A stretch of DNA of 64,000 nt from Monoglobus pectinilyticus (lineage in GTDB: Bacteria; Bacillota; Clostridia; Monoglobales; Monoglobaceae), in the NCBI RefSeq assembly GCF_002874775.1, contig NZ_CP020991.1:1927225-1991224 (forward strand). Reading direction: 5' to 3'. A program made the position numbers and the translations under genes. Positions 1 to 64,000 of the stretch are shown here, piece after piece. Every line of letters begins with the position of its first letter. The stretch's first letter is position 1. The notes under the pieces are model-generated. The model had not been told where the DNA came from and searched no databases. It worked only from the letters and a program-made list of their open reading frames with translations.

Positions 1-135
1 TTGTTCATTGGATTCTGCTTGATAATTTACCTAGTCACGTATTTTAGAAATAAGATAGAGAGACTTCCAGGTATTTTAATGGTGTTGACATATCTTGGAT
101 ATATGACATATGCTGTTATGCGTGAAGTATTTTAA
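1..135 (+). CDS. C-terminal end of a CaCA-type cation exchanger (partial)
   Basis: Only the last 44 codons are present, entering open from the left edge and ending in TAA. The peptide has two hydrophobic stretches split by a basic loop (RNKIERLPG). That is the usual carboxy end of Na+/Ca2+ exchanger family proteins: a final membrane helix, a basic loop, then 'G-hydrophobic-Y-xx-Y'. The complete exchanger at 50167-51147 ends the same way, which supports the call. Function beyond membrane cation exchange cannot be inferred from the fragment, and another multi-pass membrane protein is possible. Confidence 0.45.
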   Translation: MFIGFCLIIYLVTYFRNKIERLPGILMVLTYLGYMTYAVMREVF

Positions 136-161
136 GTAAAATAAATATAAGGAGAGATTTC

Positions 162-362
162 ATGAAGAGAAAAACATTTTATATCATAGCAGGAGTTTGG
201 TTTGCTATGATAGTCTTGATATTGCTGGCTTGTTATACTCCGATTGTTGACCCAGTAACTCAGGAAGAAGTAAAAAAGTACATGGTTTTGGCGATTTGTG
301 TAGGAGCTTTGGCGCTTATGCTTATTAGAAGAAAGGTAAAAGACGACAATGACAGGAGTTAA
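162..362 (+). CDS. Small two-helix membrane protein, unknown function
   Basis: A 66-residue protein preceded by a good ribosome binding site (AAGGAGAG, 7-8 bases before ATG). It starts 26 bases after the upstream stop, so it is probably cotranscribed with that gene. Two hydrophobic segments (about residues 7-27 and 40-56) are separated by a short polar loop containing DPVTQEE. The tail is basic then acidic (RRKVKDDNDRS). No family is recognised. The ribosome binding site and clean spacing suggest it is real. Confidence 0.6.
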   Translation: MKRKTFYIIAGVWFAMIVLILLACYTPIVDPVTQEEVKKYMVLAICVGALALMLIRRKVKDDNDRS

Positions 363-440
363 TGGCCTTTTTTAGAGATTAATATCTCCGAAGTTACAGC
401 GATATAAAAAATTTTATATATTTTTCTTATTAGGGAACTG

Positions 441-476
441 TTTATGACAAATTTTGCCTTGTAACTTGTTTATAAT
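441..476 (+). promoter_or_regulatory. Spo0A-type promoter of spoIIE (0A box plus 21-bp-spaced hexamers)
   Basis: TTTATGACAAA at 441-451 matches the reverse complement of the Spo0A box (TTTTCGACAAA) at 9 of 11 positions. It overlaps ATGACA (444-449), a -35-like hexamer separated by 21 bases from a perfect TATAAT at 471-476. The B. subtilis spoIIE promoter is known to be sigma-A dependent, Spo0A~P activated and to have an unusually long (21 bp) spacer, so the same architecture is visible here. Start of transcription would be near 483, about 37 bases before the start codon. Confidence 0.65.
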
Positions 477-519
477 ACTTTCGTAATGAAATGTTAATGC
501 GGTTACGGAGGTATTTATT

Positions 520-2928
520 ATGAGAAACACAGAATTGGTGTCTGTTGAGACTTCTCTGCAGGTACAGCAAAAAAAGCGGAAAGGAATCGATTTAAAATTT
601 TGGGATATTCCGGTGCGGCTTTTGGGCTTATTGTTTGCGGGGGCAATGCCTATAAGCGGAATGGCGCCGTTTGGTTTGTCTTTTTTGACGCTTGACCGAA
701 AGTTTTCACTAAAAAGCGTCATTAATTTGATTTTTGTGTCTGTTGGCTATCTGCTTCTTTTTGATTTTGAACTTGCTTTAAGATACATATCTGCTTGTGT
801 TATTTTTGAGACGGTTTTATTCGTTATAGAAAGAAACGAAAAACCGTCTTTGTATTTCGTTGCTATTGTTTCAGCGGCAGCCTTGTTTCTTTGTGAGTTT
901 GGCGTTTTAATGTGGACAGGCTTTACGGTTGCGGGTCTAATACTTATAATTTGCGATACAATGCTTATGGCAGTCGGAGTGATGGTGTTTGACAGAAGTA
1001 GGGATGTTCTGCTTGAAAATAAGTTTTTGTCGCGTTCACTGCTGACAGATGAAAAGATAAGCTTATGTATAATGGCAGGTGTGATTTTGCTCAGTACAAA
1101 GTCAATCACTGTTTTGGATACGTTTAATATATCTAACTTTTTGGCATGCGTTTTAATCGGGGTAGTGTCTTTGTCAAGACATGGTCTGACTCATGGCGCC
1201 GTTGCGGGAATATGTTCCGGGATTATATTAGGAATCGGCGGTTTATTTCCGGAGTTTGTGGCAGTACTCACAATCTGCGGCCTGCTGTGCGGTGTTTCAG
1301 CTCAGTTCGGAAGAAAGGTTGTTTGCCTTTGTCTTGGTGTATGCGGTTTAGGGATAATGCTGTATATGGGTATACCCGGCGGACAAACGCATATACCAAA
1401 TATATATGAGTTGGTTTTGGCGGCGGCTGTTGTGTACTTTCTTCCCAGAAAGGCTGTTATAATAGGTGAGAAAGTAACTGATTTTAATGTTGACAATTCA
1501 GACGATACTGAGCGTTTTAGAATGTATGTTACTGAAAAACTTATGTGTATATCTGATTCGTTCTATGATATTTCAAAGACATTTGATTCAATGTCGGACA
1601 AGCAGACAGGCATGGATATGAGTGATATCTCGCTGCTGTTTGACACGGCGGCGGATAGAGTGTGTAAAAACTGTGAGAGAGCGAATTTTTGCTGGAAAAA
1701 GGATTTTAATGCTACATATGCAGCTATGTTTAAATTTTTGGAGATAATGGAGCGGAAAGGCAGTCTGCAGCTCAGTGATGTTCCAAAATGTTTTTCGGAT
1801 AAGTGTGTACATTTGCTTCCGTTGATAACGGAAATAAACAGGCTGTTTGAGATTTATAAAATAAACAGAACTTGGAAAAATAAGCTTCAGGAGAACAGAG
1901 AGCTTACGAGTGAGCAGTTTAAGGGAATTTCTGAAATAATAAAGAATGCCGCGTCGGAAATATGCGGCGAAAAGAGTTTTGATATCAGGTCGGCGGATGA
2001 AATAAAAGAAGTTTTAAACGATATGGGAATTTCAGCCCAGCGAGTTAACGTTGTTTGTGACAAGAATGGAAAATATATGGTAGAAATCAGCGTGCTTGAC
2101 TGTGATGATTTCTCAGTTTGCCAAAAGAGAATAAAACCCGTAATTAAAAAGGTCCTTGGAATCAATGTGGCTGTGCCGTATAATGAGTGTGATACCTCAG
2201 ACAGCGGAAAGTGCTGTATACGTTTTTGCCAGGTAGAAGGTTTTGATCCCAGTATTGGGGTGGCAAGCCTTTCAAGTAACGGAGAAAGCGGAGACAAGCA
2301 CTATACGAACTATTTGAGCGGCGGGAAACTTGCGGTAACTATAAGCGACGGTATGGGAACAGGACACAAGGCGGCTATCCAAAGCGACGCTATTGTTAAA
2401 CTTTTGGGAAGCTTTTTGGAAGCCGGTTTTGATAAGACAATAGCAGTCAAGCTGGTTAATTCAGTAATGGTGATGAAGTCAGCCAGGGATGCTTTTGCAA
2501 CTGTGGATATGTGCGTTATAGATTTGTATACTGGTGAGATAGAATTTATCAAAAACGGCGCTGAAGCCAGTTATATTAAACATACAGAATATACAGAGAC
2601 TGTGCGCGCGGCATCATTGCCAATAGGAATAGTATCAATCGGCGATATTGAGACGTTTGCCAGGACTTTGGAAAACGGGTCTATGGTAGTTATGACCAGT
2701 GACGGCGTAATATCAGCGGCGGAAGACAATTGGATTAGGGAACTGGTTGAGGTAATAGACATGGAGATACCGCCAAAAGAATTGGCGCAGATAATACTAG
2801 ACGAGGCTGTTAAGAGAAATGCTGAAAATGGTATTGAAAATGATGACATGACAGTAATATGTGTGAAATTGTCTGACAGAAGGGTTAGAGCAGAGCAGAA
2901 GCATGTGCCGAAAGCGGCAGTAATGTAA
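520..2928 (+). CDS. spoIIE: Stage II sporulation protein E (SpoIIE phosphatase)
   Basis: 802 residues, close to the usual SpoIIE length. About ten hydrophobic segments occupy residues 28-310, followed by a cytoplasmic linker with Cys pairs (CKNCERANFC) and a C-terminal PP2C phosphatase domain from about residue 570. PP2C signatures are visible: ISDGMGTGHKA, the TSDGV motif, and a terminal NDDMTVICV. In Bacillus, SpoIIE dephosphorylates the anti-anti-sigma factor SpoIIAA to activate sigma-F in the forespore, and takes part in polar septation. The ATG is preceded by GGAGG at a normal distance. A Spo0A-type promoter lies upstream and a strong terminator downstream, so it is a single-gene unit. 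This is the clearest evidence that the organism sporulates. Confidence 0.97.
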   Translation: MRNTELVSVETSLQVQQKKRKGIDLKFWDIPVRLLGLLFAGAMPISGMAPFGLSFLTLDRKFSLKSVINLIFVSVGYLLLFDFELALRYISACVIFETVLFVIERNEKPSLYFVAIVSAAALFLCEFGVLMWTGFTVAGLILIICDTMLMAVGVMVFDRSRDVLLENKFLSRSLLTDEKISLCIMAGVILLSTKSITVLDTFNISNFLACVLIGVVSLSRHGLTHGAVAGICSGIILGIGGLFPEFVAVLTICGLLCGVSAQFGRKVVCLCLGVCGLGIMLYMGIPGGQTHIPNIYELVLAAAVVYFLPRKAVIIGEKVTDFNVDNSDDTERFRMYVTEKLMCISDSFYDISKTFDSMSDKQTGMDMSDISLLFDTAADRVCKNCERANFCWKKDFNATYAAMFKFLEIMERKGSLQLSDVPKCFSDKCVHLLPLITEINRLFEIYKINRTWKNKLQENRELTSEQFKGISEIIKNAASEICGEKSFDIRSADEIKEVLNDMGISAQRVNVVCDKNGKYMVEISVLDCDDFSVCQKRIKPVIKKVLGINVAVPYNECDTSDSGKCCIRFCQVEGFDPSIGVASLSSNGESGDKHYTNYLSGGKLAVTISDGMGTGHKAAIQSDAIVKLLGSFLEAGFDKTIAVKLVNSVMVMKSARDAFATVDMCVIDLYTGEIEFIKNGAEASYIKHTEYTETVRAASLPIGIVSIGDIETFARTLENGSMVVMTSDGVISAAEDNWIRELVEVIDMEIPPKELAQIILDEAVKRNAENGIENDDMTVICVKLSDRRVRAEQKHVPKAAVM

Positions 2929-2941
2929 TGATATAGTTTAT

Positions 2942-2980
2942 AAAAGCCGATTCAGTTCAAATCTGAATCGGCTTTTAAAA
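2942..2980 (+). terminator. Rho-independent terminator after spoIIE
   Basis: Perfect 14-bp inverted repeat (AAAAGCCGATTCAG / CTGAATCGGCTTTT) with a 7-base loop. It begins 13 bases after the spoIIE stop. Confidence 0.9.
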
Positions 2981-3060
2981 TTCGTTTATTAATAATTGAA
3001 AAAATAATACATTCATATATTAATAAAAAAACATAATTTGATTAACAATCAAAAACCATA

Positions 3061-3240
3061 TGAGGTGTGCTTAGCTAATAACTGTACCGTATAAGATGAT
3101 TTACACTTAAACACGAAGTGTTTAAAATAAAAGAGATTATAAAAACATAACAAATAAAATCAAAAGAGCATCCGTTAAGGAGAGCATCGGTAGGGTGCAT
3201 TCATGCACCGCGTGAGGAGAGCAATCATCTGAACATGAAG
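3061..3240 (+). repeat. Degenerate copies of the dispersed hairpin repeat
   Basis: The gene-free stretch between spoIIE and the glutamine synthetase homologue carries two modules related to the array at 6316-7145. The clearer one (3181-3240) has the CATCGGTAGGGTG opening, a GGTGCAT/ATGCACC hairpin, GTGAGGAGAGCAATCATCT, then GAACATGAAG. These line up with CATCGGCAGGGTG, GGTGTGC/GCACACC, GTTAGGTGAGCTGTCATCT and the GAA-loop hairpin of the array. The upstream part holds a TTAAACAC-GAA-GTGTTTAA hairpin (3107-3125) with the same GAA loop. The rest of the gap is AT-rich with no gene. Confidence 0.6.
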
Positions 3241-3332
3241 TATTCAATATATAACTCAATATTTATTCTTAATAATCAGATTAATAAATATAATATTATG
3301 AAAATATATCTTTATACAATCGGTAAGATTAA

Positions 3333-3361
3333 TTGACAATGTTTTTATCTTATGTTATCAT
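3333..3361 (+). promoter_or_regulatory. Sigma-A-type promoter for the glutamine synthetase/ANTAR operon
   Basis: TTGACA (3333-3338), 17-base spacer, TATCAT (3356-3361). It leaves a leader of roughly 85 bases before the start codon. I searched the leader for the paired A/G-containing hexaloop hairpins that ANTAR proteins bind and could not identify them with confidence. Confidence 0.6.
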
Positions 3362-3454
3362 AACTTCAAAATATATGACTAGAATAAATATCTTTCCGTG
3401 TTATATTAGTAAACTATATATTAATTTCAGCGCAGTTTTTTAGGAGGCTATTTT

Positions 3455-4753
3455 ATGCTTTTTTCTTTTGATGATATAATGGAATATGTGGAGGAAAACG
3501 ACGTCAAATTTATCAGACTTGTATTTTTTGATATTTTCGGCAGTATGAAAAATATATCAATTATCTCGACAGAACTTCCAAAAGCTTTGGAGTATGGAGT
3601 CACTTTTGATGCTTCCGAAATAAATGGGTTTATGAATATTGGCGAAAGCGATCTTTTGCTTAAACCTGACCCTTCAACCGCAGAAATTTTGCCGTGGCGT
3701 CCACAGCAGGATAGGGTTCTTAGAATATTTTGCGATATTTGTTATCCTGACGGCAGAACGTTTGAGGGCGATTCCAGAAATATTTTAAAGCGTTCGGTAG
3801 ATTGTTTGAAAGAGCTCGGATACTCGTGCGATATCGGTTCGGAGTGTAAATTCTATCTTTTTGAGTTGGATGAATACGGAAATCCAACAAACAAGCCGCA
3901 TGACAACGGCACATATTATGATGTGGCTCCGGTAGACAAGGGAGAAAATATTCGGAGAGAAATTTGTCTTACGCTGGAGGAAATGGGTATTCAACCCGAA
4001 AGTTCGTATCATCAGGCAGGCCCCGGGCAACACGAGATAGTTTTTAAATATGGCGCACCGGTAGAAGCAGCGGATCATCTAATGACATTTAAAAATTTGG
4101 TTAAGACAATTGCGCATATGAACGGACTTTTCGCTTCTTTTATGCCAAAGCCTTTGCAAAGACAGAATGGAAATGGTATTTTTGTAAATCTTTCGCTTTA
4201 TGATACGGACGGAAACAGCGTTATAGATTATAATAATGAGACTGGCAGACAATTTATGGCAGGCATACTTAACCATATTAAGGAGATTACTCTATTTTTG
4301 AATCCTTTAACGAATTCATACAGCAGATTTGGAGAGTTTGAAGCTCCTAAATTTATAACATGGTCACCTCAGAACAGACAGCAGCTAATGCGTATACCAA
4401 AGAATTTGGCAGGAGACTGCAGACTTGAACTCCGTTCGCCGGATGGCGGAGCGAATCCTTATCTTGTTTTTGCATTGATGATTTATGCCGGGATTGACGG
4501 AATAAAAAACAAGATGATTTTGGGAGAACCTGTAAACGTGACCTATAAAGAAGACATAGAAGGTCTTGAATGTTTGCCTCAAAACTTAGAGACGGCAGTG
4601 AATTATGCGAAGGATAGTGATTTTCTGAAAAATGTTTTACCTGAAAATATTCTGTCTACCTATATTGAAAATAAGAAAATTGAATATGACAAATATGTCA
4701 AGGCGAGAGTTAAGGAGCAATATGAACGCGATTTGTATTTCGGCTCTATATAA
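3455..4753 (+). CDS. Glutamine synthetase type I homologue with altered active site
   Basis: 432 residues, matching the short (alpha-type) GlnA class, with both the beta-grasp and catalytic domains. Recognisable blocks include DVKFIRLVFFDIFG near the N-terminus, EGDSRNILKR, GPGQHEI, NSYSRFGEFEAP, RIPK and ELRSPDGGANPYL. Several metal-ligand positions are changed: GPEPEFF is GSECKFY (K132 for the second Glu), HHE is YHQ (Q187), and GSGMH is GNGIF (F243 for the metal-binding His). E130, E194, R291, R313 and E325 remain. It may therefore be catalytically weak, changed in substrate or regulatory, so I give no glnA symbol. The ATG follows TAGGAGG, and the ANTAR gene begins 30 bases downstream. Confidence 0.85.
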   Translation: MLFSFDDIMEYVEENDVKFIRLVFFDIFGSMKNISIISTELPKALEYGVTFDASEINGFMNIGESDLLLKPDPSTAEILPWRPQQDRVLRIFCDICYPDGRTFEGDSRNILKRSVDCLKELGYSCDIGSECKFYLFELDEYGNPTNKPHDNGTYYDVAPVDKGENIRREICLTLEEMGIQPESSYHQAGPGQHEIVFKYGAPVEAADHLMTFKNLVKTIAHMNGLFASFMPKPLQRQNGNGIFVNLSLYDTDGNSVIDYNNETGRQFMAGILNHIKEITLFLNPLTNSYSRFGEFEAPKFITWSPQNRQQLMRIPKNLAGDCRLELRSPDGGANPYLVFALMIYAGIDGIKNKMILGEPVNVTYKEDIEGLECLPQNLETAVNYAKDSDFLKNVLPENILSTYIENKKIEYDKYVKARVKEQYERDLYFGSI

Positions 4754-4783
4754 TAAAATTTACCATTAATTATTTGGGAGGTT

Positions 4784-5359
4784 ATGCCGTTGTACAATAG
4801 AATTCTTATAGTTTCGGCATCTCAAAAGAGCGGAGACGCGCTGGCTCTTATATTGAGACGGTTTGCTATGAATAACATAGATTTTGCGTCAAGCGGAGTT
4901 GAAGCCAGACGTGTAGTTTTGCGTTCATCATATCAGCTTGTTATCATAAATGCTCCTCTTAAAGATGAACAGGGAAGCTCTCTCGCTTCTGATTTTATTC
5001 ACAGCACACATTCATCAGTAATATTAATAGCTAAATCCGACGTTGCGGATATGCTTGCTTCAAGAGTGGAGGGAGACGGGATATTTGTAATTCCAAAACC
5101 TTTGCAGCAGAGAACTTTTATGGGTGCGGTAAGATTAGCACTGGGATTTTCAAACAGATTTATTGAGATGGAGAAAGAAATTGCAAAATATGAAAAGAAG
5201 TATGAAGAATTGCGAATGGTTTCCAGGGCAAAATGTGTTTTGATAGAAAAAGAGGGATACAGTGAAAAAGATGCTCATAGATACATAGAAAAACAGGCAA
5301 TGGACAGCCGGGAAAGTAAGGCAAGGATTGCAGAAAATATTATAAAGAAATATTTGTAA
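4784..5359 (+). CDS. ANTAR-domain RNA-binding antiterminator with pseudo-receiver
   Basis: 191 residues. Residues 5-118 have a response-regulator receiver fold pattern (ILIV start, late IPKPL lysine motif). The acidic pair is SAS and the phospho-acceptor is Asn (N56, in VIINAPL), so it is probably not phosphorylated. A coiled-coil stretch (EMEKEIAKYEKKYEEL) leads to a C-terminal ANTAR domain (about 135-190) with the typical pattern RAKCVLIEKEGYSE...AHRYIEKQAMDSR. ANTAR proteins act by binding tandem hairpins in leader RNA and preventing termination. Location 30 bases behind a glutamine synthetase homologue suggests nitrogen-related control. GGGAGG precedes the ATG. Confidence 0.85.
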   Translation: MPLYNRILIVSASQKSGDALALILRRFAMNNIDFASSGVEARRVVLRSSYQLVIINAPLKDEQGSSLASDFIHSTHSSVILIAKSDVADMLASRVEGDGIFVIPKPLQQRTFMGAVRLALGFSNRFIEMEKEIAKYEKKYEELRMVSRAKCVLIEKEGYSEKDAHRYIEKQAMDSRESKARIAENIIKKYL

Positions 5360-5374
5360 TTTTTATATATAAAA

Positions 5375-5404
5375 AACAGCTTCACAATAATGAAGCTGTT
5401 TTTG
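5375..5404 (+). terminator. Terminator shared by the ANTAR operon and the convergent gene
   Basis: AACAGCTTCA-CAATAA-TGAAGCTGTT hairpin, with A-rich sequence before and T-run after. It can therefore stop transcription from both sides of this convergent junction. Confidence 0.85.
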
Positions 5405-5416
5405 TTTTTATTAACT

Positions 5417-5881
5417 TTATACCTGAGGCGAATCAATGGTTACTGTTTGAGTTGCCTCATCCCATCCAACTGTATAGCCAAATGCTTCAGCCAGGAATCT
5501 AAGCGGAATATACATACGTCCGCCAATACCGTCATATTGTTTAACAAAAGCAGTTGTATCCATTGGTGTTACAACAGTCTGACCCATGTCAGAAATTCTG
5601 AATATGTTATAAGAACCTTCCTGAACGATATACATTTCAGAACCATCAAGAATTAGAGCAGCATTAGTATTCTCATCATACTTAACCGTCTTATTCATAG
5701 ACTCAGAAACAAATCTGATAGGAACGAAAGTTCTGTCGTCCTGCTCAATAATTTCACCCATTTCAGCCGGTATCTCTGCAACGTTTCCGTTAATAACTAT
5801 ACTTTGAGCCGCCGCAAAAGCCGCTTGTGAAAAGCTTGTCAACACACATATAACTGCTAAAAATCCCGCTAGTTTTTTCAT
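5417..5881 (-). CDS. Secreted copper-amine-oxidase-N (stalk-like) domain protein
   Basis: 154 residues from the ATG at 5881, chosen because GGAGGAG lies just upstream and a signal peptide follows (MKKLAGFLAVICVL...AFA). A longer reading starting 30 codons upstream lacks a ribosome binding site. The mature part has two repeats of the 'R-T-F/M-V/I-P-x-R-F-(V/L)-(S/A)-E-(S/A)' pattern (RTFVPIRFVSES and MYIPLRFLAEAFG), ending with VGWDEATQTVTI. This is the copper amine oxidase N-terminal domain common as a cell-surface module in Firmicutes; it is not itself an oxidase. Likely an exported or wall-associated protein of unknown role. Confidence 0.85.
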   Translation of the reverse strand: MKKLAGFLAVICVLTSFSQAAFAAAQSIVINGNVAEIPAEMGEIIEQDDRTFVPIRFVSESMNKTVKYDENTNAALILDGSEMYIVQEGSYNIFRISDMGQTVVTPMDTTAFVKQYDGIGGRMYIPLRFLAEAFGYTVGWDEATQTVTIDSPQV

Positions 5882-5912
5882 ATAAAACTCCTCCATAATA
5901 TATTGTTCATTA

Positions 5913-5941
5913 ATTATAGCATAATCGATGAAAAATTTCAA
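5913..5941 (-). promoter_or_regulatory. Promoter of the copper-amine-oxidase-N gene
   Basis: On the minus strand: TTGAAA (5941-5936), 17-base spacer, TATAAT (5918-5913). About 30 bases of leader precede the chosen ATG, which also supports the shorter start. Confidence 0.65.
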
Positions 5942-6315
5942 GGGTGTTTTTATAGTTTTCAGATAAGTCATTTTTTTACAGAGTGTATAAAAATATTATA
6001 GATATATTTGTAAATCAATTTAAGAATAAACGGTATTTTATATGTTGAAGTTTAATGATTTTAAATGGTGTTACAGAGTGAAATATAAAGTGTAATGGAG
6101 TGAAATATTTTATATGTTATATTGTAGTTGCTCGAATAAAGTGTAAAGAAATGTTTAGGTTATATCTAATATAAAATTATATAAAAACGTATGGGGTATA
6201 AGCATCGTGGAGATTGTGACTACTCCTGTAAGATAGGTATTATTCACAATTACTTTTTATATTTAAACCTTGGAAAGACTGCAACAAACTAAACGGAAAG
6301 GTTAATGGTGTTTTT
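5942..6315. other. AT-rich gene-free stretch before the repeat array
   Basis: No credible gene. It contains an imperfect local repeat (GAGTGAAATAT twice, near 6078 and 6104, each near an ATTTTATATGTT). A GTATAAGCATCG... segment near 6194 could be a very decayed copy of the adjacent repeat. Nothing else is supported. Confidence 0.5.
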
Positions 6316-7145
6316 AGTGAACGTTAGTAGGATATGCTAGAATTCCTAATTGTTATTATATCACGTGAGGCTTGAGTACACAATTTATATTTACTAAAAT
6401 CTTTTTATAATAAACTTTTCCATGGCTGTGCACCTTACGCGGCGTGCTTCGTACGCCCTTCCGAAGCTTGCTATACCGCATTATTCTAAAATTTTTTAGA
6501 ATTAATATTTTAAAAAGTGTTTTTTGGTGAACATCGGCAGGGTGTGCAAGCGCACACCTCGTTAGGTGAGCTGTCATCTCACGCGAAGCGTGAACATATA
6601 TAAAAAAGTTTGTTATAATCCTTTTTATTAAATAAATTATTCCGCGGCTGCGCACCTTACGCGGCGTACTTCGTACGCCCTTCCGAAGCTTGTTATACCG
6701 CATTATTTTTGAAAACTTTTTAAAATTAATATCTTAAAAAAGTGTTTCTTGGTGAACATCGGCAGGGTGTGCAAGCGCACACCTCGTTAGGTGAGCTGTC
6801 ATCTCATGCGAAGCGTGAACATATATAAAAAAGTTGGTTATAATCCTTTTTGCTAATAAACTTTTCCGCGGCTGCGCACCTTACGCGGCGTACTACGTAC
6901 GCCATTCCGAAGCTTGCTATACCGCATTATTTTTGAAAATTTTTTAGAATTAATATCTTAAAAAAGTGTCTCTTGGTGAACATCGGCAGGGTATGCAAGC
7001 GCACACCTCGTTAGGTGAGCTGTCATCTCATGCGAAGCGTGAACATAATTAAAAAAGTTTGTCATAATTCTTTTTATAATAAACTTTTCCGCGGCTGCGC
7101 ACCTTACGCGGCAGATTTCATCTGCCCTCCTATGCTTACTATGCC
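6316..7145 (+). repeat. Tandem array of a ~223-bp hairpin-rich repeat
   Basis: The CCGCGGCTGCGCACC segment (CCATGGCTGTGCACC in the first unit) starts at 6420, 6642, 6866 and 7089, giving periods of 222, 224 and 223 bases. Each unit contains: a G/C-rich stem closed by CCGCG/CGCGG; a GGCGTAC-TTC-GTACGCC hairpin; CCGAAGCTTGCTATACCGC; an AT-rich spacer; GAACATCGGCAGG; a GGTGTGC-AAGC-GCACACC hairpin; ACCTCGTTAGGT; and a CACGC-GAA-GCGTG hairpin. Copies vary by paired changes: the fourth unit has GGCAGAT/ATCTGCC in place of GGCGTAC/GTACGCC. A decayed copy opens the array (6316-6395). Open frames here on the minus strand simply read through the repeat and have no ribosome binding sites. Confidence 0.9.
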
Positions 7146-7336
7146 ACAATTTCAGACGTTATTGGCATATAAAAAACAATATCTATTAATATATTATTTT
7201 GAACAAGTATGGTCACACCTGTTTGGTTTTCAAGTAAACTATTATTACAATATAGACCATTTGTATATTACAAAATTCAATAGAGTTATCTGATATTAAA
7301 TTTTAAATTTTATAATGAATTGTTTTATAGAATATA

Positions 7337-7364
7337 AAATGCCCGCTTTATATGCGGGCATTTT
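7337..7364 (-). terminator. Terminator of the zinc-ribbon protein gene
   Basis: AAAATGCCCGC / GCGGGCATTTT hairpin with a short AT loop, just past the stop codon of the minus-strand gene. On that strand the stem runs into a T-rich tail. Confidence 0.8.
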
Positions 7365-7374
7365 GAATAGTGTC

Positions 7375-8409
7375 TTAAGCCATAATTACTATTTGATTTT
7401 CAGAATTCATAAGATATATAATCAAATATTGGTTACCATTTTCGTATACAACATAGGAATCTTTGCCTTGAGCGTCAAACTTTGTCTGTGAGTATCCGGC
7501 GTTTTTTAAAGCATCAAGATACTTGTTATAAGCGTCCATATCCATTTCATATTTATAGTAAGTATTGCCGCTGTTATCAGTCTCTGAAGCTGTCATAGTT
7601 TTTCCGGTAACACTTTCAAATTTGGGTATAGTAGACTTTGCATAGAATTCATATGTTCCGTCTCCGGTCGGCCACTCGTAATCTTTGCTTGAAGCGGAAT
7701 TGCCGTTTCTGTCGGTTGGAAGAGGATCGCTCACCTGTCCGCCTGAACCGCCGTTATTTCCGTTTCCATAACCGCCGCCGTTGTTCCCGGGAGTTCCGTT
7801 GTTTCCGTTTCCATAACCGCCGTTGCCGCCTGAACCATTATTATTTCCGTATCCTTTATAACCGCCGCCGGAATCACCGCCGCTGCCATTGTTGTTTCCG
7901 TTTCCATAGTTATAACCGCCGCCGTATTTACCGAAATAATCACCGTATTGATTAAAAAAGTCACCATATTCGTCATAGCCGCCGCTGTCCGGGATGTTTC
8001 CATAATTATGGGCGCCGTACTGTTGATGAACACGGTTATCTTGTGCGCCATATCTTTGGGTTTTAAAAGTGCTGTAGACAGAAAATCCAATAAACACCAA
8101 AACAACTGCAAGAGATATAGCGGCAATCGGTATAGTTATTTCTCTGCCCCACAGTTTTTTATGATTATTTGGCTGATAAGAAATAGGTTGTTCAATGTAT
8201 CCGTTCTGTGCCTGTGTAACTCCCAAATTGTAAGCCGCATTAGTAAACGGACTTTCTGTATTTTCGATAGGGTCATTATTGCTTTGATATGTGGTGCTGT
8301 CCTTCGAATAAGAGCTTTGTTCCTTTTCGTCAGATCTTGCTATTGTGCCGCATGCGTCGCAATATTTGGCGTCATCCGGTAATTTCTTTCCGCAATTACT
8401 GCAAAACAT
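7375..8409 (-). CDS. Zinc-ribbon membrane protein with Gly/Asn/Tyr-rich linker
   Basis: 344 residues from the ATG at 8409, chosen over a GTG three codons upstream because GGAGTGAGG is better placed. The N-terminus is a four-Cys zinc ribbon (CSNCGKKL...YCDACG). Next come a polar stretch, one membrane helix (IPIAAISLAVVLVFIGFSV), a long low-complexity region built from GGYGNGNN-type repeats, and a C-terminal domain of about 110 residues (PTGDGTYEFYAKS... to YLIIYLMNSENQIVIMA). The layout suggests a cytoplasmic zinc ribbon and an external C-terminal domain joined by a flexible spacer. No function is recognised. A similar zinc ribbon plus GY-rich plus helix build occurs in the gene at 27026. Confidence 0.75.
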   Translation of the reverse strand: MFCSNCGKKLPDDAKYCDACGTIARSDEKEQSSYSKDSTTYQSNNDPIENTESPFTNAAYNLGVTQAQNGYIEQPISYQPNNHKKLWGREITIPIAAISLAVVLVFIGFSVYSTFKTQRYGAQDNRVHQQYGAHNYGNIPDSGGYDEYGDFFNQYGDYFGKYGGGYNYGNGNNNGSGGDSGGGYKGYGNNNGSGGNGGYGNGNNGTPGNNGGGYGNGNNGGSGGQVSDPLPTDRNGNSASSKDYEWPTGDGTYEFYAKSTIPKFESVTGKTMTASETDNSGNTYYKYEMDMDAYNKYLDALKNAGYSQTKFDAQGKDSYVVYENGNQYLIIYLMNSENQIVIMA

Positions 8410-8543
8410 TATCCTCACTCCGTTCTAATTTATTTAATAATATTCAAGTTTATTAAAAATCTTTCTTATAAAATAATTATAGCATCTTTTATCTAGGAAT
8501 GATTACATAATTGTTAATAAATTATTATATTTTTTAGAAATAA

Positions 8544-10475
8544 TTATACTATTGACGCGCCGCTTTGGATATCATCAAGCGTTGAGGTTAAAACCAATTT
8601 ACCGTCGTGTTCGGCCGACAGTATCATTCCGTTTGACTCTAAACCCATCATTTTGCGCGGAGGAAAATTTGCAATGAAGAGCAGATTCTTCCCAATAAGG
8701 TCTTCAGGTTTATAATATTTTGCTATTCCGGATAATATTTGTCTTGTCTCGCCTCCGCATTCCAGTTCAAATCTGAGTAATTTGGAGGATTTAGGAACTT
8801 TTTCGCAAACTTTAACTTTGCCGACTCTTATATCTAGTTTTTCAAAGTCATCGAAGGTTACCGGTTCTTTAAACGGTTCAATTTCAGGTTGAGTTTCCTG
8901 TTCTGCACCGAATTCTTCAGTAAGTTCTTCAAGTTTTTTATCCAAATCTATTCTGGCAAATATAGGCGAGGCTTCTGAGACCTTGGTTCCGGGTTTAGTT
9001 GCTCCGAAGTTTTTAAGGCTTGCGTATGACAACTCGTCAGCACCGGTTTGTTTTGCTATTGCAGAGGCAGTATCAGGCAGGAAGGGCTGTAGAAGAGATG
9101 TGATATATCTTATCGCTTCTATAAGATTGTACATTACAGTTTTTAGAGTTTCTTTTCCTTCGTCTGTTTTTGCAAGTATCCATGGTGTTGTTTCATCAAT
9201 GTATTTGTTAGAACGGTCAACTATTTTCCAAATTTGGTCAAGACTGTCTGAAACTCTCAGTGTATCCATAGTTTTGACGATTTTTTCACTGCATTCTATG
9301 CAAGTATTTGAAAGTGAACTGTCAAAATCAGTACTGTTGCCGGGAGCGGGTATAATACCTTCGAAATATTTATTCACCATTGATACAGTTCTGTTCACGA
9401 GATTGCCGAGTGTATTGGCAAGATCAGAATTATATCTGTTTATTAAAATTTCATAGGTTATAGTTCCATCCTGAGCGTATGGCATTTCGTGGAGCAGATA
9501 GTATCTTACTGCGTCAACACCAAAATGTTTTACTAAATCGTCAGCATAAATTACGTTGCCTATAGATTTGCTCATCTTATCTTCACCGTTTAAAAGCCAG
9601 GGGTGGCCGAATACTTGTTTAGGAAGTTCAAGACCTAAGGCCATTAAAATAATAGGCCAGTATATTGTGTGGAACCTTAATATATCCTTACCGATTATAT
9701 GGACGTCGGCAGGCCAATACTTGCTGAACTCAGGCGAACTTTCATCGCCGCGGTAGCCTATAGCGGTGATATAGTTGGTAAGTGCGTCAAGCCACACGTA
9801 TACGACATGTTTTTCGTCAAATGAAACCGGTATTCCCCAGTCAAAACTGGTTCTGGAAACGCAGAGATCCTGAAGACCGGGTTTTAAAAAGTTATTTACC
9901 ATCTCTTTTTTGCGTGATTCAGGCTGAATGAAGTTTGGGTTTTCTTCTATATGCTTCATTAAGCGGTCCTGGTAATTACTCATTTTGAAGAAATAAGCTT
10001 CCTCGTCTTGTTTATGAACTTCGCGTCCGCAGTCCGGGCACTTACCGTCAACTAACTGAGTATCTGTCCAGAATGATTCGCATGGAGTGCAGTACCAGCC
10101 TTCGTATCTGCTTTTATATATATCGCCTTGGTCATAAAGTTTTTTAAATATTTTCTGAACAGTTTCGACATGATAGCCGTCAGTAGTTCTAATAAATTTA
10201 TCATAGCTTGCATTCATAAGATCCCAAATTTTTTTAATTTCACCGGCAACACGGTCAACATATTCTTTTGGGGTTATTCCCTCAGCTTCAGCCAGCTCCT
10301 GTATTTTTTGTCCGTGTTCATCGGTTCCGGTACAGAAACAGACGTCATAGCCCATATATCTTTTAAAGCGGGCAATAGCGTCGGTCAACACAACTTCATA
10401 TGTGTTTCCGATATGGGGTTTTCTTGAGGTATAAGCGATAGCGGTAGTTATATAATATTTTTCTTTATCACACAT
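8544..10475 (-). CDS. metG: Methionyl-tRNA synthetase
   Basis: 643 residues. A class I synthetase charging tRNA-Met in the cytoplasm. Visible motifs are HIGN (residues 21-24), KMSKS (300-304) and a zinc-binding knuckle with Cys129, 132, 146 and 149. After the anticodon-binding helices comes an acidic linker and a C-terminal tRNA-binding OB-fold domain (from about residue 535: FDDFEKLDIRVGKV, NLLFIANFPPRKMMG). That domain is the dimerising form typical of Firmicutes. AAGGAGAG precedes the ATG. It is the last gene of a minus-strand run behind ruvA and ruvB, 53 bases after ruvB. Confidence 0.97.
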   Translation of the reverse strand: MCDKEKYYITTAIAYTSRKPHIGNTYEVVLTDAIARFKRYMGYDVCFCTGTDEHGQKIQELAEAEGITPKEYVDRVAGEIKKIWDLMNASYDKFIRTTDGYHVETVQKIFKKLYDQGDIYKSRYEGWYCTPCESFWTDTQLVDGKCPDCGREVHKQDEEAYFFKMSNYQDRLMKHIEENPNFIQPESRKKEMVNNFLKPGLQDLCVSRTSFDWGIPVSFDEKHVVYVWLDALTNYITAIGYRGDESSPEFSKYWPADVHIIGKDILRFHTIYWPIILMALGLELPKQVFGHPWLLNGEDKMSKSIGNVIYADDLVKHFGVDAVRYYLLHEMPYAQDGTITYEILINRYNSDLANTLGNLVNRTVSMVNKYFEGIIPAPGNSTDFDSSLSNTCIECSEKIVKTMDTLRVSDSLDQIWKIVDRSNKYIDETTPWILAKTDEGKETLKTVMYNLIEAIRYITSLLQPFLPDTASAIAKQTGADELSYASLKNFGATKPGTKVSEASPIFARIDLDKKLEELTEEFGAEQETQPEIEPFKEPVTFDDFEKLDIRVGKVKVCEKVPKSSKLLRFELECGGETRQILSGIAKYYKPEDLIGKNLLFIANFPPRKMMGLESNGMILSAEHDGKLVLTSTLDDIQSGASIV

Positions 10476-10528
10476 TATAAATCTCTCCTTAAGTTTATTG
10501 ATAAATATAGGATAGACGGTCTATCAAT

Positions 10529-11548
10529 CTATCGGTCACCGAAGGGTATACCGAAATGTTCGTACGCGGAAGGAGTGACAACTCTTCCCCTGGGAGTGCG
10601 GTTAATAAAACCAATCTGCATCAAATAAGGTTCATAAACATCCTCTATAGTATCAGTTTCTTCACCGATTGTTGCAGCTAGTGTTTCAACTCCAACAGGT
10701 CCGCCTCCGTACTGATTGATAACCGTCAAAAGCATTCGTTTATCTATTGCGTCAAGCCCATGGTCATCAATTTCCATCTTATTCAATGCGTGGTCAGCCA
10801 GTTCTTTGGATATAACGCCGTCTTGGCTTAGCTGGGCGAAATCGCGGACTCTTTTCAGCAATCTGTTGGCTATTCGCGGAGTTCCGCGTGACCGCCTTGC
10901 AATTTCAGATGCGCCCTCATCGTCTATATCTATATTCAAAATACTTGCACTTCTTTTAATAATAGTTTTCAGTTCATTTGGTTTATACATCTCAAGACGG
11001 CTGATAACGCCGAACCTGTCTCTTAGCGGAGCCGCCAAAGCACCGGCTTTGGTTGTTGCGCCAATAAGAGTGAACTTAGGAAGGTCAAGCCGTATGGAGC
11101 GTGCGGACGGACCTTTTCCTATTATTATATCGAGAGCGTAATCTTCCATAGCCGGATATAATATTTCTTCCACACTTCTGCTCATTCGGTGTATTTCGTC
11201 AACAAATAATATGTCGTCCTGTGAAAGATTGGTGAGCAGAGCCGCTAAGTCGCCCGGTTTTTCTATAGCGGGACCGGAGGTAATGCGTATGTTAACACCC
11301 ATTTCATTTGCGATTATGCCTGCAAGAGTGGTTTTGCCAAGCCCCGGCGGCCCGTACAGAAGAACATGGTCAAGAGGTTCTCCCCGCATTTTTGCAGCCT
11401 CAATAAAGACTTTAAGGTTCTCTTTTGCTTTTGTTTGCCCGATATATTCTGAAAGAATTTTAGGTCTGAGCGTGTATTCAATTTCAGTGTCGGCATTGGT
11501 TTCCCCGGTGGAAACTATGCGTTCTTCGTTACTGTCAGTTATTGCCAT
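10529..11548 (-). CDS. ruvB: Holliday junction branch migration ATPase RuvB
   Basis: 339 residues from the ATG at 11548; a GTG three codons further upstream is an alternative. An AAA+ motor that drives branch migration with RuvA. Walker A is GPPGLGKT, Walker B is [10 protein letters not shown], and sensor 1 is [11 protein letters not shown]. The C-terminal winged helix carries [17 protein letters not shown] and ends with TPRGRVVT. Length fits the family. It follows ruvA by about 70 bases in the same direction. Confidence 0.97.
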
Positions 11549-11619
11549 ATGTTTCACTCGTTTCTTTATTCATCATGTCGGTTTATGTGTTTGTTATGTT
11601 AGTATAACCGTTCAGTATA

Positions 11620-12210
11620 CTAAAGTAGGTTTTTTAATCCATATTTTATCATTTCTTCGGCAGACCCTGTTGCTCCTTTCAGTGCTCTGCGGGCTTCTTC
11701 AGGAGAGTACCCAAGAACCACCAAAGCCGATACGGCCTCGTTATCGTCAACCATTTCGGGAGAGAATATTTCTTCAGCCGGCATATCGGATATGTCTGCA
11801 TCTTTAAATTTATCTTTAAGCTCGAGAATGAGACGCTTTGCGCCTTTTGGTCCTAAACCTGGCGTGTTTTTAGCTAGATATTGAGCGTCATCGGTCACAA
11901 CAGTAAGAGCAAATTTTGAGGGAGATATATTAGATAACAAATTAGCGGCGGTTTTAGCGCCTATTCCGCTTACTCCCAAAACCATTTCAAAAATATTTTT
12001 TTCCTCCTGTGTGGCAAATCCATATAATGATAATATATCAGATGTTGTTTTTATATTCAAATAGGTGTATAACTTCGCTTTTGACCCGATTTCACCCAAA
12101 GCTTCCAGCGAGGGGCGGGTGGAATATATTCTATATCCTATGCCTCCGGTTTCTATTACTGCAAAGCTGTCAGTTTTTAATGCCAGTTTTCCTTCAATAT
12201 AATGGAACAT
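11620..12210 (-). CDS. ruvA: Holliday junction DNA-binding protein RuvA
   Basis: 196 residues, the normal RuvA length. The N-terminal OB fold starts MFHYIEGKLA. Tandem helix-hairpin-helix motifs (LGVSGIGAKTAANLL and TPGLGPKGAKRLILEL) bind the junction. The C-terminal third domain (LVVLGYSPEEARRAL) contacts RuvB. First gene of the ruvA-ruvB-metG run. The ribosome binding site (GGCAGGAT) is moderate. Confidence 0.96.
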   Translation of the reverse strand: MFHYIEGKLALKTDSFAVIETGGIGYRIYSTRPSLEALGEIGSKAKLYTYLNIKTTSDILSLYGFATQEEKNIFEMVLGVSGIGAKTAANLLSNISPSKFALTVVTDDAQYLAKNTPGLGPKGAKRLILELKDKFKDADISDMPAEEIFSPEMVDDNEAVSALVVLGYSPEEARRALKGATGSAEEMIKYGLKNLL

Positions 12211-12251
12211 AATTATCCTGCCTAATCTTTAAAATTATTTGCATAAATTTA

Positions 12252-12280
12252 ATTATAACAAATATTTCAGTCTTTAGCAA
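12252..12280 (-). promoter_or_regulatory. Promoter of the ruvA-ruvB-metG run
   Basis: On the minus strand: TTGCTA (12280-12275), 17-base spacer, perfect TATAAT (12257-12252). About 35 bases of leader precede the ruvA start. Confidence 0.55.
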
Positions 12281-12457
12281 GCCCAAATTACACAGTTTTA
12301 TGTCTGTAAAGAGAAAGATACTTGTTTGGATTGTTCTTGATAAAATGAGGGCTAATTTTATGTTTTAAAAAAATTACAAAACGGGTTTTGATTTGTTAAA
12401 ATGGCAAATTTACAGATAAAACCAGCGGTTTTTCGGTATTATATAGAGTGGTTTCAC

Positions 12458-12486
12458 TTGACAAATTTGAGTAAATGCTGTAAAAT
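12458..12486 (+). promoter_or_regulatory. Promoter of the first SLH/CE8 gene
   Basis: TTGACA (12458-12463), 17-base spacer, TAAAAT (12481-12486). The promoter of the second SLH/CE8 gene at 17198 has the same two hexamers and spacing, with shared bases inside the spacer (A, then GAGT). That suggests joint regulation. The leader is about 150 bases. Upstream, 12281-12457 is AT-rich with nothing recognised. Confidence 0.7.
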
Positions 12487-12493
12487 AACACAT

Positions 12494-12531
12494 GCAGTTT
12501 TTGTCTTTTGAGTGTAAAAAGACAATGCTGC
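12494..12531 (+). other. Hairpin at the 5' end of the SLH/CE8 transcript
   Basis: TTGTCTTTT / AAAAGACAA pair around a 6-base loop, extended by GCAG / CTGC outside. The structure would form at the very start of the mRNA. It lacks a T-run and is not a terminator. A role in transcript stability or leader control is only inference, and no riboswitch class is recognised. Confidence 0.45.
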
Positions 12532-12640
12532 CTTAAAAGTTAAAATAATTAATTTATATAAGCATAGCAGGAGTAAACAGATTGTTTTTAAGTTAGAGGG
12601 ATTGTATATTCTTGCTTTGACTACAACAAGGAGGGTTTAA

Positions 12641-15600
12641 ATGAAAACCTTAAAGAGAACATTAGCAATGGTGTTAGCTTTGGCAATGGTTCTGACAGCT
12701 ATGGGTGTGACTGTCGTTTCAGCGGCGTCATACAGTGATACGCAGGGGCATTGGGCAGAAAGCTACATAAACACATGGTCAGACAATGGAGTTATACAGG
12801 GCGACGGAGGTTATTTCAGACCTGACGACGCTATCACGCGTGCTGAAGTAGCTCAAGTAACTCAAAACGTGATAAGTTATGTTAATAAGGCTGCCAATAC
12901 ATTTACTGATGTATCTGCATCAGATTGGTATGCTGACGCTATATTGAAACTGGCAGCTGCCGGAGCTCTCACGGGAAATGGTGATGGAACTATGTCTCCA
13001 AACAACTATATGACGCGTGAAGAGGCAATGACAATGCTTGCCCGTGCATATGGACTCACAGTTGAGAATTCACAGGCCGGTATTACCCAGTATGCTGATT
13101 ATCAGAATATTTCTGATTATGCAACAGGATATGTTGGAGCCATGACAGCTGAAAGTTATGTCGGCGGTTATGAAGACGGAACCATTCGTCCTAAGGATTA
13201 TATCTCCAGAGCGGAGTTTGTTAAGATTCTTGACAATATGATAAAGCTTTATATTACCGAGCCTGGTTCATACGGAAGCCAGTACGTCGGCGGTTTGGTT
13301 ATGATTAAGACAGGCGGAGTTACCTTAAGCGGTATTATCGCTAAGGGAATGGTAGTATCACCTCAGGTAAACGGAGATGTTACTATTATGGGTTCTCAGG
13401 TTTCAGGAAATATTATAAACTTGTCTTCAACAGCTAACGTTACATCTAATTCAGGAAATGTTGTAAGCCCTAACGCTTCAAGCAATCCTAATGTAATTAT
13501 TAACGGAAACAATGGCGGAAGCAATTCAGGCGGAGGAACAAGCGCAAACACTGTTACTGTAAAATTTTATTACGGCGATAATTATGGTACAGTTAAAACA
13601 AAGAGTGTAACAAAAGGAAAGAAATTGTCTCAGAGTGCTATTCCTACTCCTAAAGAGAGTAACTGGGATGGTCTTTGGTATACTTCAAAAGCTGCAGCTG
13701 AAAAGTGCAGCGGTACAACATTTGACCCATCGGTTTCAGCTGTTAACAAAAATTATAATTTGTATGCAGGTCATATAAGCAGTTCTGATTTGACAGACGT
13801 TGAAATTGCGGTAGGTAATAAAACTGATTACGTTAACGTATATGTAGGCGATACATTAACGGCAGCAAATCTTGCTCCGGCAGCTGCTAAAAATTATGTT
13901 TCTTATCAGTGGTACAGAGCTTCAGAAAGCCATGGAACAGGTGAAAAAATTTCCGGCGCGACAAAGAGCTCATATACAGCCACTGAAGCTGATAAGGGCA
14001 AGTACTTGAAGGTAGTAGTTACAGGTGACGGAAATAAATATAATGGAACCATTTATGATGTTTCTTCATTAGTTTTGGCAAAGGATGCTCCTTCGGTATA
14101 TCCTGAAAGAGTTACAGTATCTTATGGAAACGACGCGTCAACCACCCTTACCCTCAGCGAAGGTATGAATGTAATCGGAGTTGCAGATGAGAGCGGAAAG
14201 ATGCTGAACGCTGAACAGTACACATATAATCAAGAAACTGGAAAGCTGACAATTTCGAAAGATTATTTTGCCGGATTAACAGATGGATTAAGTGCGTTCA
14301 CAATTATTGTATCTGAAGACGCTGTATACAACCCAATGTTTATGGTTTCTATTACCGGAGGTCCTACAGCAGGTCCAGTGCCGACAGAGGAACCGGAACC
14401 GACTGCTACTGTTAATCCTTCAGAACCTACAGAGGGACCGACAGAAGAGCCGGTAGCAACAGCAAGTCCTGAACCAACAGAAGGTCCGACGGAAGAGCCT
14501 GTAGTAACAGCAAGTCCTGAACCAACAGTAGGCCCGACGGAAGAGCCTGTAGTAACAGAAAGTCCTGAACCAACAGAAGGTCCGACAGAAGAACCTGTGG
14601 TAACAGAAAGTCCTGAACCAACAGAAGGTCCGACAGAAGAACCTGTGGTAACGGCAAGCCCTGAACCAACAGAAGGCCCGACGGAAGAGCCAGTGGTAAC
14701 ATCAAGCCCAGAACCAACAGAAGGCCCGACAGATGAACCTGTAGCAACAGCTACAGCAAGTCCTATTCCTTCGGAAGGTCCTACCTCTGGTCCTGTAACC
14801 AGTGAGGTTTGGAACTTTAATGACATTGCCGGCGGAACATCTTATAATACCGGTGATACAATAAGTAATGCAAACGGCAAAAATATCATAGTAAACGTTG
14901 CAGAAGCTGATACCATTATGCCAACTGTAAAAGTAAGAGCTGACGGGGATAATTACCTTGAGTTTAATGATACAACTACAGCAGGAACAGCAAAGCAGGA
15001 TGGTTGGTCTTATGCTGCAGAATCACCTATGGATGGAGATAGATTTACAGCTGAATTAGATTTCAAAAAAGGCGATACTTTAAAAGATACTATATTAATG
15101 AGATTTTTTGATACTAACAACGCTGATGCAAACAACACATATTCCAGCGACGGACGTGTGTTTGAACTTAAAACAGCCGATAAAGGAGCTCTTGCCATTG
15201 TTGACTATTTTTCAGTTGGTTCTGACAACAAGGCTGTAAGTGTACCAATAAGCGGATTTACTTATAGTCCGGATAAGTGGTATGGAGTAAAAGTAGAGTA
15301 TACAAAAGCTGACAATATAGTTTCTATCTATACAAAGAATGATGGTGAGGCAGATTATACGCTAAGAAGTTCAATTGAGCTTGGATATACAGGCGGAACT
15401 AAAAAAGTGGATACAGTGCCTCAGCTTGCAATAAATAAAGTTGGCGCATATACTCCCGGCGGAGGAAGCGCAGTTTTGGGCGTTGATAATATCGCATTCA
15501 AAACAAAAACATATATTCCTCAGGATATTAATGTAACAGGCAAAGCCTACACTATATTCTCAAATGATTTGAAAAACAGTCTTGAACCATATGACAATTC

Positions 15601-16930
15601 CATAAATGCTGTTTTGGCTTTCACAAAGTCCGGTGAGTCTGAACCGTACGCTACAGCTGTTCCTGACGCAGATGGTAACTATAACGTTTCACTGTTTACA
15701 GGAGAAACCTATGATGTATCTGTTATTAGCGGCGGAGATGGATATACTTTTTCTCCGAAGTCAACATCGTATAGTCTTCCGGTTGTAGTTGATGAGCCAA
15801 GCAAAAATGTTTTGTTTATGAAAAACAGAGAAGCGGTGCCATATGCTGATACTGTATATGTTGGATCTGACAAAGAGTATAAGGATATAAATCAGGCAAT
15901 GGCTTCAATCCGTACTATGACAGGCAGAGTTAATGAGGATTTAACTTCAAATCCTGTAACTATAGTTCTTGACCCTGGAACATATTATGGTCAGGTAATA
16001 GTTGATGTTCCTAATATCACAATTAAGAGTGCTGATGAATCGAATCCGGCAGTCGTATCAAATTATTATGGTATAGGATATGTTTATTACTCAATGGGCA
16101 GCAATAATTATTATGATGCTGATTGTGCAGCTGCAAAGGATACGAAGAATACTGCAACAAGATGGGGCGCTACTATTCGTATTACAGCGGATAATTTCCT
16201 GGCTGAGAATATTGATTTTGAAAATACATTTAATCAATATGTAACGGATGCTGAAATAGCTGACGGCGTTGAACCGGGCGGACCGGATAAAAAGAATTTT
16301 ACAAGAAAGAAAGGCACAAAAGTTACTATAAAAGACTCTACTGAAAGAGCTGCTGCTGTAGCAATTGATGCAGATAACGTGGAGTTCTACCGCTGCAAGA
16401 TGGTGTCAAGTCAGGATACTTTGTATACCGGCGGCACAGCTTATTTAAAGGAATGTGATATTTTGGGTAATACAGATTACATTTTTGGCGGTAACAGCGT
16501 AGTGTTTGAAAATTGTAATTTAACATGGTATGGTTACTCGGATAAGGCAAATGGCGGTTATATTTCAGCTTGTAAAACAAGTTCTGAAACTGACCCAGGA
16601 TACTTCTTCACAGGCTGTACAGTTAAGAACAGTAATATAAGCGGTATGAAATTTGCTCCCGGCGGTTTCGGAAGAAACTGGGGCGGTGCAAGATGCGCAG
16701 TTTTCTTTAATGACGTTACTTTAGACGGAGTCTCAAAACCGAACGGCTGGACAAAAATGGGCGGAGAGCTGAGTACATCGAAACTTTATGTTAACTATGT
16801 ACATAATATTAACAGCACTACAGATTTGACTGCTGATAGGGATAATCCAAATGATAAAGCAACAGAAATTCCAAGTCCTGAAGATTATTTTTATGGATGG
16901 ACTCCTGTTCATTATGTTGCAGCAAACTAA
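12641..16930 (+). CDS. SLH-anchored CE8 pectin methylesterase, multidomain
   Basis: 1429 residues. Signal peptide (1-29, ...VVSAA), then three SLH repeats (about 30-205) for binding secondary wall polymer. Next come a small beta-rich repeat (305-375), an Ig-like YQWYR domain (385-470), an X2-like domain (485-565) and a Pro/Thr/Glu linker of 16-residue repeats (about 572-708). A ~235-residue module (725-960) is also found in the PL11 lyase at 56976, followed by a carboxypeptidase-regulatory-like beta domain (965-1060). The C-terminal CE8 beta-helix has SSQDTLY (Q1258, D1259), NTDYIFGG (D1279) and GRNW (R1345), the expected catalytic set. It de-esterifies pectin outside the cell while held on the surface. 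AAGGAGGG precedes the ATG. Confidence 0.93.
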   Translation: MKTLKRTLAMVLALAMVLTAMGVTVVSAASYSDTQGHWAESYINTWSDNGVIQGDGGYFRPDDAITRAEVAQVTQNVISYVNKAANTFTDVSASDWYADAILKLAAAGALTGNGDGTMSPNNYMTREEAMTMLARAYGLTVENSQAGITQYADYQNISDYATGYVGAMTAESYVGGYEDGTIRPKDYISRAEFVKILDNMIKLYITEPGSYGSQYVGGLVMIKTGGVTLSGIIAKGMVVSPQVNGDVTIMGSQVSGNIINLSSTANVTSNSGNVVSPNASSNPNVIINGNNGGSNSGGGTSANTVTVKFYYGDNYGTVKTKSVTKGKKLSQSAIPTPKESNWDGLWYTSKAAAEKCSGTTFDPSVSAVNKNYNLYAGHISSSDLTDVEIAVGNKTDYVNVYVGDTLTAANLAPAAAKNYVSYQWYRASESHGTGEKISGATKSSYTATEADKGKYLKVVVTGDGNKYNGTIYDVSSLVLAKDAPSVYPERVTVSYGNDASTTLTLSEGMNVIGVADESGKMLNAEQYTYNQETGKLTISKDYFAGLTDGLSAFTIIVSEDAVYNPMFMVSITGGPTAGPVPTEEPEPTATVNPSEPTEGPTEEPVATASPEPTEGPTEEPVVTASPEPTVGPTEEPVVTESPEPTEGPTEEPVVTESPEPTEGPTEEPVVTASPEPTEGPTEEPVVTSSPEPTEGPTDEPVATATASPIPSEGPTSGPVTSEVWNFNDIAGGTSYNTGDTISNANGKNIIVNVAEADTIMPTVKVRADGDNYLEFNDTTTAGTAKQDGWSYAAESPMDGDRFTAELDFKKGDTLKDTILMRFFDTNNADANNTYSSDGRVFELKTADKGALAIVDYFSVGSDNKAVSVPISGFTYSPDKWYGVKVEYTKADNIVSIYTKNDGEADYTLRSSIELGYTGGTKKVDTVPQLAINKVGAYTPGGGSAVLGVDNIAFKTKTYIPQDINVTGKAYTIFSNDLKNSLEPYDNSINAVLAFTKSGESEPYATAVPDADGNYNVSLFTGETYDVSVISGGDGYTFSPKSTSYSLPVVVDEPSKNVLFMKNREAVPYADTVYVGSDKEYKDINQAMASIRTMTGRVNEDLTSNPVTIVLDPGTYYGQVIVDVPNITIKSADESNPAVVSNYYGIGYVYYSMGSNNYYDADCAAAKDTKNTATRWGATIRITADNFLAENIDFENTFNQYVTDAEIADGVEPGGPDKKNFTRKKGTKVTIKDSTERAAAVAIDADNVEFYRCKMVSSQDTLYTGGTAYLKECDILGNTDYIFGGNSVVFENCNLTWYGYSDKANGGYISACKTSSETDPGYFFTGCTVKNSNISGMKFAPGGFGRNWGGARCAVFFNDVTLDGVSKPNGWTKMGGELSTSKLYVNYVHNINSTTDLTADRDNPNDKATEIPSPEDYFYGWTPVHYVAAN
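14423..14764 (+). repeat. Seven 48-bp tandem repeats encoding a PT-rich linker
   Basis: In-frame repeats of a 16-residue unit close to EPTEGPTEEPVVTASP. The last copy is extended. The protein segment is an extended linker between the surface-anchoring half and the catalytic half of the enzyme. Near-identical DNA copies make the locus prone to length variation. Confidence 0.9.
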
Positions 16931-16970
16931 ACGTTTAATAAGATTTGAATTTTTATATTATATAAAGTAA

Positions 16971-17006
16971 CAAAAAAACGGTTGGAGCAATCCAATCGTT
17001 TTTTTA
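16971..17006 (+). terminator. Terminator after the first SLH/CE8 gene
   Basis: AACGGTTGGA-GCAA-TCCAATCGTT hairpin (10 bp with one G-T pair), A-run before and seven T after, about 45 bases past the stop codon. 17007-17197 is AT-rich and otherwise empty. Confidence 0.9.
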
Positions 17007-17197
17007 TTTGATGAACTATAATTAAATACATAAAATTTTTATTAAAAATAAAATAATAGACAGAATAATTGCGTTAATTATTTAACATCGTAGACAAAAA
17101 ACTACAGATATTTTATAATGAATTCAAATTTTTTTGCATGGTTTAACCTCGATGGCAAAAATACCGTTATTTTAAACAAAATATTACAATTATATAA

Positions 17198-17226
17198 TTG
17201 ACAACGAGTGCAAATTATAGTAAAAT
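17198..17226 (+). promoter_or_regulatory. Promoter of the second SLH/CE8 gene
   Basis: TTGACA (17198-17203), 17-base spacer, TAAAAT (17221-17226), matching the promoter of the paralogous gene upstream. Leader about 90 bases, AT-rich. Confidence 0.7.
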
Positions 17227-17322
17227 GTTTAATATATATGAAAGTGACTAAAGTTTTTTACAGATTTATTACCACATTTATTGAAAAATAATAATAAAAT
17301 ATAATAAGGAGGGGTTTTAGAT

Positions 17323-20300
17323 ATGAAATCCTTTAGAAGAACACTGGCTTTGGTATTAGCTGTTGCAATGGTTTTGACCACTTTCGGTATGACTGTTGTT
17401 TCAGCGGCACAGTACAATGATACAGAGGGACATTGGGCTGCAAGCTATATTGATACCTGGTCAGGGTATGGAGTTATTCAGGGCGACGGCGGCTATTTCA
17501 GACCGGACGACGCAATAACCCGCGCAGAGGTAGCGCAGGTGACTCAAAATGTAATAGGCTATATAGACAAGGCTAACAACAAATTTACAGATGTGTCAGT
17601 TTCAGATTGGTTTGCTGATGCAGTGCTGAGACTTGTTGCGGCCGGTACTCTCACCGGTAACGGAGACGGCACAATGACTCCGAATAATTATATGACTCGT
17701 GAAGAAGCAATGACAATGCTTGCCCGTGCATATGGTTTGACGGTTGAAAATTCTCAGGCCGGTATTACACAATACGCGGACTACCAAAATATCTCTGATT
17801 ATGCAACAGGATATGTCGGTGCAATGACAGCCGCAGGATATATCGGCGGTTATGAGGATGGAACCATACGTCCTAAAGATTATATATCAAGAGCAGAATT
17901 TGTTAAGATTATTGATAATATGATTAAGCTTTACATTACGGAGCCAGGTTCATACGGCCCTCAGTATGCCGGCGGAATAGTTATGATAAAGACGGGCGGC
18001 GTAACTTTGAATGGAATAGTCGCTCAGAGTATAGTTATTTCTCCTCAGGTGAGCGGAGATGTTACTATTACAGGTTCACAGGTTTCCGGCAGTGTTGTAA
18101 ATATGTCCAGAAACGCTAATGTGTCTTCAAATATAAGTAATGTTGTAACGCCAAACGCTACAGCAAAACCTGATAATACATATTTCAGACCCAATTCGGG
18201 CGGAAGCTCAGGCGGCAATGTTTCTCCGTCATCTGATGTTAAGCTTACGTTTTATGTGGATTCAAAACTTTATGCAACAAAGACTATAACAAAGAATACT
18301 TATTTGCAGAAATCAAACAGACCTGAGGAGCCGTCAAAACAGGGGTTTGACTTTGTTGGATGGTATTTGTCGCAGAATCTTGCAAATGACGCAGAAAATA
18401 ATGAAGCTTATGATTTTGACAGCAAGAGAATAACAAAATCTATGAAGTTTTATGCCGGATTTGTCAGCAACGGAAGTCCAACTGCTAATCCTGAACCAAC
18501 AGCAACTCCAAGTTATGAACTTGAGTCTGTTGAGATAGACGATCAACCTAACGTATATGTTGGCGATACATTGACAGCAAATGTGCTTCCGGAAGCAGCC
18601 AAAGAATATGTAGTTTATCAGTGGTATAGGGATATAAGCACCGAAGCTTTTGAACCTATAGAGGGTGCAGATTCTGAAACTTATAGTGTTCAGGAAGCGG
18701 ATCAAGGACATATTTTGATGGTAGTAGCTACTGCTGCAGCGCCGTACACCGGTGAAAAGTTTGCAGAATTAGCATATCCGGTTAAAATTAACGGTACAGC
18801 TTCAATAGAACCGCAAATTGTAACCATTGATTCAAACGATACAGAAGCATCAACTGTTATAAAATTTGCTGAAAAAGACAGTTTTGATGGTGTGAGTTTG
18901 TCCGATAAGCCATTGAGCAGCAATGATTATGTCTATAATTCTGATACAAATACATTGACAATAAATAAGGATTATTTGTCAGGATTACAAAATGGTGTTT
19001 ATGATTTTGTTATTAACACAACAAACACGGATAGTGATAATCCTGTATTTAGGGTAGTTATTGAGAATAGTGTTGTGCCAACAGCTGTTCCGGAACCGAC
19101 ATCAACGGTAAAGCCGGATGAACCGACAGCAGAGCCAACAGCAACGGCAAAACCGGAAGAACCAACGCCAATTCCAACAGCAACGGCAAAACCGGAAGAA
19201 CCAACACCAATTCCAACAGCAACAGCAAAACCGGAAGAGCCGACACCAACACCGACAGCAACAGAAAAGCCGGAAGAGCCAACACCGACACCGACAGCAA
19301 CAATTGGACCGGATGAGCCTACTGCTTCACCGACAATGGCTCCGACTCCTAATCCTGTTTATATGTCAACAGTTAGCGTAACTGGCGGAACGGCAGTTTT
19401 GAAACAGCCAAACGGAGAGCCGTATCCATTAGCTAAAGGTGTTAATTATAAAATTGATGGGACAAAAACATATCAGCCGGGCGAAGAAGTTTCAGTGGGT
19501 GAAAAGCTTAAGGTTACCTTTGGAACAGCTGATGATATAAAAGATAATGTGTTTAACACGGCTGTTGTTGAGCCTGTAATGATTGGAGGCGTAATTTATG
19601 ACGCGACATCTACAGGAACTCAGAATGCTAAGAATTATTCAAGTGCAGATAAAGGATCAAACGGAACCCCGGACAGTCCTCCAAACGGCGGTGCATTCTA
19701 TATCTTTAAGCCTGCTGCGGACGGACGTGTTGAAGTAGCTATAGGCTGGGGACAGACTAAGCCTCTCAGTGTAGTAAGAATTACGGAAAATGGTGTATCA
19801 GGTGAATACTTGACTGACGCTGTGAACGGAAAAGAATATAACCATTTAAATCCTCAAGGAGAGGGTACTCTTCAGACAACAGTAACATTTGATGTGACGA
19901 GCGGTGCTACATATTATTTGTTCCTTGATGGTTCAAAGCCGAATATTTATGGCTTCAGCTTTACTGAATTGCCGATAGACACAACAAAATATTTAGTACA
20001 GCAGGGCGCAGAAGTTGTTGTTGACGCAGTATCGGATGATGCGGCAAAATATCCAAATGTAAAAGTAGTGGCTGAGGATAAAACAGATATTGCAACGGCA
20101 GGCGGAAAGTTCATTATGCCTGGACAGAATGTTGATGTAAATGTTACGTTCGGTGATACTCCTGACCCAACAGAGCCTCCGGCAAGTCCTACGCCTACAG
20201 CTGATCATGATCAGCCTACACCGACAGTGGCTCCCGAGACACCAACTCCAGGACCGCCGACCATTCCTCCGGCTACATTTGAGCCAACCCAAACTCCCGG

Positions 20301-23300
20301 TCCTTCAGCGAATCCGGAAAATGTTTTAACTGTTGACGGTTCAAAGGATACAGATGAAGCTCAAAAAACTTTTAAGACTGTTTCCGAAGCTTTGGTATAT
20401 GCCGGAAAGCTAAACAATCATGCCAGCGAGGCGGACAGAATCGAAATCAATATTGTTCCGGGAACTTATCGTGAACAGCTTGATATAACTGTTCCTTATC
20501 TTACGATGCAGAAGATGGATGGCACAGAAGGCGATGTTCTGCTGACATGGTATTACGGTATCGGATACATGTACTACAGCGCAGATACAGACGGATATTA
20601 CAGCAAGGAAGCTTATGAGAGAAATAAGGCGCTTGGCAGAGACGCTCTTAATCAGGCAGTAGCAAGATGGGGATGTTCAACGCATTTGAATGCGGGCAAC
20701 TTCATTGGTAAAGATTTGATTTTTGAAAATTCATTTAACAGATATGTGACAGAAGAAGAAATTGATGACGGTGTTAAACCGGCACCGGTTGGAGGAGTTT
20801 ACAGCGACACCGGCGGTAAGCCTGAAAGAACTTTAGAAAGCGATGTATATAGCAGATCGTTTACTGAAAGAGCCGCTGCTATAGCGATAGAAGATAACGA
20901 TAAGGTTGAATTTTATAACTGTTCATTCAAGAGCAGTCAGGATACATTGTATTCAGGTTCTAAAGGAAGCCGTGTATATTTCAAGAACTGTACAATAGAG
21001 GGACAGACCGACTATATATTCGGCGGAAATACACTTGTGTTTGACAACTGTAACTTTAATTGGGCAGGATATTCAAAGAGCGGCGAGACAGCCGGCGGAC
21101 ATGTGACTGCCTGCAAGAATGCTTCTACTAAGTATGGATATTTGATGTGGGGCGGAAAAGTATCAGGTGCTTCTACAGCAAATGCTAATTTTGCTCAGGG
21201 TGATTTCGGAAGACCGTGGGGCGGTAAAGATTCACCAACAGCCGCAATAGGTGTTAAAATTGATAATATAACTGTTGGCGGAGCATCTAAGCCTGCTGTT
21301 ATGGATTCAGGATGGGGCAACTGGTCGACAGTTGCTAAAGAATCCGGATACTATGAATATGGTACGGTTGACGCTTCCGGCAATCCAATAAATCTTGATA
21401 AGAGAAATTGTCTCGTTCCGAACGAATGGGAAGTTCTCGCTATCAACCCTTATGATTATTTAATTAGAGAGGGCGATGACTGGGATCCAATGGCTGCAAA
21501 GACAATGTGGGGACCGGTAAAAGAGAAGATAAAGACATTAGAACTTCCTGAGAGCGACACAATCAAGAAATTGGATTCAGATTCATATGAGGTATCAGGT
21601 GACTTTACACTTCCTTCATTTATTGAAGGATTTGATGGTTATGATGTTCACTTTGAGTCTGAGAACGAGTATTTGAATATCAGTGAAAACGGCGAAGTTT
21701 CAGTTATAAGACCGGTTAGTGATACAATACCGGCTGAGATTACTGCTTATATCAGACGTTCTGATAATAAGCTTATCGGAACTTCCAAGACTATAAACAT
21801 AACTATTACTAGAGACCCGTCAATTGACCCGTCAGTGTTTAATGCGGCTATGCAGGCTGCAAAGGACGCTATTGATTCTAATTATCAGGAAAAAGCTGAA
21901 AACGGTGACGCTGTACTTGACAGAACTGTTGTTATTCCTGAAATAGATTCAACAGGTGACGTAGCCGTTAAAGTTTGGGCTGAATATTCAGGATTTATTA
22001 ATGATGACGGAACAATAATCAGAAACCCATACGGAGAAAGTAATGGAATAGGAAATGTAACTTATACTATCCAATGCGTAAAGGGGTCGACATTGCTCAA
22101 AGAAACGGTATCATATGATGTATCAATTCCCACGGATAAAGCTGATATATTGTATGCTGATTTTGAGAACAAGACGACGAAAATCGGCGGAAACTTGACA
22201 GCTATCGGAGGAGGAAATAACTCCGGATATGCAGTTACAAATCCGTCTGAGACAGCGTTTAATATTATGCCTTTAGCCGGTGGTATAGTTAAGGTTTCAT
22301 ACGATGTCTACGGAAACACATCCGGCATTGTAACGCTTAAAGACCAGGCGGGAGCGGATTATTTAGCAATTGTTCCTGAGGGTCTTGAAAGCGGAAAGTG
22401 GAATACAGTTGAAGCTGTTATTAATACAACTGATAATACTGTTAGTGTAACAGTAAACAGCGGAACCCCAACTGAAACTACCGCTAAGACAGAAATAACT
22501 GAGAGTAACAGAATAGCATCGATTTTATTTGCTGAAGGCACATATGACAATATTGCTGTAGCGGCAAATACTGATAAGTCAAAGGCTTATTCAACATTCT
22601 GGAAAGCTGACCCGTCAGAGGTAGGAACACCTCAGGGCACATACCTCATGAGAGGTCTTACTATCCTCTATTCACCGGATAAGCAAGGCAACGGCGGAAC
22701 AGTTGACGGCATAAACTTCCCAATGGGTCTGTCAAGCGGCTCAAATAACGGCTCTTGGTCAAACGGAGTTGTTCCTGACGGAAAGAACGGACTGAAGTTT
22801 GTTGCTCCCGGAGACGGAACATGGACAGTATATGCTTTACCAGGAAGCGGAAAGACTTTCTATATGGGAAATGCCGAGTCAAGCGTTAGTCTTCCGGGAA
22901 CCAATGTTGCTGTAAAACAAGATATAGCCGTTGAAAAGGGTAAAACATATTATGCAACAGTTGCCGGCTCAAAAGGAAACTTCCTCGGTTCTAAGTTTAC
23001 AGCAGCGGTTGAAGGTGAAGACGCTGTAGAAGTATATTTGACAGCTACTTGGGATTTCCAGAAAAACAATGGTTTTACGCAGGTTGTAAACGCTGGAGAA
23101 TCATATGATTATACAGTGAAAGATTCAGAGAATGCAGGCAAGACCATGACAATAAAAGCTGACACCGGAAAATTCGGCGGCTCAGACCATGGCGATTGGA
23201 TAGCAGTAAACCCAGAGGTTACTCTTACTGTTCCGGTTGTTAACGGAAGCGTTATAACTATGGGCGACACATATTATGGAACTGAGCAGTACACGATAAA

Positions 23301-26199
23301 CGGTGAAACATTTACAGGCGGTAATAAGTCGTATACTTATTATGGTTTAGAGAAAACAATTGATATTGTTTTGAAAGTTGGAGGATTTTATCGTTCTGTT
23401 TCAATTGTTTCACCTAAGTATCCGTCAACAGAAATACCAACGGCTAAGCCATCGATGGAAATAAATGGTATGATTACAGGATTGACAGCTGCTGACAGTT
23501 CTGCCGAAGGAATTAAACTCATTGGAAAAATGGGCGGCGAGCTGGTTGCTTTAGATATTAAAGACGGAAAGTTTACTACAACTCTTCAAGCGGGCAAGAG
23601 TATTGATGTTACCGGTATTTTAGGCGGAAGCAGCGCATATACAATTCCTGCTGACACGAAAATAACATCTGATAATGCTGCGCCAACTATAAACGCGGTT
23701 GCAGTTGTTGCTGAACCGGCAGCGGGAAGCAGAACATACAACTTTGGGGACGGCAGCATAGTTCCGCAGTCAACTGCAATTGGATTTGATACCTTAGTAG
23801 CTCCTGACGGACTGCTTACTTTCAGAAGCGTTAAGTTCCATGATACTCAGCATGGCGTTCAGCAGAGCGCAGGCGCAATGACAGTAGAGATTCCTGTTGC
23901 TGAAGGCAGCTCTGCAATCGTATTTAAAGGCTGTGCTTATGCTTCAGCAACAATTACAGCTTCTACTGAGGGAGTGGCTCCTGCTTCGGCTTCATTAAAG
24001 ACCGCTAACGATGGGGATTCAATTGAGTTTAACTATAGCGGTGAGGCTAAAACATTAGTATTTACTATTGACAGCGGTTCAATATATGTTCATGGCTTAT
24101 CTGTTACAACAAAAGACGCTTCAGAACCTACCGCAACACCTAACTTAAATAAGACGGTTACATTTAGTTTAGGAGAGACGGTTGCAGAGGGTGATGTTCC
24201 GGCGGCTGTTGAAATGGCGGCAGGTGCAGAGGTTGAAATTCCTGTAAACAGAACTGTTTATCTTGAAGGCAAGACATTAACAGGTTGGACTGACGGAACA
24301 ACAACTGTTGATGTTGGTTCAAAGTATACGGTTCAGGATGATGTGACATTAACACCTGTATTTGCTGATAATACAGCGTCTCTGTCAGGAACGGTTGTGT
24401 ATGATTTCCAGAGACAGAACGGAACACCTACAGTTCAGTGGCAGGGTGTTAGTAATTTCTTAGTATATCAAGCAGTAAGCGGATCCGACAAAATAGATGT
24501 GAAATTCGTAGTTGATACTACAAGCGGAAAGTTTGCTAATGGAAATTGGACAGATTGGGCACAGGTTAATACAGGAACTAAATTTACGGTTCCTGTAGTT
24601 GAGAATAGTGTTGTAACCGTTAATAGTATTTACTCAGAAGAGGGAACATACACGATTAATGGAGTAACAAAGACAGGTTCAAACCAGAGTGAAACAATGC
24701 TGGCGGCAGGAACGTGTGATATAGTTGCAGGAAGTCCAAGCGGAAGCTACTGGAAATCTGTTACTGTAACATATCCTGAATCTACAAATCCTACAGCAAC
24801 ACCTGGAGCAACAGATGACCCTGACGCAACGGTATCCCCTGAGCCAAGTATAACTCCTGAGCCGAGCGCAACTCCGGCTTCAAATAAGACTGTTACCTTT
24901 AGTTTGGGAGATACAGGAGCGGAAGGAGATGCACCGGACGCCATTGAAGAAGCGGTTGGTACAGAGGTTGAAATTCCTGTTAACAGAACAGTTTATCTTG
25001 AGGGCAAAACATTGACAGGCTGGACTGACGGAACAGATACTTTTGATATTGGTTCAAAGTATACGGTACAGGACGATGTGACATTAACACCTGTATTTGC
25101 TGAAAACACAGAAGCTCTGTCAGGAACGGTTGTATACGATTTCCAGAGACAAAATGGAGCACCTACAGTTCAGTGGCAGGGTGTTAATAAGTTTTTGGTA
25201 TATCAAGCTGTAAATGGTTCAGCTAAAATTGATGTGAAGTTCGCTGTTGATACAACAAACGGAAAGTTTGCTAATGCAAGCTGGACAGATTGGGCACAGG
25301 TTAATACAGGAACTAAGTTTACGGTTCCTGTAGCTGAGAATAGTGTTGTAACAGTTAACAATATTTACTCAGAAGAGGGAACATACACTATTAATGGAGT
25401 AACAAAGACCGGTTCAAACCAAAGTGAAACAGTGACGGCGGCAGGAACATGCGATATAGTTGCAGGCAATCCAAGCGGGAATTATTGGAGATCAATTACA
25501 GTAACATATCCTGAATCTTTAAGCCCAACAGAAGCTCCAACAGAAGCTCCGACCAATCCACCGGTTGAACCAATAAATTTCACACTTGATTTAACTGATA
25601 TACCTGTAGGTAATATAGCTAACGGAGAGACAGTTGCCGGTTTAAAGGCCGGGCTAGGAACTGCAGCAGAAGGCGATATATCTGTAGCTGAGGTTAATGG
25701 TGAAAAAGTTATTGAAGTGAAAGACGCAGCAGCAGGACAGAATAGTGTAACTTGGGAGGCTCCGAGCAATATTACTACAGGAGTTATCACAATAACAACT
25801 GAATTTACTGCTATAAATGAGAGCTCTGCGGCTGATATTAATTTCAATAGGGTAAATGGAAAGAATTTTGCTTATTTCCAAACCAAATTTGGAAGCACAA
25901 AATCAAAATTTTATTTAAATGCCGGAAACAAAGATGATAAACTAAAACTGACAAAAGATAAAAAATATAAGTTAGTATCTGTATTTGATTATAATACAAA
26001 TAATGTAACGATAACACTTTCCGAAGGGGATAATGTTTTGGCGAGTCATGACAGTGACACGGTCTCTGCGTTTACTGACCTTGCTGCACAGGGAGCGATT
26101 TCAAATATCATGATTTGTCAAACCGGAAACGGTTATACTGCCGGTACTGTTTCAGCTGACTTATATATAAATTCATTTACTGTTAGTCAGGAATTGTAG
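17323..26199 (+). CDS. Giant SLH-anchored CE8 pectin methylesterase with many accessory modules
   Basis: 2958 residues. Signal peptide (1-28) and three SLH repeats (29-205) are close in sequence to the upstream paralogue. Then come an InlB-like repeat (305-390), an Ig-like YQWYR domain (400-485), an X2-like domain (490-580), a PT linker (585-680), a beta module (683-880) and a second PT linker. The CE8 domain (about 1005-1390) has SSQDTLY (Q1206, D1207), QTDYIFGG (D1230) and GRPW (R1297). The C-terminal half has a LamG-like region (about 1600-1745), several related 'DFQ...KF...W...PV' beta modules, two of them a recent tandem copy 245 residues apart, and a final LamG-like domain. Most of the protein is thus probably carbohydrate-binding. 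AAGGAGGGG precedes the ATG. Confidence 0.92.
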   Translation: MKSFRRTLALVLAVAMVLTTFGMTVVSAAQYNDTEGHWAASYIDTWSGYGVIQGDGGYFRPDDAITRAEVAQVTQNVIGYIDKANNKFTDVSVSDWFADAVLRLVAAGTLTGNGDGTMTPNNYMTREEAMTMLARAYGLTVENSQAGITQYADYQNISDYATGYVGAMTAAGYIGGYEDGTIRPKDYISRAEFVKIIDNMIKLYITEPGSYGPQYAGGIVMIKTGGVTLNGIVAQSIVISPQVSGDVTITGSQVSGSVVNMSRNANVSSNISNVVTPNATAKPDNTYFRPNSGGSSGGNVSPSSDVKLTFYVDSKLYATKTITKNTYLQKSNRPEEPSKQGFDFVGWYLSQNLANDAENNEAYDFDSKRITKSMKFYAGFVSNGSPTANPEPTATPSYELESVEIDDQPNVYVGDTLTANVLPEAAKEYVVYQWYRDISTEAFEPIEGADSETYSVQEADQGHILMVVATAAAPYTGEKFAELAYPVKINGTASIEPQIVTIDSNDTEASTVIKFAEKDSFDGVSLSDKPLSSNDYVYNSDTNTLTINKDYLSGLQNGVYDFVINTTNTDSDNPVFRVVIENSVVPTAVPEPTSTVKPDEPTAEPTATAKPEEPTPIPTATAKPEEPTPIPTATAKPEEPTPTPTATEKPEEPTPTPTATIGPDEPTASPTMAPTPNPVYMSTVSVTGGTAVLKQPNGEPYPLAKGVNYKIDGTKTYQPGEEVSVGEKLKVTFGTADDIKDNVFNTAVVEPVMIGGVIYDATSTGTQNAKNYSSADKGSNGTPDSPPNGGAFYIFKPAADGRVEVAIGWGQTKPLSVVRITENGVSGEYLTDAVNGKEYNHLNPQGEGTLQTTVTFDVTSGATYYLFLDGSKPNIYGFSFTELPIDTTKYLVQQGAEVVVDAVSDDAAKYPNVKVVAEDKTDIATAGGKFIMPGQNVDVNVTFGDTPDPTEPPASPTPTADHDQPTPTVAPETPTPGPPTIPPATFEPTQTPGPSANPENVLTVDGSKDTDEAQKTFKTVSEALVYAGKLNNHASEADRIEINIVPGTYREQLDITVPYLTMQKMDGTEGDVLLTWYYGIGYMYYSADTDGYYSKEAYERNKALGRDALNQAVARWGCSTHLNAGNFIGKDLIFENSFNRYVTEEEIDDGVKPAPVGGVYSDTGGKPERTLESDVYSRSFTERAAAIAIEDNDKVEFYNCSFKSSQDTLYSGSKGSRVYFKNCTIEGQTDYIFGGNTLVFDNCNFNWAGYSKSGETAGGHVTACKNASTKYGYLMWGGKVSGASTANANFAQGDFGRPWGGKDSPTAAIGVKIDNITVGGASKPAVMDSGWGNWSTVAKESGYYEYGTVDASGNPINLDKRNCLVPNEWEVLAINPYDYLIREGDDWDPMAAKTMWGPVKEKIKTLELPESDTIKKLDSDSYEVSGDFTLPSFIEGFDGYDVHFESENEYLNISENGEVSVIRPVSDTIPAEITAYIRRSDNKLIGTSKTINITITRDPSIDPSVFNAAMQAAKDAIDSNYQEKAENGDAVLDRTVVIPEIDSTGDVAVKVWAEYSGFINDDGTIIRNPYGESNGIGNVTYTIQCVKGSTLLKETVSYDVSIPTDKADILYADFENKTTKIGGNLTAIGGGNNSGYAVTNPSETAFNIMPLAGGIVKVSYDVYGNTSGIVTLKDQAGADYLAIVPEGLESGKWNTVEAVINTTDNTVSVTVNSGTPTETTAKTEITESNRIASILFAEGTYDNIAVAANTDKSKAYSTFWKADPSEVGTPQGTYLMRGLTILYSPDKQGNGGTVDGINFPMGLSSGSNNGSWSNGVVPDGKNGLKFVAPGDGTWTVYALPGSGKTFYMGNAESSVSLPGTNVAVKQDIAVEKGKTYYATVAGSKGNFLGSKFTAAVEGEDAVEVYLTATWDFQKNNGFTQVVNAGESYDYTVKDSENAGKTMTIKADTGKFGGSDHGDWIAVNPEVTLTVPVVNGSVITMGDTYYGTEQYTINGETFTGGNKSYTYYGLEKTIDIVLKVGGFYRSVSIVSPKYPSTEIPTAKPSMEINGMITGLTAADSSAEGIKLIGKMGGELVALDIKDGKFTTTLQAGKSIDVTGILGGSSAYTIPADTKITSDNAAPTINAVAVVAEPAAGSRTYNFGDGSIVPQSTAIGFDTLVAPDGLLTFRSVKFHDTQHGVQQSAGAMTVEIPVAEGSSAIVFKGCAYASATITASTEGVAPASASLKTANDGDSIEFNYSGEAKTLVFTIDSGSIYVHGLSVTTKDASEPTATPNLNKTVTFSLGETVAEGDVPAAVEMAAGAEVEIPVNRTVYLEGKTLTGWTDGTTTVDVGSKYTVQDDVTLTPVFADNTASLSGTVVYDFQRQNGTPTVQWQGVSNFLVYQAVSGSDKIDVKFVVDTTSGKFANGNWTDWAQVNTGTKFTVPVVENSVVTVNSIYSEEGTYTINGVTKTGSNQSETMLAAGTCDIVAGSPSGSYWKSVTVTYPESTNPTATPGATDDPDATVSPEPSITPEPSATPASNKTVTFSLGDTGAEGDAPDAIEEAVGTEVEIPVNRTVYLEGKTLTGWTDGTDTFDIGSKYTVQDDVTLTPVFAENTEALSGTVVYDFQRQNGAPTVQWQGVNKFLVYQAVNGSAKIDVKFAVDTTNGKFANASWTDWAQVNTGTKFTVPVAENSVVTVNNIYSEEGTYTINGVTKTGSNQSETVTAAGTCDIVAGNPSGNYWRSITVTYPESLSPTEAPTEAPTNPPVEPINFTLDLTDIPVGNIANGETVAGLKAGLGTAAEGDISVAEVNGEKVIEVKDAAAGQNSVTWEAPSNITTGVITITTEFTAINESSAADINFNRVNGKNFAYFQTKFGSTKSKFYLNAGNKDDKLKLTKDKKYKLVSVFDYNTNNVTITLSEGDNVLASHDSDTVSAFTDLAAQGAISNIMICQTGNGYTAGTVSADLYINSFTVSQEL
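24145..25520 (+). repeat. In-frame tandem duplication of a ~210-residue module
   Basis: The segment beginning NKTVTFSLG at about 24148 recurs 735 bases (245 codons) later at about 24883. DNA identity is high and runs through VEIPVNRTVYLEGK, LTGWTDGT, YDFQRQNG and FTVPV to the end of the module. A short PT/Ser linker separates the copies. Confidence 0.9.
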
Positions 26200-26272
26200 T
26201 TTTTGTCGTTTGTTTTAAATAAAAAATATTTATAATAGAATAATTTATATGATATTAGCTATTATAATAAGT

Positions 26273-26308
26273 AAACCGTCAGAACTTTTATAGTTCTGAC
26301 GGTTTTTT
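26273..26308 (+). terminator. Terminator after the giant CE8 gene
   Basis: Perfect 13-bp stem AAACCGTCAGAAC / GTTCTGACGGTTT, 7-base loop, T-run. It lies about 75 bases after the stop. Confidence 0.92.
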
Positions 26309-26341
26309 ATTTGTGTTGCTTAATAACAGAAACGGAAGAAG

Positions 26342-26420
26342 GTTAAGGTGTAGGCGGACTGTCCAAATCTCTATGGATCACATCCGTTTTACAAGCGGAG
26401 TCACGCCTTCAATTCTTAAC
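26342..26420. ncRNA. Candidate structured RNA element (three-way-junction fold)
   Basis: A G/C-rich island in AT-rich DNA. Outer stem GTTAAG (26342-26347) / CTTAAC (26415-26420). Then GGCG-GACT (26353-26360) / AGTC-A-CGCC (26399-26407). Inside, two hairpins: GTCCA / TGGAT, and TCCG-loop-CGGA with a loop containing TTTACAA. The last resembles a tRNA-Val anticodon arm, but there is no D-arm or T-arm. Either strand could be transcribed, as no promoter is evident. Function unknown; it might be a decayed mobile-element end. Confidence 0.35.
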
Positions 26421-26476
26421 ATACAACATTTGTAATAAATAATTAAATAATTATTTTCTTATGTACGGCATTTAAA

Positions 26477-26635
26477 GTGAATATCGGTAGGGGGTGCTTG
26501 TGCACACCTCGTTAGGTGACTGCCATATCACGCGGAGCGTGAACATACATAAAAAAGTTTTTTAGAATCCAATTTAATTAAAAACTTTACCACGGCTGCG
26601 CGTCTTACGCGGCAGATTTCATCTGTATTGCGTAT
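26477..26635 (+). repeat. Single copy of the dispersed hairpin repeat
   Basis: Same order of blocks as the array at 6316-7145: GTGAATATCGGTAGGGG, a GTGC/GCAC hairpin, CACCTCGTTAGGTGA, CACGC-GGA-GCGTG, GAACATACATAAAAAAGTTT, an AT spacer, then CCACGGCTGCGCG, TTACGCGGCAGATTTCATCTG. It ends after the GGCAGAT/ATCTG hairpin, as does the last array unit. Confidence 0.8.
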
Positions 26636-26706
26636 TCAAATTATTATTTGCGCATTCATATTATTTACATTGCAGGCTAATCTAAACAAGTCACTTCTTT
26701 GTATTA

Positions 26707-26746
26707 CCCCATCCTTCAGGTGGGGGCATAGACATTGTAGGCAATG
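26707..26746 (+). other. Paired hairpins resembling an IS200/IS605-type end
   Basis: CCCCATC-CTTCA-GGTGGGG (26707-26725) followed by CATTG-TAGG-CAATG (26733-26746). Sequences of the form CCCCATCCTTCAGGTGGGG are familiar to me from ends of IS200/IS605/TnpB elements, but no transposase gene is present. Probably a remnant. This identification is from memory and unverified. Confidence 0.35.
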
Positions 26747-26786
26747 ACAAAACAAGATAACATGTATAACACACTTTTTTAAGAAG

Positions 26787-26812
26787 AGTGTGGCCACACC
26801 TACCGATGCTTA
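26787..26812 (-). repeat. Inverted fragment of the hairpin repeat
   Basis: Read on the minus strand this begins TAAGCATCGGTAGGTGTGG and continues CCACACT. It matches the opening of the repeat module (GAACATCGGCAGGGTGTG, AGCATCGGTAGGGTG) and includes a GTGTGGCCACAC palindrome. The surrounding 26636-26930 contains no gene. Confidence 0.45.
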
Positions 26813-26933
26813 CAAAACTACATTTTATATACTTTTTATTATCCCATAACTTGATTTATTACTTAAAATTGTAAGAATATAATGTTAAATATTTACAATG
26901 ATTATAAAAAGTATATATGATTTTTGCGCATTA

Positions 26934-26962
26934 TTGACAAGATGAATTCACTGTGTTATATT
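26934..26962 (+). promoter_or_regulatory. Promoter of the TIM44-like/SPFH operon
   Basis: TTGACA (26934-26939), 17-base spacer, TATATT (26957-26962). It lies about 60 bases upstream of the start codon. Confidence 0.65.
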
Positions 26963-27025
26963 GTATTAAGAGAAACAGATTATGCTTTATTATTTAGATA
27001 TTTCGAGTTTTAAAGGAGAAATATA

Positions 27026-28012
27026 ATGAAAAAACGAATTTCTCAGGTGTATAAAGTTTGTATATTTCTTATTGTTGTATTAATGTGTGTCTGCACCGTG
27101 GCATATGCTGTCTCAACATATATTGATGAGGGAAATACAAGCTATAGTTATCGTCTTGTTCCAACGGGAGTTGGCAACCAAAACGATTATTCGAGCGGCT
27201 CTGGCGGTTATGGAGGAGGATACAGCGGCTCCTCGGATTACGGCGGATACAGTGGAGGTTACGGCGGTTACATGCGTTATGGAGGTTATGGCGGCAATTT
27301 TGGCAACATTTCGTTTATATCAATTGGAATTGTAATATTATTAATTATATGTATTATATCGATTATAAAAAATAATAGCTATGATGCTAATACCGGCAAT
27401 ATTGCCGCCCCGTCGGCGCCTAGAGGCGGGTATGTTAAACCATCTGTAAACCCATCGGTTGAGATTCAGCGGACGGATACTAATTTTTCTGAGGAGGCAT
27501 TTCTTGCATGGGCCCGCGAAGTATTTATAACTTTGAATGTCGCTTGGACTAAACAGGATTGGAAAATGATAAGACCATTTGAGTCTGAGCAGCTCTTTAG
27601 AGAGCATTCTCAGCAATTGGATGAATATATCCGCAACGGCACTGTTAATTATTTGGAACGTGTTGCTGTAAAAGACAGCTTTATCAATAAAGTTTATCGT
27701 GATCAAAGTTATGAATATGTAGAGGTAAAAATGCTTACAAATATGATAGACTATGTTAAAGAAACGGCAACCGGAAAAATTATTGCCGGCAATACAACAC
27801 ATTTATGGGAAATGATTCATACTTTGACTTTTATGCGGACAATTGGAACAAAAACATCTGAGCACCCTGAATCTTTGAGTGTTACCAATTGCCCTAATTG
27901 CGGAGCGCCTACAGAAATAACCTCCGCTGGGGAATGTCCTTATTGCAAGTCAATTGTCACATCAGGAACTTTTAATTGGGTACTTTGTAAATTTATTGGT
28001 GAAAATCTATAA
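27026..28012 (+). CDS. Membrane protein with TIM44-like domain and C-terminal zinc ribbon
   Basis: 328 residues. N-terminal signal or membrane helix (about 8-29), a Gly/Tyr/Ser-rich stretch (55-95, GGYGG-type), and a second helix (about 97-113). Next is a TIM44-like domain (about 150-285: FLAWAREVFITLNVAWTKQDW, followed by an LxWEMIHTLTFMR strand pattern), then a zinc ribbon (CPNCGAPTEI...CPYCKS). TIM44-like domains in bacteria are membrane-associated binding folds of uncertain role. A tight 15-base gap to the SPFH gene indicates one operon. AAAGGAGAAA precedes the ATG. Confidence 0.75.
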   Translation: MKKRISQVYKVCIFLIVVLMCVCTVAYAVSTYIDEGNTSYSYRLVPTGVGNQNDYSSGSGGYGGGYSGSSDYGGYSGGYGGYMRYGGYGGNFGNISFISIGIVILLIICIISIIKNNSYDANTGNIAAPSAPRGGYVKPSVNPSVEIQRTDTNFSEEAFLAWAREVFITLNVAWTKQDWKMIRPFESEQLFREHSQQLDEYIRNGTVNYLERVAVKDSFINKVYRDQSYEYVEVKMLTNMIDYVKETATGKIIAGNTTHLWEMIHTLTFMRTIGTKTSEHPESLSVTNCPNCGAPTEITSAGECPYCKSIVTSGTFNWVLCKFIGENL

Positions 28013-28027
28013 AAAGGAGATATAGTA

Positions 28028-29278
28028 ATGGGACTTATTAAAGCTTTTTCAGGAGCTTTTCGTTCAGAGCTTGCTGATCAATGGAAAGAATATTTTGTTT
28101 GTGACAGTATGGCTCAGGAGACGCTGCTGCAGTTAGGACGAAAACGAATTAACACAACCAACTATCAATCCAGCAATACTAAAGGCAGTGAACATATAAT
28201 AACTCAAGACAGCCTGCTGGTAGTAAATGAAGGTCAGGCAATGATTGTGACAGAGCAAGGGAAAATAATTGATTTTACCTGTGAAGCTGGAGCTTATACT
28301 TTTGATAGTAAATCAGAGCCATCAATGCTGAATGGTAATTTTTCTGAAGGTCTAAGAGAATCGTTTCGAAAAGTTGGCAAGAGGTTTACTTTTGGCGGCG
28401 ATACAGGAAACGACCAGCGCGTCTACTATATTAACACAAAAGAGATATTAGGAAATAAATACGGAACTGCACAGCCAATGGCCTATGATGACCCATATTA
28501 TAAAACGGTGTTATATATTCGCTATTATGGTATGTTTACATTTAAAATTACTGACCCGTTAGTGTTTTATAACAGCATTGCCGGAAACGTCAGTGACACT
28601 TATAACAGCGAACAACTTTTAGAACAATGCAGAAGTGAATTTCTGACAGCGTTGGATACGTCAGTTAATAAGCTGTCCGGTCAAGGTGTGAAGTTCAGTG
28701 AGATTCCCTCGCACCAAATGGAATTATCTGATTTTATGAGTAATATATTAGATTCCCCATGGAAACAGGGGCGCGGCATGGAGATTATCTCGGTGGGGAT
28801 TGAAAAAATCACTCCGGATGACAAATCACGCGCTAGAATTGAGGAGTTTGACACTGCCGTGATGCTTGGAAACACTCAAGGTGCTATTCAGGGGCGTATG
28901 ACTGCGGCACAGTCAGCTATGTTCGAAAATATGGGAAAACAGTCCGGCGGCGTTAATGGCGGTGATATAACCGGCGCTGTGGTTGGAATGATGGGTATGA
29001 ATATGATGAATACAATGATGCCTAACAGACAAACCGCTGATTCTGATAATAAACAGCCTGAAATACCTGTAGTTGATTCTAAAATGTCTGATGATGGCTG
29101 GGTATGTAAATGCGGAACCAAAAACCATGGAAAATTTTGTATAGAATGCGGAGCAAAGAGACCGTTTTATAAATGCGGCAATTGTGGATGGGAATCCTCA
29201 GAACTAAGCAGTTTGCCGAAATTCTGTCCGGAATGTGGTTTTCCGTTTGGTGAAAAAACTTCTGTGAAGAGTGATTAA
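28028..29278 (+). CDS. SPFH-domain (YdjI/virion-core-like) protein with double zinc ribbon
   Basis: 416 residues. The N-terminal two thirds match the SPFH family often annotated as virion core protein/YdjI: DQWKEYFVCDSM start, LLVVNEGQAMIVTEQGKI, YYINTKEILGNKYGT, then the long helical tail with EEFDTAVMLGNTQG. A Gly/Met-rich stretch (about 300-335) precedes two zinc ribbons (CKCGTKNHGKFCIECG and CGNCGW...FCPECG). The B. subtilis relative is linked to membrane-stress proteins of the PspA type. Here the partner is the TIM44-like protein, suggesting a membrane-associated scaffold. The zinc ribbons in both proteins are notable. Confidence 0.85.
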   Translation: MGLIKAFSGAFRSELADQWKEYFVCDSMAQETLLQLGRKRINTTNYQSSNTKGSEHIITQDSLLVVNEGQAMIVTEQGKIIDFTCEAGAYTFDSKSEPSMLNGNFSEGLRESFRKVGKRFTFGGDTGNDQRVYYINTKEILGNKYGTAQPMAYDDPYYKTVLYIRYYGMFTFKITDPLVFYNSIAGNVSDTYNSEQLLEQCRSEFLTALDTSVNKLSGQGVKFSEIPSHQMELSDFMSNILDSPWKQGRGMEIISVGIEKITPDDKSRARIEEFDTAVMLGNTQGAIQGRMTAAQSAMFENMGKQSGGVNGGDITGAVVGMMGMNMMNTMMPNRQTADSDNKQPEIPVVDSKMSDDGWVCKCGTKNHGKFCIECGAKRPFYKCGNCGWESSELSSLPKFCPECGFPFGEKTSVKSD

Positions 29279-29293
29279 TTGTTCAAGTTATTT

Positions 29294-29317
29294 GAGGCAG
29301 CGCAGCTGCCTCTTTTT
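29294..29317 (+). terminator. Terminator after the SPFH gene
   Basis: GAGGCAG-CGCAG-CTGCCTC hairpin followed by TTTTT, 15 bases past the stop. The following 29318-29660 is strongly AT-rich with no gene, and no clear promoter was found. Confidence 0.85.
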
Positions 29318-29674
29318 ATGTCTAATTTTAGTTAGCCGTGCATAGAATAATAATATATAAATTTTAAAATTGTTAGATTACAAGGTTTTTTTATTATATT
29401 ATCAGTTATGTTATTTTTGCACGTCGTTAAGTTCGGAACGGAATAACTAGTTTAATATCGTTGAAATTTAATTTATCTCAGCTTAAAATGTTACAAAATT
29501 ATTGCTGATAAAAATTTGAAATAATTAATAGTTTTCGTTTTTATGCTAGTTATGCAATTTTTTAAAATATTATATTTTAAAGTTTGCTTATAAAACAAAA
29601 TAAGTGTATTATTCTGATTTGCGGCAAAATATAAAATCAAATGAGAAATAGTTTGGAGAGTGAGTGAGAGAACA

Positions 29675-30040
29675 ATGGAAAGTGAAGCGTTTGAAGAACC
29701 TATAATGAAAGATCAAAATAAGTTGTTTAATATTATAAAAAAGAAAGTTAATATTTATAATTCAACTGATTGTATAAAATGTTTGTTTGAGGGTTTTCTA
29801 AAATGTCATTATGAGACAAAATTTCACGGCAGACCGGTGACTGTAGAATATTCAATGACGATAGATAATAATAAATATCTTCCATATGGAATAAAAGCGC
29901 TGATGCTGGACAAGGACTTGGAGATAGTCGATGAATTTGCAGCCAGAAAGAGATTTGCCACTGTGAGCGAATGTATTGTACAAATGGAAATGATGGCAAA
30001 AGATAGAGTTTTGCCTAATGATTTAAAATATATTATATAG
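29675..30040 (+). CDS. Small conserved-looking cytoplasmic protein, unknown function
   Basis: 121 residues from the ATG at 29675; a GTG at 29660 would add five residues. There is no signal peptide or membrane helix. The pattern 'VEYSMTIDN...YGIKALML...EIVDEFAARKRFATVSECIVQMEMMAKDRVLPNDLKYII' resembles a family of small clostridial proteins annotated DUF6514. That is recollection, not a search result. Codon use matches its neighbours. It stands alone just upstream of the EPS locus promoter. Confidence 0.6.
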   Translation: MESEAFEEPIMKDQNKLFNIIKKKVNIYNSTDCIKCLFEGFLKCHYETKFHGRPVTVEYSMTIDNNKYLPYGIKALMLDKDLEIVDEFAARKRFATVSECIVQMEMMAKDRVLPNDLKYII

Positions 30041-30090
30041 TTTGCTTATTTAATATTGTTATAGTATAGGTTATGTATTCTAAAGTAATA

Positions 30091-30119
30091 TTGACAACAA
30101 CAGCTTATTGTTTTATAAT
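30091..30119 (+). promoter_or_regulatory. Consensus promoter at the head of the EPS locus
   Basis: Perfect TTGACA (30091-30096), 17-base spacer, perfect TATAAT (30114-30119), the strongest promoter match in the window. A G/C-rich hairpin (GCCGCC-GGCG-GGCGGC, 30137-30152) would fold in the short leader of the signal-peptidase-like gene. It has no T-run and is not a terminator. Confidence 0.8.
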
Positions 30120-30186
30120 TATATCTACAATAATGAGCCGCCGGCGGGCGGCAATAATCCAATATTGAATTTTGGAGTGCGAAAAT

Positions 30187-30783
30187 ATGAAACTTAATGA
30201 TGCTAATACTGTTGCCGCAAGTAATGGTGTTCATAAAGATATAAATAAGAAAAATAATCCGGCATTTAAATGGGCGTTTATTATAATTGGCGCCGTTGTT
30301 GTGGTTATGTTAGCTATGTTTTTCATTAAAACTTTTGTTATATCAGTTGTTACGGTTTCAGGAACCAGTATGGAACCGGCAATTCGGGAAGGGGAAAGCT
30401 GGCTGATTAATAAAACAAATCAAAACTATCAGAAAAATGATATAATAACATTTTATTCTAATGAAGACAGAAAAAATGCTGTTGTCTCAAGAATTATCGC
30501 TGTTGAAGGAGATACGGTTTATATAGATTTTAATTCCGGAGATATTTATGTAAATAATGAAATGATTGACGAGCCATATGTTAGCGAAAAGACTAAAACC
30601 GGAGGAAAGTATATAACTTCCTTGATAGAAGACGGAAAATATGGCGCCGGAACTCCTATTGTTGTTGAAAAAGATCATGTCTTTGTGATGGGGGATAATA
30701 GGAACAACAGCCGTGACAGCCGGGAATTCGGACCTATATCTACTTCCTCTGTTTTTGGAATTATTTTTAAAAAAATAAAATAA
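30187..30783 (+). CDS. Signal peptidase I family protein lacking the usual catalytic lysine
   Basis: 198 residues from the ATG at 30187, nine bases after GGAG. A TTG start further up has no ribosome binding site. Basic N-terminus, one membrane helix (about 27-50), then the S26 catalytic region: SGTSMEP with nucleophile S61, GDTVYIDFNSGDIYVN, and GDNRNNSRDSREFG. In the box where SipS/LepB have 'V-K-R-I-I/V', this protein reads VVSRIIAV, with Ser101 in place of the general-base Lys. It may be inactive, use another residue, or be a variant type. Position at the head of the EPS locus suggests a link to that locus, though a terminator follows it. Confidence 0.85.
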   Translation: MKLNDANTVAASNGVHKDINKKNNPAFKWAFIIIGAVVVVMLAMFFIKTFVISVVTVSGTSMEPAIREGESWLINKTNQNYQKNDIITFYSNEDRKNAVVSRIIAVEGDTVYIDFNSGDIYVNNEMIDEPYVSEKTKTGGKYITSLIEDGKYGAGTPIVVEKDHVFVMGDNRNNSRDSREFGPISTSSVFGIIFKKIK

Positions 30784-30864
30784 AAAGAGCCATATTTGAA
30801 CCAACCTCCTAATCGTTAGATTTTTGGTCTAACTTTTGGGGGGCATATCAATTTGGCTCTTTTT
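30782..30864 (+). terminator. Long-loop terminator with conserved CTAACTTTT loop motif
   Basis: Outer stem AAAAAGAGCCA (30782-30792) / TGGCTCTTTTT (30854-30864). The ~60-base loop holds an inner GTTAGA / TCTAAC hairpin and the string TCTAACTTTTGGGG, then ATATCAA. Related loop sequences appear in the terminators at 50076 and 60981. Confidence 0.8.
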
Positions 30865-31026
30865 GTTATCTAAAATTACAGCAATATGATGTCAAAAAAA
30901 TGTTTACTGCATATAATATTAAGCGGTATTATAAGTTTAGTGTTTCATATTAATGGATAAATTGGTAAAAATTGTTTGATTTTTTTAATTAAATAAAATT
31001 ATTTTATTAATATATTACGAAAAATC

Positions 31027-31055
31027 TTGTATTTATTCTAGAATTGTGTTATTAT
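31027..31055 (+). promoter_or_regulatory. Probable promoter for the sugar transferase operon
   Basis: TTGTAT (31027-31032), 17-base spacer, TATTAT (31050-31055), after the terminator of the preceding gene. Moderate match. 30865-31026 is otherwise AT-rich and empty. Confidence 0.45.
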
Positions 31056-31118
31056 AAACCTATATGGGACGGGATTTGTATAAAATTGGTAAGCCACGAA
31101 CTTTTAGGGGGAAACGTA

Positions 31119-31817
31119 ATGGCAAGAAAGATTTACAGGGGAGAGTATAACCCTGCACATAATATTGTTAAAAAAGAGCATTATGAAATATTTAAAAATA
31201 TTCAGCCCAACAAAAATTTGTGGTATTTGTTTGTAAAAAGAGCTGCTGATATTATTTGTTCACTGCTTGCTCTTATTTTTTTATCACCTTTATTTTTGGC
31301 GGTTTCTATTGCAATCAAAAAAGACGGTGGTCCTGTTTTTTTTATGCAGCAAAGAATTGGTAAAGACGGCAAAGCTTTTCGGATGTATAAATTTAGAAGC
31401 ATGGTCGTTAATGCTGAAGAGATGTTAAAAGAGCTTCAGAGTAAAAATGAAGCCAGCGGACCTGTGTTTAAAATAGAGAACGACCCGAGGGTTACTAAAG
31501 TCGGGCGTTTTATTAGAAAGTATAGTATTGATGAACTTCCTCAGCTTATAAACATTTTAATCGGTGATATGAGTATAGTTGGTCCGCGCCCTCCGCTTCC
31601 AAGCGAGGTTGTTATGTATAGTGAATACGATATGCAGAGACTTAAGGTAAGACCGGGTCTTACGTGTTATTGGCAATGCGGGGGAAGAAGCAAAATTAGT
31701 TTTGAAAAATGGATAGATATGGATTTGGAATATATAAATGACCAAGGTATTTGGTGTGACTTTAAAATAATTTTAAAGACTATCCCGGCAGTGTTTAATG
31801 GTGATGGTGCTTATTGA
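31119..31817 (+). CDS. Priming sugar-phosphate transferase of the EPS locus
   Basis: 232 residues from the ATG at 31119, with AGGGGGA at good spacing; upstream in-frame codons lack signals. Belongs to the bacterial sugar transferase family (PF02397), which moves a sugar-1-phosphate onto undecaprenyl phosphate at the membrane. One membrane helix (about 36-60, KRAADIICSLLALIFLSPLF). The conserved catalytic region includes RIGKDGKAFRMYKFRSM, KVGRFIRKYSIDELPQL, DMSIVGPRPPLP and RLKVRPGLTCYWQ. It lacks the extra N-terminal helices of WbaP-type enzymes. First biosynthetic gene of the locus. Confidence 0.93.
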   Translation: MARKIYRGEYNPAHNIVKKEHYEIFKNIQPNKNLWYLFVKRAADIICSLLALIFLSPLFLAVSIAIKKDGGPVFFMQQRIGKDGKAFRMYKFRSMVVNAEEMLKELQSKNEASGPVFKIENDPRVTKVGRFIRKYSIDELPQLINILIGDMSIVGPRPPLPSEVVMYSEYDMQRLKVRPGLTCYWQCGGRSKISFEKWIDMDLEYINDQGIWCDFKIILKTIPAVFNGDGAY

Positions 31818-31844
31818 TTAGAAAAATAAATGGGATGTGGAATT

Positions 31845-33014
31845 ATGCGTATTACCGTTGCGGGTATTGGATATGTAGGTCTTTCAAACGCTGTGTTGCT
31901 TTCACAGCATAACAAGGTGACTGCGTTTGATATAAATACTGATAGAGTTGATATGATAAACAAAAAAATATCGCCTATAGTTGATAAGGACGTCAGCGAA
32001 TATCTTGCTAATAAAAATTTGGATTTATGTGCTGTAAATCTTCCGGAGACAGCGTTTAGCGGAGCTGAATATGTAATAATATCGACTCCGACAGATTATG
32101 ATACAAAGAAGGATTATTTTGATACATCGTCTGTTGAAAGTGTTATAGAACAGGTTTTAAAATATTCTGATACTGCTGTAATGGTTATAAAGTCTACGGT
32201 GCCTGTTGGATTTACAGAGATGATGAGGGAAAAATATAAAACAGACAGGCTGATTTTTTCACCTGAGTTTTTAAGAGAAGGCAAAGCGCTATATGATAAT
32301 CTTCATCCTTCACGTATAATAGTTGGAGAAAAATCAAAAAGGGCGGAGATATTTGCCGAATTGTTAAAGCAGGGGGCAGAGAACAAGGATGTTCCGGTAT
32401 TGTTTACAGGTTCGACAGAGGCGGAGGCAATAAAACTTTTCGCCAATACATATTTGGCTATGAGGATAGCTTTTTTTAATGAACTTGATTCGTATGCGGA
32501 AATTAAAGGACTCAAAACATCAGAAATTATAGAAGGAATTTGCCTTGACGACAGAATAGGTAACCATTATAATAATCCGTCTTTTGGTTACGGGGGATAC
32601 TGTTTGCCTAAAGATACCAGACAGCTTTTGAGCAATTTCGGTGAGGTTCCTAACAGCATTATGAAAGCAGTTGTGGACGCTAATGTGACCAGAAAAGATT
32701 TTATTGCCGCAAGGATACTTGAAAGAGAACCAAAAGTTGTTGGAATATACAGATTAACGATGAAAACTGATTCTGATAATTTCAGGCAATCATCAATTCA
32801 GGGCGTTATTCGAAGGTTAGAAAGTTCAGGAGTAAGTTTAATAATTTACGAGCCTGTCTTAAGAGACTGCAAAACGTTTATGGGAGCGAAAGTTATAAAT
32901 AATTTAGATAGATTTAAAGAACTTTCGGATATTATTGTTGCCAATAGATTTTCCAATGAGATTGAAGATGTAAGTGAAAAGGTTTATACAAGAGATATAT
33001 ATAGGAGAGATTAG
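31845..33014 (+). CDS. UDP-glucose/nucleotide-sugar 6-dehydrogenase
   Basis: 389 residues from the ATG at 31845, giving the standard [16 protein letters not shown] start; an ATG five codons earlier is less likely. Single-chain nucleotide-sugar dehydrogenase that oxidises UDP-glucose (or similar) to the uronate with 2 NAD+. Rossmann GxGYVG motif, [15 protein letters not shown] and the catalytic cysteine C253 in [12 protein letters not shown]. The 389-residue length and Cys position fit the short Ugd class. Directly behind the priming transferase, so the polymer probably contains a uronic acid. Confidence 0.92.
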
Positions 33015-33033
33015 ACAGAGAGGAGAAATATAA

Positions 33034-33381
33034 ATGACTATAATCGAATTTTGGGACGAGCTGGGAATTGATAAGGATGAGGTGTCGGCAAGATTTGTCG
33101 GTAATATGGATTTGGCAGCAAAATGTACTATGAAGTATATAGACGATAACACTTTTAATGAGCTCCAAACTGCTATGGCTGAACAGAATTACAGCGGAAT
33201 TGAGATAGCCGCTCATACTTTAAAGGGAGTTGCCGGAAATCTAGGCTTTAGTGAGATTCAGAAAATCGGACAGAGAATGGTGGATAATGTTAGAGCCAAT
33301 ATTTATGATAGTTTGGATGAAGATTTTGAAAAACTTAAGATTGAACAGAAAAAAGTTTGTGAGTTGGCAAAACAGCTGTAG
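33034..33381 (+). CDS. HPt phosphotransfer protein
   Basis: 115 residues, a lone histidine phosphotransfer domain. The phospho-accepting His is H61 in AAHTLKGVAGNLGF, the standard HPt signature, inside a four-helix pattern. It begins 19 bases after the dehydrogenase with AGAGGAGA before the ATG. The response regulator with HD-GYP output follows 30 bases later, so the two probably form the end of a phosphorelay. No histidine kinase is encoded in the window. Confidence 0.9.
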   Translation: MTIIEFWDELGIDKDEVSARFVGNMDLAAKCTMKYIDDNTFNELQTAMAEQNYSGIEIAAHTLKGVAGNLGFSEIQKIGQRMVDNVRANIYDSLDEDFEKLKIEQKKVCELAKQL

Positions 33382-33411
33382 TGTTTAATATAGCTGGGAG
33401 GAGGTGCGGCT

Positions 33412-34947
33412 GTGCCTGGAAAATTAAAAGTTTTGGTTGTTGATGACGTAGAGATGAATAGGATTATTCTCAGTGAACTTTTTGCTGATAGCTACAATGT
33501 GCTGGAGGCTGAGAATGGGGAAGAGGCGTTGGAAACGATTAGGAATAATCCTGATTTATCCGCTGTGCTTCTTGATATTGTCATGCCCGTAATGGATGGT
33601 CTTGAGACGTTGGAACAAATAAAAAAAGAGGAGCTGATACCATCTGTTCCTATATTTTTTGTTACAGCGGACACTAGTAATGAAACCTTAGTCAGAGGGT
33701 TTGAGAATGGCATAGTCGACAGAATAGAAAAGCCGTTTAACCCTTATGTTATTAAGTGCCGTATACAAAACTCAATAGAACTTTATGATTATCGTATAAA
33801 CTTGGAAAAGCGTGTAAAAGAGCAGACTGAAGAAATAGAAAGAAAATCTCAGGAGCTTAAAGAAGCAAATGCGTCTATTATTGACGCTTTATCTACGGCG
33901 ATTGAGTTCCGTGACTCAGAGTCGGGTGAACACGTATGCAGAATAAGGCAGATAACAAAAACTCTTTTAATTGAGTTGGAGAAGCAGGTAGGAAATAAGT
34001 GGTATGCTCATGAGGAGATTGAAAATATTTCGGCGGCATCCACAATGCATGATGTTGGCAAAATTTCCGTGCCTGACTATATATTAAATAAGCCCGGGAA
34101 GCTAACTGCGGAAGAGTTTGAAATAATGAAAGAACACACGGTCAACGGCTGTAAAATACTGGACAGTATAGATATGATAAAATGCAGTCCTATGTACAAG
34201 TATTATTATGATATTTGCAGGAGCCATCATGAACGCTGGGACGGCCGCGGATATCCGGACGGACTTGTTGGAGACATGATACCTATATCCGCTCAGATAG
34301 TTTCTGTTGCCGATGTTTATGACGCACTTACGAGCAAGAGGGTATATAAACCTCCGTATTCACATGAAAAGGCGGTTGATATGATATTAAACGGGGAATG
34401 CGGAAAGTTTAATCCTGATATTATTGAGTGCTTAAAAAATTGTCATATGGAGCTAAAAGATATTTTAGATAAAATGGCCTTTGAAAACAAAGTAAATTTA
34501 GAAATTCCACAATATGAGAGGAAAAAAGTGAGTTCAAAGCTTGAACTTGAAAACTCTGAAAATTTTGATAAAACATGTAAAAATGATAATGCTGATAAAG
34601 AAGACAGTTTTACAGTTTTAGATGATGATGTGATTTTTAAATACAATAAAAAGAATGATATAATTGAATTCTCGGAAACCTATGCTAAAGAGTTTGGAAA
34701 AGCAAGGTTGATTACTAATGCGCAGAAATTTTTCTATGAGGATCCTTCAATGACCCCGGAGGAGAAAGAAAAGTTAATGAATAGTGTGAATAAGCTTAAT
34801 ATTAATAATCCGGTTTTAAATTGCAGGATAAAAGTTCGGGATAAAAACGGAAGTCCGGTAAGCCGGAATATTAGTATATATATGCACTATTCCAATGAAA
34901 ATTCCGGTGAGTCAGATGGGTTTGTCGGTAAACTTGTAAATAGTTGA
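33412..34947 (+). CDS. Response regulator with HD-GYP phosphodiesterase and C-terminal PAS-like domain
   Basis: 511 residues starting at a GTG, chosen because GGGAGGAGG lies just before it. Receiver domain 1-125 with D11/D12, phospho-acceptor D55, T85 and K107. A coiled coil (130-155) leads to an HD-GYP domain (about 150-345) with HD at 213-214 (MHDVGK), HH at 272-273 and GYP at 280-282, all intact. HD-GYP proteins hydrolyse c-di-GMP (some act on cGAMP). A PAS-like domain fills about 400-505. Being inside an EPS locus with an HPt protein, it probably links a signal to polysaccharide output through cyclic dinucleotide levels. Confidence 0.92.
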   Translation: MPGKLKVLVVDDVEMNRIILSELFADSYNVLEAENGEEALETIRNNPDLSAVLLDIVMPVMDGLETLEQIKKEELIPSVPIFFVTADTSNETLVRGFENGIVDRIEKPFNPYVIKCRIQNSIELYDYRINLEKRVKEQTEEIERKSQELKEANASIIDALSTAIEFRDSESGEHVCRIRQITKTLLIELEKQVGNKWYAHEEIENISAASTMHDVGKISVPDYILNKPGKLTAEEFEIMKEHTVNGCKILDSIDMIKCSPMYKYYYDICRSHHERWDGRGYPDGLVGDMIPISAQIVSVADVYDALTSKRVYKPPYSHEKAVDMILNGECGKFNPDIIECLKNCHMELKDILDKMAFENKVNLEIPQYERKKVSSKLELENSENFDKTCKNDNADKEDSFTVLDDDVIFKYNKKNDIIEFSETYAKEFGKARLITNAQKFFYEDPSMTPEEKEKLMNSVNKLNINNPVLNCRIKVRDKNGSPVSRNISIYMHYSNENSGESDGFVGKLVNS

Positions 34948-35056
34948 GTGTTATATACTTAGAGATAAGTTTTATTCAAGTTAATTATACTCATATTGTA
35001 AATAGTTTTATGAACGGTAACTAACGTTTTAACATATTGGTAGAAAGAGTGAATAT

Positions 35057-36667
35057 ATGAAGAGTAGGACGGATATTACAAGAAGTGAGAAAAGCGCTAA
35101 AAACTTGTTATATGGCGTCATTTCTCAGTTTGTCAGCGTTGCATTTACATTTATTGTGAGAATCGTTCTGGTGCGTCAGATTGGAATTCTGTCAGTCAGC
35201 TTAAACGGTTTATTCACAGAGGTAATTGCAATACTGTCACTTGCCGAAATGGGTGTTGGTTCGGCTATAGTTTACAGTCTTTACAAACCTCTTGCCGAAA
35301 GGGACGAAAAGAAGATTGTAAAGCTGATGAATATGTATAAAACAGCCTACCGTAATATAGCTTTGGCTGTGTTTGGAATAGGTCTCTGCCTGGTTCCGTT
35401 TATTCAGAATATTGTTACAAAGGTCGATGTGTCTGACGGATATATTCGGCTTGTTTTTGTGTTATTTCTAACTCAGACAGCGTCTTCTTATTTGTTCTCA
35501 TATAAGAGTTCTTTGCTTAATGCGGATCAAAAGGTATATATAGTTTCAAAGGTTACTACTATTGTTAAAATTGTTGCTGAGATTATTAACATAATTCTTT
35601 TATTTGTTTTTCATAATTATATTTTATATCTGATTGTGGAAATATTGCTTACCCTTGCCACCAACATAGTTATTTCAGGTCAGGTAGATAAGATGTATCC
35701 GTTTTTAATCAGGAAGGATGAACTTCTGAACGTCGAAAAGCGAATGGTATTTAAAAATGTAAAGAATATTTTTATTGGAAGTCTTTCAGGTAAAATAACT
35801 AATTCGACTGATAACATTTTGATTTCTATACTGGTAAGCACTTATGAGGTCGGTATTTATACAGGATATTCGACATTGGCCATGGGACTGAGAAAACTTA
35901 TTGATCAGGTTGACGCTGCGACGGCCGGAAGCGTAGGAAATCTGATGGCTGAGGATGACCGTGATAAGTGTGACCAGGTGCTTAGAAAGTTAACATTTAT
36001 TAATTATTTTTTTGGTTCCTTGTTTGCAAGCTGTCTTTATTGTCTTTCGTCAACGCTTGTCAGGATAATGTACGGATTGGAATATACGTATAATGCAGAT
36101 TCTATGATTGGTCTGATGGTAGTATTTTGTTTGTGTGTAAACTTTTTCTTAACCGTGTTAAGAAATCCTCTTTGGAGGTTTATGTCCGTATCCGGTTTGT
36201 TTGCCAAGGATAAAAATATTTCTATAGCAGGCAGTGTTGTCAATCTAATTCTTTCTATTATTCTTGGAATAAAGTTTGGAACTTTAGGAATTCTTTTGGG
36301 AACTTTGGCATCTCTGGTAATACAAATTATTTTAAAAATACGTCTGCTTTATACTGAACGCTTTAAAATCAATTCCGGAAAATATTATTTTAGATTTATA
36401 TTTTACTCTGGAATAGGTATTGTTATTATGCTTTTAGCGAAGTTTATAAGCGCAGAAATTGCTGTCGGCAGTTTATACATAGATTTTGTTTTAAAGGCGG
36501 CGGTATCCATATTCGTTCCATTGTGTATGAATTATGTCTTCTTTTGCAGAACAGAGGAATACGTGTATTTAAAGGAACTTATGTGGAAGTTTGTTACCAA
36601 AATGTATACCGCACTGACGCCGGTTATTAGCCGGTTATATAAAAAAAGGCCGTTTGGCAAGGCATAA
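35057..36667 (+). CDS. Polysaccharide flippase (Wzx/MATE-like)
   Basis: 536 residues with about 14 hydrophobic segments and no signal peptide. The N-terminal pattern NLLYGVISQFVSVAFTFIVR followed by GLFTEVIAILSLAEMGVGSAI is characteristic of the oligosaccharide flippase/PST family. These move lipid-linked repeat units across the membrane. The ribosome binding site is weak (AGAAAGAG). Placed between the regulator and the glycosyltransferases, about 110 bases after the former. Confidence 0.9.
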   Translation: MKSRTDITRSEKSAKNLLYGVISQFVSVAFTFIVRIVLVRQIGILSVSLNGLFTEVIAILSLAEMGVGSAIVYSLYKPLAERDEKKIVKLMNMYKTAYRNIALAVFGIGLCLVPFIQNIVTKVDVSDGYIRLVFVLFLTQTASSYLFSYKSSLLNADQKVYIVSKVTTIVKIVAEIINIILLFVFHNYILYLIVEILLTLATNIVISGQVDKMYPFLIRKDELLNVEKRMVFKNVKNIFIGSLSGKITNSTDNILISILVSTYEVGIYTGYSTLAMGLRKLIDQVDAATAGSVGNLMAEDDRDKCDQVLRKLTFINYFFGSLFASCLYCLSSTLVRIMYGLEYTYNADSMIGLMVVFCLCVNFFLTVLRNPLWRFMSVSGLFAKDKNISIAGSVVNLILSIILGIKFGTLGILLGTLASLVIQIILKIRLLYTERFKINSGKYYFRFIFYSGIGIVIMLLAKFISAEIAVGSLYIDFVLKAAVSIFVPLCMNYVFFCRTEEYVYLKELMWKFVTKMYTALTPVISRLYKKRPFGKA

Positions 36668-36684
36668 TATTGAAAGGTGTTGCT

Positions 36685-37818
36685 ATGATGCGGAAAGATA
36701 AAAAAAGATTTAAAGTCGCTATGATTGGACATAAAAGAGTTCCATCGCGTGAAGGCGGTATTGAAGTTGTGGTAGAAGAGCTGTCGGTACGAATGGTTGA
36801 AAGGGGTTTAAAAGTTGACGTATATAATCGCAAAGATAGATTTGGCAAAGCGTATAAACAGCCTCGGGAATATAAAGGTATCAGGATAATTCAAATCCCA
36901 ACTTTTAAGGTTAGCGCTTTAAACGCCTTTGTTTATTCAGTGCTGGCAAGTTTTCGTGCGCTGTTTGGAGGTTATGACTGTATTCATTACCATGCTGAAG
37001 GACCGTGCGCTATGATGTGGCTTCCTAAGCTTTTTGGTATACATACGGTTGCCACTATACATGGGCTTGACTGGCAGCGTGCCAAATGGGGCGGCTTCTC
37101 AACAAAATATCTGAAGCTTGGGGAAAAATGTGCTTCAAAATATGCTGACGAATTAATAGTATTGTCAAATAATAACCAAAAGTATTTTAAAGAAACTTAT
37201 GGACGGGATACACACTTGATTCCTAATGGCATTGTCAAGAAAAATGCGGATTATCCTGCTCGGGATATAAGTGAAATATTTGGTCTCCAAAAAGACGGTT
37301 ATATTTTGTTTTTAGCTAGAATTGTGCCTGAAAAAGGTTTGCATTATTTAATTGAGGCTTTTAAGGCTGTTGAGACAAATAAGAAGTTGGTAATTGCCGG
37401 AGATTTAACTCCGGGCAATGAGTATGTGGAAAAGATTAAGAAGATGGCGTCTGAGGATGAGAGAATAATTTTGACCGGCTTTGTTCAAGGAAGATTGCTC
37501 GATGAGTTGTTCTCGAATTGTTATATTTATGTTCTTCCAAGCGATATAGAGGGGTTGGCAATGAGCTTGCTGGAATCTGTGAGCTATGGCGTTCCGTGCC
37601 TTGTCAGTGATATACCTGAGAATATGGAAGTTGTAGGCGAGTATATGCCTTCATTTAAGCATGGAGATATTCAGGACTTGTCGGTTAAGCTGGATAAAAT
37701 TTTAAAAGGCGAATATTCTGATATATGGAAAAAAGAAAATTTTGAAACTATCTTAAAAAAATATGATTGGGAAAAAATTGCAGATCAAACGACAGCGCTT
37801 TATAAAAAAGGAAAATAA
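36685..37818 (+). CDS. GT4-family glycosyltransferase
   Basis: 377 residues from the ATG at 36685, with GAAAGGTG upstream. GT-B fold retaining transferase: N-terminal VAMIGHKRVPSREGGIEVVVEEL, central HLIPNGI, then FLARIVPEKGLHYLIEAF and the nucleotide-sugar-binding block PSDIEGLAMSLLESVSYGVPCLVSDIPEN. The N-terminal part resembles rhamnosyltransferase-type enzymes, but the acceptor and donor cannot be set from sequence. Starts 17 bases after the flippase stop. Confidence 0.9.
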   Translation: MMRKDKKRFKVAMIGHKRVPSREGGIEVVVEELSVRMVERGLKVDVYNRKDRFGKAYKQPREYKGIRIIQIPTFKVSALNAFVYSVLASFRALFGGYDCIHYHAEGPCAMMWLPKLFGIHTVATIHGLDWQRAKWGGFSTKYLKLGEKCASKYADELIVLSNNNQKYFKETYGRDTHLIPNGIVKKNADYPARDISEIFGLQKDGYILFLARIVPEKGLHYLIEAFKAVETNKKLVIAGDLTPGNEYVEKIKKMASEDERIILTGFVQGRLLDELFSNCYIYVLPSDIEGLAMSLLESVSYGVPCLVSDIPENMEVVGEYMPSFKHGDIQDLSVKLDKILKGEYSDIWKKENFETILKKYDWEKIADQTTALYKKGK

Positions 37819-37844
37819 TTTGGCGGTATAGCGAGGTGCGGCGA

Positions 37845-39062
37845 ATGAAAATATTATTAATAAATAAGTACCTGTATCCGAAAGGCGGTGCAGAGACATA
37901 TACTTTAAAGCTGGGTGAATATTTGAGCGGAGCCGGTCATGAAGTTGAGTATTTTGGTATGTACGATAAGAATAATGTGGTGCATAATTCCGCAGAGCAA
38001 TACACACAAAATATGGACTTTCATGACAGCGGAGCGGAAAAGTTTCTTTATCCGTTTAGAATAATATATTCATTTCAGGCAAGAAAAAAGCTCAGAAAAG
38101 TGCTTGAAAATTTTCAGCCTGATATTGTTCATATGAATAATATCAATTATCAGCTTACCCCTTCAATTATTGATGAGATAAAAAAGCATGGAACTCCAAT
38201 CGTTCAAACCGTACATGATTTACAAATGCTTTGTCCTAATCATCTTATGTTTGACCTATATAAAAAGACCCCCTGTGAAAAATGCCTTAACGGCTCAAAG
38301 ATAAATTGTATTAAAGGAAAGTGTATACACTATTCAAGGATTAAAAGCATAATCGGTGCAGTTGAAGCGTGGCTTTACGCTATTAAGGGGACGTATAAAA
38401 AAGTTGATAAATATATATGTCCTAGCAGGTTTTTAGAAAGCAAACTTCTTGAAAAGAAAAGGCTTGGCGAATATATATATAAAGGAAAAACAGTTTCAAT
38501 ACATAACTACATAGAACTTCCAAAATTTGATTTTGAACACACAAAAAAGAATTACGTTTTATTTTTTGGCAGATTATCTGAAGAAAAGGGAGTTGATATA
38601 TTTATTGAAGCCTGCAAGTCTCTTCCCAATATTATGTTTAAAGTTGCAGGGATTGGACCTATGGAGAATGTTTGTAAAGGGATTCCTAATGTGGAATTTG
38701 TGGGGTTCAAAACCGGAAAAGAACTGCATAAATTGATAGCGGAAGCGCTGTTTTCAATTTATCCTTCAATATGGTATGAAAATTGTCCGCTTTCAATTTT
38801 GGAATCAGAATCTTTTGGAACCCCGGTTATCTGCACGCCTCTCGGAGGAATGCCTGAACTTGTAGAAAACGGAAGAACGGGAATAATTCTTGAAGAGATT
38901 AGTTCCAAAGCTTTGACTGAAGCAACAAGCACGCTTTATAATGACAGAGAATTATGTGAAAAAATGAGTAAATTTTGTGAGGAAAAAAGAACTCAAATGA
39001 CAACTCTTGACGAGTATGGCAGGCAGATAGAAGAAATATATTCCGAAATTATAAAAAAGTAA
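37845..39062 (+). CDS. GT4-family glycosyltransferase
   Basis: 405 residues from the ATG at 37845, with GAGGTG upstream; a GTG three codons earlier is possible. GT-B type: KILLINKYLYPKGGAETYTLKLGEYL start, a Cys-rich loop (LCPN...CEKCLNGSKINCIKGKC) usual in a GT4 subgroup, then FFGRLSEEKGVDIFIEAC and PSIWYENCPLSILESESFGTPVICT. Last gene of the first plus-strand block; a terminator follows. Confidence 0.9.
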   Translation: MKILLINKYLYPKGGAETYTLKLGEYLSGAGHEVEYFGMYDKNNVVHNSAEQYTQNMDFHDSGAEKFLYPFRIIYSFQARKKLRKVLENFQPDIVHMNNINYQLTPSIIDEIKKHGTPIVQTVHDLQMLCPNHLMFDLYKKTPCEKCLNGSKINCIKGKCIHYSRIKSIIGAVEAWLYAIKGTYKKVDKYICPSRFLESKLLEKKRLGEYIYKGKTVSIHNYIELPKFDFEHTKKNYVLFFGRLSEEKGVDIFIEACKSLPNIMFKVAGIGPMENVCKGIPNVEFVGFKTGKELHKLIAEALFSIYPSIWYENCPLSILESESFGTPVICTPLGGMPELVENGRTGIILEEISSKALTEATSTLYNDRELCEKMSKFCEEKRTQMTTLDEYGRQIEEIYSEIIKK

Positions 39063-39074
39063 AATAACTGAAAT

Positions 39075-39098
39075 AAGCGCGGAATTATCCGCGCTTTT
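39075..39098 (+). terminator. Bidirectional terminator at a convergent junction in the EPS locus
   Basis: AAGCGCGGA-ATTA-TCCGCGCTT hairpin followed by T's, between two genes that point at each other. Confidence 0.88.
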
Positions 39099-39101
39099 AA
39101 T

Positions 39102-40127
39102 TTATCCTATTATAGCTTGGCCAATAACTCGGCCCATTTTTTCTCTTGAAAAGTTTGTTAAAAATGAATTCCTTGCATTTTCTCCGATATAATTATATTT
39201 GTCAGTATAAAAAATATCAGAGATAACTTTATGTACGCTTGATTTATCTTTTGTTATAAGCAGACCGTTTTCACCGTCTTTAATATACATTTCACTCAAA
39301 GTGCTTGGCTTTGTAACAATTATTATTTTTTTAAATGACATGGATGTCAGTAAAACTGTATCTCCCGAACATATTCTGCCGTCGTCTATTGGAAGAATCA
39401 CGGCTTTAGAGTTTATTATAAATGGATATTGCCCGTCTCCGGTTATATCATCTATTAATAAAACGTTATCGGGCAAAACTTTAGGTTTAAACGTGTCTGA
39501 TATTATAACAAGAGTTTCGTTAATACCCTGCCAGGAATCCAAAAGAAAGTTATAATCCCTGTTTGACCGTCCAATTGCCAACACATAATCTGTTGATTTT
39601 ATCTTTTCAGGTTTTTCCGAATCTTTCCATTGACCGTACATATCGTTTATTCCGAAAGTAGTAACAATAAACTTGCTGAGTGGTATATTAAAATCCCGGC
39701 TGCATTGATTTGCGTAGTTTTGTGACGGAACGTGTATAAAATTAATATAGTCTCCGCTGAGACAGGTTTTCATAAACCATTTATATATTCGTCCTGAAAA
39801 TCCTGATTTTTGTTTATATGTAAAATTTATAACAACAACTTTATTTTTCTTTTTAGTCCTAAAAATTCTGCACCAAAAGCAGAATACCAAAGCGTAAAAT
39901 TGCTGCCAGCCTAAAATATAATTATATTGGTCACGTTTAAGAAAATACAAAAAAGTTATATAAAAATACATTAAATAACGTTTGATAACATTAAAAATTC
40001 CTCTGCTCCCCCAGTTTGCAATTATGGATTTACATTCAAAATTGAGGTCAGTTTCTTTGTTAAGACCGTTGAGCAGGGAGGCTACTTCGTCAGTTACACA
40101 ATCGGCAAGCACTATATTCTTTTTCAT
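39102..40127 (-). CDS. GT-B-type glycosyltransferase on the opposite strand
   Basis: 341 residues. N-terminal MKKNIVLADCVTDEVASLL, hydrophobic membrane-associating patch near 50-66, then VLAIGRSNRDYNFLLDSW and late DDGRICSGDTVLLTSMSFKK with KDGENGLLI. That matches the GT4 donor-binding half but diverges from the textbook E-x7-E motif. It is the only minus-strand gene within the EPS locus and has its own promoter and a good AAGGAGA ribosome binding site. It could be a later insertion or a separately controlled modification enzyme. Confidence 0.75.
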   Translation of the reverse strand: MKKNIVLADCVTDEVASLLNGLNKETDLNFECKSIIANWGSRGIFNVIKRYLMYFYITFLYFLKRDQYNYILGWQQFYALVFCFWCRIFRTKKKNKVVVINFTYKQKSGFSGRIYKWFMKTCLSGDYINFIHVPSQNYANQCSRDFNIPLSKFIVTTFGINDMYGQWKDSEKPEKIKSTDYVLAIGRSNRDYNFLLDSWQGINETLVIISDTFKPKVLPDNVLLIDDITGDGQYPFIINSKAVILPIDDGRICSGDTVLLTSMSFKKIIIVTKPSTLSEMYIKDGENGLLITKDKSSVHKVISDIFYTDKYNYIGENARNSFLTNFSREKMGRVIGQAIIG

Positions 40128-40159
40128 ATTATTTCTCCTTATGATATCAAACTCTTTTT

Positions 40160-40188
40160 ATTTTACAAAATAAATTTCCAATTGTCAA
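40160..40188 (-). promoter_or_regulatory. Promoter of the minus-strand glycosyltransferase
   Basis: On the minus strand: TTGACA (40188-40183), 17-base spacer, TAAAAT (40165-40160). The hexamers and spacing equal those of the two SLH/CE8 genes. Confidence 0.65.
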
Positions 40189-40285
40189 TATAACCGGGAA
40201 GTTATTCAACGAATAATATAAAACTGAAAACTTTTGAAAAGGGAACGTTTTTTGTTATATATTCGGAGAATATTGTTTAAGACGC

Positions 40286-40314
40286 TTGCAATAACGCCTA
40301 AATAGTGGTATAAT
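40286..40314 (+). promoter_or_regulatory. Promoter of the second EPS gene block
   Basis: TTGCAA (40286-40291), 17-base spacer, TATAAT (40309-40314), divergent from the minus-strand promoter. About 70 bases of leader. Confidence 0.6.
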
Positions 40315-40391
40315 ATTTAAAATAAATATCAATGATTTGGTATTTAAAGAATAAATAATACGGCGGAAGCAGAAACGACAGGTGGTAGTTA

Positions 40392-41561
40392 ATGAGTCAT
40401 TTTAAAAGATTGATTATTCGCGCGCCTAAGTATATATGGTACCTTTTCTGTTTGGTTATATTTTATCCAATAGGGAGAATAGCAAAAGTCTTATTCCCAA
40501 AATACCGTGATGTTTGGATAGTTTCTGAGCGCGGCTCAGACGCCAGAGATAATGGGTACCATTTTTTTAAATATATAAGAGAAAATCATCCTGAAATTAA
40601 AGCGTATTATATAATTGAAAAAAATTCGGCGGATTACCATAAAGTTGCTAAACTTGGTAATATCGTCAAATATAAAAGTTTAAAACATCATTTTCTCTTT
40701 GCAGTTTCTGAATATAAAATAAGCAGTCACATTTTTGGATATTCGCCTGATGTGTTGAGTTACAACCGTTTTCAGAAATTGGGTCTCATCAGGGGAAAGC
40801 TGGTATTTCTTCAGCATGGTATAATAGTTAATGATATTGAGTGGATGTTTTATCCGAAAACTAAACTTGATTTATTTGTTTGCGGAGCACGTCCTGAATA
40901 TGAAGCAGTTATTAAAAGATATGGATATCCCAGCGGTGTCGTGAAATATCTCGGATTGTGCAGATATGACGCTTTAAATAAACCGTGTGTTCTAAAAAAT
41001 AGAATATTATTAATGCCTACTTGGCGTATCGACGTGTGTGCGGTGGGGAACCGTGATAAGTTTACTCAATCTGAGTATTATAGAAAACTCCAAAGTTTTA
41101 TTAATAATCAGAATTTAATTGATTATCTTGACAAAAACGACCTTGAACTTGTTTTTTATCCTCATTTTGAAATACAAAGATTTTTAAAAGATTTTCATTC
41201 TGTGAGTCCGAGAGTCATAATCGCTTCGTTTAACGACTATGATGTACAGGAATTGCTTATGAATTCTAAGATGCTGATTACAGATTTTTCAAGTGTATTT
41301 TTTGATTTTGCATATATGGGAAAACCAATAGTTTATTATCAATTTGATGATATTCATTATGCACATGGTTATTTTGACTATGGCGGGGATGGTTTTGGTC
41401 CGGTTTTGAAGACCGAAGATGAGGTTATAAATTATTTAGCAGAAAAGGTGAACGACGGATTTTTAGTTGATGATATGTATAAAGCGAGAGCCGAAACATT
41501 TTTTGAGATTAGAGACGATAACAACTGTGAACGTAACTTTAATGCAATATTGTCTTTGTAG
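40392..41561 (+). CDS. CDP-glycerol glycerophosphotransferase-family protein (TagB/TagF-like)
   Basis: 389 residues. N-terminal hydrophobic segment (about 13-35), then a GT-B-like fold: DVWIVSERGSDARDNGYHFFKYI, FLQHGI, LLMPTWR, YPHF and ITDFSSVFFDFAYMGKPIVYYQFD. The last block is the hallmark of teichoic-acid polyol-phosphate transferases. Enzymes of this family transfer glycerol- or ribitol-phosphate (or related) to lipid-linked glycans. Its presence suggests the polymer carries a polyol-phosphate, though some capsule enzymes of the family use other donors. AGGTGGT precedes the ATG. Confidence 0.85.
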   Translation: MSHFKRLIIRAPKYIWYLFCLVIFYPIGRIAKVLFPKYRDVWIVSERGSDARDNGYHFFKYIRENHPEIKAYYIIEKNSADYHKVAKLGNIVKYKSLKHHFLFAVSEYKISSHIFGYSPDVLSYNRFQKLGLIRGKLVFLQHGIIVNDIEWMFYPKTKLDLFVCGARPEYEAVIKRYGYPSGVVKYLGLCRYDALNKPCVLKNRILLMPTWRIDVCAVGNRDKFTQSEYYRKLQSFINNQNLIDYLDKNDLELVFYPHFEIQRFLKDFHSVSPRVIIASFNDYDVQELLMNSKMLITDFSSVFFDFAYMGKPIVYYQFDDIHYAHGYFDYGGDGFGPVLKTEDEVINYLAEKVNDGFLVDDMYKARAETFFEIRDDNNCERNFNAILSL

Positions 41562-41599
41562 AAAGTTTGGCCGGCTCGAATCAACAGACAAGGAGAATA

Positions 41600-42979
41600 A
41601 TGTTTATGTCTAATTTGCAGAACAGGCAAAATTCTAAAATTCTTGCGGCGTTTTATATTGTCTGTTTCGCTTTGGCGGTTGTTCTTGATTCGGGATTTGG
41701 AAGCAGTAATGCAAAAGCAATAACGCTGGTTACAGTTATTCTTGCAGCGGCTGTAATATTTATTACGGCAGATTTTAATAATCTCGGCAATATATCCGGA
41801 TTTATGGTTGTGTATGGAATATGGCTTACTGTTGTGCTTGTCTATTCCTTTATAATATGGATACTTAATTTTGAAACAGTGTCATATATGATGAGGGGCT
41901 GTTCAAAAATAGTATTTCAGTTTATAATGATACTTAATATATTTGCTGCAGCATATTTGTTTGGTGAAAAAGGCATACACTATATGTTCTGGGGGCTGGC
42001 GCTGGGCAATCTTGCTATAGCTTTGGTTTTGGTTCCGCGGTATCCGATTTCAGAAATAGTATCATCTGTAACCGTTTTTCTAACCCAGGGCGGAACTGCG
42101 GAAGGATATATGAAAGGGTTAGAAATTCATGATGTAACGTTTACTTATGGATTTTTTCTGATTTACTTTATTTTCTTTGATAAGATAAGTTCAAAGAAGA
42201 TGAAAGTCATAAATATAATTTTGGCTTTGTTTTTGTTCGGTCTTGGATTTAAGAGAATCGCTATAGCTAGTTGTTTTTTAATGCTGCTGGCTGCATGGGG
42301 GCTTGAAAAGCTTACTCCCCGTGTGCAGTTTGGTATAATGAAAACTATACTTATATGCGGAGTGATTTTTTCATTTTTATATTTATTCAGCATAAAATAT
42401 AATATTTTTATGATGATAATGGATAAACTCGGTGTGGATGTAATGGGCAGAAATGTTTTATATGGAGCTGTTGACAAATATTATAAGATTTCTCCGACTT
42501 ATATTGGTCACGGCTTTGAGTATGTCCATATGATGATGGCAGAAATCAGGCAGGAAGGCGGTAAAGCCTTTAACGGCATGATTGACTTGCATAATGATTT
42601 TATGCGTGTGTATATTGAAATGGGATTTTGGGGATTTTTTGCCTGGGGATGGTATACTCTGATTTTTCAATATAATTGGATAAAATCAAAGTTTGGACTG
42701 GAAACGGTAAGATTATTTTTTCTTTGTGAATTATATATCTTTTTGACTTATATGACTGACAATACATTATTTTATTTCTATACAGGAACCGTTTTGCGGC
42801 TGATTCCAATGTGTTATGCTCTTCACATTGGAAAGGAGAACAGTTTGGGAAAAGGGAAGCTTAAAAGAAAGCTTGTTGTTTTAAATGATGGGGAAAAGAG
42901 TGAATTTGAGATTTTATCAAAGCGCGGAGAAGAAAGTGTAACTTTATATAAGAAAAAGCTAAACCATAAACTGCGGTAA
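41600..42979 (+). CDS. Polysaccharide polymerase/O-antigen ligase-like membrane protein (Wzy-like)
   Basis: About 460 residues, ten or more hydrophobic segments, and a basic cytoplasmic tail. AGGAG sits before two in-frame ATGs (41600 and 41606) and the start could be either; a TTG at 41567 is less likely. A large loop before the last helices has the GHGFEYVHMMMAEI...DLHNDFMRVYIEMGFWGFF pattern seen in Wzy/WaaL proteins (H-N-x-F/Y in the periplasmic loop). Together with the flippase and Wzz-like genes it completes a Wzx/Wzy-type assembly set. Confidence 0.82.
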   Translation: MFMSNLQNRQNSKILAAFYIVCFALAVVLDSGFGSSNAKAITLVTVILAAAVIFITADFNNLGNISGFMVVYGIWLTVVLVYSFIIWILNFETVSYMMRGCSKIVFQFIMILNIFAAAYLFGEKGIHYMFWGLALGNLAIALVLVPRYPISEIVSSVTVFLTQGGTAEGYMKGLEIHDVTFTYGFFLIYFIFFDKISSKKMKVINIILALFLFGLGFKRIAIASCFLMLLAAWGLEKLTPRVQFGIMKTILICGVIFSFLYLFSIKYNIFMMIMDKLGVDVMGRNVLYGAVDKYYKISPTYIGHGFEYVHMMMAEIRQEGGKAFNGMIDLHNDFMRVYIEMGFWGFFAWGWYTLIFQYNWIKSKFGLETVRLFFLCELYIFLTYMTDNTLFYFYTGTVLRLIPMCYALHIGKENSLGKGKLKRKLVVLNDGEKSEFEILSKRGEESVTLYKKKLNHKLR

Positions 42980-43019
42980 GACGAAAGTCTTGTCATTATT
43001 ACTAAGTTGGGTGATTTTA

Positions 43020-44456
43020 TTGATAATTTTTGAAAAGTTAAAGGAATATATTAAAGAAGATTTTGGAAAATTCAAAAATATGAATATAAAAAAATCTGTT
43101 TTGAATAAAAAAGAATATATGGAAAACACAGCTGTAGTTGCAGAAAAAGACCCTGCTAAACTTGGGCTTTCATCGACAAAAACTATTGTGTTTTTGTTAT
43201 GGAAAAAGAAGTTTAAGATTATTTTTTCTACAATAGCATTTATGTTGATTTTGTGTGTCTTTTTTGCGTATCAAAGCGGAAACACCGTAAATACTACAAT
43301 GTCTTTGAATTATGAGGAGGGTTCTAAAGGTCTTAATCCAAATTCAACAAGATTTAATATGTATGAGCTAAAATCAAATGCGGTTTTAGAACGTGCGATA
43401 CAATATTTGGGACTCACAGGAGATATAACTCCTGAGCAGCTTTCAGAGCATATTTCTGTAGGGAACGCAAATTCAAAAGCTATTAATACCGAGGAGAGCA
43501 ATTATTTTATCTCAACAAGTTTTAATGTTTCGTATACCAAAAATAAAGAAGCAAAAAAATATTCTGCTAAAGATATTATGACCATGATTTGCAAAGCTTA
43601 TAATGATGTATTTCACGAGAATTATGCCGATAAAAAGACTGCGCTTACTTATAATATGGCTGATATAACCGATATGGAATATGTTGAAATAGGCGATGAG
43701 CTTACAATATTAGCAAATCAAATGGATGAGTATTTGTCCGGCAGAGTTTCAGAAAATGGTACATACAAATCAGTAGAGACGGGACAGACGTTCCAGACGG
43801 TAAAGAGAATGGTACAAAACTTGCTGGAATATGACATTTCAAAATATAAATCGTTTGTTCTTGAAACAGGTCTTGCTAAGGAAAAGGAGCAGTTTATTCA
43901 GACTTTGTATTATAAAAATTCTGTTCTTGATATGCAGTATCAAAAATCTATGGCGGATTACAGTGTGCGTCAGGACGGCATATCAAAATACGATGAAGCT
44001 ATGATAGGAACTGTTATGATACCGGCTGTCAATGAGAAAAACGAATATTATATGTCCAGAACCAATATAGGTATTGATTATCTGGCAAAAGATGCTGAAT
44101 TTCATTTGTCAGCGGCAAAGGACACGTTAAAAGAAATTGAGATAAATACAGATATAATAAATAAGTTAAGTGAGAGAACTCCGGCTGTTGGGGATTATGA
44201 AAAGGCTGAGGAAATGCTCAAAAATATAAATAATGAGTTTAAAAATATTTCTGAGATTGCACTTGCCACAGACAGGGAATATATTAAATATAAAACTAAG
44301 GATTATTTAACATTTAAAAACGTAGAGCTATCTTTAGTTCAGAAGTTATCACTTAAAAAGGTAATAGCTTTGGGCGCTGTATTTTTTGTTTTAATTTGTG
44401 CTTTGTTCTATTTTATGAGCAAAAGAAAGCTTAGAAATAGGAGGGCGCACGTATGA
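43020..44456 (+). CDS. Wzz-like chain-length/polysaccharide co-polymerase protein
   Basis: About 478 residues with a TTG start suggested by GGGTGA upstream; the exact start is uncertain. One helix near residues 65-90 (KIIFSTIAFMLILCVFFAY), a long extracytoplasmic region rich in helices, and a second helix near the end (KKVIALGAVFFVLICALFYF) followed by a basic tail. This two-helix layout is the Wzz/co-polymerase form without a tyrosine kinase domain. Its last four bases overlap the start of the next gene (ATGA), so the two are translationally coupled and probably work together. Confidence 0.75.
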   Translation: MIIFEKLKEYIKEDFGKFKNMNIKKSVLNKKEYMENTAVVAEKDPAKLGLSSTKTIVFLLWKKKFKIIFSTIAFMLILCVFFAYQSGNTVNTTMSLNYEEGSKGLNPNSTRFNMYELKSNAVLERAIQYLGLTGDITPEQLSEHISVGNANSKAINTEESNYFISTSFNVSYTKNKEAKKYSAKDIMTMICKAYNDVFHENYADKKTALTYNMADITDMEYVEIGDELTILANQMDEYLSGRVSENGTYKSVETGQTFQTVKRMVQNLLEYDISKYKSFVLETGLAKEKEQFIQTLYYKNSVLDMQYQKSMADYSVRQDGISKYDEAMIGTVMIPAVNEKNEYYMSRTNIGIDYLAKDAEFHLSAAKDTLKEIEINTDIINKLSERTPAVGDYEKAEEMLKNINNEFKNISEIALATDREYIKYKTKDYLTFKNVELSLVQKLSLKKVIALGAVFFVLICALFYFMSKRKLRNRRAHV

Positions 44457-47095
44457 GAAACTTTGAAATTTTAAGATATATAAAAAAATGGAAATATTTG
44501 ATTGTGATTGTTTGTATCTTGGGCGCCGTTCTCGTTTATCAGTATGCTATGTCAAAACAGACGTATACGGCGCAGACTGTTTTAAGATATTCTAATTCAG
44601 AGGCAAGCAATGGTTTGACTCCCAGCGGAGATAGTTTGGATGTCAGTGAGATTTATTCGTCAAAGGTAATAACCGGAGTTCTTGAGGATTTGGATTTAAA
44701 TACCGGAGCTGATTCTATTCGTTCTAAGTGCGCTGTGGAGCCAATTATTCCGGCAGATGAAGAGTCAAGAAAAGAAGCGATACTAAAAGACGGAGAAGAA
44801 TATGTGTATCATCCGACTGATTACTTAGTTACGTTCAGCGTTGGAAGTGATTACAGCAAAGGGTATGCTGCAAGCGTTCTTGATTCTATTTTAAAAAATT
44901 ATTTTATTAATTACGGAGAAAAATATATAAATCAGACAGTTTTGCCGAATAATGCTTCAAATATTGAAAGCGGCAGTTATGATTATATTGAGAGCGCAGA
45001 AATCTTGGATACCTCTGCTACTGATATTTATAATTATTTGTATGACAAAAAGTTTCATTATCCGGCTTTTAGGTCTGCGGCTACAGGATATTCATTTAAC
45101 GACCTCTATAATATGTATAAAGAGGAGCTGAACTATAATATTCCTGAGTTGTACTCTAAGATTTTAAATCAAAAAGTGTCTAAGGACCAATCAGTTTTGA
45201 TTAAAGATTATAGAAACCGAATAAGCCAGTATCAGATTGATTTAGCTAACCTTTCAGAAAAAATAGACCCGCTTTATGCTCTTATAACTCAGTACAGTCA
45301 AAAAAGTAAGGAGGGTATACAGTACCACTATGGAAAGGGTACTGATTCTGATAATACAAGCGATTATATATTAAAGGATGTATATGAAGATGAATACAAA
45401 CATCAGATTAATACTGAAACTACATATGACGCACTTATAAATCAGTATGTTTCTCTTGAAATTGACCGCCAGTATACGCAGGTTGATAAAGAACACAGAG
45501 AAGAACTTTTAAATATCTTTGAAACGGCTGAGCCGGCTTCAAATGCTGACGAAGCAATAAAAGAGATACAAAACAATATGAAAGAACTTATTGACAGTCT
45601 GGATAAGAATTATGAAATTGTTGAAAAGACAGTAGATGAATTCAATCAATATCTAGGCGCGTCAAATATTACTTCTCTCACCAGTATTAATGTGAACGAG
45701 AGAATAAATATTAAGCTTTATTTAATGATAGCTGTAGTGTTGTTCTTAATTTGCGGCTGTCTCGGCGCTATTTTGCTCGGTCGTATGCAGGACTTTATTG
45801 AATATCTTATGTATATGGACAGAAAGACTAAGCTGCCGAATCGTGCAAAGTGTGATATGCTGATAAATCAGTATGAAGAAAAACCGTTGCCTGATAACTT
45901 TACCTTTATACTTATCCGCCTTGATGTTTTGAAGGCAGTAAACAGTCAAATAGGAAGAACAGCAGGCGATACTCTGCTTGGAGAGTTTGGACAGATTTTG
46001 CGTGAGACTGCTGAAGACTACGGTTTTGTAGGCTATAATGGAAGCGACCAGTTTATGTGTATGTTTGAAAACTGCAGTTATAAAAAGGCCGAAATGTTTA
46101 TTGATGTTCTGACGAGTTATGTTGAGCATTATAATTCCCAAAATCCAAAACAGGATATAGCATTTTCTTATGCTATTGAAGAAACAAGAAATAAGGGTAT
46201 ATATGACGCAAGAGGTTTAATAAGCGCATCGTTCCGCGATATAAATGCAAATACAAATATTAAAAGTGAAAGAGCAGAAAATTATGATGACAGAAATGAC
46301 GGCGGAGACGATGATGGACCCGGAGGCGGAGTAAATCCAAAGAATAAGTCTCCCAAAAACGGACCTAATGACAACAGCACATGTGCAGGCGATACAACGA
46401 TAAGTAAAAATCCACAAAAACACAGCAAAAATAAAAATCACAGTGGTTCAAAAAACAGTGTTGTTAAGCATACTAAAACTGTCAGCCAAGATGTCAAAAG
46501 CGATATTTATACAGGGGCAGAACAGAATAGCAGAGGAGTGTATAATGAGGAGATAGTTAAGCTGGTAACGGATGCTGTTATGGCAGGAATAAGGGCGGAA
46601 CGTGCGTCTGAGAAAAAAGAAACTATTCCCGGACGTTCCTCTGGCATCAAATATAACTCAAAAAATATTTCGGATAGCTATCCTTCTATTGAGTGGACGG
46701 ATTCTAAGAATGATAAGTCGAATGTGAAATATAAGGCTGTAACAGAAACGGTGTCTAATGTTAATAAAGATAACGTCTCTAATTCTAAAGAATCTGTTAT
46801 GTCAAAACCTGATAATATTAAAAGCGTAGATGAACCAAAAAAAGATATTCAGGCAAAATTGAATACTAAAGTTGAACACGATATGGTTTCTGATACCTCA
46901 GAAAATATCGAAGAAGTTAAGGTTCTTGTAAGAGAAAGTACGAATAATATTAAAGATTCAAGCGTCATATCGAAAATTGATGATAATAATCCTTATGCGC
47001 CTAAGCCGAGAGTGAAAAAATCATATCGGAGCAAAAAGTCTGAGGAGCCAAAGAGCTTGAATCTTGATATGTATGCTCCAAAAAAGAAAAAATAA
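44453..47095 (+). CDS. Wzz-like domain fused to a degenerate GGDEF domain, with long disordered tail
   Basis: 880 residues. Helix at about 16-34 (YLIVIVCILGAVLVYQYA), an extracytoplasmic Wzz-like region to about 415, a second helix (about 424-443), then a GGDEF-family domain (about 460-595). That domain has DRKTKLPNRAKCD (the usual D-x-L-T-x-L-x-N-R start) and GSDQF at 530-534 in place of GGDEF. Loss of the second Gly and of the catalytic Glu suggests it is not an active cyclase and may bind nucleotide or a partner. Residues 600-880 are Ser/Lys/Asn-rich and probably unstructured, with a short helix around 705-725. It looks like a membrane chain-length regulator with a cytoplasmic cyclic-dinucleotide-type sensor. 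Confidence 0.85.
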   Translation: MRNFEILRYIKKWKYLIVIVCILGAVLVYQYAMSKQTYTAQTVLRYSNSEASNGLTPSGDSLDVSEIYSSKVITGVLEDLDLNTGADSIRSKCAVEPIIPADEESRKEAILKDGEEYVYHPTDYLVTFSVGSDYSKGYAASVLDSILKNYFINYGEKYINQTVLPNNASNIESGSYDYIESAEILDTSATDIYNYLYDKKFHYPAFRSAATGYSFNDLYNMYKEELNYNIPELYSKILNQKVSKDQSVLIKDYRNRISQYQIDLANLSEKIDPLYALITQYSQKSKEGIQYHYGKGTDSDNTSDYILKDVYEDEYKHQINTETTYDALINQYVSLEIDRQYTQVDKEHREELLNIFETAEPASNADEAIKEIQNNMKELIDSLDKNYEIVEKTVDEFNQYLGASNITSLTSINVNERINIKLYLMIAVVLFLICGCLGAILLGRMQDFIEYLMYMDRKTKLPNRAKCDMLINQYEEKPLPDNFTFILIRLDVLKAVNSQIGRTAGDTLLGEFGQILRETAEDYGFVGYNGSDQFMCMFENCSYKKAEMFIDVLTSYVEHYNSQNPKQDIAFSYAIEETRNKGIYDARGLISASFRDINANTNIKSERAENYDDRNDGGDDDGPGGGVNPKNKSPKNGPNDNSTCAGDTTISKNPQKHSKNKNHSGSKNSVVKHTKTVSQDVKSDIYTGAEQNSRGVYNEEIVKLVTDAVMAGIRAERASEKKETIPGRSSGIKYNSKNISDSYPSIEWTDSKNDKSNVKYKAVTETVSNVNKDNVSNSKESVMSKPDNIKSVDEPKKDIQAKLNTKVEHDMVSDTSENIEEVKVLVRESTNNIKDSSVISKIDDNNPYAPKPRVKKSYRSKKSEEPKSLNLDMYAPKKKK

Positions 47096-47131
47096 TAAAA
47101 TCAGAGACCGTTATATTGGAGAGATAAGTCT

Positions 47132-47980
47132 ATGAAGAAATACTTTGAATTGTTTTCAAAATATAAGTGGCGTATTATTGCGGTAATATTGATAATTGTC
47201 CTCGCAGTCTGTGCGTTTAATTTACTGAACCAATCTGAAATAGATGTAACATTTTATCAGGTGCGTTCAGATAAGGTTTCAGACAATATCCGCATAGTCG
47301 TGCTTGCAGATTTGCACCTTAAAGAGTTTGGTAAGGATAATATAAGGCTTGTGGAACAGATTGATAAGCTGACTCCTGATATTATAGCATGTGTGGGTGA
47401 TATGAACAATCTGAAAAATGACGATTACAGCGTTGTGACAAATCTTTGTGAAAAGCTCGTGAATATTGCACCTGTTTACTATGCTTTGGGAAATAATGAG
47501 TACGAGGCTAAATTATTTAAAGATTCTAATATAACCAAAGACCTTAAGGTTGTTGGAGTACATGTTTTAGACGACGCGTCTGAAATAGTTGACATAAAGG
47601 ATACAAAATTGAACATAGGCGGACTTTCTCAGGGACCGGAGCAGTTTGAGAGATATGGTCATCAATTTTTTGATAAGTATATTGAGGAAGATTACTTTAA
47701 ACTTTTACTGGTTCACTATCCCGATGAGTTTATGGGAATTTTAGAAGATTATCCTATAGATTTGGCTCTTTGCGGTCATGCTCACGGTGGTCAGGTGCGA
47801 ATTCCGTTTGTTGGGGGACTTTATGCGACGGGACAGGGATTCTTCCCCAAGCTTGTTGACGGTTTTCATCAAATAGGAAACAGTAATGTGATTATCAGCA
47901 GAGGGCTTGGAAGCTCGCATATTATTCCGAGAATCAATAATAAACCGGAGCTTTGCGTTGTAGATTTATGCTGGTATTAG
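47132..47980 (+). CDS. Membrane-anchored calcineurin-like metallophosphoesterase
   Basis: 282 residues. N-terminal helix (about 12-30), then the metallophosphoesterase core: VLADLHLK, CVGDMNNL, LGNNEYEAK (Asn where GNHE has His), LLLVHYPDEF and LCGHAHGGQVRIP, with GLG near the end. This resembles the YkuE group. The active site faces outside if the helix is a signal anchor. It sits in the EPS operon 36 bases after the Wzz-GGDEF gene, so it may act on a lipid-linked phosphate intermediate, but that is inference. Confidence 0.88.
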   Translation: MKKYFELFSKYKWRIIAVILIIVLAVCAFNLLNQSEIDVTFYQVRSDKVSDNIRIVVLADLHLKEFGKDNIRLVEQIDKLTPDIIACVGDMNNLKNDDYSVVTNLCEKLVNIAPVYYALGNNEYEAKLFKDSNITKDLKVVGVHVLDDASEIVDIKDTKLNIGGLSQGPEQFERYGHQFFDKYIEEDYFKLLLVHYPDEFMGILEDYPIDLALCGHAHGGQVRIPFVGGLYATGQGFFPKLVDGFHQIGNSNVIISRGLGSSHIIPRINNKPELCVVDLCWY

Positions 47981-47995
47981 TATAGGGGACTGGTT

Positions 47996-49021
47996 ATGGA
48001 AGAACAATTAGTTAGTATTATAGTGCCGGTTTATAACATGGCGGAAGTATTATATACTTCCGCCAAGACTTTTATAAATCAAACTTATAAAAATTTAGAA
48101 ATAATTATGATTGACGACGGTTCTGCTGATGACAGTTTAAGAGTTATGCAGCAATTGGCAGCTGCAGATACTAGAATAAGAGTTTATCATCAAGAAAACC
48201 AAGGAGCAGCCGGAGCGAGAAACACAGGAATGTCACATGCGTCCGGTAAGTATTACTACTTTCCGGACGCTGATGATAGAATCAAGGAAAACGCCGTGGA
48301 AAAGCTTGTTTCTGCTATTGAGAATACTGGGGCTGATATGGCAGTTTGCGGATATGAATGGGTGAACGGTCAAGATGAATGTATAATGAGAAAATCGTAT
48401 AAGCCTAAATATTTCAGCGGTAAATATATTCGTGAAAATTATGATGAGTTTATTGACCGTGACAGTGAATATGGTATATATGGCAGTATGGCGAACAAGC
48501 TGTATAGGGCTGAGATTATAAAGAATAATAAATTATCTGTTCCTAAAATCAGTAAGAGCGAAGATGAAGCGTTTAATATTTTGTTTCTGTCAAATGCCGG
48601 TTCGGTATGTTTTATTGAGGACGTGCTTTATTATTATTATATGTCTGGGATAGTTAAAAAGGGAGAAAAGTATTTAAAGAATTATATTGAAAGCGTTGCA
48701 GCTTTTAAAAATTTACAGATGAATGTAGTTTATAATTGGAATAGAGACAATAAAAAAGTTTTGGAGAAAATATGCAGAAATTTGGCGGTAAACTTTGATA
48801 TATATATTCAAATGCTGTTTCTCGCTATTCCAAGATATAAAGTGTTTAAAAGATATAAAGCGGTAAAAAACGTTGTGGAAGTTTTTAATAATGAACTTCC
48901 CTGCAGAGAGTTTGAGCCTGATTTTAGAAAGTATAAATATTTAGTTGATAAAAAAATAATCAGGCTTTGCATTATTGAGGATTTAAAGGTAATGAGTGAA
49001 ATAAAAAACAACGCAAAATAA
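47996..49021 (+). CDS. GT2-family glycosyltransferase
   Basis: 341 residues. GT-A fold: VSIIVPVYNMAEVL start, MIDDGSADDS, QENQGAAGARNTGM, and the DxD-type FPDADDR motif, followed by a variable helical half. AGGGGA precedes the ATG, 15 bases from the previous stop. The following gene is a paralogue with the same layout, consistent with two successive sugar additions to the repeat unit. Confidence 0.92.
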   Translation: MEEQLVSIIVPVYNMAEVLYTSAKTFINQTYKNLEIIMIDDGSADDSLRVMQQLAAADTRIRVYHQENQGAAGARNTGMSHASGKYYYFPDADDRIKENAVEKLVSAIENTGADMAVCGYEWVNGQDECIMRKSYKPKYFSGKYIRENYDEFIDRDSEYGIYGSMANKLYRAEIIKNNKLSVPKISKSEDEAFNILFLSNAGSVCFIEDVLYYYYMSGIVKKGEKYLKNYIESVAAFKNLQMNVVYNWNRDNKKVLEKICRNLAVNFDIYIQMLFLAIPRYKVFKRYKAVKNVVEVFNNELPCREFEPDFRKYKYLVDKKIIRLCIIEDLKVMSEIKNNAK

Positions 49022-49041
49022 AACATTGGGGGATGAATGTT

Positions 49042-50064
49042 ATGCAAAAACCTCTCGTAAGCATAATTATGCCTGTATATAATATGGGTGAACATTTAAG
49101 AAAGTCGGTTCCGTCGGTACTTAATCAAACTTATCAAAATATTGAACTTATTCTTGTGGATGACGGTTCAAAGGATAATAGTCTGGAAGTGTGCAGAGAA
49201 CTGGCGGTTAAAGATAACAGAATAAAGGTTTTTCATCAGGACAATCAGGGGTCGGGTCCGGCTCGTAATACCGGAATAAAAAATGCAGCAGGAAAATACG
49301 CTTATTTTCCGGACGCTGACGATTGTATGGTGCCGAACGCAATTGAGTCGCTCATAGAAAAGTTTGAAAAATATTCCTGCGATATGATAGTGTTTGGTTA
49401 TAAAATGATATTCAGCGATGGGACTGAAAGAAAGTTCAATGATTATCCAAACGAAGTTTTTACCGGGAGTTATGTGAGACAGAATTATGACATATTCACA
49501 GGCGATAAACGCAGATGGGAAGTTCAGGGTGCGCCGTGGAATAAGATTTTCAGCCTGGATATAATTAAGTCGAATAATGTTGAGTTCCCGGCTTTAAGAC
49601 GGAACCAGGATGAAGTATTTGTAATGCGTTATGTGAATTCGGCTGAAAAGATAGCCTTAATTGATGAGATATTTTATATTCATTATCCCAATGATATGCG
49701 GCTGGCATTTAATAAATTCCCGATTGATTATTTTGAAATAGTCAGTAGTTTGAACGGATTCAGAATGGAATACATATATAGCTGGAATCCTGAGAATCGT
49801 CAGGTATTGAATGATATTTGTTCAGGCTTTATCCAGAGCACAACAAAAAGCATGATGCTTCTCTTTAACCCAAAATGGGAGTTAAGCTTTAAGGAGCGGT
49901 ATAAAAGATTTAAAGAAATTTCTGTAAGATGTGTAAAAGAGATGCCGGATAAAGATTATAAGTCTGATTCTACAATGTTTAAACTTATGAAAAGCAAGCA
50001 TTATTTTTTGCTTTATATAGTAGTATATTTTGCGCTTAGAAAAAATAAAAAATATATAAGATAA
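49042..50064 (+). CDS. GT2-family glycosyltransferase (paralogue of the preceding gene)
   Basis: 340 residues from the ATG at 49042, favoured because GGGGGA is eight bases upstream; an ATG three codons earlier overlaps that signal. GT-A fold with VSIIMPVYNMGEHL, LVDDGSKDNS, QDNQGSGPARNTGI and FPDADDC. Clear similarity to the preceding protein along the whole length. Last gene of the EPS locus; a terminator follows the stop. Confidence 0.92.
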   Translation: MQKPLVSIIMPVYNMGEHLRKSVPSVLNQTYQNIELILVDDGSKDNSLEVCRELAVKDNRIKVFHQDNQGSGPARNTGIKNAAGKYAYFPDADDCMVPNAIESLIEKFEKYSCDMIVFGYKMIFSDGTERKFNDYPNEVFTGSYVRQNYDIFTGDKRRWEVQGAPWNKIFSLDIIKSNNVEFPALRRNQDEVFVMRYVNSAEKIALIDEIFYIHYPNDMRLAFNKFPIDYFEIVSSLNGFRMEYIYSWNPENRQVLNDICSGFIQSTTKSMMLLFNPKWELSFKERYKRFKEISVRCVKEMPDKDYKSDSTMFKLMKSKHYFLLYIVVYFALRKNKKYIR

Positions 50065-50075
50065 AAATTAGATAT

Positions 50076-50121
50076 AATATGCACCATAAAAAGTGTTTAA
50101 CTTTTAGTGGTGCATATTTTT
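50076..50121 (+). terminator. Terminator at the end of the EPS locus, with CTAACTTTT-type loop
   Basis: Perfect 11-bp stem AATATGCACCA / TGGTGCATATT, followed by T's. The 21-base loop contains AGTGTTTAACTTTTAG, which closely matches the loop motif AGTGTCTAACTTTTGG of the terminator at 60981. It lies between convergent genes and could also act for the exchanger gene. Confidence 0.85.
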
Positions 50122-50166
50122 ATGGTAAAAAAGCAGCAATTTGCTGAATGAGCCAATATTTATTTT

Positions 50167-51147
50167 TTAAAGTACCGAAAAACCTATGTATAGGAAATAT
50201 AATACTAGCAAAGCGACCCCCTGAAATTTGTAAAATTTCTTTTTAAGCAGCGGAGGCAGGCACGCAATAAGTATAAATCCAAGACAGATTGGAATATCAA
50301 GCATTTCATACTGCGGTTCAAAGGTCAGAGGTACGCCGAACTTTCCTGTTGATATAAATGAGCATATTGGTATTATTAATGAAAGGTCTATTATATTAGC
50401 TCCTATTATGTTACCTATTGACAGACTGCTGTGTTTTTTAGCAATGGCGGTAATAGTCGTAACAAGTTCAGGGAGAGAGGTGCCGATGGCGATAATTGTC
50501 AGCCCGATAACCCTTTCGGATACACCTAATGCTTTTGCTATATCTGTGCCTGATTCGACTAGGAGTTTGGCTCCTACTGTAATGGCTGCAGCGCTTAGCA
50601 CAAATAATGATGAATTTATAAAAACCTGCTTTTTAGTCGGTTTTATTATAGGTATCGCCGGAAGGATTACATTTCCGTTGCTGGTTTTAAGAACTGAGTT
50701 CTGTTTTGATGAAGAAAGGTTGTTCCAAGTAAATATAATAACCACTCCAAAAGCGAGAAGGCTTCCGAGCGCAGATACCGTACCGTTTTTACATATCATC
50801 ATAAGGATGAATGCTGAAGATATGAGACATATCATACCGAATTTAAAATTTTTGGTTTCTATTGTTGAACTTAGAAATATTATGCTTATAGCCATAATCA
50901 TTGCTGTATTGGCGGTCACAGACCCGACGGCGTTGCCCATAGCTATTGAGTTGTTGCCTGAAAACGTTGCAATGGTGGAAACCAAAATTTCAGGCAAGGT
51001 GGTAGCTATACTTACAATTGTCGCGCCGATTATAAACTTTGGTATGTTAAATACTTCTGCAATCCAAACGGCTCTGTCCACAAATACATCTCCGCCCTTT
51101 ATTATTAAAAACAGGCCAACAAGAAAAAGTAAAACAGTAATAGTCAT
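50167..51147 (-). CDS. Calcium/sodium exchanger family (CaCA) antiporter
   Basis: 326 residues with ten hydrophobic segments arranged as two homologous halves. The alpha-repeat motifs are visible: 'GNAVGSVTANTA' with ATTLPE in the first half, and GTSLPEL with GNIIGANIIDLSLI in the second. These bind the exchanged cations in YrbG/NCX-type proteins. AAAGGAAC precedes the ATG. A long open frame on the opposite strand is an antisense shadow. It is convergent with the EPS locus and divergent from the polyamine operon. Confidence 0.93.
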   Translation of the reverse strand: MTITVLLFLVGLFLIIKGGDVFVDRAVWIAEVFNIPKFIIGATIVSIATTLPEILVSTIATFSGNNSIAMGNAVGSVTANTAMIMAISIIFLSSTIETKNFKFGMICLISSAFILMMICKNGTVSALGSLLAFGVVIIFTWNNLSSSKQNSVLKTSNGNVILPAIPIIKPTKKQVFINSSLFVLSAAAITVGAKLLVESGTDIAKALGVSERVIGLTIIAIGTSLPELVTTITAIAKKHSSLSIGNIIGANIIDLSLIIPICSFISTGKFGVPLTFEPQYEMLDIPICLGFILIACLPPLLKKKFYKFQGVALLVLYFLYIGFSVL

Positions 51148-51192
51148 TTAAAAGTTCCTTTCATAAAATAAAAATATTTTGCCTTAAATGTA

Positions 51193-51221
51193 TTGAAATA
51201 CTTTCTATTATATAGTATAAT
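51193..51221 (+). promoter_or_regulatory. Promoter of the polyamine operon
   Basis: TTGAAA (51193-51198), 17-base spacer, TATAAT (51216-51221), about 45 bases before the speD start. Confidence 0.7.
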
Positions 51222-51266
51222 TGTTTCCTTGATAAAATTCCTAAAATGTGCAAGGAGATGTGACAT

Positions 51267-52049
51267 ATGCAGGATAAAATTAAGCTTTATGCATTCAACA
51301 ATCTGACAAAAACTTTGAGTTTTAATATATATGATGTGTGCTATGCCAAGAGTGAGCGCGAACAAAAGGATTATATTGCGTATATTGACGAACAGTACAA
51401 TTCTGAGCGTCTGACAAAAATTCTATGCGATGTCACAGATATTATTGGAGCGAACGTTCTTAGTATATCAAAGCAGGATTATGACCCTCAGGGAGCCAGC
51501 GTCAATCTTATGATAAGCGATGAGTCTATGATTCCTTCACAGCCTCCTGTTAGCCATATTACGGCTGATGAGGTTATGCTGCATTTGGATAAGAGCCATG
51601 TAACAGTTCATACTTATCCTGAATACCATCCTGATAATGCTATTTCAACTTTTCGAGTGGATATATGCGTTTCTACCTGCGGTAAAATATCTCCGCTTAA
51701 AGCTTTGGATTATTTAATAGGCAGTTTTGATTCAGATATCATAACAGCTGATTATAGAGTCAGGGGATTTACGCGCGACCTGGATGGAAAAAAGCTGTTT
51801 ATTGATCATGATATTACTTCAATACAGGACTTTATAGACAGAAAAACATTGGAGAAATATGACGCTATAGACGTAAATGTTTACCAGTCGAATATTTTTC
51901 ACACAAGAATGCTGATTAAAGATATAGATTTGCAGAATTATCTGTTTAAAACTGATGTATATGAGTTAGAGCCTAAGGTTAGACTTGACATCAGCAACAG
52001 TCTCAGACGTGAGATGATTGAGATTTTCAGCGGAAAGAATATATATTAG
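51267..52049 (+). CDS. speD: S-adenosylmethionine decarboxylase proenzyme
   Basis: 260 residues, the longer (E. coli-like) bacterial class. It makes decarboxylated AdoMet, the aminopropyl donor for spermidine. Autocleavage site [14 protein letters not shown] with the pyruvoyl-forming Ser at S110. The rest matches the family: [33 protein letters not shown] and an [11 protein letters not shown] near the end. AAGGAGATG precedes the ATG. First gene of the operon. Confidence 0.96.
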
Positions 52050-52062
52050 GGGGACTGATGGT

Positions 52063-53499
52063 TTGGAGCAAAGCAAAGCCCCTATTTATGAGGCGTTAAA
52101 AAGATTTAAATCAATGCGTGTTGTACCTTTTGATGTTCCGGGACATAAGCGAGGCAAAGGAAATCCTGAGCTGACCTCATTTTTGGGTCAGCAGTGTATG
52201 GACGTAGATGTTAATTCTATGAAGCCGCTGGATAACCTTTGTCATCCGGTGTCTGTTATACGCGAGGCGGAGGAACTTGCCGCCGAAGCGTTCGGCGCAA
52301 AACACGCTTTCTTTATGGTAAACGGCACAACAAGCGCTGTTCAGGCAATGGTATTTGCGGCAGTAAAAGAAGGAGAAAAAATAATACTTCCAAGAAATGT
52401 TCACAGAAGCGCTATTAATGCTTTGGTCGTGAACGGCGCCATACCGGTTTATGTAAATCCCGGAGTGAACAAGGCGCTGGGGATACCTTTAGGAATGAGC
52501 GTAAAGGAAGTTGAAAAGGCTATAGAAAACAATCCTGACGCAAAAGCAGTTTTTGTGAATAATCCCACATATTACGGAATATGCAGTGATTTAAAAAAGG
52601 TAGTGGAAATAGCGCACAGAGCCGGTATGCTGGTTCTTGTTGACGAGGCTCATGGAACTCACTTTTATTTTGGTGATAATCTGCCTGTCAGTGCTATGGA
52701 AGCCGGAGCTGATATGGCTTCCGTAAGTATGCACAAAAACGGTGGTTCTCTCACTCAAAGCTCATTTTTGCTTATAAATAACTATGTGAGCGAGGGGTAT
52801 ACAAGACAGATTATAAACCTGACCCAAACAACGAGCGGTTCATATCTCTTGATGTCGTCTCTTGACCTTTCAAGAAAGAATCTAGCTTTGAACGGAAAGG
52901 AAATATACCGAAAGGTTTTGGAACTTGCCGATTATGCCAGGGGAGAGGTAAACAAAATAGGTGGATATTATGCGTTTGGCAGGGATCTGGTGGATGGAGA
53001 CGCAATATATGATTTTGACTTGGCCAAGCTTTCTATACACACCAGGGATATAGGGCTTGCGGGTATCGAAGTATATGACATGCTGAGGGATTATTATGAT
53101 ATTCAAATAGAGTTTGGCGATATAGGGAATATACTTGCGATTATTTCAGTCGGAGATACTCCTTTGATGATTGAGCGTCTTATTTCGTCACTGAGTGAGA
53201 TAGAGAGGATACATAGAAAGCCAAGTGCCGGAATGTTCGACCATGAGTATATTTCACCTGAAGTGATAATGACGCCAAAAAAAGCTTTTTATTCGGATAA
53301 AAAATCTGTTCCTATAGAGAAGAGTGCCGGGATGGTATGCAGTGAGTTTGTTATGTGTTATCCTCCGGGAATCCCAATATTGGCTCCCGGTGAAATGATA
53401 ACGCCCGATATACTTGATTATATTGCTTATGCTAAAGAGAAGGGCTGTTTTATGACCGGCGCCGAGGATATAAATATAGATTATATAAATGTTATTTAG
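52063..53499 (+). CDS. speA: Arginine/ornithine/lysine decarboxylase (PLP-dependent)
   Basis: 478 residues from a TTG at 52063, placed by AGGGGGA in the gap after speD; an upstream reading would overlap speD. Aminotransferase-fold group of basic amino-acid decarboxylases: FDVPGHKRG, NGTTSAVQA, VDEAHGTH (D194, H197) and the PLP lysine K225 in SVSMHKNGGSLTQSS. The C-terminal domain ends PPGIPILAPGE. Agmatinase two genes downstream points to arginine as substrate, giving agmatine. Substrate choice is inferred from context. Confidence 0.92.
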   Translation: MEQSKAPIYEALKRFKSMRVVPFDVPGHKRGKGNPELTSFLGQQCMDVDVNSMKPLDNLCHPVSVIREAEELAAEAFGAKHAFFMVNGTTSAVQAMVFAAVKEGEKIILPRNVHRSAINALVVNGAIPVYVNPGVNKALGIPLGMSVKEVEKAIENNPDAKAVFVNNPTYYGICSDLKKVVEIAHRAGMLVLVDEAHGTHFYFGDNLPVSAMEAGADMASVSMHKNGGSLTQSSFLLINNYVSEGYTRQIINLTQTTSGSYLLMSSLDLSRKNLALNGKEIYRKVLELADYARGEVNKIGGYYAFGRDLVDGDAIYDFDLAKLSIHTRDIGLAGIEVYDMLRDYYDIQIEFGDIGNILAIISVGDTPLMIERLISSLSEIERIHRKPSAGMFDHEYISPEVIMTPKKAFYSDKKSVPIEKSAGMVCSEFVMCYPPGIPILAPGEMITPDILDYIAYAKEKGCFMTGAEDINIDYINVI

Positions 53500-53522
53500 C
53501 AGTTGATAAAAGGGGTGAAAAG

Positions 53523-54371
53523 ATGGAACTGTGGTATTCTGAGAATCATAGCGAAGATGTAAAATTTTCAATAAGGGTAGACAAACAATTATATACCGGA
53601 AAAACTGATTATCAGAGAATAGATGTTATGACCTCAAAGGAGTTTGGAACATTTTTAACGCTTGACGGCTTAATGATGGTGGCTGAAAAAGACGAGTTTA
53701 TTTATCACGAGATGATAACCCATGTGCCGATGTCTGTTAATCCTGAAATAAAAAATGTTTTAGTGATAGGCGGCGGAGACGGAGGCACTGTAAAACAGCT
53801 GGTGCGGTATGAAGGAATAGAAAATATTGATTTGGTAGAGATAGACAGGGCAGTTGTTGAAGTTTCAATGAGGTTTTTCCCCGGTATGAGAGTGGGGTTT
53901 GAAGACAAACGCGTTACGGTGTATTATGAGGACGGTTTAAAATTTATCAGGTCAAAAAGGAATGAATATGATTTAATAATAGTGGATTCCACAGACCCGT
54001 TTGGTCCCGGTGAAGGTCTGTTCACAAGAGAGTTTTACGGAAACTGTTCAAAAGCTCTTAATGAGAATGGAATATTTGTAAACCAGCACGAAAGCCCATA
54101 TTACGATAATTATGCTAACTCTTTAGTTCGGGCTCACAGCAGAATAAAAGGGGTTTTCCCAATCCATAAGCTATACCAGGCTCATATTCCGACCTACCCG
54201 TCAGGTCACTGGCTGTTTGGGTTTGCGTCTAATAAGTTTGACCCTTTGGAGGATTTGGATGCTGACAAATGGAATAAATTGGGGATAAAGACGGAATATT
54301 ATAATACTGACCTGCATAAGGGCAGTTTTGCCCTTCCGAATTATGTAAAGGAGTTGCTTGAGAATGCCTGA
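53523..54371 (+). CDS. speE: Spermidine synthase
   Basis: 282 residues. Transfers the aminopropyl group from decarboxylated AdoMet to putrescine. Rossmann-like methyltransferase fold with VLVIGGGDGGTVKQL, the polyamine-binding YHEM start block, VEIDRAVVEVS, and the DSTDPFGPGEGLF active loop. AAAAGGGGTG precedes the ATG. Its last eight bases overlap the agmatinase start. Confidence 0.96.
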   Translation: MELWYSENHSEDVKFSIRVDKQLYTGKTDYQRIDVMTSKEFGTFLTLDGLMMVAEKDEFIYHEMITHVPMSVNPEIKNVLVIGGGDGGTVKQLVRYEGIENIDLVEIDRAVVEVSMRFFPGMRVGFEDKRVTVYYEDGLKFIRSKRNEYDLIIVDSTDPFGPGEGLFTREFYGNCSKALNENGIFVNQHESPYYDNYANSLVRAHSRIKGVFPIHKLYQAHIPTYPSGHWLFGFASNKFDPLEDLDADKWNKLGIKTEYYNTDLHKGSFALPNYVKELLENA

Positions 54372-55242
54372 TAATACTATTATATCAAATCTGCCGGTTT
54401 TTTTAGGCTGTGACGCTGAGTATGAGGAGTCAAGTATATGTGTTTTCGGTGCGCCGTTTGATTCAACGACGTCATTCAGACCGGGAACGCGTTTTGCACC
54501 TCAGACCATGCGAGCCGATTCCTGGGGTCTTGAGACCTACAGCCCTTATCAGGACAGGGATTTAACCGATACAAAAATATTTGACTGCGGCGATTTAGAA
54601 CTTCCGCTGGGAGATACTGAGCAGGTGTTATCTATAATTGAAGATTTTGCTGCTGAGATTATTAAAGAAAACAAAACCCCTGTGATGATTGGCGGAGAAC
54701 ATTTAGTCACGCTTGGCGGGGTAAGGGCTTGTTATGATAAATACGGCGATGATTTAAGAATAATACACTTTGACGCACATACTGATTTAAGAGATGAAAT
54801 GTTCGGAGTGGAACTCAGTCATGCTACGGTGATACGTAGATGTTCAGAACTCTTAGGCGATAAAAAGATATGGCAGTTTGGTATACGAAGCGGAGAGAAG
54901 TATGAGTTTGAGTGGGCAAAGAAACATAATACTATAAATAAGTTTGATTTAAATGGTCTTGACGACTTAATATGTGAGTTAAAAGAAGCAAACTTGCCTG
55001 TCTATTTCACTGTGGATTTAGACGTATTAGACCCTTCGGTATTTCCGGGAACCGGTACGCCGGAACCGGGCGGCATAAGTTATAAGAAACTTCAGGACGC
55101 GGTGATTAAAGTGTGCGGCGGTCTGAATATAATAGCAGCTGACGTGGTGGAGCTTTGTCCGCATTATGATCAAAGCGGTGCCAGTACAGCAATTGCGTGC
55201 AAAATATTGCGAGAATTACTTTTAGCATTAAGCGGAAGATAG
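54364..55242 (+). CDS. speB: Agmatinase
   Basis: 292 residues from the ATG at 54364, with AAGGAG inside the end of speE. Ureohydrolase family with the binuclear manganese ligands visible: GGEHLVTLGG, HFDAHTDLRDEMFG and the FTVDLDVLDPSVFPG block, then GTGTPEPGG. Converts agmatine to putrescine and urea, linking the decarboxylase to spermidine synthase. The overlap with speE indicates coupled translation. Confidence 0.95.
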   Translation: MPDNTIISNLPVFLGCDAEYEESSICVFGAPFDSTTSFRPGTRFAPQTMRADSWGLETYSPYQDRDLTDTKIFDCGDLELPLGDTEQVLSIIEDFAAEIIKENKTPVMIGGEHLVTLGGVRACYDKYGDDLRIIHFDAHTDLRDEMFGVELSHATVIRRCSELLGDKKIWQFGIRSGEKYEFEWAKKHNTINKFDLNGLDDLICELKEANLPVYFTVDLDVLDPSVFPGTGTPEPGGISYKKLQDAVIKVCGGLNIIAADVVELCPHYDQSGASTAIACKILRELLLALSGR

Positions 55243-55264
55243 AATATGTTTTTAGGAGGATAAA

Positions 55265-56482
55265 ATGAGCAGAGCATTGATAATTGGAGCCGGCGGAGTG
55301 GCCGGTGTGGTGGCACATAAGTGCTGTGAAAATTTTGAAGTCTTTTCAGATATTATGATAGCGAGCAGAACGAAGGAGAAGTGTGATAGCCTGAAAGAAC
55401 GCTGTGAAGCATACAAGAAAAAAGTCGGGAGCGGCACTAATATAGAGACTGCTAAGGTTGACGCTGACAGCGTAGACGAGCTTATAAAGTTAATTAATTT
55501 ATATAAGCCTCAAATAGTAATAAACGTCGCGCTGCCGTATCAGGATTTGACTATAATGGACGCATGTCTTGAAACTAAAGTGGATTATTTGGATACTGCA
55601 AACTATGAACCGCCCGATACTGCCAAGTTTGAATATAAATGGCAGTGGGCTTACCGTGAAAAGTTTGAGAAAGCTGGAATAACAGCCATTTTGGGCAGCG
55701 GTTTTGACCCTGGGGTGACCGGTGTGTTCTGTGCGTATGCTCAAAAGCATATATTCGATGAAATAAATTATATCGATATACTCGACTGCAATGGCGGCGA
55801 CCATGGGTATCCGTTTGCAACCAACTTCAATCCGGAGATAAATATTCGTGAGGTTTCGGCAAACGGAAGCTATTGGCAGGATGGCAAGTGGATAGAGACA
55901 AAGCCTATGGAAATAAAACGGGAGTATAATTTTGACGAAGTAGGCGTTAAAGATATGTATCTGCTTCATCATGAAGAACTTGAATCTTTAGGGCTTAATA
56001 TAAAAGGTATAAAACGTATCAGGTTTTTTATGACATTTGGAGAGAGTTATCTCACGCATTTAAAATGTTTGGAGAACGTTGGAATGACGTCAATAGAACC
56101 GATAATTTATGAGGGCCGTGAAATTATACCGCTGCAGTTTTTAAAAGCCGTGCTTCCTGACCCGGCTTCATTGGGACCCAGAACTGTGGGTAAAACCAAT
56201 ATAGGATGTATATTCACCGGGAAAAAGGACGGGGAGGAAAAGACATATTATCTTTATAACGTTTGCGACCATCAGGAATGCTATAAAGAAGTCGGCTCCC
56301 AGGCGGTGTCATATACTACTGGAGTTCCTGCAATGATTGGCGCTGCAATGGTTCTCAGCGGAAAGTGGAAAAAGCCGGGGGTTTATAATGTTGAAGAAAT
56401 GGATCCCGACCCGTTTATGGAGGATTTAAATAAGTTTGGACTTCCCTGGAAGGAAGACTACGCACCTATTTTAGTAGATTAG
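55265..56482 (+). CDS. Carboxynorspermidine/carboxyspermidine synthase (saccharopine dehydrogenase family)
   Basis: 405 residues. N-terminal Rossmann motif IIGAGGVAGVVAHKC, then LPYQDLTIMDACLETKVDYLDTANYEP, SGFDPGVTGVFCAYA, GGDHGYPFATNFNPEIN and a late YNVCDHQECYKEVGSQAVSYTTGVPA. These fit carboxynorspermidine dehydrogenase (Lys1-like), which reductively condenses aspartate semialdehyde with a diamine. The usual partner, carboxynorspermidine decarboxylase (nspC), is not in the window. It is the last gene of the operon, with TTAGGAGG before the ATG. Confidence 0.88.
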   Translation: MSRALIIGAGGVAGVVAHKCCENFEVFSDIMIASRTKEKCDSLKERCEAYKKKVGSGTNIETAKVDADSVDELIKLINLYKPQIVINVALPYQDLTIMDACLETKVDYLDTANYEPPDTAKFEYKWQWAYREKFEKAGITAILGSGFDPGVTGVFCAYAQKHIFDEINYIDILDCNGGDHGYPFATNFNPEINIREVSANGSYWQDGKWIETKPMEIKREYNFDEVGVKDMYLLHHEELESLGLNIKGIKRIRFFMTFGESYLTHLKCLENVGMTSIEPIIYEGREIIPLQFLKAVLPDPASLGPRTVGKTNIGCIFTGKKDGEEKTYYLYNVCDHQECYKEVGSQAVSYTTGVPAMIGAAMVLSGKWKKPGVYNVEEMDPDPFMEDLNKFGLPWKEDYAPILVD

Positions 56483-56497
56483 CTAAATATAATATAT

Positions 56498-56526
56498 TCC
56501 GGGACAAAATTGTTCCGGATTTTTTA
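56498..56526 (+). terminator. Terminator of the polyamine operon
   Basis: TCCGGGAC-AAAATT-GTTCCGGA hairpin (8 bp, one G-T pair) followed by TTTTTT, 15 bases past the stop. Confidence 0.88.
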
Positions 56527-56960
56527 TATATAATTTTAGGGAAAACAATTTTATTATAGCGTAAATAATTGTTACTTTTCAGATTAAAGTAAATAAAAAT
56601 TTTTGAAAAGTAAAAATGCGGCAAGTTTGATTTTGCGAACGAAATAGATGTATTTCATAATGTATTGGAGTACAGTGGAACTTTTGCAGATTAATTATAT
56701 ATTTACAAAAATATAGTTATGAAACAGATTTGAAAAAATATATATTACCTGTCTCATCATTGTATTTATTTTGTGATTTTGTTCTTCTATTAAAAGCTTA
56801 AAAAATATTATAAAACAGTAATATTTCAAACAAAATAGCTGTATATGAAACTTGAAATTTGTTTAGTCAAATAAAAAAGCAAAATAACTGTAAATTATGC
56901 CGCCTTTTTATAATGAAAATTTATAAAAAGAGTGGTATAATTTGTATATATCTTTTCGAT
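56527..56960. other. AT-rich gene-free leader region before the PL11 gene
   Basis: About 430 bases with no convincing gene. Open reading in frame with the lyase extends back to 56859 but has no start signal, while the real signal peptide starts at 56976. No consensus promoter with 17-base spacing was found. Control by another sigma factor or an activator is possible. Confidence 0.45.
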
Positions 56961-56975
56961 TGGAGGGTTAATTTT

Positions 56976-59900
56976 ATGAAGAAAAAGTTATTTTGCGTTA
57001 TACTGTCAATCATGATGTTGGCAGGATGTATTCCTGCAATGGCAGTTCAGGATGGTCCTGAATTGAATTCTGAAATACAGCAGAGTTCAGAGCAGCCAAG
57101 GCAGATGGAGAAATTAGACAGAGGTGCTTTTGGAGCTACGGCACCGTCAGGCGGAGTTTATTTGAGCTGGAGGCTATTAGGAAGCGAGCCCATGGATACT
57201 GTTTTTAACATTTATAAAAACGAGCAAAAATTGGTAGATTTCATTAACAATACCAATTACACTGATCTTGAAGGTTCAGAGACGGATAAGTATACAATAG
57301 CGCCTGTAATTAACGGACAGGAAGGCGAGAAATGTGAACCTATAACCATATTGGCAGGTCATGCTGATAAGGGACAGGAATCCGTTCCGTATACATATTT
57401 TGATATACCGCTGAATATTCCGTCACCGGCAAGTGATTATGAGATAGTATATGACAGCGGAAAGTCAAACAGTCCTATAGGCGGAGCAAACGATGTGTCG
57501 GTTGGTGACGTTGACGGCGACGGCGAGTATGAGATAATTCTGAAGTGGGATCCTAATAATTCAAAGGATAATTCTCAGTCAGGAAAAACAGGCAGAGTAT
57601 ATTTGGATTGCTATGAAATGGATGGAACCCAGCTTTGGAGAATCGATATGGGAGTTAATATCAGAGCCGGAGCACACTATACTCAATTCCAGGTTTATGA
57701 TTATGACGGAGACGGAAGGGCTGAATTAGCGGTAAAAACAGCGCCCGGAACTATAGACGGAGCAGGTAATTATGTAACACAGGCAGGAACTACAGAGGCA
57801 ATAAAAAGCGCTGATAATTCGGCGTCTTATGTTAACTCAAGCGGATTTATCATTGACGGACCTGAATATCTGACAATCTTTAACGGTCAGACCGGAGCGG
57901 CAATGCAGACGGTTGATTATGACCCGGGAAGAGGAGATACCACTACTTGGGGAAAGACCAGTGACAAGACAAACAGAGTAGACAGATTTTTGGCATGCAC
58001 AGCTTATCTTGACGGAGTACATCCGAGTCTTGTAACTGCCCGCGGATATTATGGAAAAGCTATTGTAGTGGCATATGACTGGGACGGAAAGAACTTAAAT
58101 AAGCGCTGGAGATGTGACAGCACGGTCTCAGGTTACGGCAGTCTTGCGGGACAGGGTAACCATAATGTTTCCGTAGCGGATTTGGACGGCGACGGCTGTG
58201 ATGAGATAGTATACGGCAGCGCTGCTATAGATAATGACGGAACTGTGGCTCATTCAACAGGATGGGGACATGGAGATGCTATTCACGTTTCAGACTTTAA
58301 CAATGACGGCAAACAGGAAATTTTCGGAGTTTTAGAAGAAAAACCTAACTGGGGAACCGGATTTAGAGATGCGGCAGGAAAAGAGACATGGCATTTTAAA
58401 GCGAGCGGTGATGACGGAAGAGGAGTAATGGATTATTTCAGTCCTAAATATGGAGTTCTTGCTTGGGATGCAGCTTTTGGTGTACGTACTATTGGCGGCG
58501 AATTAATCAGCAAAACAACTTTGCATGATGGTTCATATCCTAACTTTCCGATTTATTGGGACGGGGATTTGTACCGTGAGCATTTTAACGGCGACAGAAT
58601 AAGTAAGTGGAATGACGATACCCTATCGTTTGGCAGACTCTGGACTATTTATACTAATAATTCTGTAAAGTTTATTAACAGCACGAAGACTAATCCAAAT
58701 CTGCAGGCAGATTTGTTTGGTGACTGGAGAGAGGAAATAATACTAAGGCATTCTGACAATTCAGCTTTGCGTGTGTTTGCTTCTATCAGTCCGACCGACT
58801 ATAAGTTTACAACATTTATGCACGACAGCCAATACCGCAGTGCTATAGCTTGGCAGAATACCGCGTATAATCAGCCTCCGCATCAAAGTTATTACATAGG
58901 ATATGACAAAGATGTTTCAGAATATGTTCAGCCTAATTTATACTATGCGCCGCTTCCTGAGAGTGTAGTGACCGTGAAAGATAGCAGCGGAAATCTGCTT
59001 TCAGGCGCCAGTGTTAAAATAGACAGTCAGATTATGACAACTGATGAAAATGGAATGGTATCTGCAAGACTGCTTCCGGGAACCCATAATTATGAGGTAG
59101 AACTAGATAGGTATATATTGAGTAAAGGGGCATTTGAAGTGCCTGAAAACAGCGGAGCTGCGCTTGAAGTAGTTCTTGAAGCTAAGCAGTATATATACGA
59201 CAGCAGTAATGACGAAACAGGTTCAAAATTTGTATATGACGGAAGTGAAGGAGCAGCTTTAACTTTCTCAAGTTCAAAAGAGTGGCAGTTTACACAAGAC
59301 AGCTCTGATGGAGGCAGAAGCTTCAAAGCTGATTTTGAAACGGCATACGGCGGCAATGCTGAACTGGAATTTGCATTTGGAACAGGCGGTACTAAAGACG
59401 CCGGAGGTGCATGGAATTGGACAGGAAGAGCTTATACTTATGAGATTAAGCTATTGGATTCAACAGAAAAAACAGTTTTGGCAATAGGTCAGGAATATTC
59501 GGAATCAGGGGCAAATGAGGCCTATTATTATTCAGGAACAGGAGCAAAAACAAATATTTCATCAGGAACAGTCTTTGGCTCGCCCAATATAACCAAGAGA
59601 AGCTCTTCGAACTGGAGAATTAAAATTTCCCTTGATTTAACAAATGGAACAGCTAAATTGATATTGAGCGACGATTCCGGTGAAAATGGATATATTATTG
59701 AAAATATATCCATTGATTCTGCAGACTTTAGTTCTCTTGAGATAGGTTCGATTGCTTCTAGCAATGTAACCTGGTCGCCGAAGGTAAAAGATGTATTGTA
59801 TTGGGCGGATTCTGTAACTCCGCCGTCACCGCCGCCGACACTTGACCCAACAAAACCAACACCTACAGCTAAACCAACAGCTGAACCCACTGCTACACCA

Positions 59901-60974
59901 TTACCGACAGACGCTCCTATAATTGGACAAAGCTGGGATTTTGACAATCTAAAGGCAGGGGATATTTATGGAAATAGTGATGATAATAATACTATCTCAA
60001 ATAATAACGGAAAATCAATAAATATAGATTTCGGAACATCGGCTGCTGACGGCGCTGTGCCGCCTGCAATAACCCAAAGAGCTGAAGGAAATAACTATAT
60101 TCAGTTTACTGATAAAGGCGCCGGTCAGGACGGCTGGTCATATTTGCCGGAAACTGTTTTAGACGGAGATAAGATAATATTTGAAGAAGATTTCATGAGC
60201 GGAGACACAGCTAAGGATACACCGCTGTTTAGAATATTTGATTCAAATAATGCCAACCCGGATAATACATATACTACTGCTAAAGACGGCAGAGTGTTTG
60301 AAGTGATGACAGTGGAAGGCGGAACGCTGAAGTTAAATGATTATTTCTCTATGGGCGCTTCCGCTACAAAGCCTAAGGATACTCAGATTTCCGGATTTAG
60401 TTTCAGTCCTAATAAATGGTATAGCTTAAAACTTGAATATACAAAGAGCGATAATAAAGTAAAGGTTTATACTAAAGAAGCTGACAGTTCTGACTATACA
60501 TTGAGAGGAACGGTTACGCTTGGCTCCGGTACTAAAAAAATTGATGAGGTTCCGCAGCTTTTGCCTACAAAAGTTCAATGTTCTACTCGTGGTTCTTCTG
60601 CAAACAGCTTAGGTATTGATAATATTACCGTGGGTGTCCAGGGGGGCTCGGAGGTTCCTGAAGTAACTCCTACAGTTCAGCCGGCTTCTGAATTTATGTA
60701 TACTTTGAATTCGATAGCGGAAGCTGAAAATGGCATAAATATAAATCTAACAAAAAATAAAGAAGGAATCGGATCGAACGTAATAATTGCAGCGGCGTAT
60801 GACAGGGAGACAGGGGCTTTGACCGCTGTTGAAACCAGTGATATAACAATGAATGTTGGAGATTCATCCAATATATTCGTACCATTAGCCGTATCGGAAA
60901 CCAATGAAATTAAGGTGTTTGTTTGGAACTCAACAGACGGAATAGAACCTCTTTCAAAAAGTATAAGTAAATAG
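56976..60974 (+). CDS. PL11 rhamnogalacturonan lyase, secreted multidomain
   Basis: 1332 residues from the ATG at 56976 (GGAGGG upstream, signal peptide follows). The signal region contains LAGC, a possible lipobox, and also an AMA site for ordinary cleavage. The PL11 beta-propeller occupies about 25-655: RQMEKLDRGAFGA start, GDVDGDGEYEIILKWDP, YDYDGDGRAELAVKTAPG, RAGAHYTQF and ADLFGDWREEI, with several calcium-binding DxDGDG loops. A Cna-like beta domain (660-730), a LamG-like module (735-945), a PT linker, a module shared with the CE8 protein (about 985-1225) and a C-terminal beta domain follow. It cuts the rhamnogalacturonan-I backbone by elimination. No SLH domain is present, so it is released or lipid-linked. 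Confidence 0.93.
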   Translation: MKKKLFCVILSIMMLAGCIPAMAVQDGPELNSEIQQSSEQPRQMEKLDRGAFGATAPSGGVYLSWRLLGSEPMDTVFNIYKNEQKLVDFINNTNYTDLEGSETDKYTIAPVINGQEGEKCEPITILAGHADKGQESVPYTYFDIPLNIPSPASDYEIVYDSGKSNSPIGGANDVSVGDVDGDGEYEIILKWDPNNSKDNSQSGKTGRVYLDCYEMDGTQLWRIDMGVNIRAGAHYTQFQVYDYDGDGRAELAVKTAPGTIDGAGNYVTQAGTTEAIKSADNSASYVNSSGFIIDGPEYLTIFNGQTGAAMQTVDYDPGRGDTTTWGKTSDKTNRVDRFLACTAYLDGVHPSLVTARGYYGKAIVVAYDWDGKNLNKRWRCDSTVSGYGSLAGQGNHNVSVADLDGDGCDEIVYGSAAIDNDGTVAHSTGWGHGDAIHVSDFNNDGKQEIFGVLEEKPNWGTGFRDAAGKETWHFKASGDDGRGVMDYFSPKYGVLAWDAAFGVRTIGGELISKTTLHDGSYPNFPIYWDGDLYREHFNGDRISKWNDDTLSFGRLWTIYTNNSVKFINSTKTNPNLQADLFGDWREEIILRHSDNSALRVFASISPTDYKFTTFMHDSQYRSAIAWQNTAYNQPPHQSYYIGYDKDVSEYVQPNLYYAPLPESVVTVKDSSGNLLSGASVKIDSQIMTTDENGMVSARLLPGTHNYEVELDRYILSKGAFEVPENSGAALEVVLEAKQYIYDSSNDETGSKFVYDGSEGAALTFSSSKEWQFTQDSSDGGRSFKADFETAYGGNAELEFAFGTGGTKDAGGAWNWTGRAYTYEIKLLDSTEKTVLAIGQEYSESGANEAYYYSGTGAKTNISSGTVFGSPNITKRSSSNWRIKISLDLTNGTAKLILSDDSGENGYIIENISIDSADFSSLEIGSIASSNVTWSPKVKDVLYWADSVTPPSPPPTLDPTKPTPTAKPTAEPTATPLPTDAPIIGQSWDFDNLKAGDIYGNSDDNNTISNNNGKSINIDFGTSAADGAVPPAITQRAEGNNYIQFTDKGAGQDGWSYLPETVLDGDKIIFEEDFMSGDTAKDTPLFRIFDSNNANPDNTYTTAKDGRVFEVMTVEGGTLKLNDYFSMGASATKPKDTQISGFSFSPNKWYSLKLEYTKSDNKVKVYTKEADSSDYTLRGTVTLGSGTKKIDEVPQLLPTKVQCSTRGSSANSLGIDNITVGVQGGSEVPEVTPTVQPASEFMYTLNSIAEAENGININLTKNKEGIGSNVIIAAAYDRETGALTAVETSDITMNVGDSSNIFVPLAVSETNEIKVFVWNSTDGIEPLSKSISK

Positions 60975-60980
60975 TTAATT

Positions 60981-61058
60981 CCCCCGGGAACTGATATACC
61001 TCTCTATAAGTGTCTAACTTTTGGCGGATAATATCAAATTTTTCCCGGGGGAGTGTTT
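60981..61058 (+). terminator. Terminator of the PL11 gene with conserved CTAACTTTT loop
   Basis: Perfect 10-bp stem CCCCCGGGAA (60981-60990) / TTCCCGGGGG (61042-61051), T-run after. The 51-base loop includes CCTC, AGTGTCTAACTTTTGG, then ATATCAA, matching the loop of the terminator at 30782. Confidence 0.85.
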
Positions 61059-61229
61059 TTAATGTATCAATTAATAAAAACTTTATTTTAGTTTATAAAT
61101 ATTTTATAATTGCTTTATTTGTTTTCAATTTTTGGGATTTATACTCTTAACATAGATTGAGACATATGTTAAATCTAAACTCAAAACTCAAAACAAAAAA
61201 TCTATCAATTATGAAAGCGAGGCAAATGT

Positions 61230-62381
61230 ATGAAAAAGACAAGAAACAGAATCATCCGAGCTGCGGCGTGCATAGGCGTTGGAGTTGCAGTCCTGGGAAT
61301 GGCGGTATTTGCTAATTTTGACAACGCCAATGGATATGGCGTGGTTAAAGAAGCTGCAAAAAATACCTTTTTCTCTTCTGACAATGTTACTGCGGATATA
61401 AACGTTTCAGCTGATTTGGAAGGCTCAAATCTTTTTGGCGGAAAAGCGCTGATAAAAAAAGATGCCGGCGGGGATGTAAAAATGCAGACTTCGTCACAAT
61501 CGTATGATGAAACCGGAACACTGGTGGATACTGACAATTTAATGACTATTCAAGACGGTTACAGATTATCATCATACACTTATAATACCGATGAAGGTCC
61601 GGAGACTCACAAAACAAAGTACAAAATGAGTGACAGGGATATTTCTGAAGAGTTGTTTACGAATACAGAAGTTTTGGATAAACAGATTGGCTTCCTTGAA
61701 ACTTTGGCGGATACTTTAATAGGCGACATAAAAAATAATATAGTTCTCACTGATTCAAATGACGGAAACAGAACTTATACAATTAACATGACAGGGGAAC
61801 AGCTTCCTAAATATATGACAGCAGCATTTTCATTATTTAACGCGTCATTGAGAGCAAACTATGAAAATTCTAATGAAATCTTCGATGAAGAAAACGTTAA
61901 TATCCAGACAATGTCTGAAATGTTCCTGAACAAAAATGAGCCGTACGTGAATACAATAAGCGGCAGCGTATCCATTGATAATGCCGGAAGAATCTCCGCA
62001 TTTAACGGTAAAGTTGTTTTGACAGGTTATGACAACTCAGGAGCTCAGAAGAATTTAAATATGAGTTTAGACGCTGCATTTAAAGATTATGGAACAACCA
62101 GCATTGAGAGAGTGAACGCTGATGAATATGAGGATATGTCTGTAAGCGTAACAACTAAGTATGCAGTGGAAGAAGACGGTTCAGGTCATATGACTATAAC
62201 AGAAAGTGATGAAGATGTTGAAGGCGATATAAACGGTTCAGTCAATCTTCAAGCAAATAATAAAGACGGTACTTTTTCGACTTATACTGTAAGCAGCGAT
62301 GGAAAACTTAGAGATGAAAACGGAAATGTTGTTACCGTAGTGAATAATGAAAGCTCAGAAGCGGTTAATGACGCGGCATAA
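61230..62381 (+). CDS. Exported or membrane-anchored protein of unknown function, beside an ABC exporter
   Basis: 383 residues. Basic N-terminus and one hydrophobic segment (about 10-29) that can be a signal peptide or anchor. The rest is hydrophilic, acidic and beta-rich, with the pattern NVTADINVSADL...GGKALIKKD...SSYTYNTDEG. This slightly recalls lipoprotein-type 'LolA/LppX-like' folds, but no family is recognised. It has its own weak AAAGCGAGGC ribosome binding site, and the ABC ATPase begins 49 bases downstream. The order suggests it is exported by, or serves, that transporter. Confidence 0.7.
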   Translation: MKKTRNRIIRAAACIGVGVAVLGMAVFANFDNANGYGVVKEAAKNTFFSSDNVTADINVSADLEGSNLFGGKALIKKDAGGDVKMQTSSQSYDETGTLVDTDNLMTIQDGYRLSSYTYNTDEGPETHKTKYKMSDRDISEELFTNTEVLDKQIGFLETLADTLIGDIKNNIVLTDSNDGNRTYTINMTGEQLPKYMTAAFSLFNASLRANYENSNEIFDEENVNIQTMSEMFLNKNEPYVNTISGSVSIDNAGRISAFNGKVVLTGYDNSGAQKNLNMSLDAAFKDYGTTSIERVNADEYEDMSVSVTTKYAVEEDGSGHMTITESDEDVEGDINGSVNLQANNKDGTFSTYTVSSDGKLRDENGNVVTVVNNESSEAVNDAA

Positions 62382-62430
62382 GAAAAACGGTGCGTGTATA
62401 ACAATTTAAGAATCAGAAAGGCAGTTAAAT

Positions 62431-63198
62431 ATGGATAATAAGAATAATACTGTTCTATCAGTTCATAGCTTAAAAAAATTATTCAGAAACGGCCGCGGAG
62501 TAAACAATATCACCCTCAATGTTAATGAGGGTGATATTGTAGGTTTGCTGGGTCCTAACGGTTCGGGAAAAACAACGGCTATGAAATCAATAATAGGCAT
62601 GAATAGGATTGACGAAGGTGAAATACAGATTTTTGGATATGATATAGATGATGATTTCGAATCTGCAATGGAGAGTGTTGGATGCTTGATAGAAACTCCG
62701 GCACTTTATGACAGAATGAGCGCTTATCAGAATTTAAAAGCTGCGGCTAGGTTTTATAAATATCCTGATAAAAGAACAGAAACAGAGGCTATAAATAATG
62801 CATTGTCATTAGTAGGTCTTGATAAATACTCTAAGGATAAAGCCGGAAGCTTCTCGCTGGGAATGCGTCAAAGGCTTGGGATAGCTTTGGCTCTTTTGCC
62901 GCGTCCTAGACTTGTAATACTTGATGAACCTACTAACGGGCTGGATATTGAAGGAGTTGTTCATATCCGCAGTGTTATTAAAGAAATGTCTGAAAAAAAT
63001 AAAACAACCTTTTTAATATCCGGACATGTTGCGTCAGAACTTGAAAAACTATGCGACAAGGTAGCAGTTATATATGACGGCAGACTGCTGGCTATGAACA
63101 GTATGGAGGAAGTTCTTGAAAATTTCCCTTCGTTGGAAGATTATTTTCTTTCTATAGTAGGCAACGCTAAGGATACTGAAAGGAGGCGTGTAATATGA
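62431..63198 (+). CDS. ABC transporter ATP-binding protein (bacitracin/lantibiotic-exporter type)
   Basis: 255 residues. Walker A GPNGSGKT (about 38-45), Q-loop region near CLIETPALYD, signature SLGMRQRLGIAL, Walker B LVILDEPTNGL and a switch His in ISGHVASEL. The short C-terminus and CLIETPALYDRMSAYQNL block match ABC-2 type exporters such as bacitracin and lantibiotic immunity systems, though such systems have many substrates. AGAAAGGCAG precedes the ATG. The stop overlaps the start of the permease gene. Confidence 0.93.
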   Translation: MDNKNNTVLSVHSLKKLFRNGRGVNNITLNVNEGDIVGLLGPNGSGKTTAMKSIIGMNRIDEGEIQIFGYDIDDDFESAMESVGCLIETPALYDRMSAYQNLKAAARFYKYPDKRTETEAINNALSLVGLDKYSKDKAGSFSLGMRQRLGIALALLPRPRLVILDEPTNGLDIEGVVHIRSVIKEMSEKNKTTFLISGHVASELEKLCDKVAVIYDGRLLAMNSMEEVLENFPSLEDYFLSIVGNAKDTERRRVI

Positions 63199-63941
63199 GT
63201 GGATTGCTGGCTAATTACAGGAATGAATGCGCTAAGCTGATGAGCAGTAAAAAATACATAGTTTTTATAATAATAGAAATTTTGATTTGCGCTGTAGCGG
63301 TATTTTCAAAACTGATAGTGACGTCTATTTCAAAGGGAACTTGGACCATGAATAATATAAGTTCTCCTATTTCGCTCATGACGTTGTTCGTTCAGGCTAT
63401 AGTTCCATTTATTATAATGCTTGCTTCGTGCGACCTGTTTGCGGGAGAATTTCAGGACAAGACTATACGCGCGGTGTTTATGCGCCCCACAGCAAGATAT
63501 AAGGTTTTTGTAGGAAAGGTTTTGGCAGTTATTACTATAGCTGCTGTAAATATGGCGGTAGTTCTGATATCTTCAAGCATATTTGATATTATTGTTTCAG
63601 GAAGCGTAGTGAATTTAGGATATGCAGTATGGGCATATATTTTGGATATGGTGCCTTTGGCAGTTTTGGCGCTTATGACAATTATGATAAATCAGCTTGT
63701 AAAAAACTCGACATTTGCGATGTTTTTGGCTATAATAGTATATATAGGCCTGAATGTGCTGGGAATTTATTTTTCAAATCTAAGCGGATTAGTATTTACC
63801 GGATATATGCAGTGGCATAAACTGTGGTTAGGCGCCGGACTGCCAATATCAGCATTATTCAGCAAAATTTTGCTTATGCTGGGTTACGGATTAACCTTTA
63901 CTGCTGTAGGTTATTATTTGTTTAGGTTTAAGGAATGCTGA
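63195..63941 (+). CDS. ABC-2 type permease subunit
   Basis: 248 residues with six hydrophobic segments. The cytoplasmic N-terminus ends LLANYRNECAKLMSSKKY. The EFQDKTIRAVFMRPTARYKVFVGK stretch is the conserved coupling segment of ABC-2 membrane proteins. Overlaps the ATPase gene by four bases, so the two form one transporter. AAAGGAGGCG lies before the ATG. Confidence 0.9.
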   Translation: MSGLLANYRNECAKLMSSKKYIVFIIIEILICAVAVFSKLIVTSISKGTWTMNNISSPISLMTLFVQAIVPFIIMLASCDLFAGEFQDKTIRAVFMRPTARYKVFVGKVLAVITIAAVNMAVVLISSSIFDIIVSGSVVNLGYAVWAYILDMVPLAVLALMTIMINQLVKNSTFAMFLAIIVYIGLNVLGIYFSNLSGLVFTGYMQWHKLWLGAGLPISALFSKILLMLGYGLTFTAVGYYLFRFKEC

Positions 63942-63974
63942 TAAGATAAACCGCTGGATTACGGAGGCGGATAT

Positions 63975-64000
63975 ATGTCAATTAAAAAGAAACTTATGTT
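63975..64000 (+). CDS. Start of a further gene in the ABC transporter operon (partial)
   Basis: ATG preceded by GGAGGCGG at ideal spacing, 33 bases after the permease stop. The first residues read MSIKKKLM, a basic N-terminus typical of another exported or membrane protein. Only eight codons are visible, so no function is given. Confidence 0.6.

Follow-up and report, generated by a model that had tools for sequence, protein, structure and literature searches.

The tandem hairpin repeat in a 64,000-nucleotide stretch of the Monoglobus pectinilyticus chromosome (hereafter the window; contig NZ_CP020991.1, positions 1,927,225 to 1,991,224) probably represents the cargo of a non-autonomous mobile element now decayed, one of a set of IS3-derived MITE islands with a REPIN-like cargo. 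Many islands elsewhere in the genome look like elements of this same kind. A non-autonomous mobile character was among the readings offered when the repeat was first described, and that part of the description holds.

The array had been read from its letters as hairpins repeated in tandem at about 223 bp without a recognisable gene, and closer analysis agrees on both counts. Tandem Repeats Finder places it at 6401–7112 (period 224, 3.2 copies, 92% matches, score 1215), copies of a 63-bp family lie at 6397, 6619, 6843 and 7066 (spacing 222, 224 and 223), and the stems are as they had been read. Three units are full and one is decayed; by eye, the repeat holds one element of about 50 bp twice, in opposite orientations. 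The island begins to the left of the array as it was first noted, at a transposon-type end of about 6271–6320, and on the right side the end model recognises no IS3-type end. Its parts, together with a lone copy of the module elsewhere in the window, are the following.

6271–6320, + strand: left end of the island, an IS3-type terminal repeat that starts TGGAAAGACTGCAACAAACTAAACGG (end profile E 5.3e-13; genome-wide end model R2 E 4.7e-7; this end, at genome 1933498–1933543, belongs to the training set of both)
6311–6400, + strand: decayed 5′ half of the first unit, its hairpin lost (by eye against the consensus)
6424–6479, + strand: 3′ half of the first unit (inverted X element), with the outer hairpin GGCGTGC-TTC-GTACGCC at 6441–6457
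6460–6534, no strand assigned: AT-rich linker between units, with inverted ends CCGAAGCTTGC / GTGAACATCGG
6535–6681, + strand: module M1 copy 1, comprising H1, long-range stem K, H2, AT-rich core, K′ and H3 (GGCGTAC-TTC-GTACGCC, 6663–6679); covariance model R1, 158.7 bits; alignment A1
6682–6759, no strand assigned: AT-rich linker
6760–6905, + strand: module M1 copy 2, H3 GGCGTAC-TAC-GTACGCC at 6887–6903; R1, 152.0 bits
6906–6983, no strand assigned: AT-rich linker
6984–7128, + strand: module M1 copy 3, H3 GGCAGAT-TTC-ATCTGCC at 7110–7126; R1, 157.5 bits
26485–26629 (genome 1953709–1953853), + strand: lone M1 copy; R1, 124.2 bits

Folding two of the window copies against dinucleotide shuffles gave z-scores of −3.79/−3.11 and −3.49/−3.24 on the two strands. 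Because the array has 70 matches in the same genome and folds better than such shuffles, it is not a product of chance. One of its hairpins occurs once as CACGC-GAA-GCGTG and twice as CATGC-GAA-GCGTG; the two CATGC copies are adjacent and may reflect a single inherited change.

The recurring module, M1, was defined from 66 aligned half-units and 46 distinct full units of the genome, the latter forming alignment A1. It spans 133–148 bp and consists of the hairpin H1, the strand CGTTAGGTGAGC, the hairpin H2 (TCACGCGAAGCGTGA), an AT-rich core, the strand GCGCGCCTTACG, which pairs with CGTTAGGTGAGC to form stem K, and the hairpin H3. By eye, its halves are inverted relatives of each other, each running from a foot CGGNAGG through a hairpin to a knee CGTWAGGTG. 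The building block is a REP-like element of about 50 bp, X, made of the foot CGGNAGG, a hairpin and the knee CGTTAGGTGMGC, and an inverted pair of X makes up the palindromic M1. Outside M1, feet of three kinds occur in many combinations, left and right not being matched (by eye), and linkers join adjacent hairpins.

A covariance model search of the genome and its relatives, as the original prediction had proposed, returned at least 80 M1 matches in 45 clusters in the genome (2,757,678 bp, a single contig; model R1), a lower bound in which some of the weakest matches are partial. Among 39 relatives, including 11 congeners, a single congener (G008) gave 11 weak matches and the other 38 genomes gave none. 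The clusters lie between longer ORFs, 8 of the 45 overlapping putative ORFs of 92–201 aa from a simple ORF caller. Their flanking ORFs are arranged ++ in 15 cases, -- in 13, +- in 9 and -+ in 8; where the flanking genes are co-directional, M1 has the same orientation in 14 cases and the opposite one in 14 (hand count). Identity between copies at different loci averages 71% (maximum 86%), whereas distinct copies within one locus average 85% (maximum 97%); since identity is lower between loci than within them, the dispersal of M1 would be old and its local multiplication more recent. Phage records held no M1 match, and no stretch of the viral contigs carried either of two M1 patterns. The pattern search of genome contigs found 30 stretches, 11 from Candidatus Monoglobus merdigallinarum and 19 from other genomes; we take the latter as chance, the Gallimonas one resembling coding sequence by eye.

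Several observations adjoin this distribution. None of the 80 M1 matches listed falls in 0–658 kb or 2.574–2.757 Mb of the genome, together about 840 kb or 30% of the chromosome, and in scattered samples, too noisy to support a link with the origin or terminus, the GC skew changes sign near 0.1–0.24 and 1.15–1.22 Mb. At 1785400–1785700 there is a tandem array of a different hairpin unit (TGTGACCCCACC..GGTGG..TGTGATACAAAATAACTTG..), akin by eye to the module often seen after M1 elsewhere among the islands. X-type half-units at 2587742, 2433720 and 2434219 adjoin another repeated non-coding element, with a motif around TTTCTTTTTCTCGCAAGAAAAAGAAA and CGTAGGCGACCTAAGCGAGC. Congener G008 has X pairs with an inner palindrome (for example AGGTGCGCAGCCGCGG / CCGCGGCTGCGCACCT) and, by eye, without the H2 hairpin, so that the architecture appears to have been kept while the sequence changed. 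At about 1337–1375 of locus L061 of the same congener there is a GGGATTAGAGATTAGGG-like repeat; the matches listed for it come from nine congeners and from G017, which belongs to a different genus of the same family.

Many of the islands resemble an insertion sequence at their ends. By eye, the consensus of left ends is about TGAAAAGTCAACAGAAAACTAGACAGAAAATTAAGG and that of right ends, read inward, about TGGAAAGGCTACAATAAACTGGACAGAAATGTTAAGG. The end model R2 has 54 matches in the genome, 36 of them at most 700 bp from an M1 cluster, a zone that makes up 2.9% of the genome; as all but one of the 34 training sequences were taken from stretches with M1 clusters, this nearness is partly circular, the orientation less so. 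Thirty of the 36 ends face inward, none faces outward and 6 lie inside clusters. An inward end stands on at least one side of 24 of the 45 clusters and on both sides of 4, and at 21 the end model recognises no end.

Four IS left ends that had been held out of training scored 37.0, 24.8, 15.4 and 8.5 bits, scores reached by 0, 0, 0 and 1 of 20000 null window stretches; three of them stand at copies with a transposase match, and the fourth, at 923.6 kb, was recognised as an IS copy by eye. The IS right ends match the island end weakly, being reached by 4 to 131 of 20000 null stretches. The shared ends expected of an IS3-derived MITE are thus seen on the left, with a weak match on the right. As to the parent, at 2678479 just 65 bp separate the start of an end match from an OrfA with HTH_Tnp_1 (E 9.2e-7), and a 146-aa piece at another IS copy matches NF033516 (transpos_IS3; E 1.5e-36, 126.4 bits, below the full-length cut-off of 160) as well as Pfam rve_2. 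PF00665 has matches at five places in the genome: an intact 312-aa, IS481-like gene at 190816, three of IS3 type whose frames are short or broken by stops, and a weak fifth at 2342218. No intact IS3 transposase was found, the IS3-type copies examined (leaving out the weak match at 2342218) being fragments or carrying stops.

Comparison with a second strain, TSDC17.2-1.2, bears on past movement of the IS itself. At 923.6 kb, ...GAATATAA is followed by an IS left end (TGGATAGG...); at 2466.7 kb, an IS right end (...GACTATCCA) stands before TAATCTTATT. Where the genome has these two IS ends, TSDC17.2-1.2 has an uninterrupted site (about 39586–39590 of its contig), and the IS ends, TG...CA, are flanked by the 3-bp repeat TAA. 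IS3 elements duplicate 3 bp of their target. With an OrfA of the HTH_Tnp_1 type, an OrfB with rve and a 3-bp duplication made by the IS, the parent has the features of the IS3 family. An element with TG...CA ends would therefore have transposed, in the simplest case after the divergence of the two strains, and because the two halves of the site stand apart, at 923.6 and 2466.7 kb, a rearrangement would have followed the insertion. We note that positions 923607 and 2466658, 1.54 Mb apart, form one site in TSDC17.2-1.2 with breakpoints exactly at the IS3 ends, which may be due to rearrangement between IS copies or else to differing assemblies. The target duplications of the islands are only suggestive: among 14 islands delimited by hand, 3 have matching 3-bp duplications (TTT, ATT, AAC), 1 is ambiguous and 10 have none.

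An IS200/IS605 origin, which had also been put forward together with a search for a Y1 transposase, was rejected: neither PF01797 (Y1_Tnp) nor PF07282 (TnpB zinc ribbon) had a match in the genome, in searches that were positive in 5 and 6 of 14 control genomes, respectively.

Among the rival explanations, the one that survives best replaces the IS3-type engine by another: M1 would be a strict REPIN, its inverted REP doublets having been mobilised by a RAYT (Y1, HUH) transposase that the species has since lost. The earlier label of a REP-like element does hold for the architecture (an inverted palindromic doublet, in high copy, between genes), and PMC3116915 describes REPINs as inverted doublets that occur in high copy, cluster in tandem and undergo compensatory changes. 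The hairpin is preceded by GNAG in 32 of the 46 units, and Y1_Tnp matches occur in 13 of the 39 relatives and in 2 of the 11 congeners, neither of the two being an M1 carrier. However, Y1_Tnp is absent from the genome and from the other carrier, G008 (74% complete), the terminal tetranucleotide, which in REPs is GTAG or CGTC, is not fixed, reading GTAG in 12 of the 46 units, and IS3-type inward ends stand at 24 of the 45 clusters. We consider a strict REPIN unlikely, and we did not file M1 as a REP because there is no RAYT and because the tetranucleotide is not fixed.

We compared 30 of the 45 clusters with TSDC17.2-1.2 (29 stretches and a locus at 1443 kb), taking the array lengths of that strain from its deposited assembly. 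A 24-kb stretch of the window is 98.5% identical to TSDC17.2-1.2 over 78% of its length; the array is embedded there in the same gene order and in nearly identical flanks, and it is longer by one unit in TSDC17.2-1.2, where its last H3 stem is GGCGTAC/GTACGCC as against GGCAGAT/ATCTGCC here. Across the 30 islands, which occupy the same sites in both strains (29 of the second-strain stretches having been chosen for holding M1, so that empty island sites could not appear), length agrees to within 1 bp in 9, differs by 19–76 bp in 4 and differs by 180–873 bp in 17; in one of these 17 (1080913) the difference lies about 410 bp away from M1. The differences in the cases inspected amount to whole units or modules; the array at 996–998 kb, for instance, has 5 copies in one strain and 3 in the other. 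The island at 1443 kb was found independently of M1 content. Here TSDC17.2-1.2 keeps both ends and lacks about 530 bp of the interior, including M1, between short direct repeats, so that this is not a clean empty site; the ends and the cargo are therefore separable. In PLSDB, contigs NZ_OY725726 to NZ_OY725745 of TSDC17.2-1.2 are labelled as plasmids, and at least one of them, NZ_OY725743, with metG, ruvA and ruvB, resembles part of the chromosome.

The hairpins themselves also differ between the strains. In 243 aligned hairpins with perfect 7-bp arms, 29 loops differ, and 7 of these 29 are exact inversions of 3–8 nt. One affects H1 in the M1 copy at 1832791 (TTAC/GTAA), and six affect other hairpins. 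In the single-copy M1 at 1528766, the sole difference in 146 columns is an exact inversion of the H3 loop, TAC to GTA. No ORF of at least 90 aa contains any of the 7 inversions or either of two further ones, whose arms measure 5 and 10 bp; those that also lie outside M1 are at 888762, 1748092, 1832608, 2427674, 1767181 and 1077681, and by eye some of these hairpins resemble terminators. Within one genome, the co-occurrence of a loop with its reverse complement was not significant for H1 (286 of 5000 shuffles) or H3 (1679 of 5000). In the parts of PMC8794818 that treat it, loop inversion is described as a footprint of template switching, also in Firmicutes rRNA; there, loop inversions alone and multiple compensations exceed simulation, and compensation together with loop inversion is very rare and not above simulation.

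Such processes invite an explanation in which a palindromic DNA repeat spreads by replication and recombination alone, through template switching and hairpin exchange, with the IS3-type ends as bystanders. It gains from the loop inversions between strains, from the three kinds of feet that flank M1 in many combinations (by eye), from the X pairs of G008, which stand without detectable IS3-type ends (0 R2 matches in that genome), and from the separability of ends and interior at 1443 kb. On the other hand, all 30 of the nearby ends outside clusters face inward, and 45 dispersed clusters would be hard to obtain without insertion machinery. Spread by these means alone therefore seems to us quite improbable, and IS3-derived islands, reshaped by such processes, are the better account.

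The pairing of the stems raises the question of an RNA. In alignment A1, 92.0% of cells pair as against 85.4% in shuffles, 128 cells have changed on both sides as against 38.8, and the covariation score is 0.259 as against 0.129 (each 0 of 500 shuffles); the number of further pair types is not above shuffles (457 of 500). Covarying pairs number 6 of 7 in H1 and 5 of 7 in H3, whereas no pair in stems K and H2 has changed in both partners. The covariation of the outer hairpins is real, as the original prediction had supposed in pointing to stem changes that keep pairing; its hint of RNA in the G-T wobbles fared less well. Over the 46 units, G-T on the + strand occurs in 63 cells and A-C (G-T on the − strand) in 28, and single columns supply 40 of the former and 10 of the latter: without the largest G-T column the counts are 23 and 28, and without both largest columns 23 and 18. 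The wobbles thus show no clear strand bias. Five folded units give about equal values on both strands, with z from −3.8 to −1.1, the weakest (−1.28/−1.08) being little better than shuffles. The palindromes are real, and nothing points firmly to one strand.

A functional structured RNA, either an sRNA or a cis-element, dispersed in the genome would draw on the covariation of H1 and H3 and on the better folding of the window copies than of shuffles. It would also draw on promoter-like sites, of which a pattern match places TGAACA-17-TATAAT within two M1 copies of the window (6591–6619 and 6816–6844) and which number 14 in 5900–7400 as against 7.3 (sd 3.0) in shuffles. Against it stand the wobbles and the folding, both near strand-neutral, the stems K and H2, the 14:14 orientation to genes and a copy number that is fluid between strains; in addition, Rfam gave no match at the gathering score, the best sub-threshold E being 0.43. 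The RNA proposed originally is consequently very unlikely in our view; an RNA function is not needed for the paired stems. The structure had been expected, were it incidental, to decay without preserved pairing among genome-wide copies. Pairing is in fact preserved, yet a DNA-level process can preserve it. Such a process acts on these hairpins and can account for covariation, in part or in whole, and the matching stem changes may arise from copying errors of DNA at palindromes rather than from a working RNA.

The recombination sites of integrons, attC, carry consensus boxes GTTRRRY ... RYYYAAC, which the knees GTTAGGT and GCCTAAC resemble, but an integron-like attC array is close to refuted, as no integron integrase exceeds the cut-off in the genome (best 57.1 bits against 265, with a model that also matches below cut-off in all 14 control genomes) and the window's array shows no cassette genes.

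Returning to the IS3-derived islands, the history that we favour would run as follows. The element X, as an inverted pair, would have given the palindromic M1 (H1 - K - H2 - AT core - K′ - H3), which occurs in the islands either alone or as a tandem array, about half of the islands having an end that matches decayed IS3-family copies. An IS3-type DDE transposase would have moved the islands in trans through the shared ends, which would make them MITEs; transposition is presumably now rare or stopped, as no intact IS3 transposase was found. Arrays would change in length by unequal recombination or slippage, and loops would invert by replication template switching or by some other exchange at inverted repeats. 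Template switching can copy one arm of a stem onto the other, and could so produce stem changes that look compensatory. A bolder version, which we put forward tentatively, is that M1 now leads a transposase-free life: having ridden on IS3 and outlived it, it may be kept paired, re-oriented and reshuffled by template switching at its own hairpins. If so, a mutational process, rather than selection on RNA, would lie behind the genome-wide covariation, and the repeats would bear its traces in a species alive today.

Functional RNAs are usually recognised by the covariation of their stems. M1 covaries strongly without a clear strand preference, and its hairpins invert between strains; the family therefore offers a test case for distinguishing RNA selection from template switching, and it counsels caution where covariation is used to find RNAs among repeat families. 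As its arrays vary between strains, they also provide a set of markers for a gut bacterium; M1 itself is a REPIN-like element without a RAYT. A literature search found no account of the repetitive intergenic DNA of Monoglobus, and among the papers listed on IS3-derived MITEs and on palindromic MITEs with Clostridium no such element appeared.

Among known systems, as far as the cited sources describe them, REPINs (PMC3116915; REP definition, PMC3733652) share with M1 the inverted doublet of short palindromes, the intergenic location, the high copy number, the tandem arrangement and the compensatory hairpin changes. Unlike REPINs, M1 occurs in a genome without a RAYT, its tetranucleotide varies, its unit is larger with extra hairpins, and IS3-type ends stand at about half of the clusters. 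IS-derived MITEs (PMC10969869) are likewise non-coding, AT-rich and intergenic, with strong predicted folds and terminal inverted repeats in common with a resident IS, but the target duplications of the islands are weak, many islands are composite or lack a recognisable end, and their tandem cargo varies between strains; IS3 does not appear as a term in the main text of that review. The BOX elements of Streptococcus pneumoniae (PMC3049150) are modular too (boxA-boxB-boxC), and the number of their tandem inner modules varies by strain; such pneumococcal repeats insert into one another, according to part of PMC10969869. The likeness to BOX is one of description: the inner module of M1 is a palindromic pair with interchangeable feet, and its likely parent IS is decayed but identifiable. 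Template-switch hairpins (PMC8794818) show the same loop inversion between perfect arms and the same instant compensation of a stem through one switch, there in rRNA and microRNA genes and here in non-coding bacterial repeats and other intergenic hairpins. The combination works like a REPIN inside a MITE, and is a variant of already described kinds of element.
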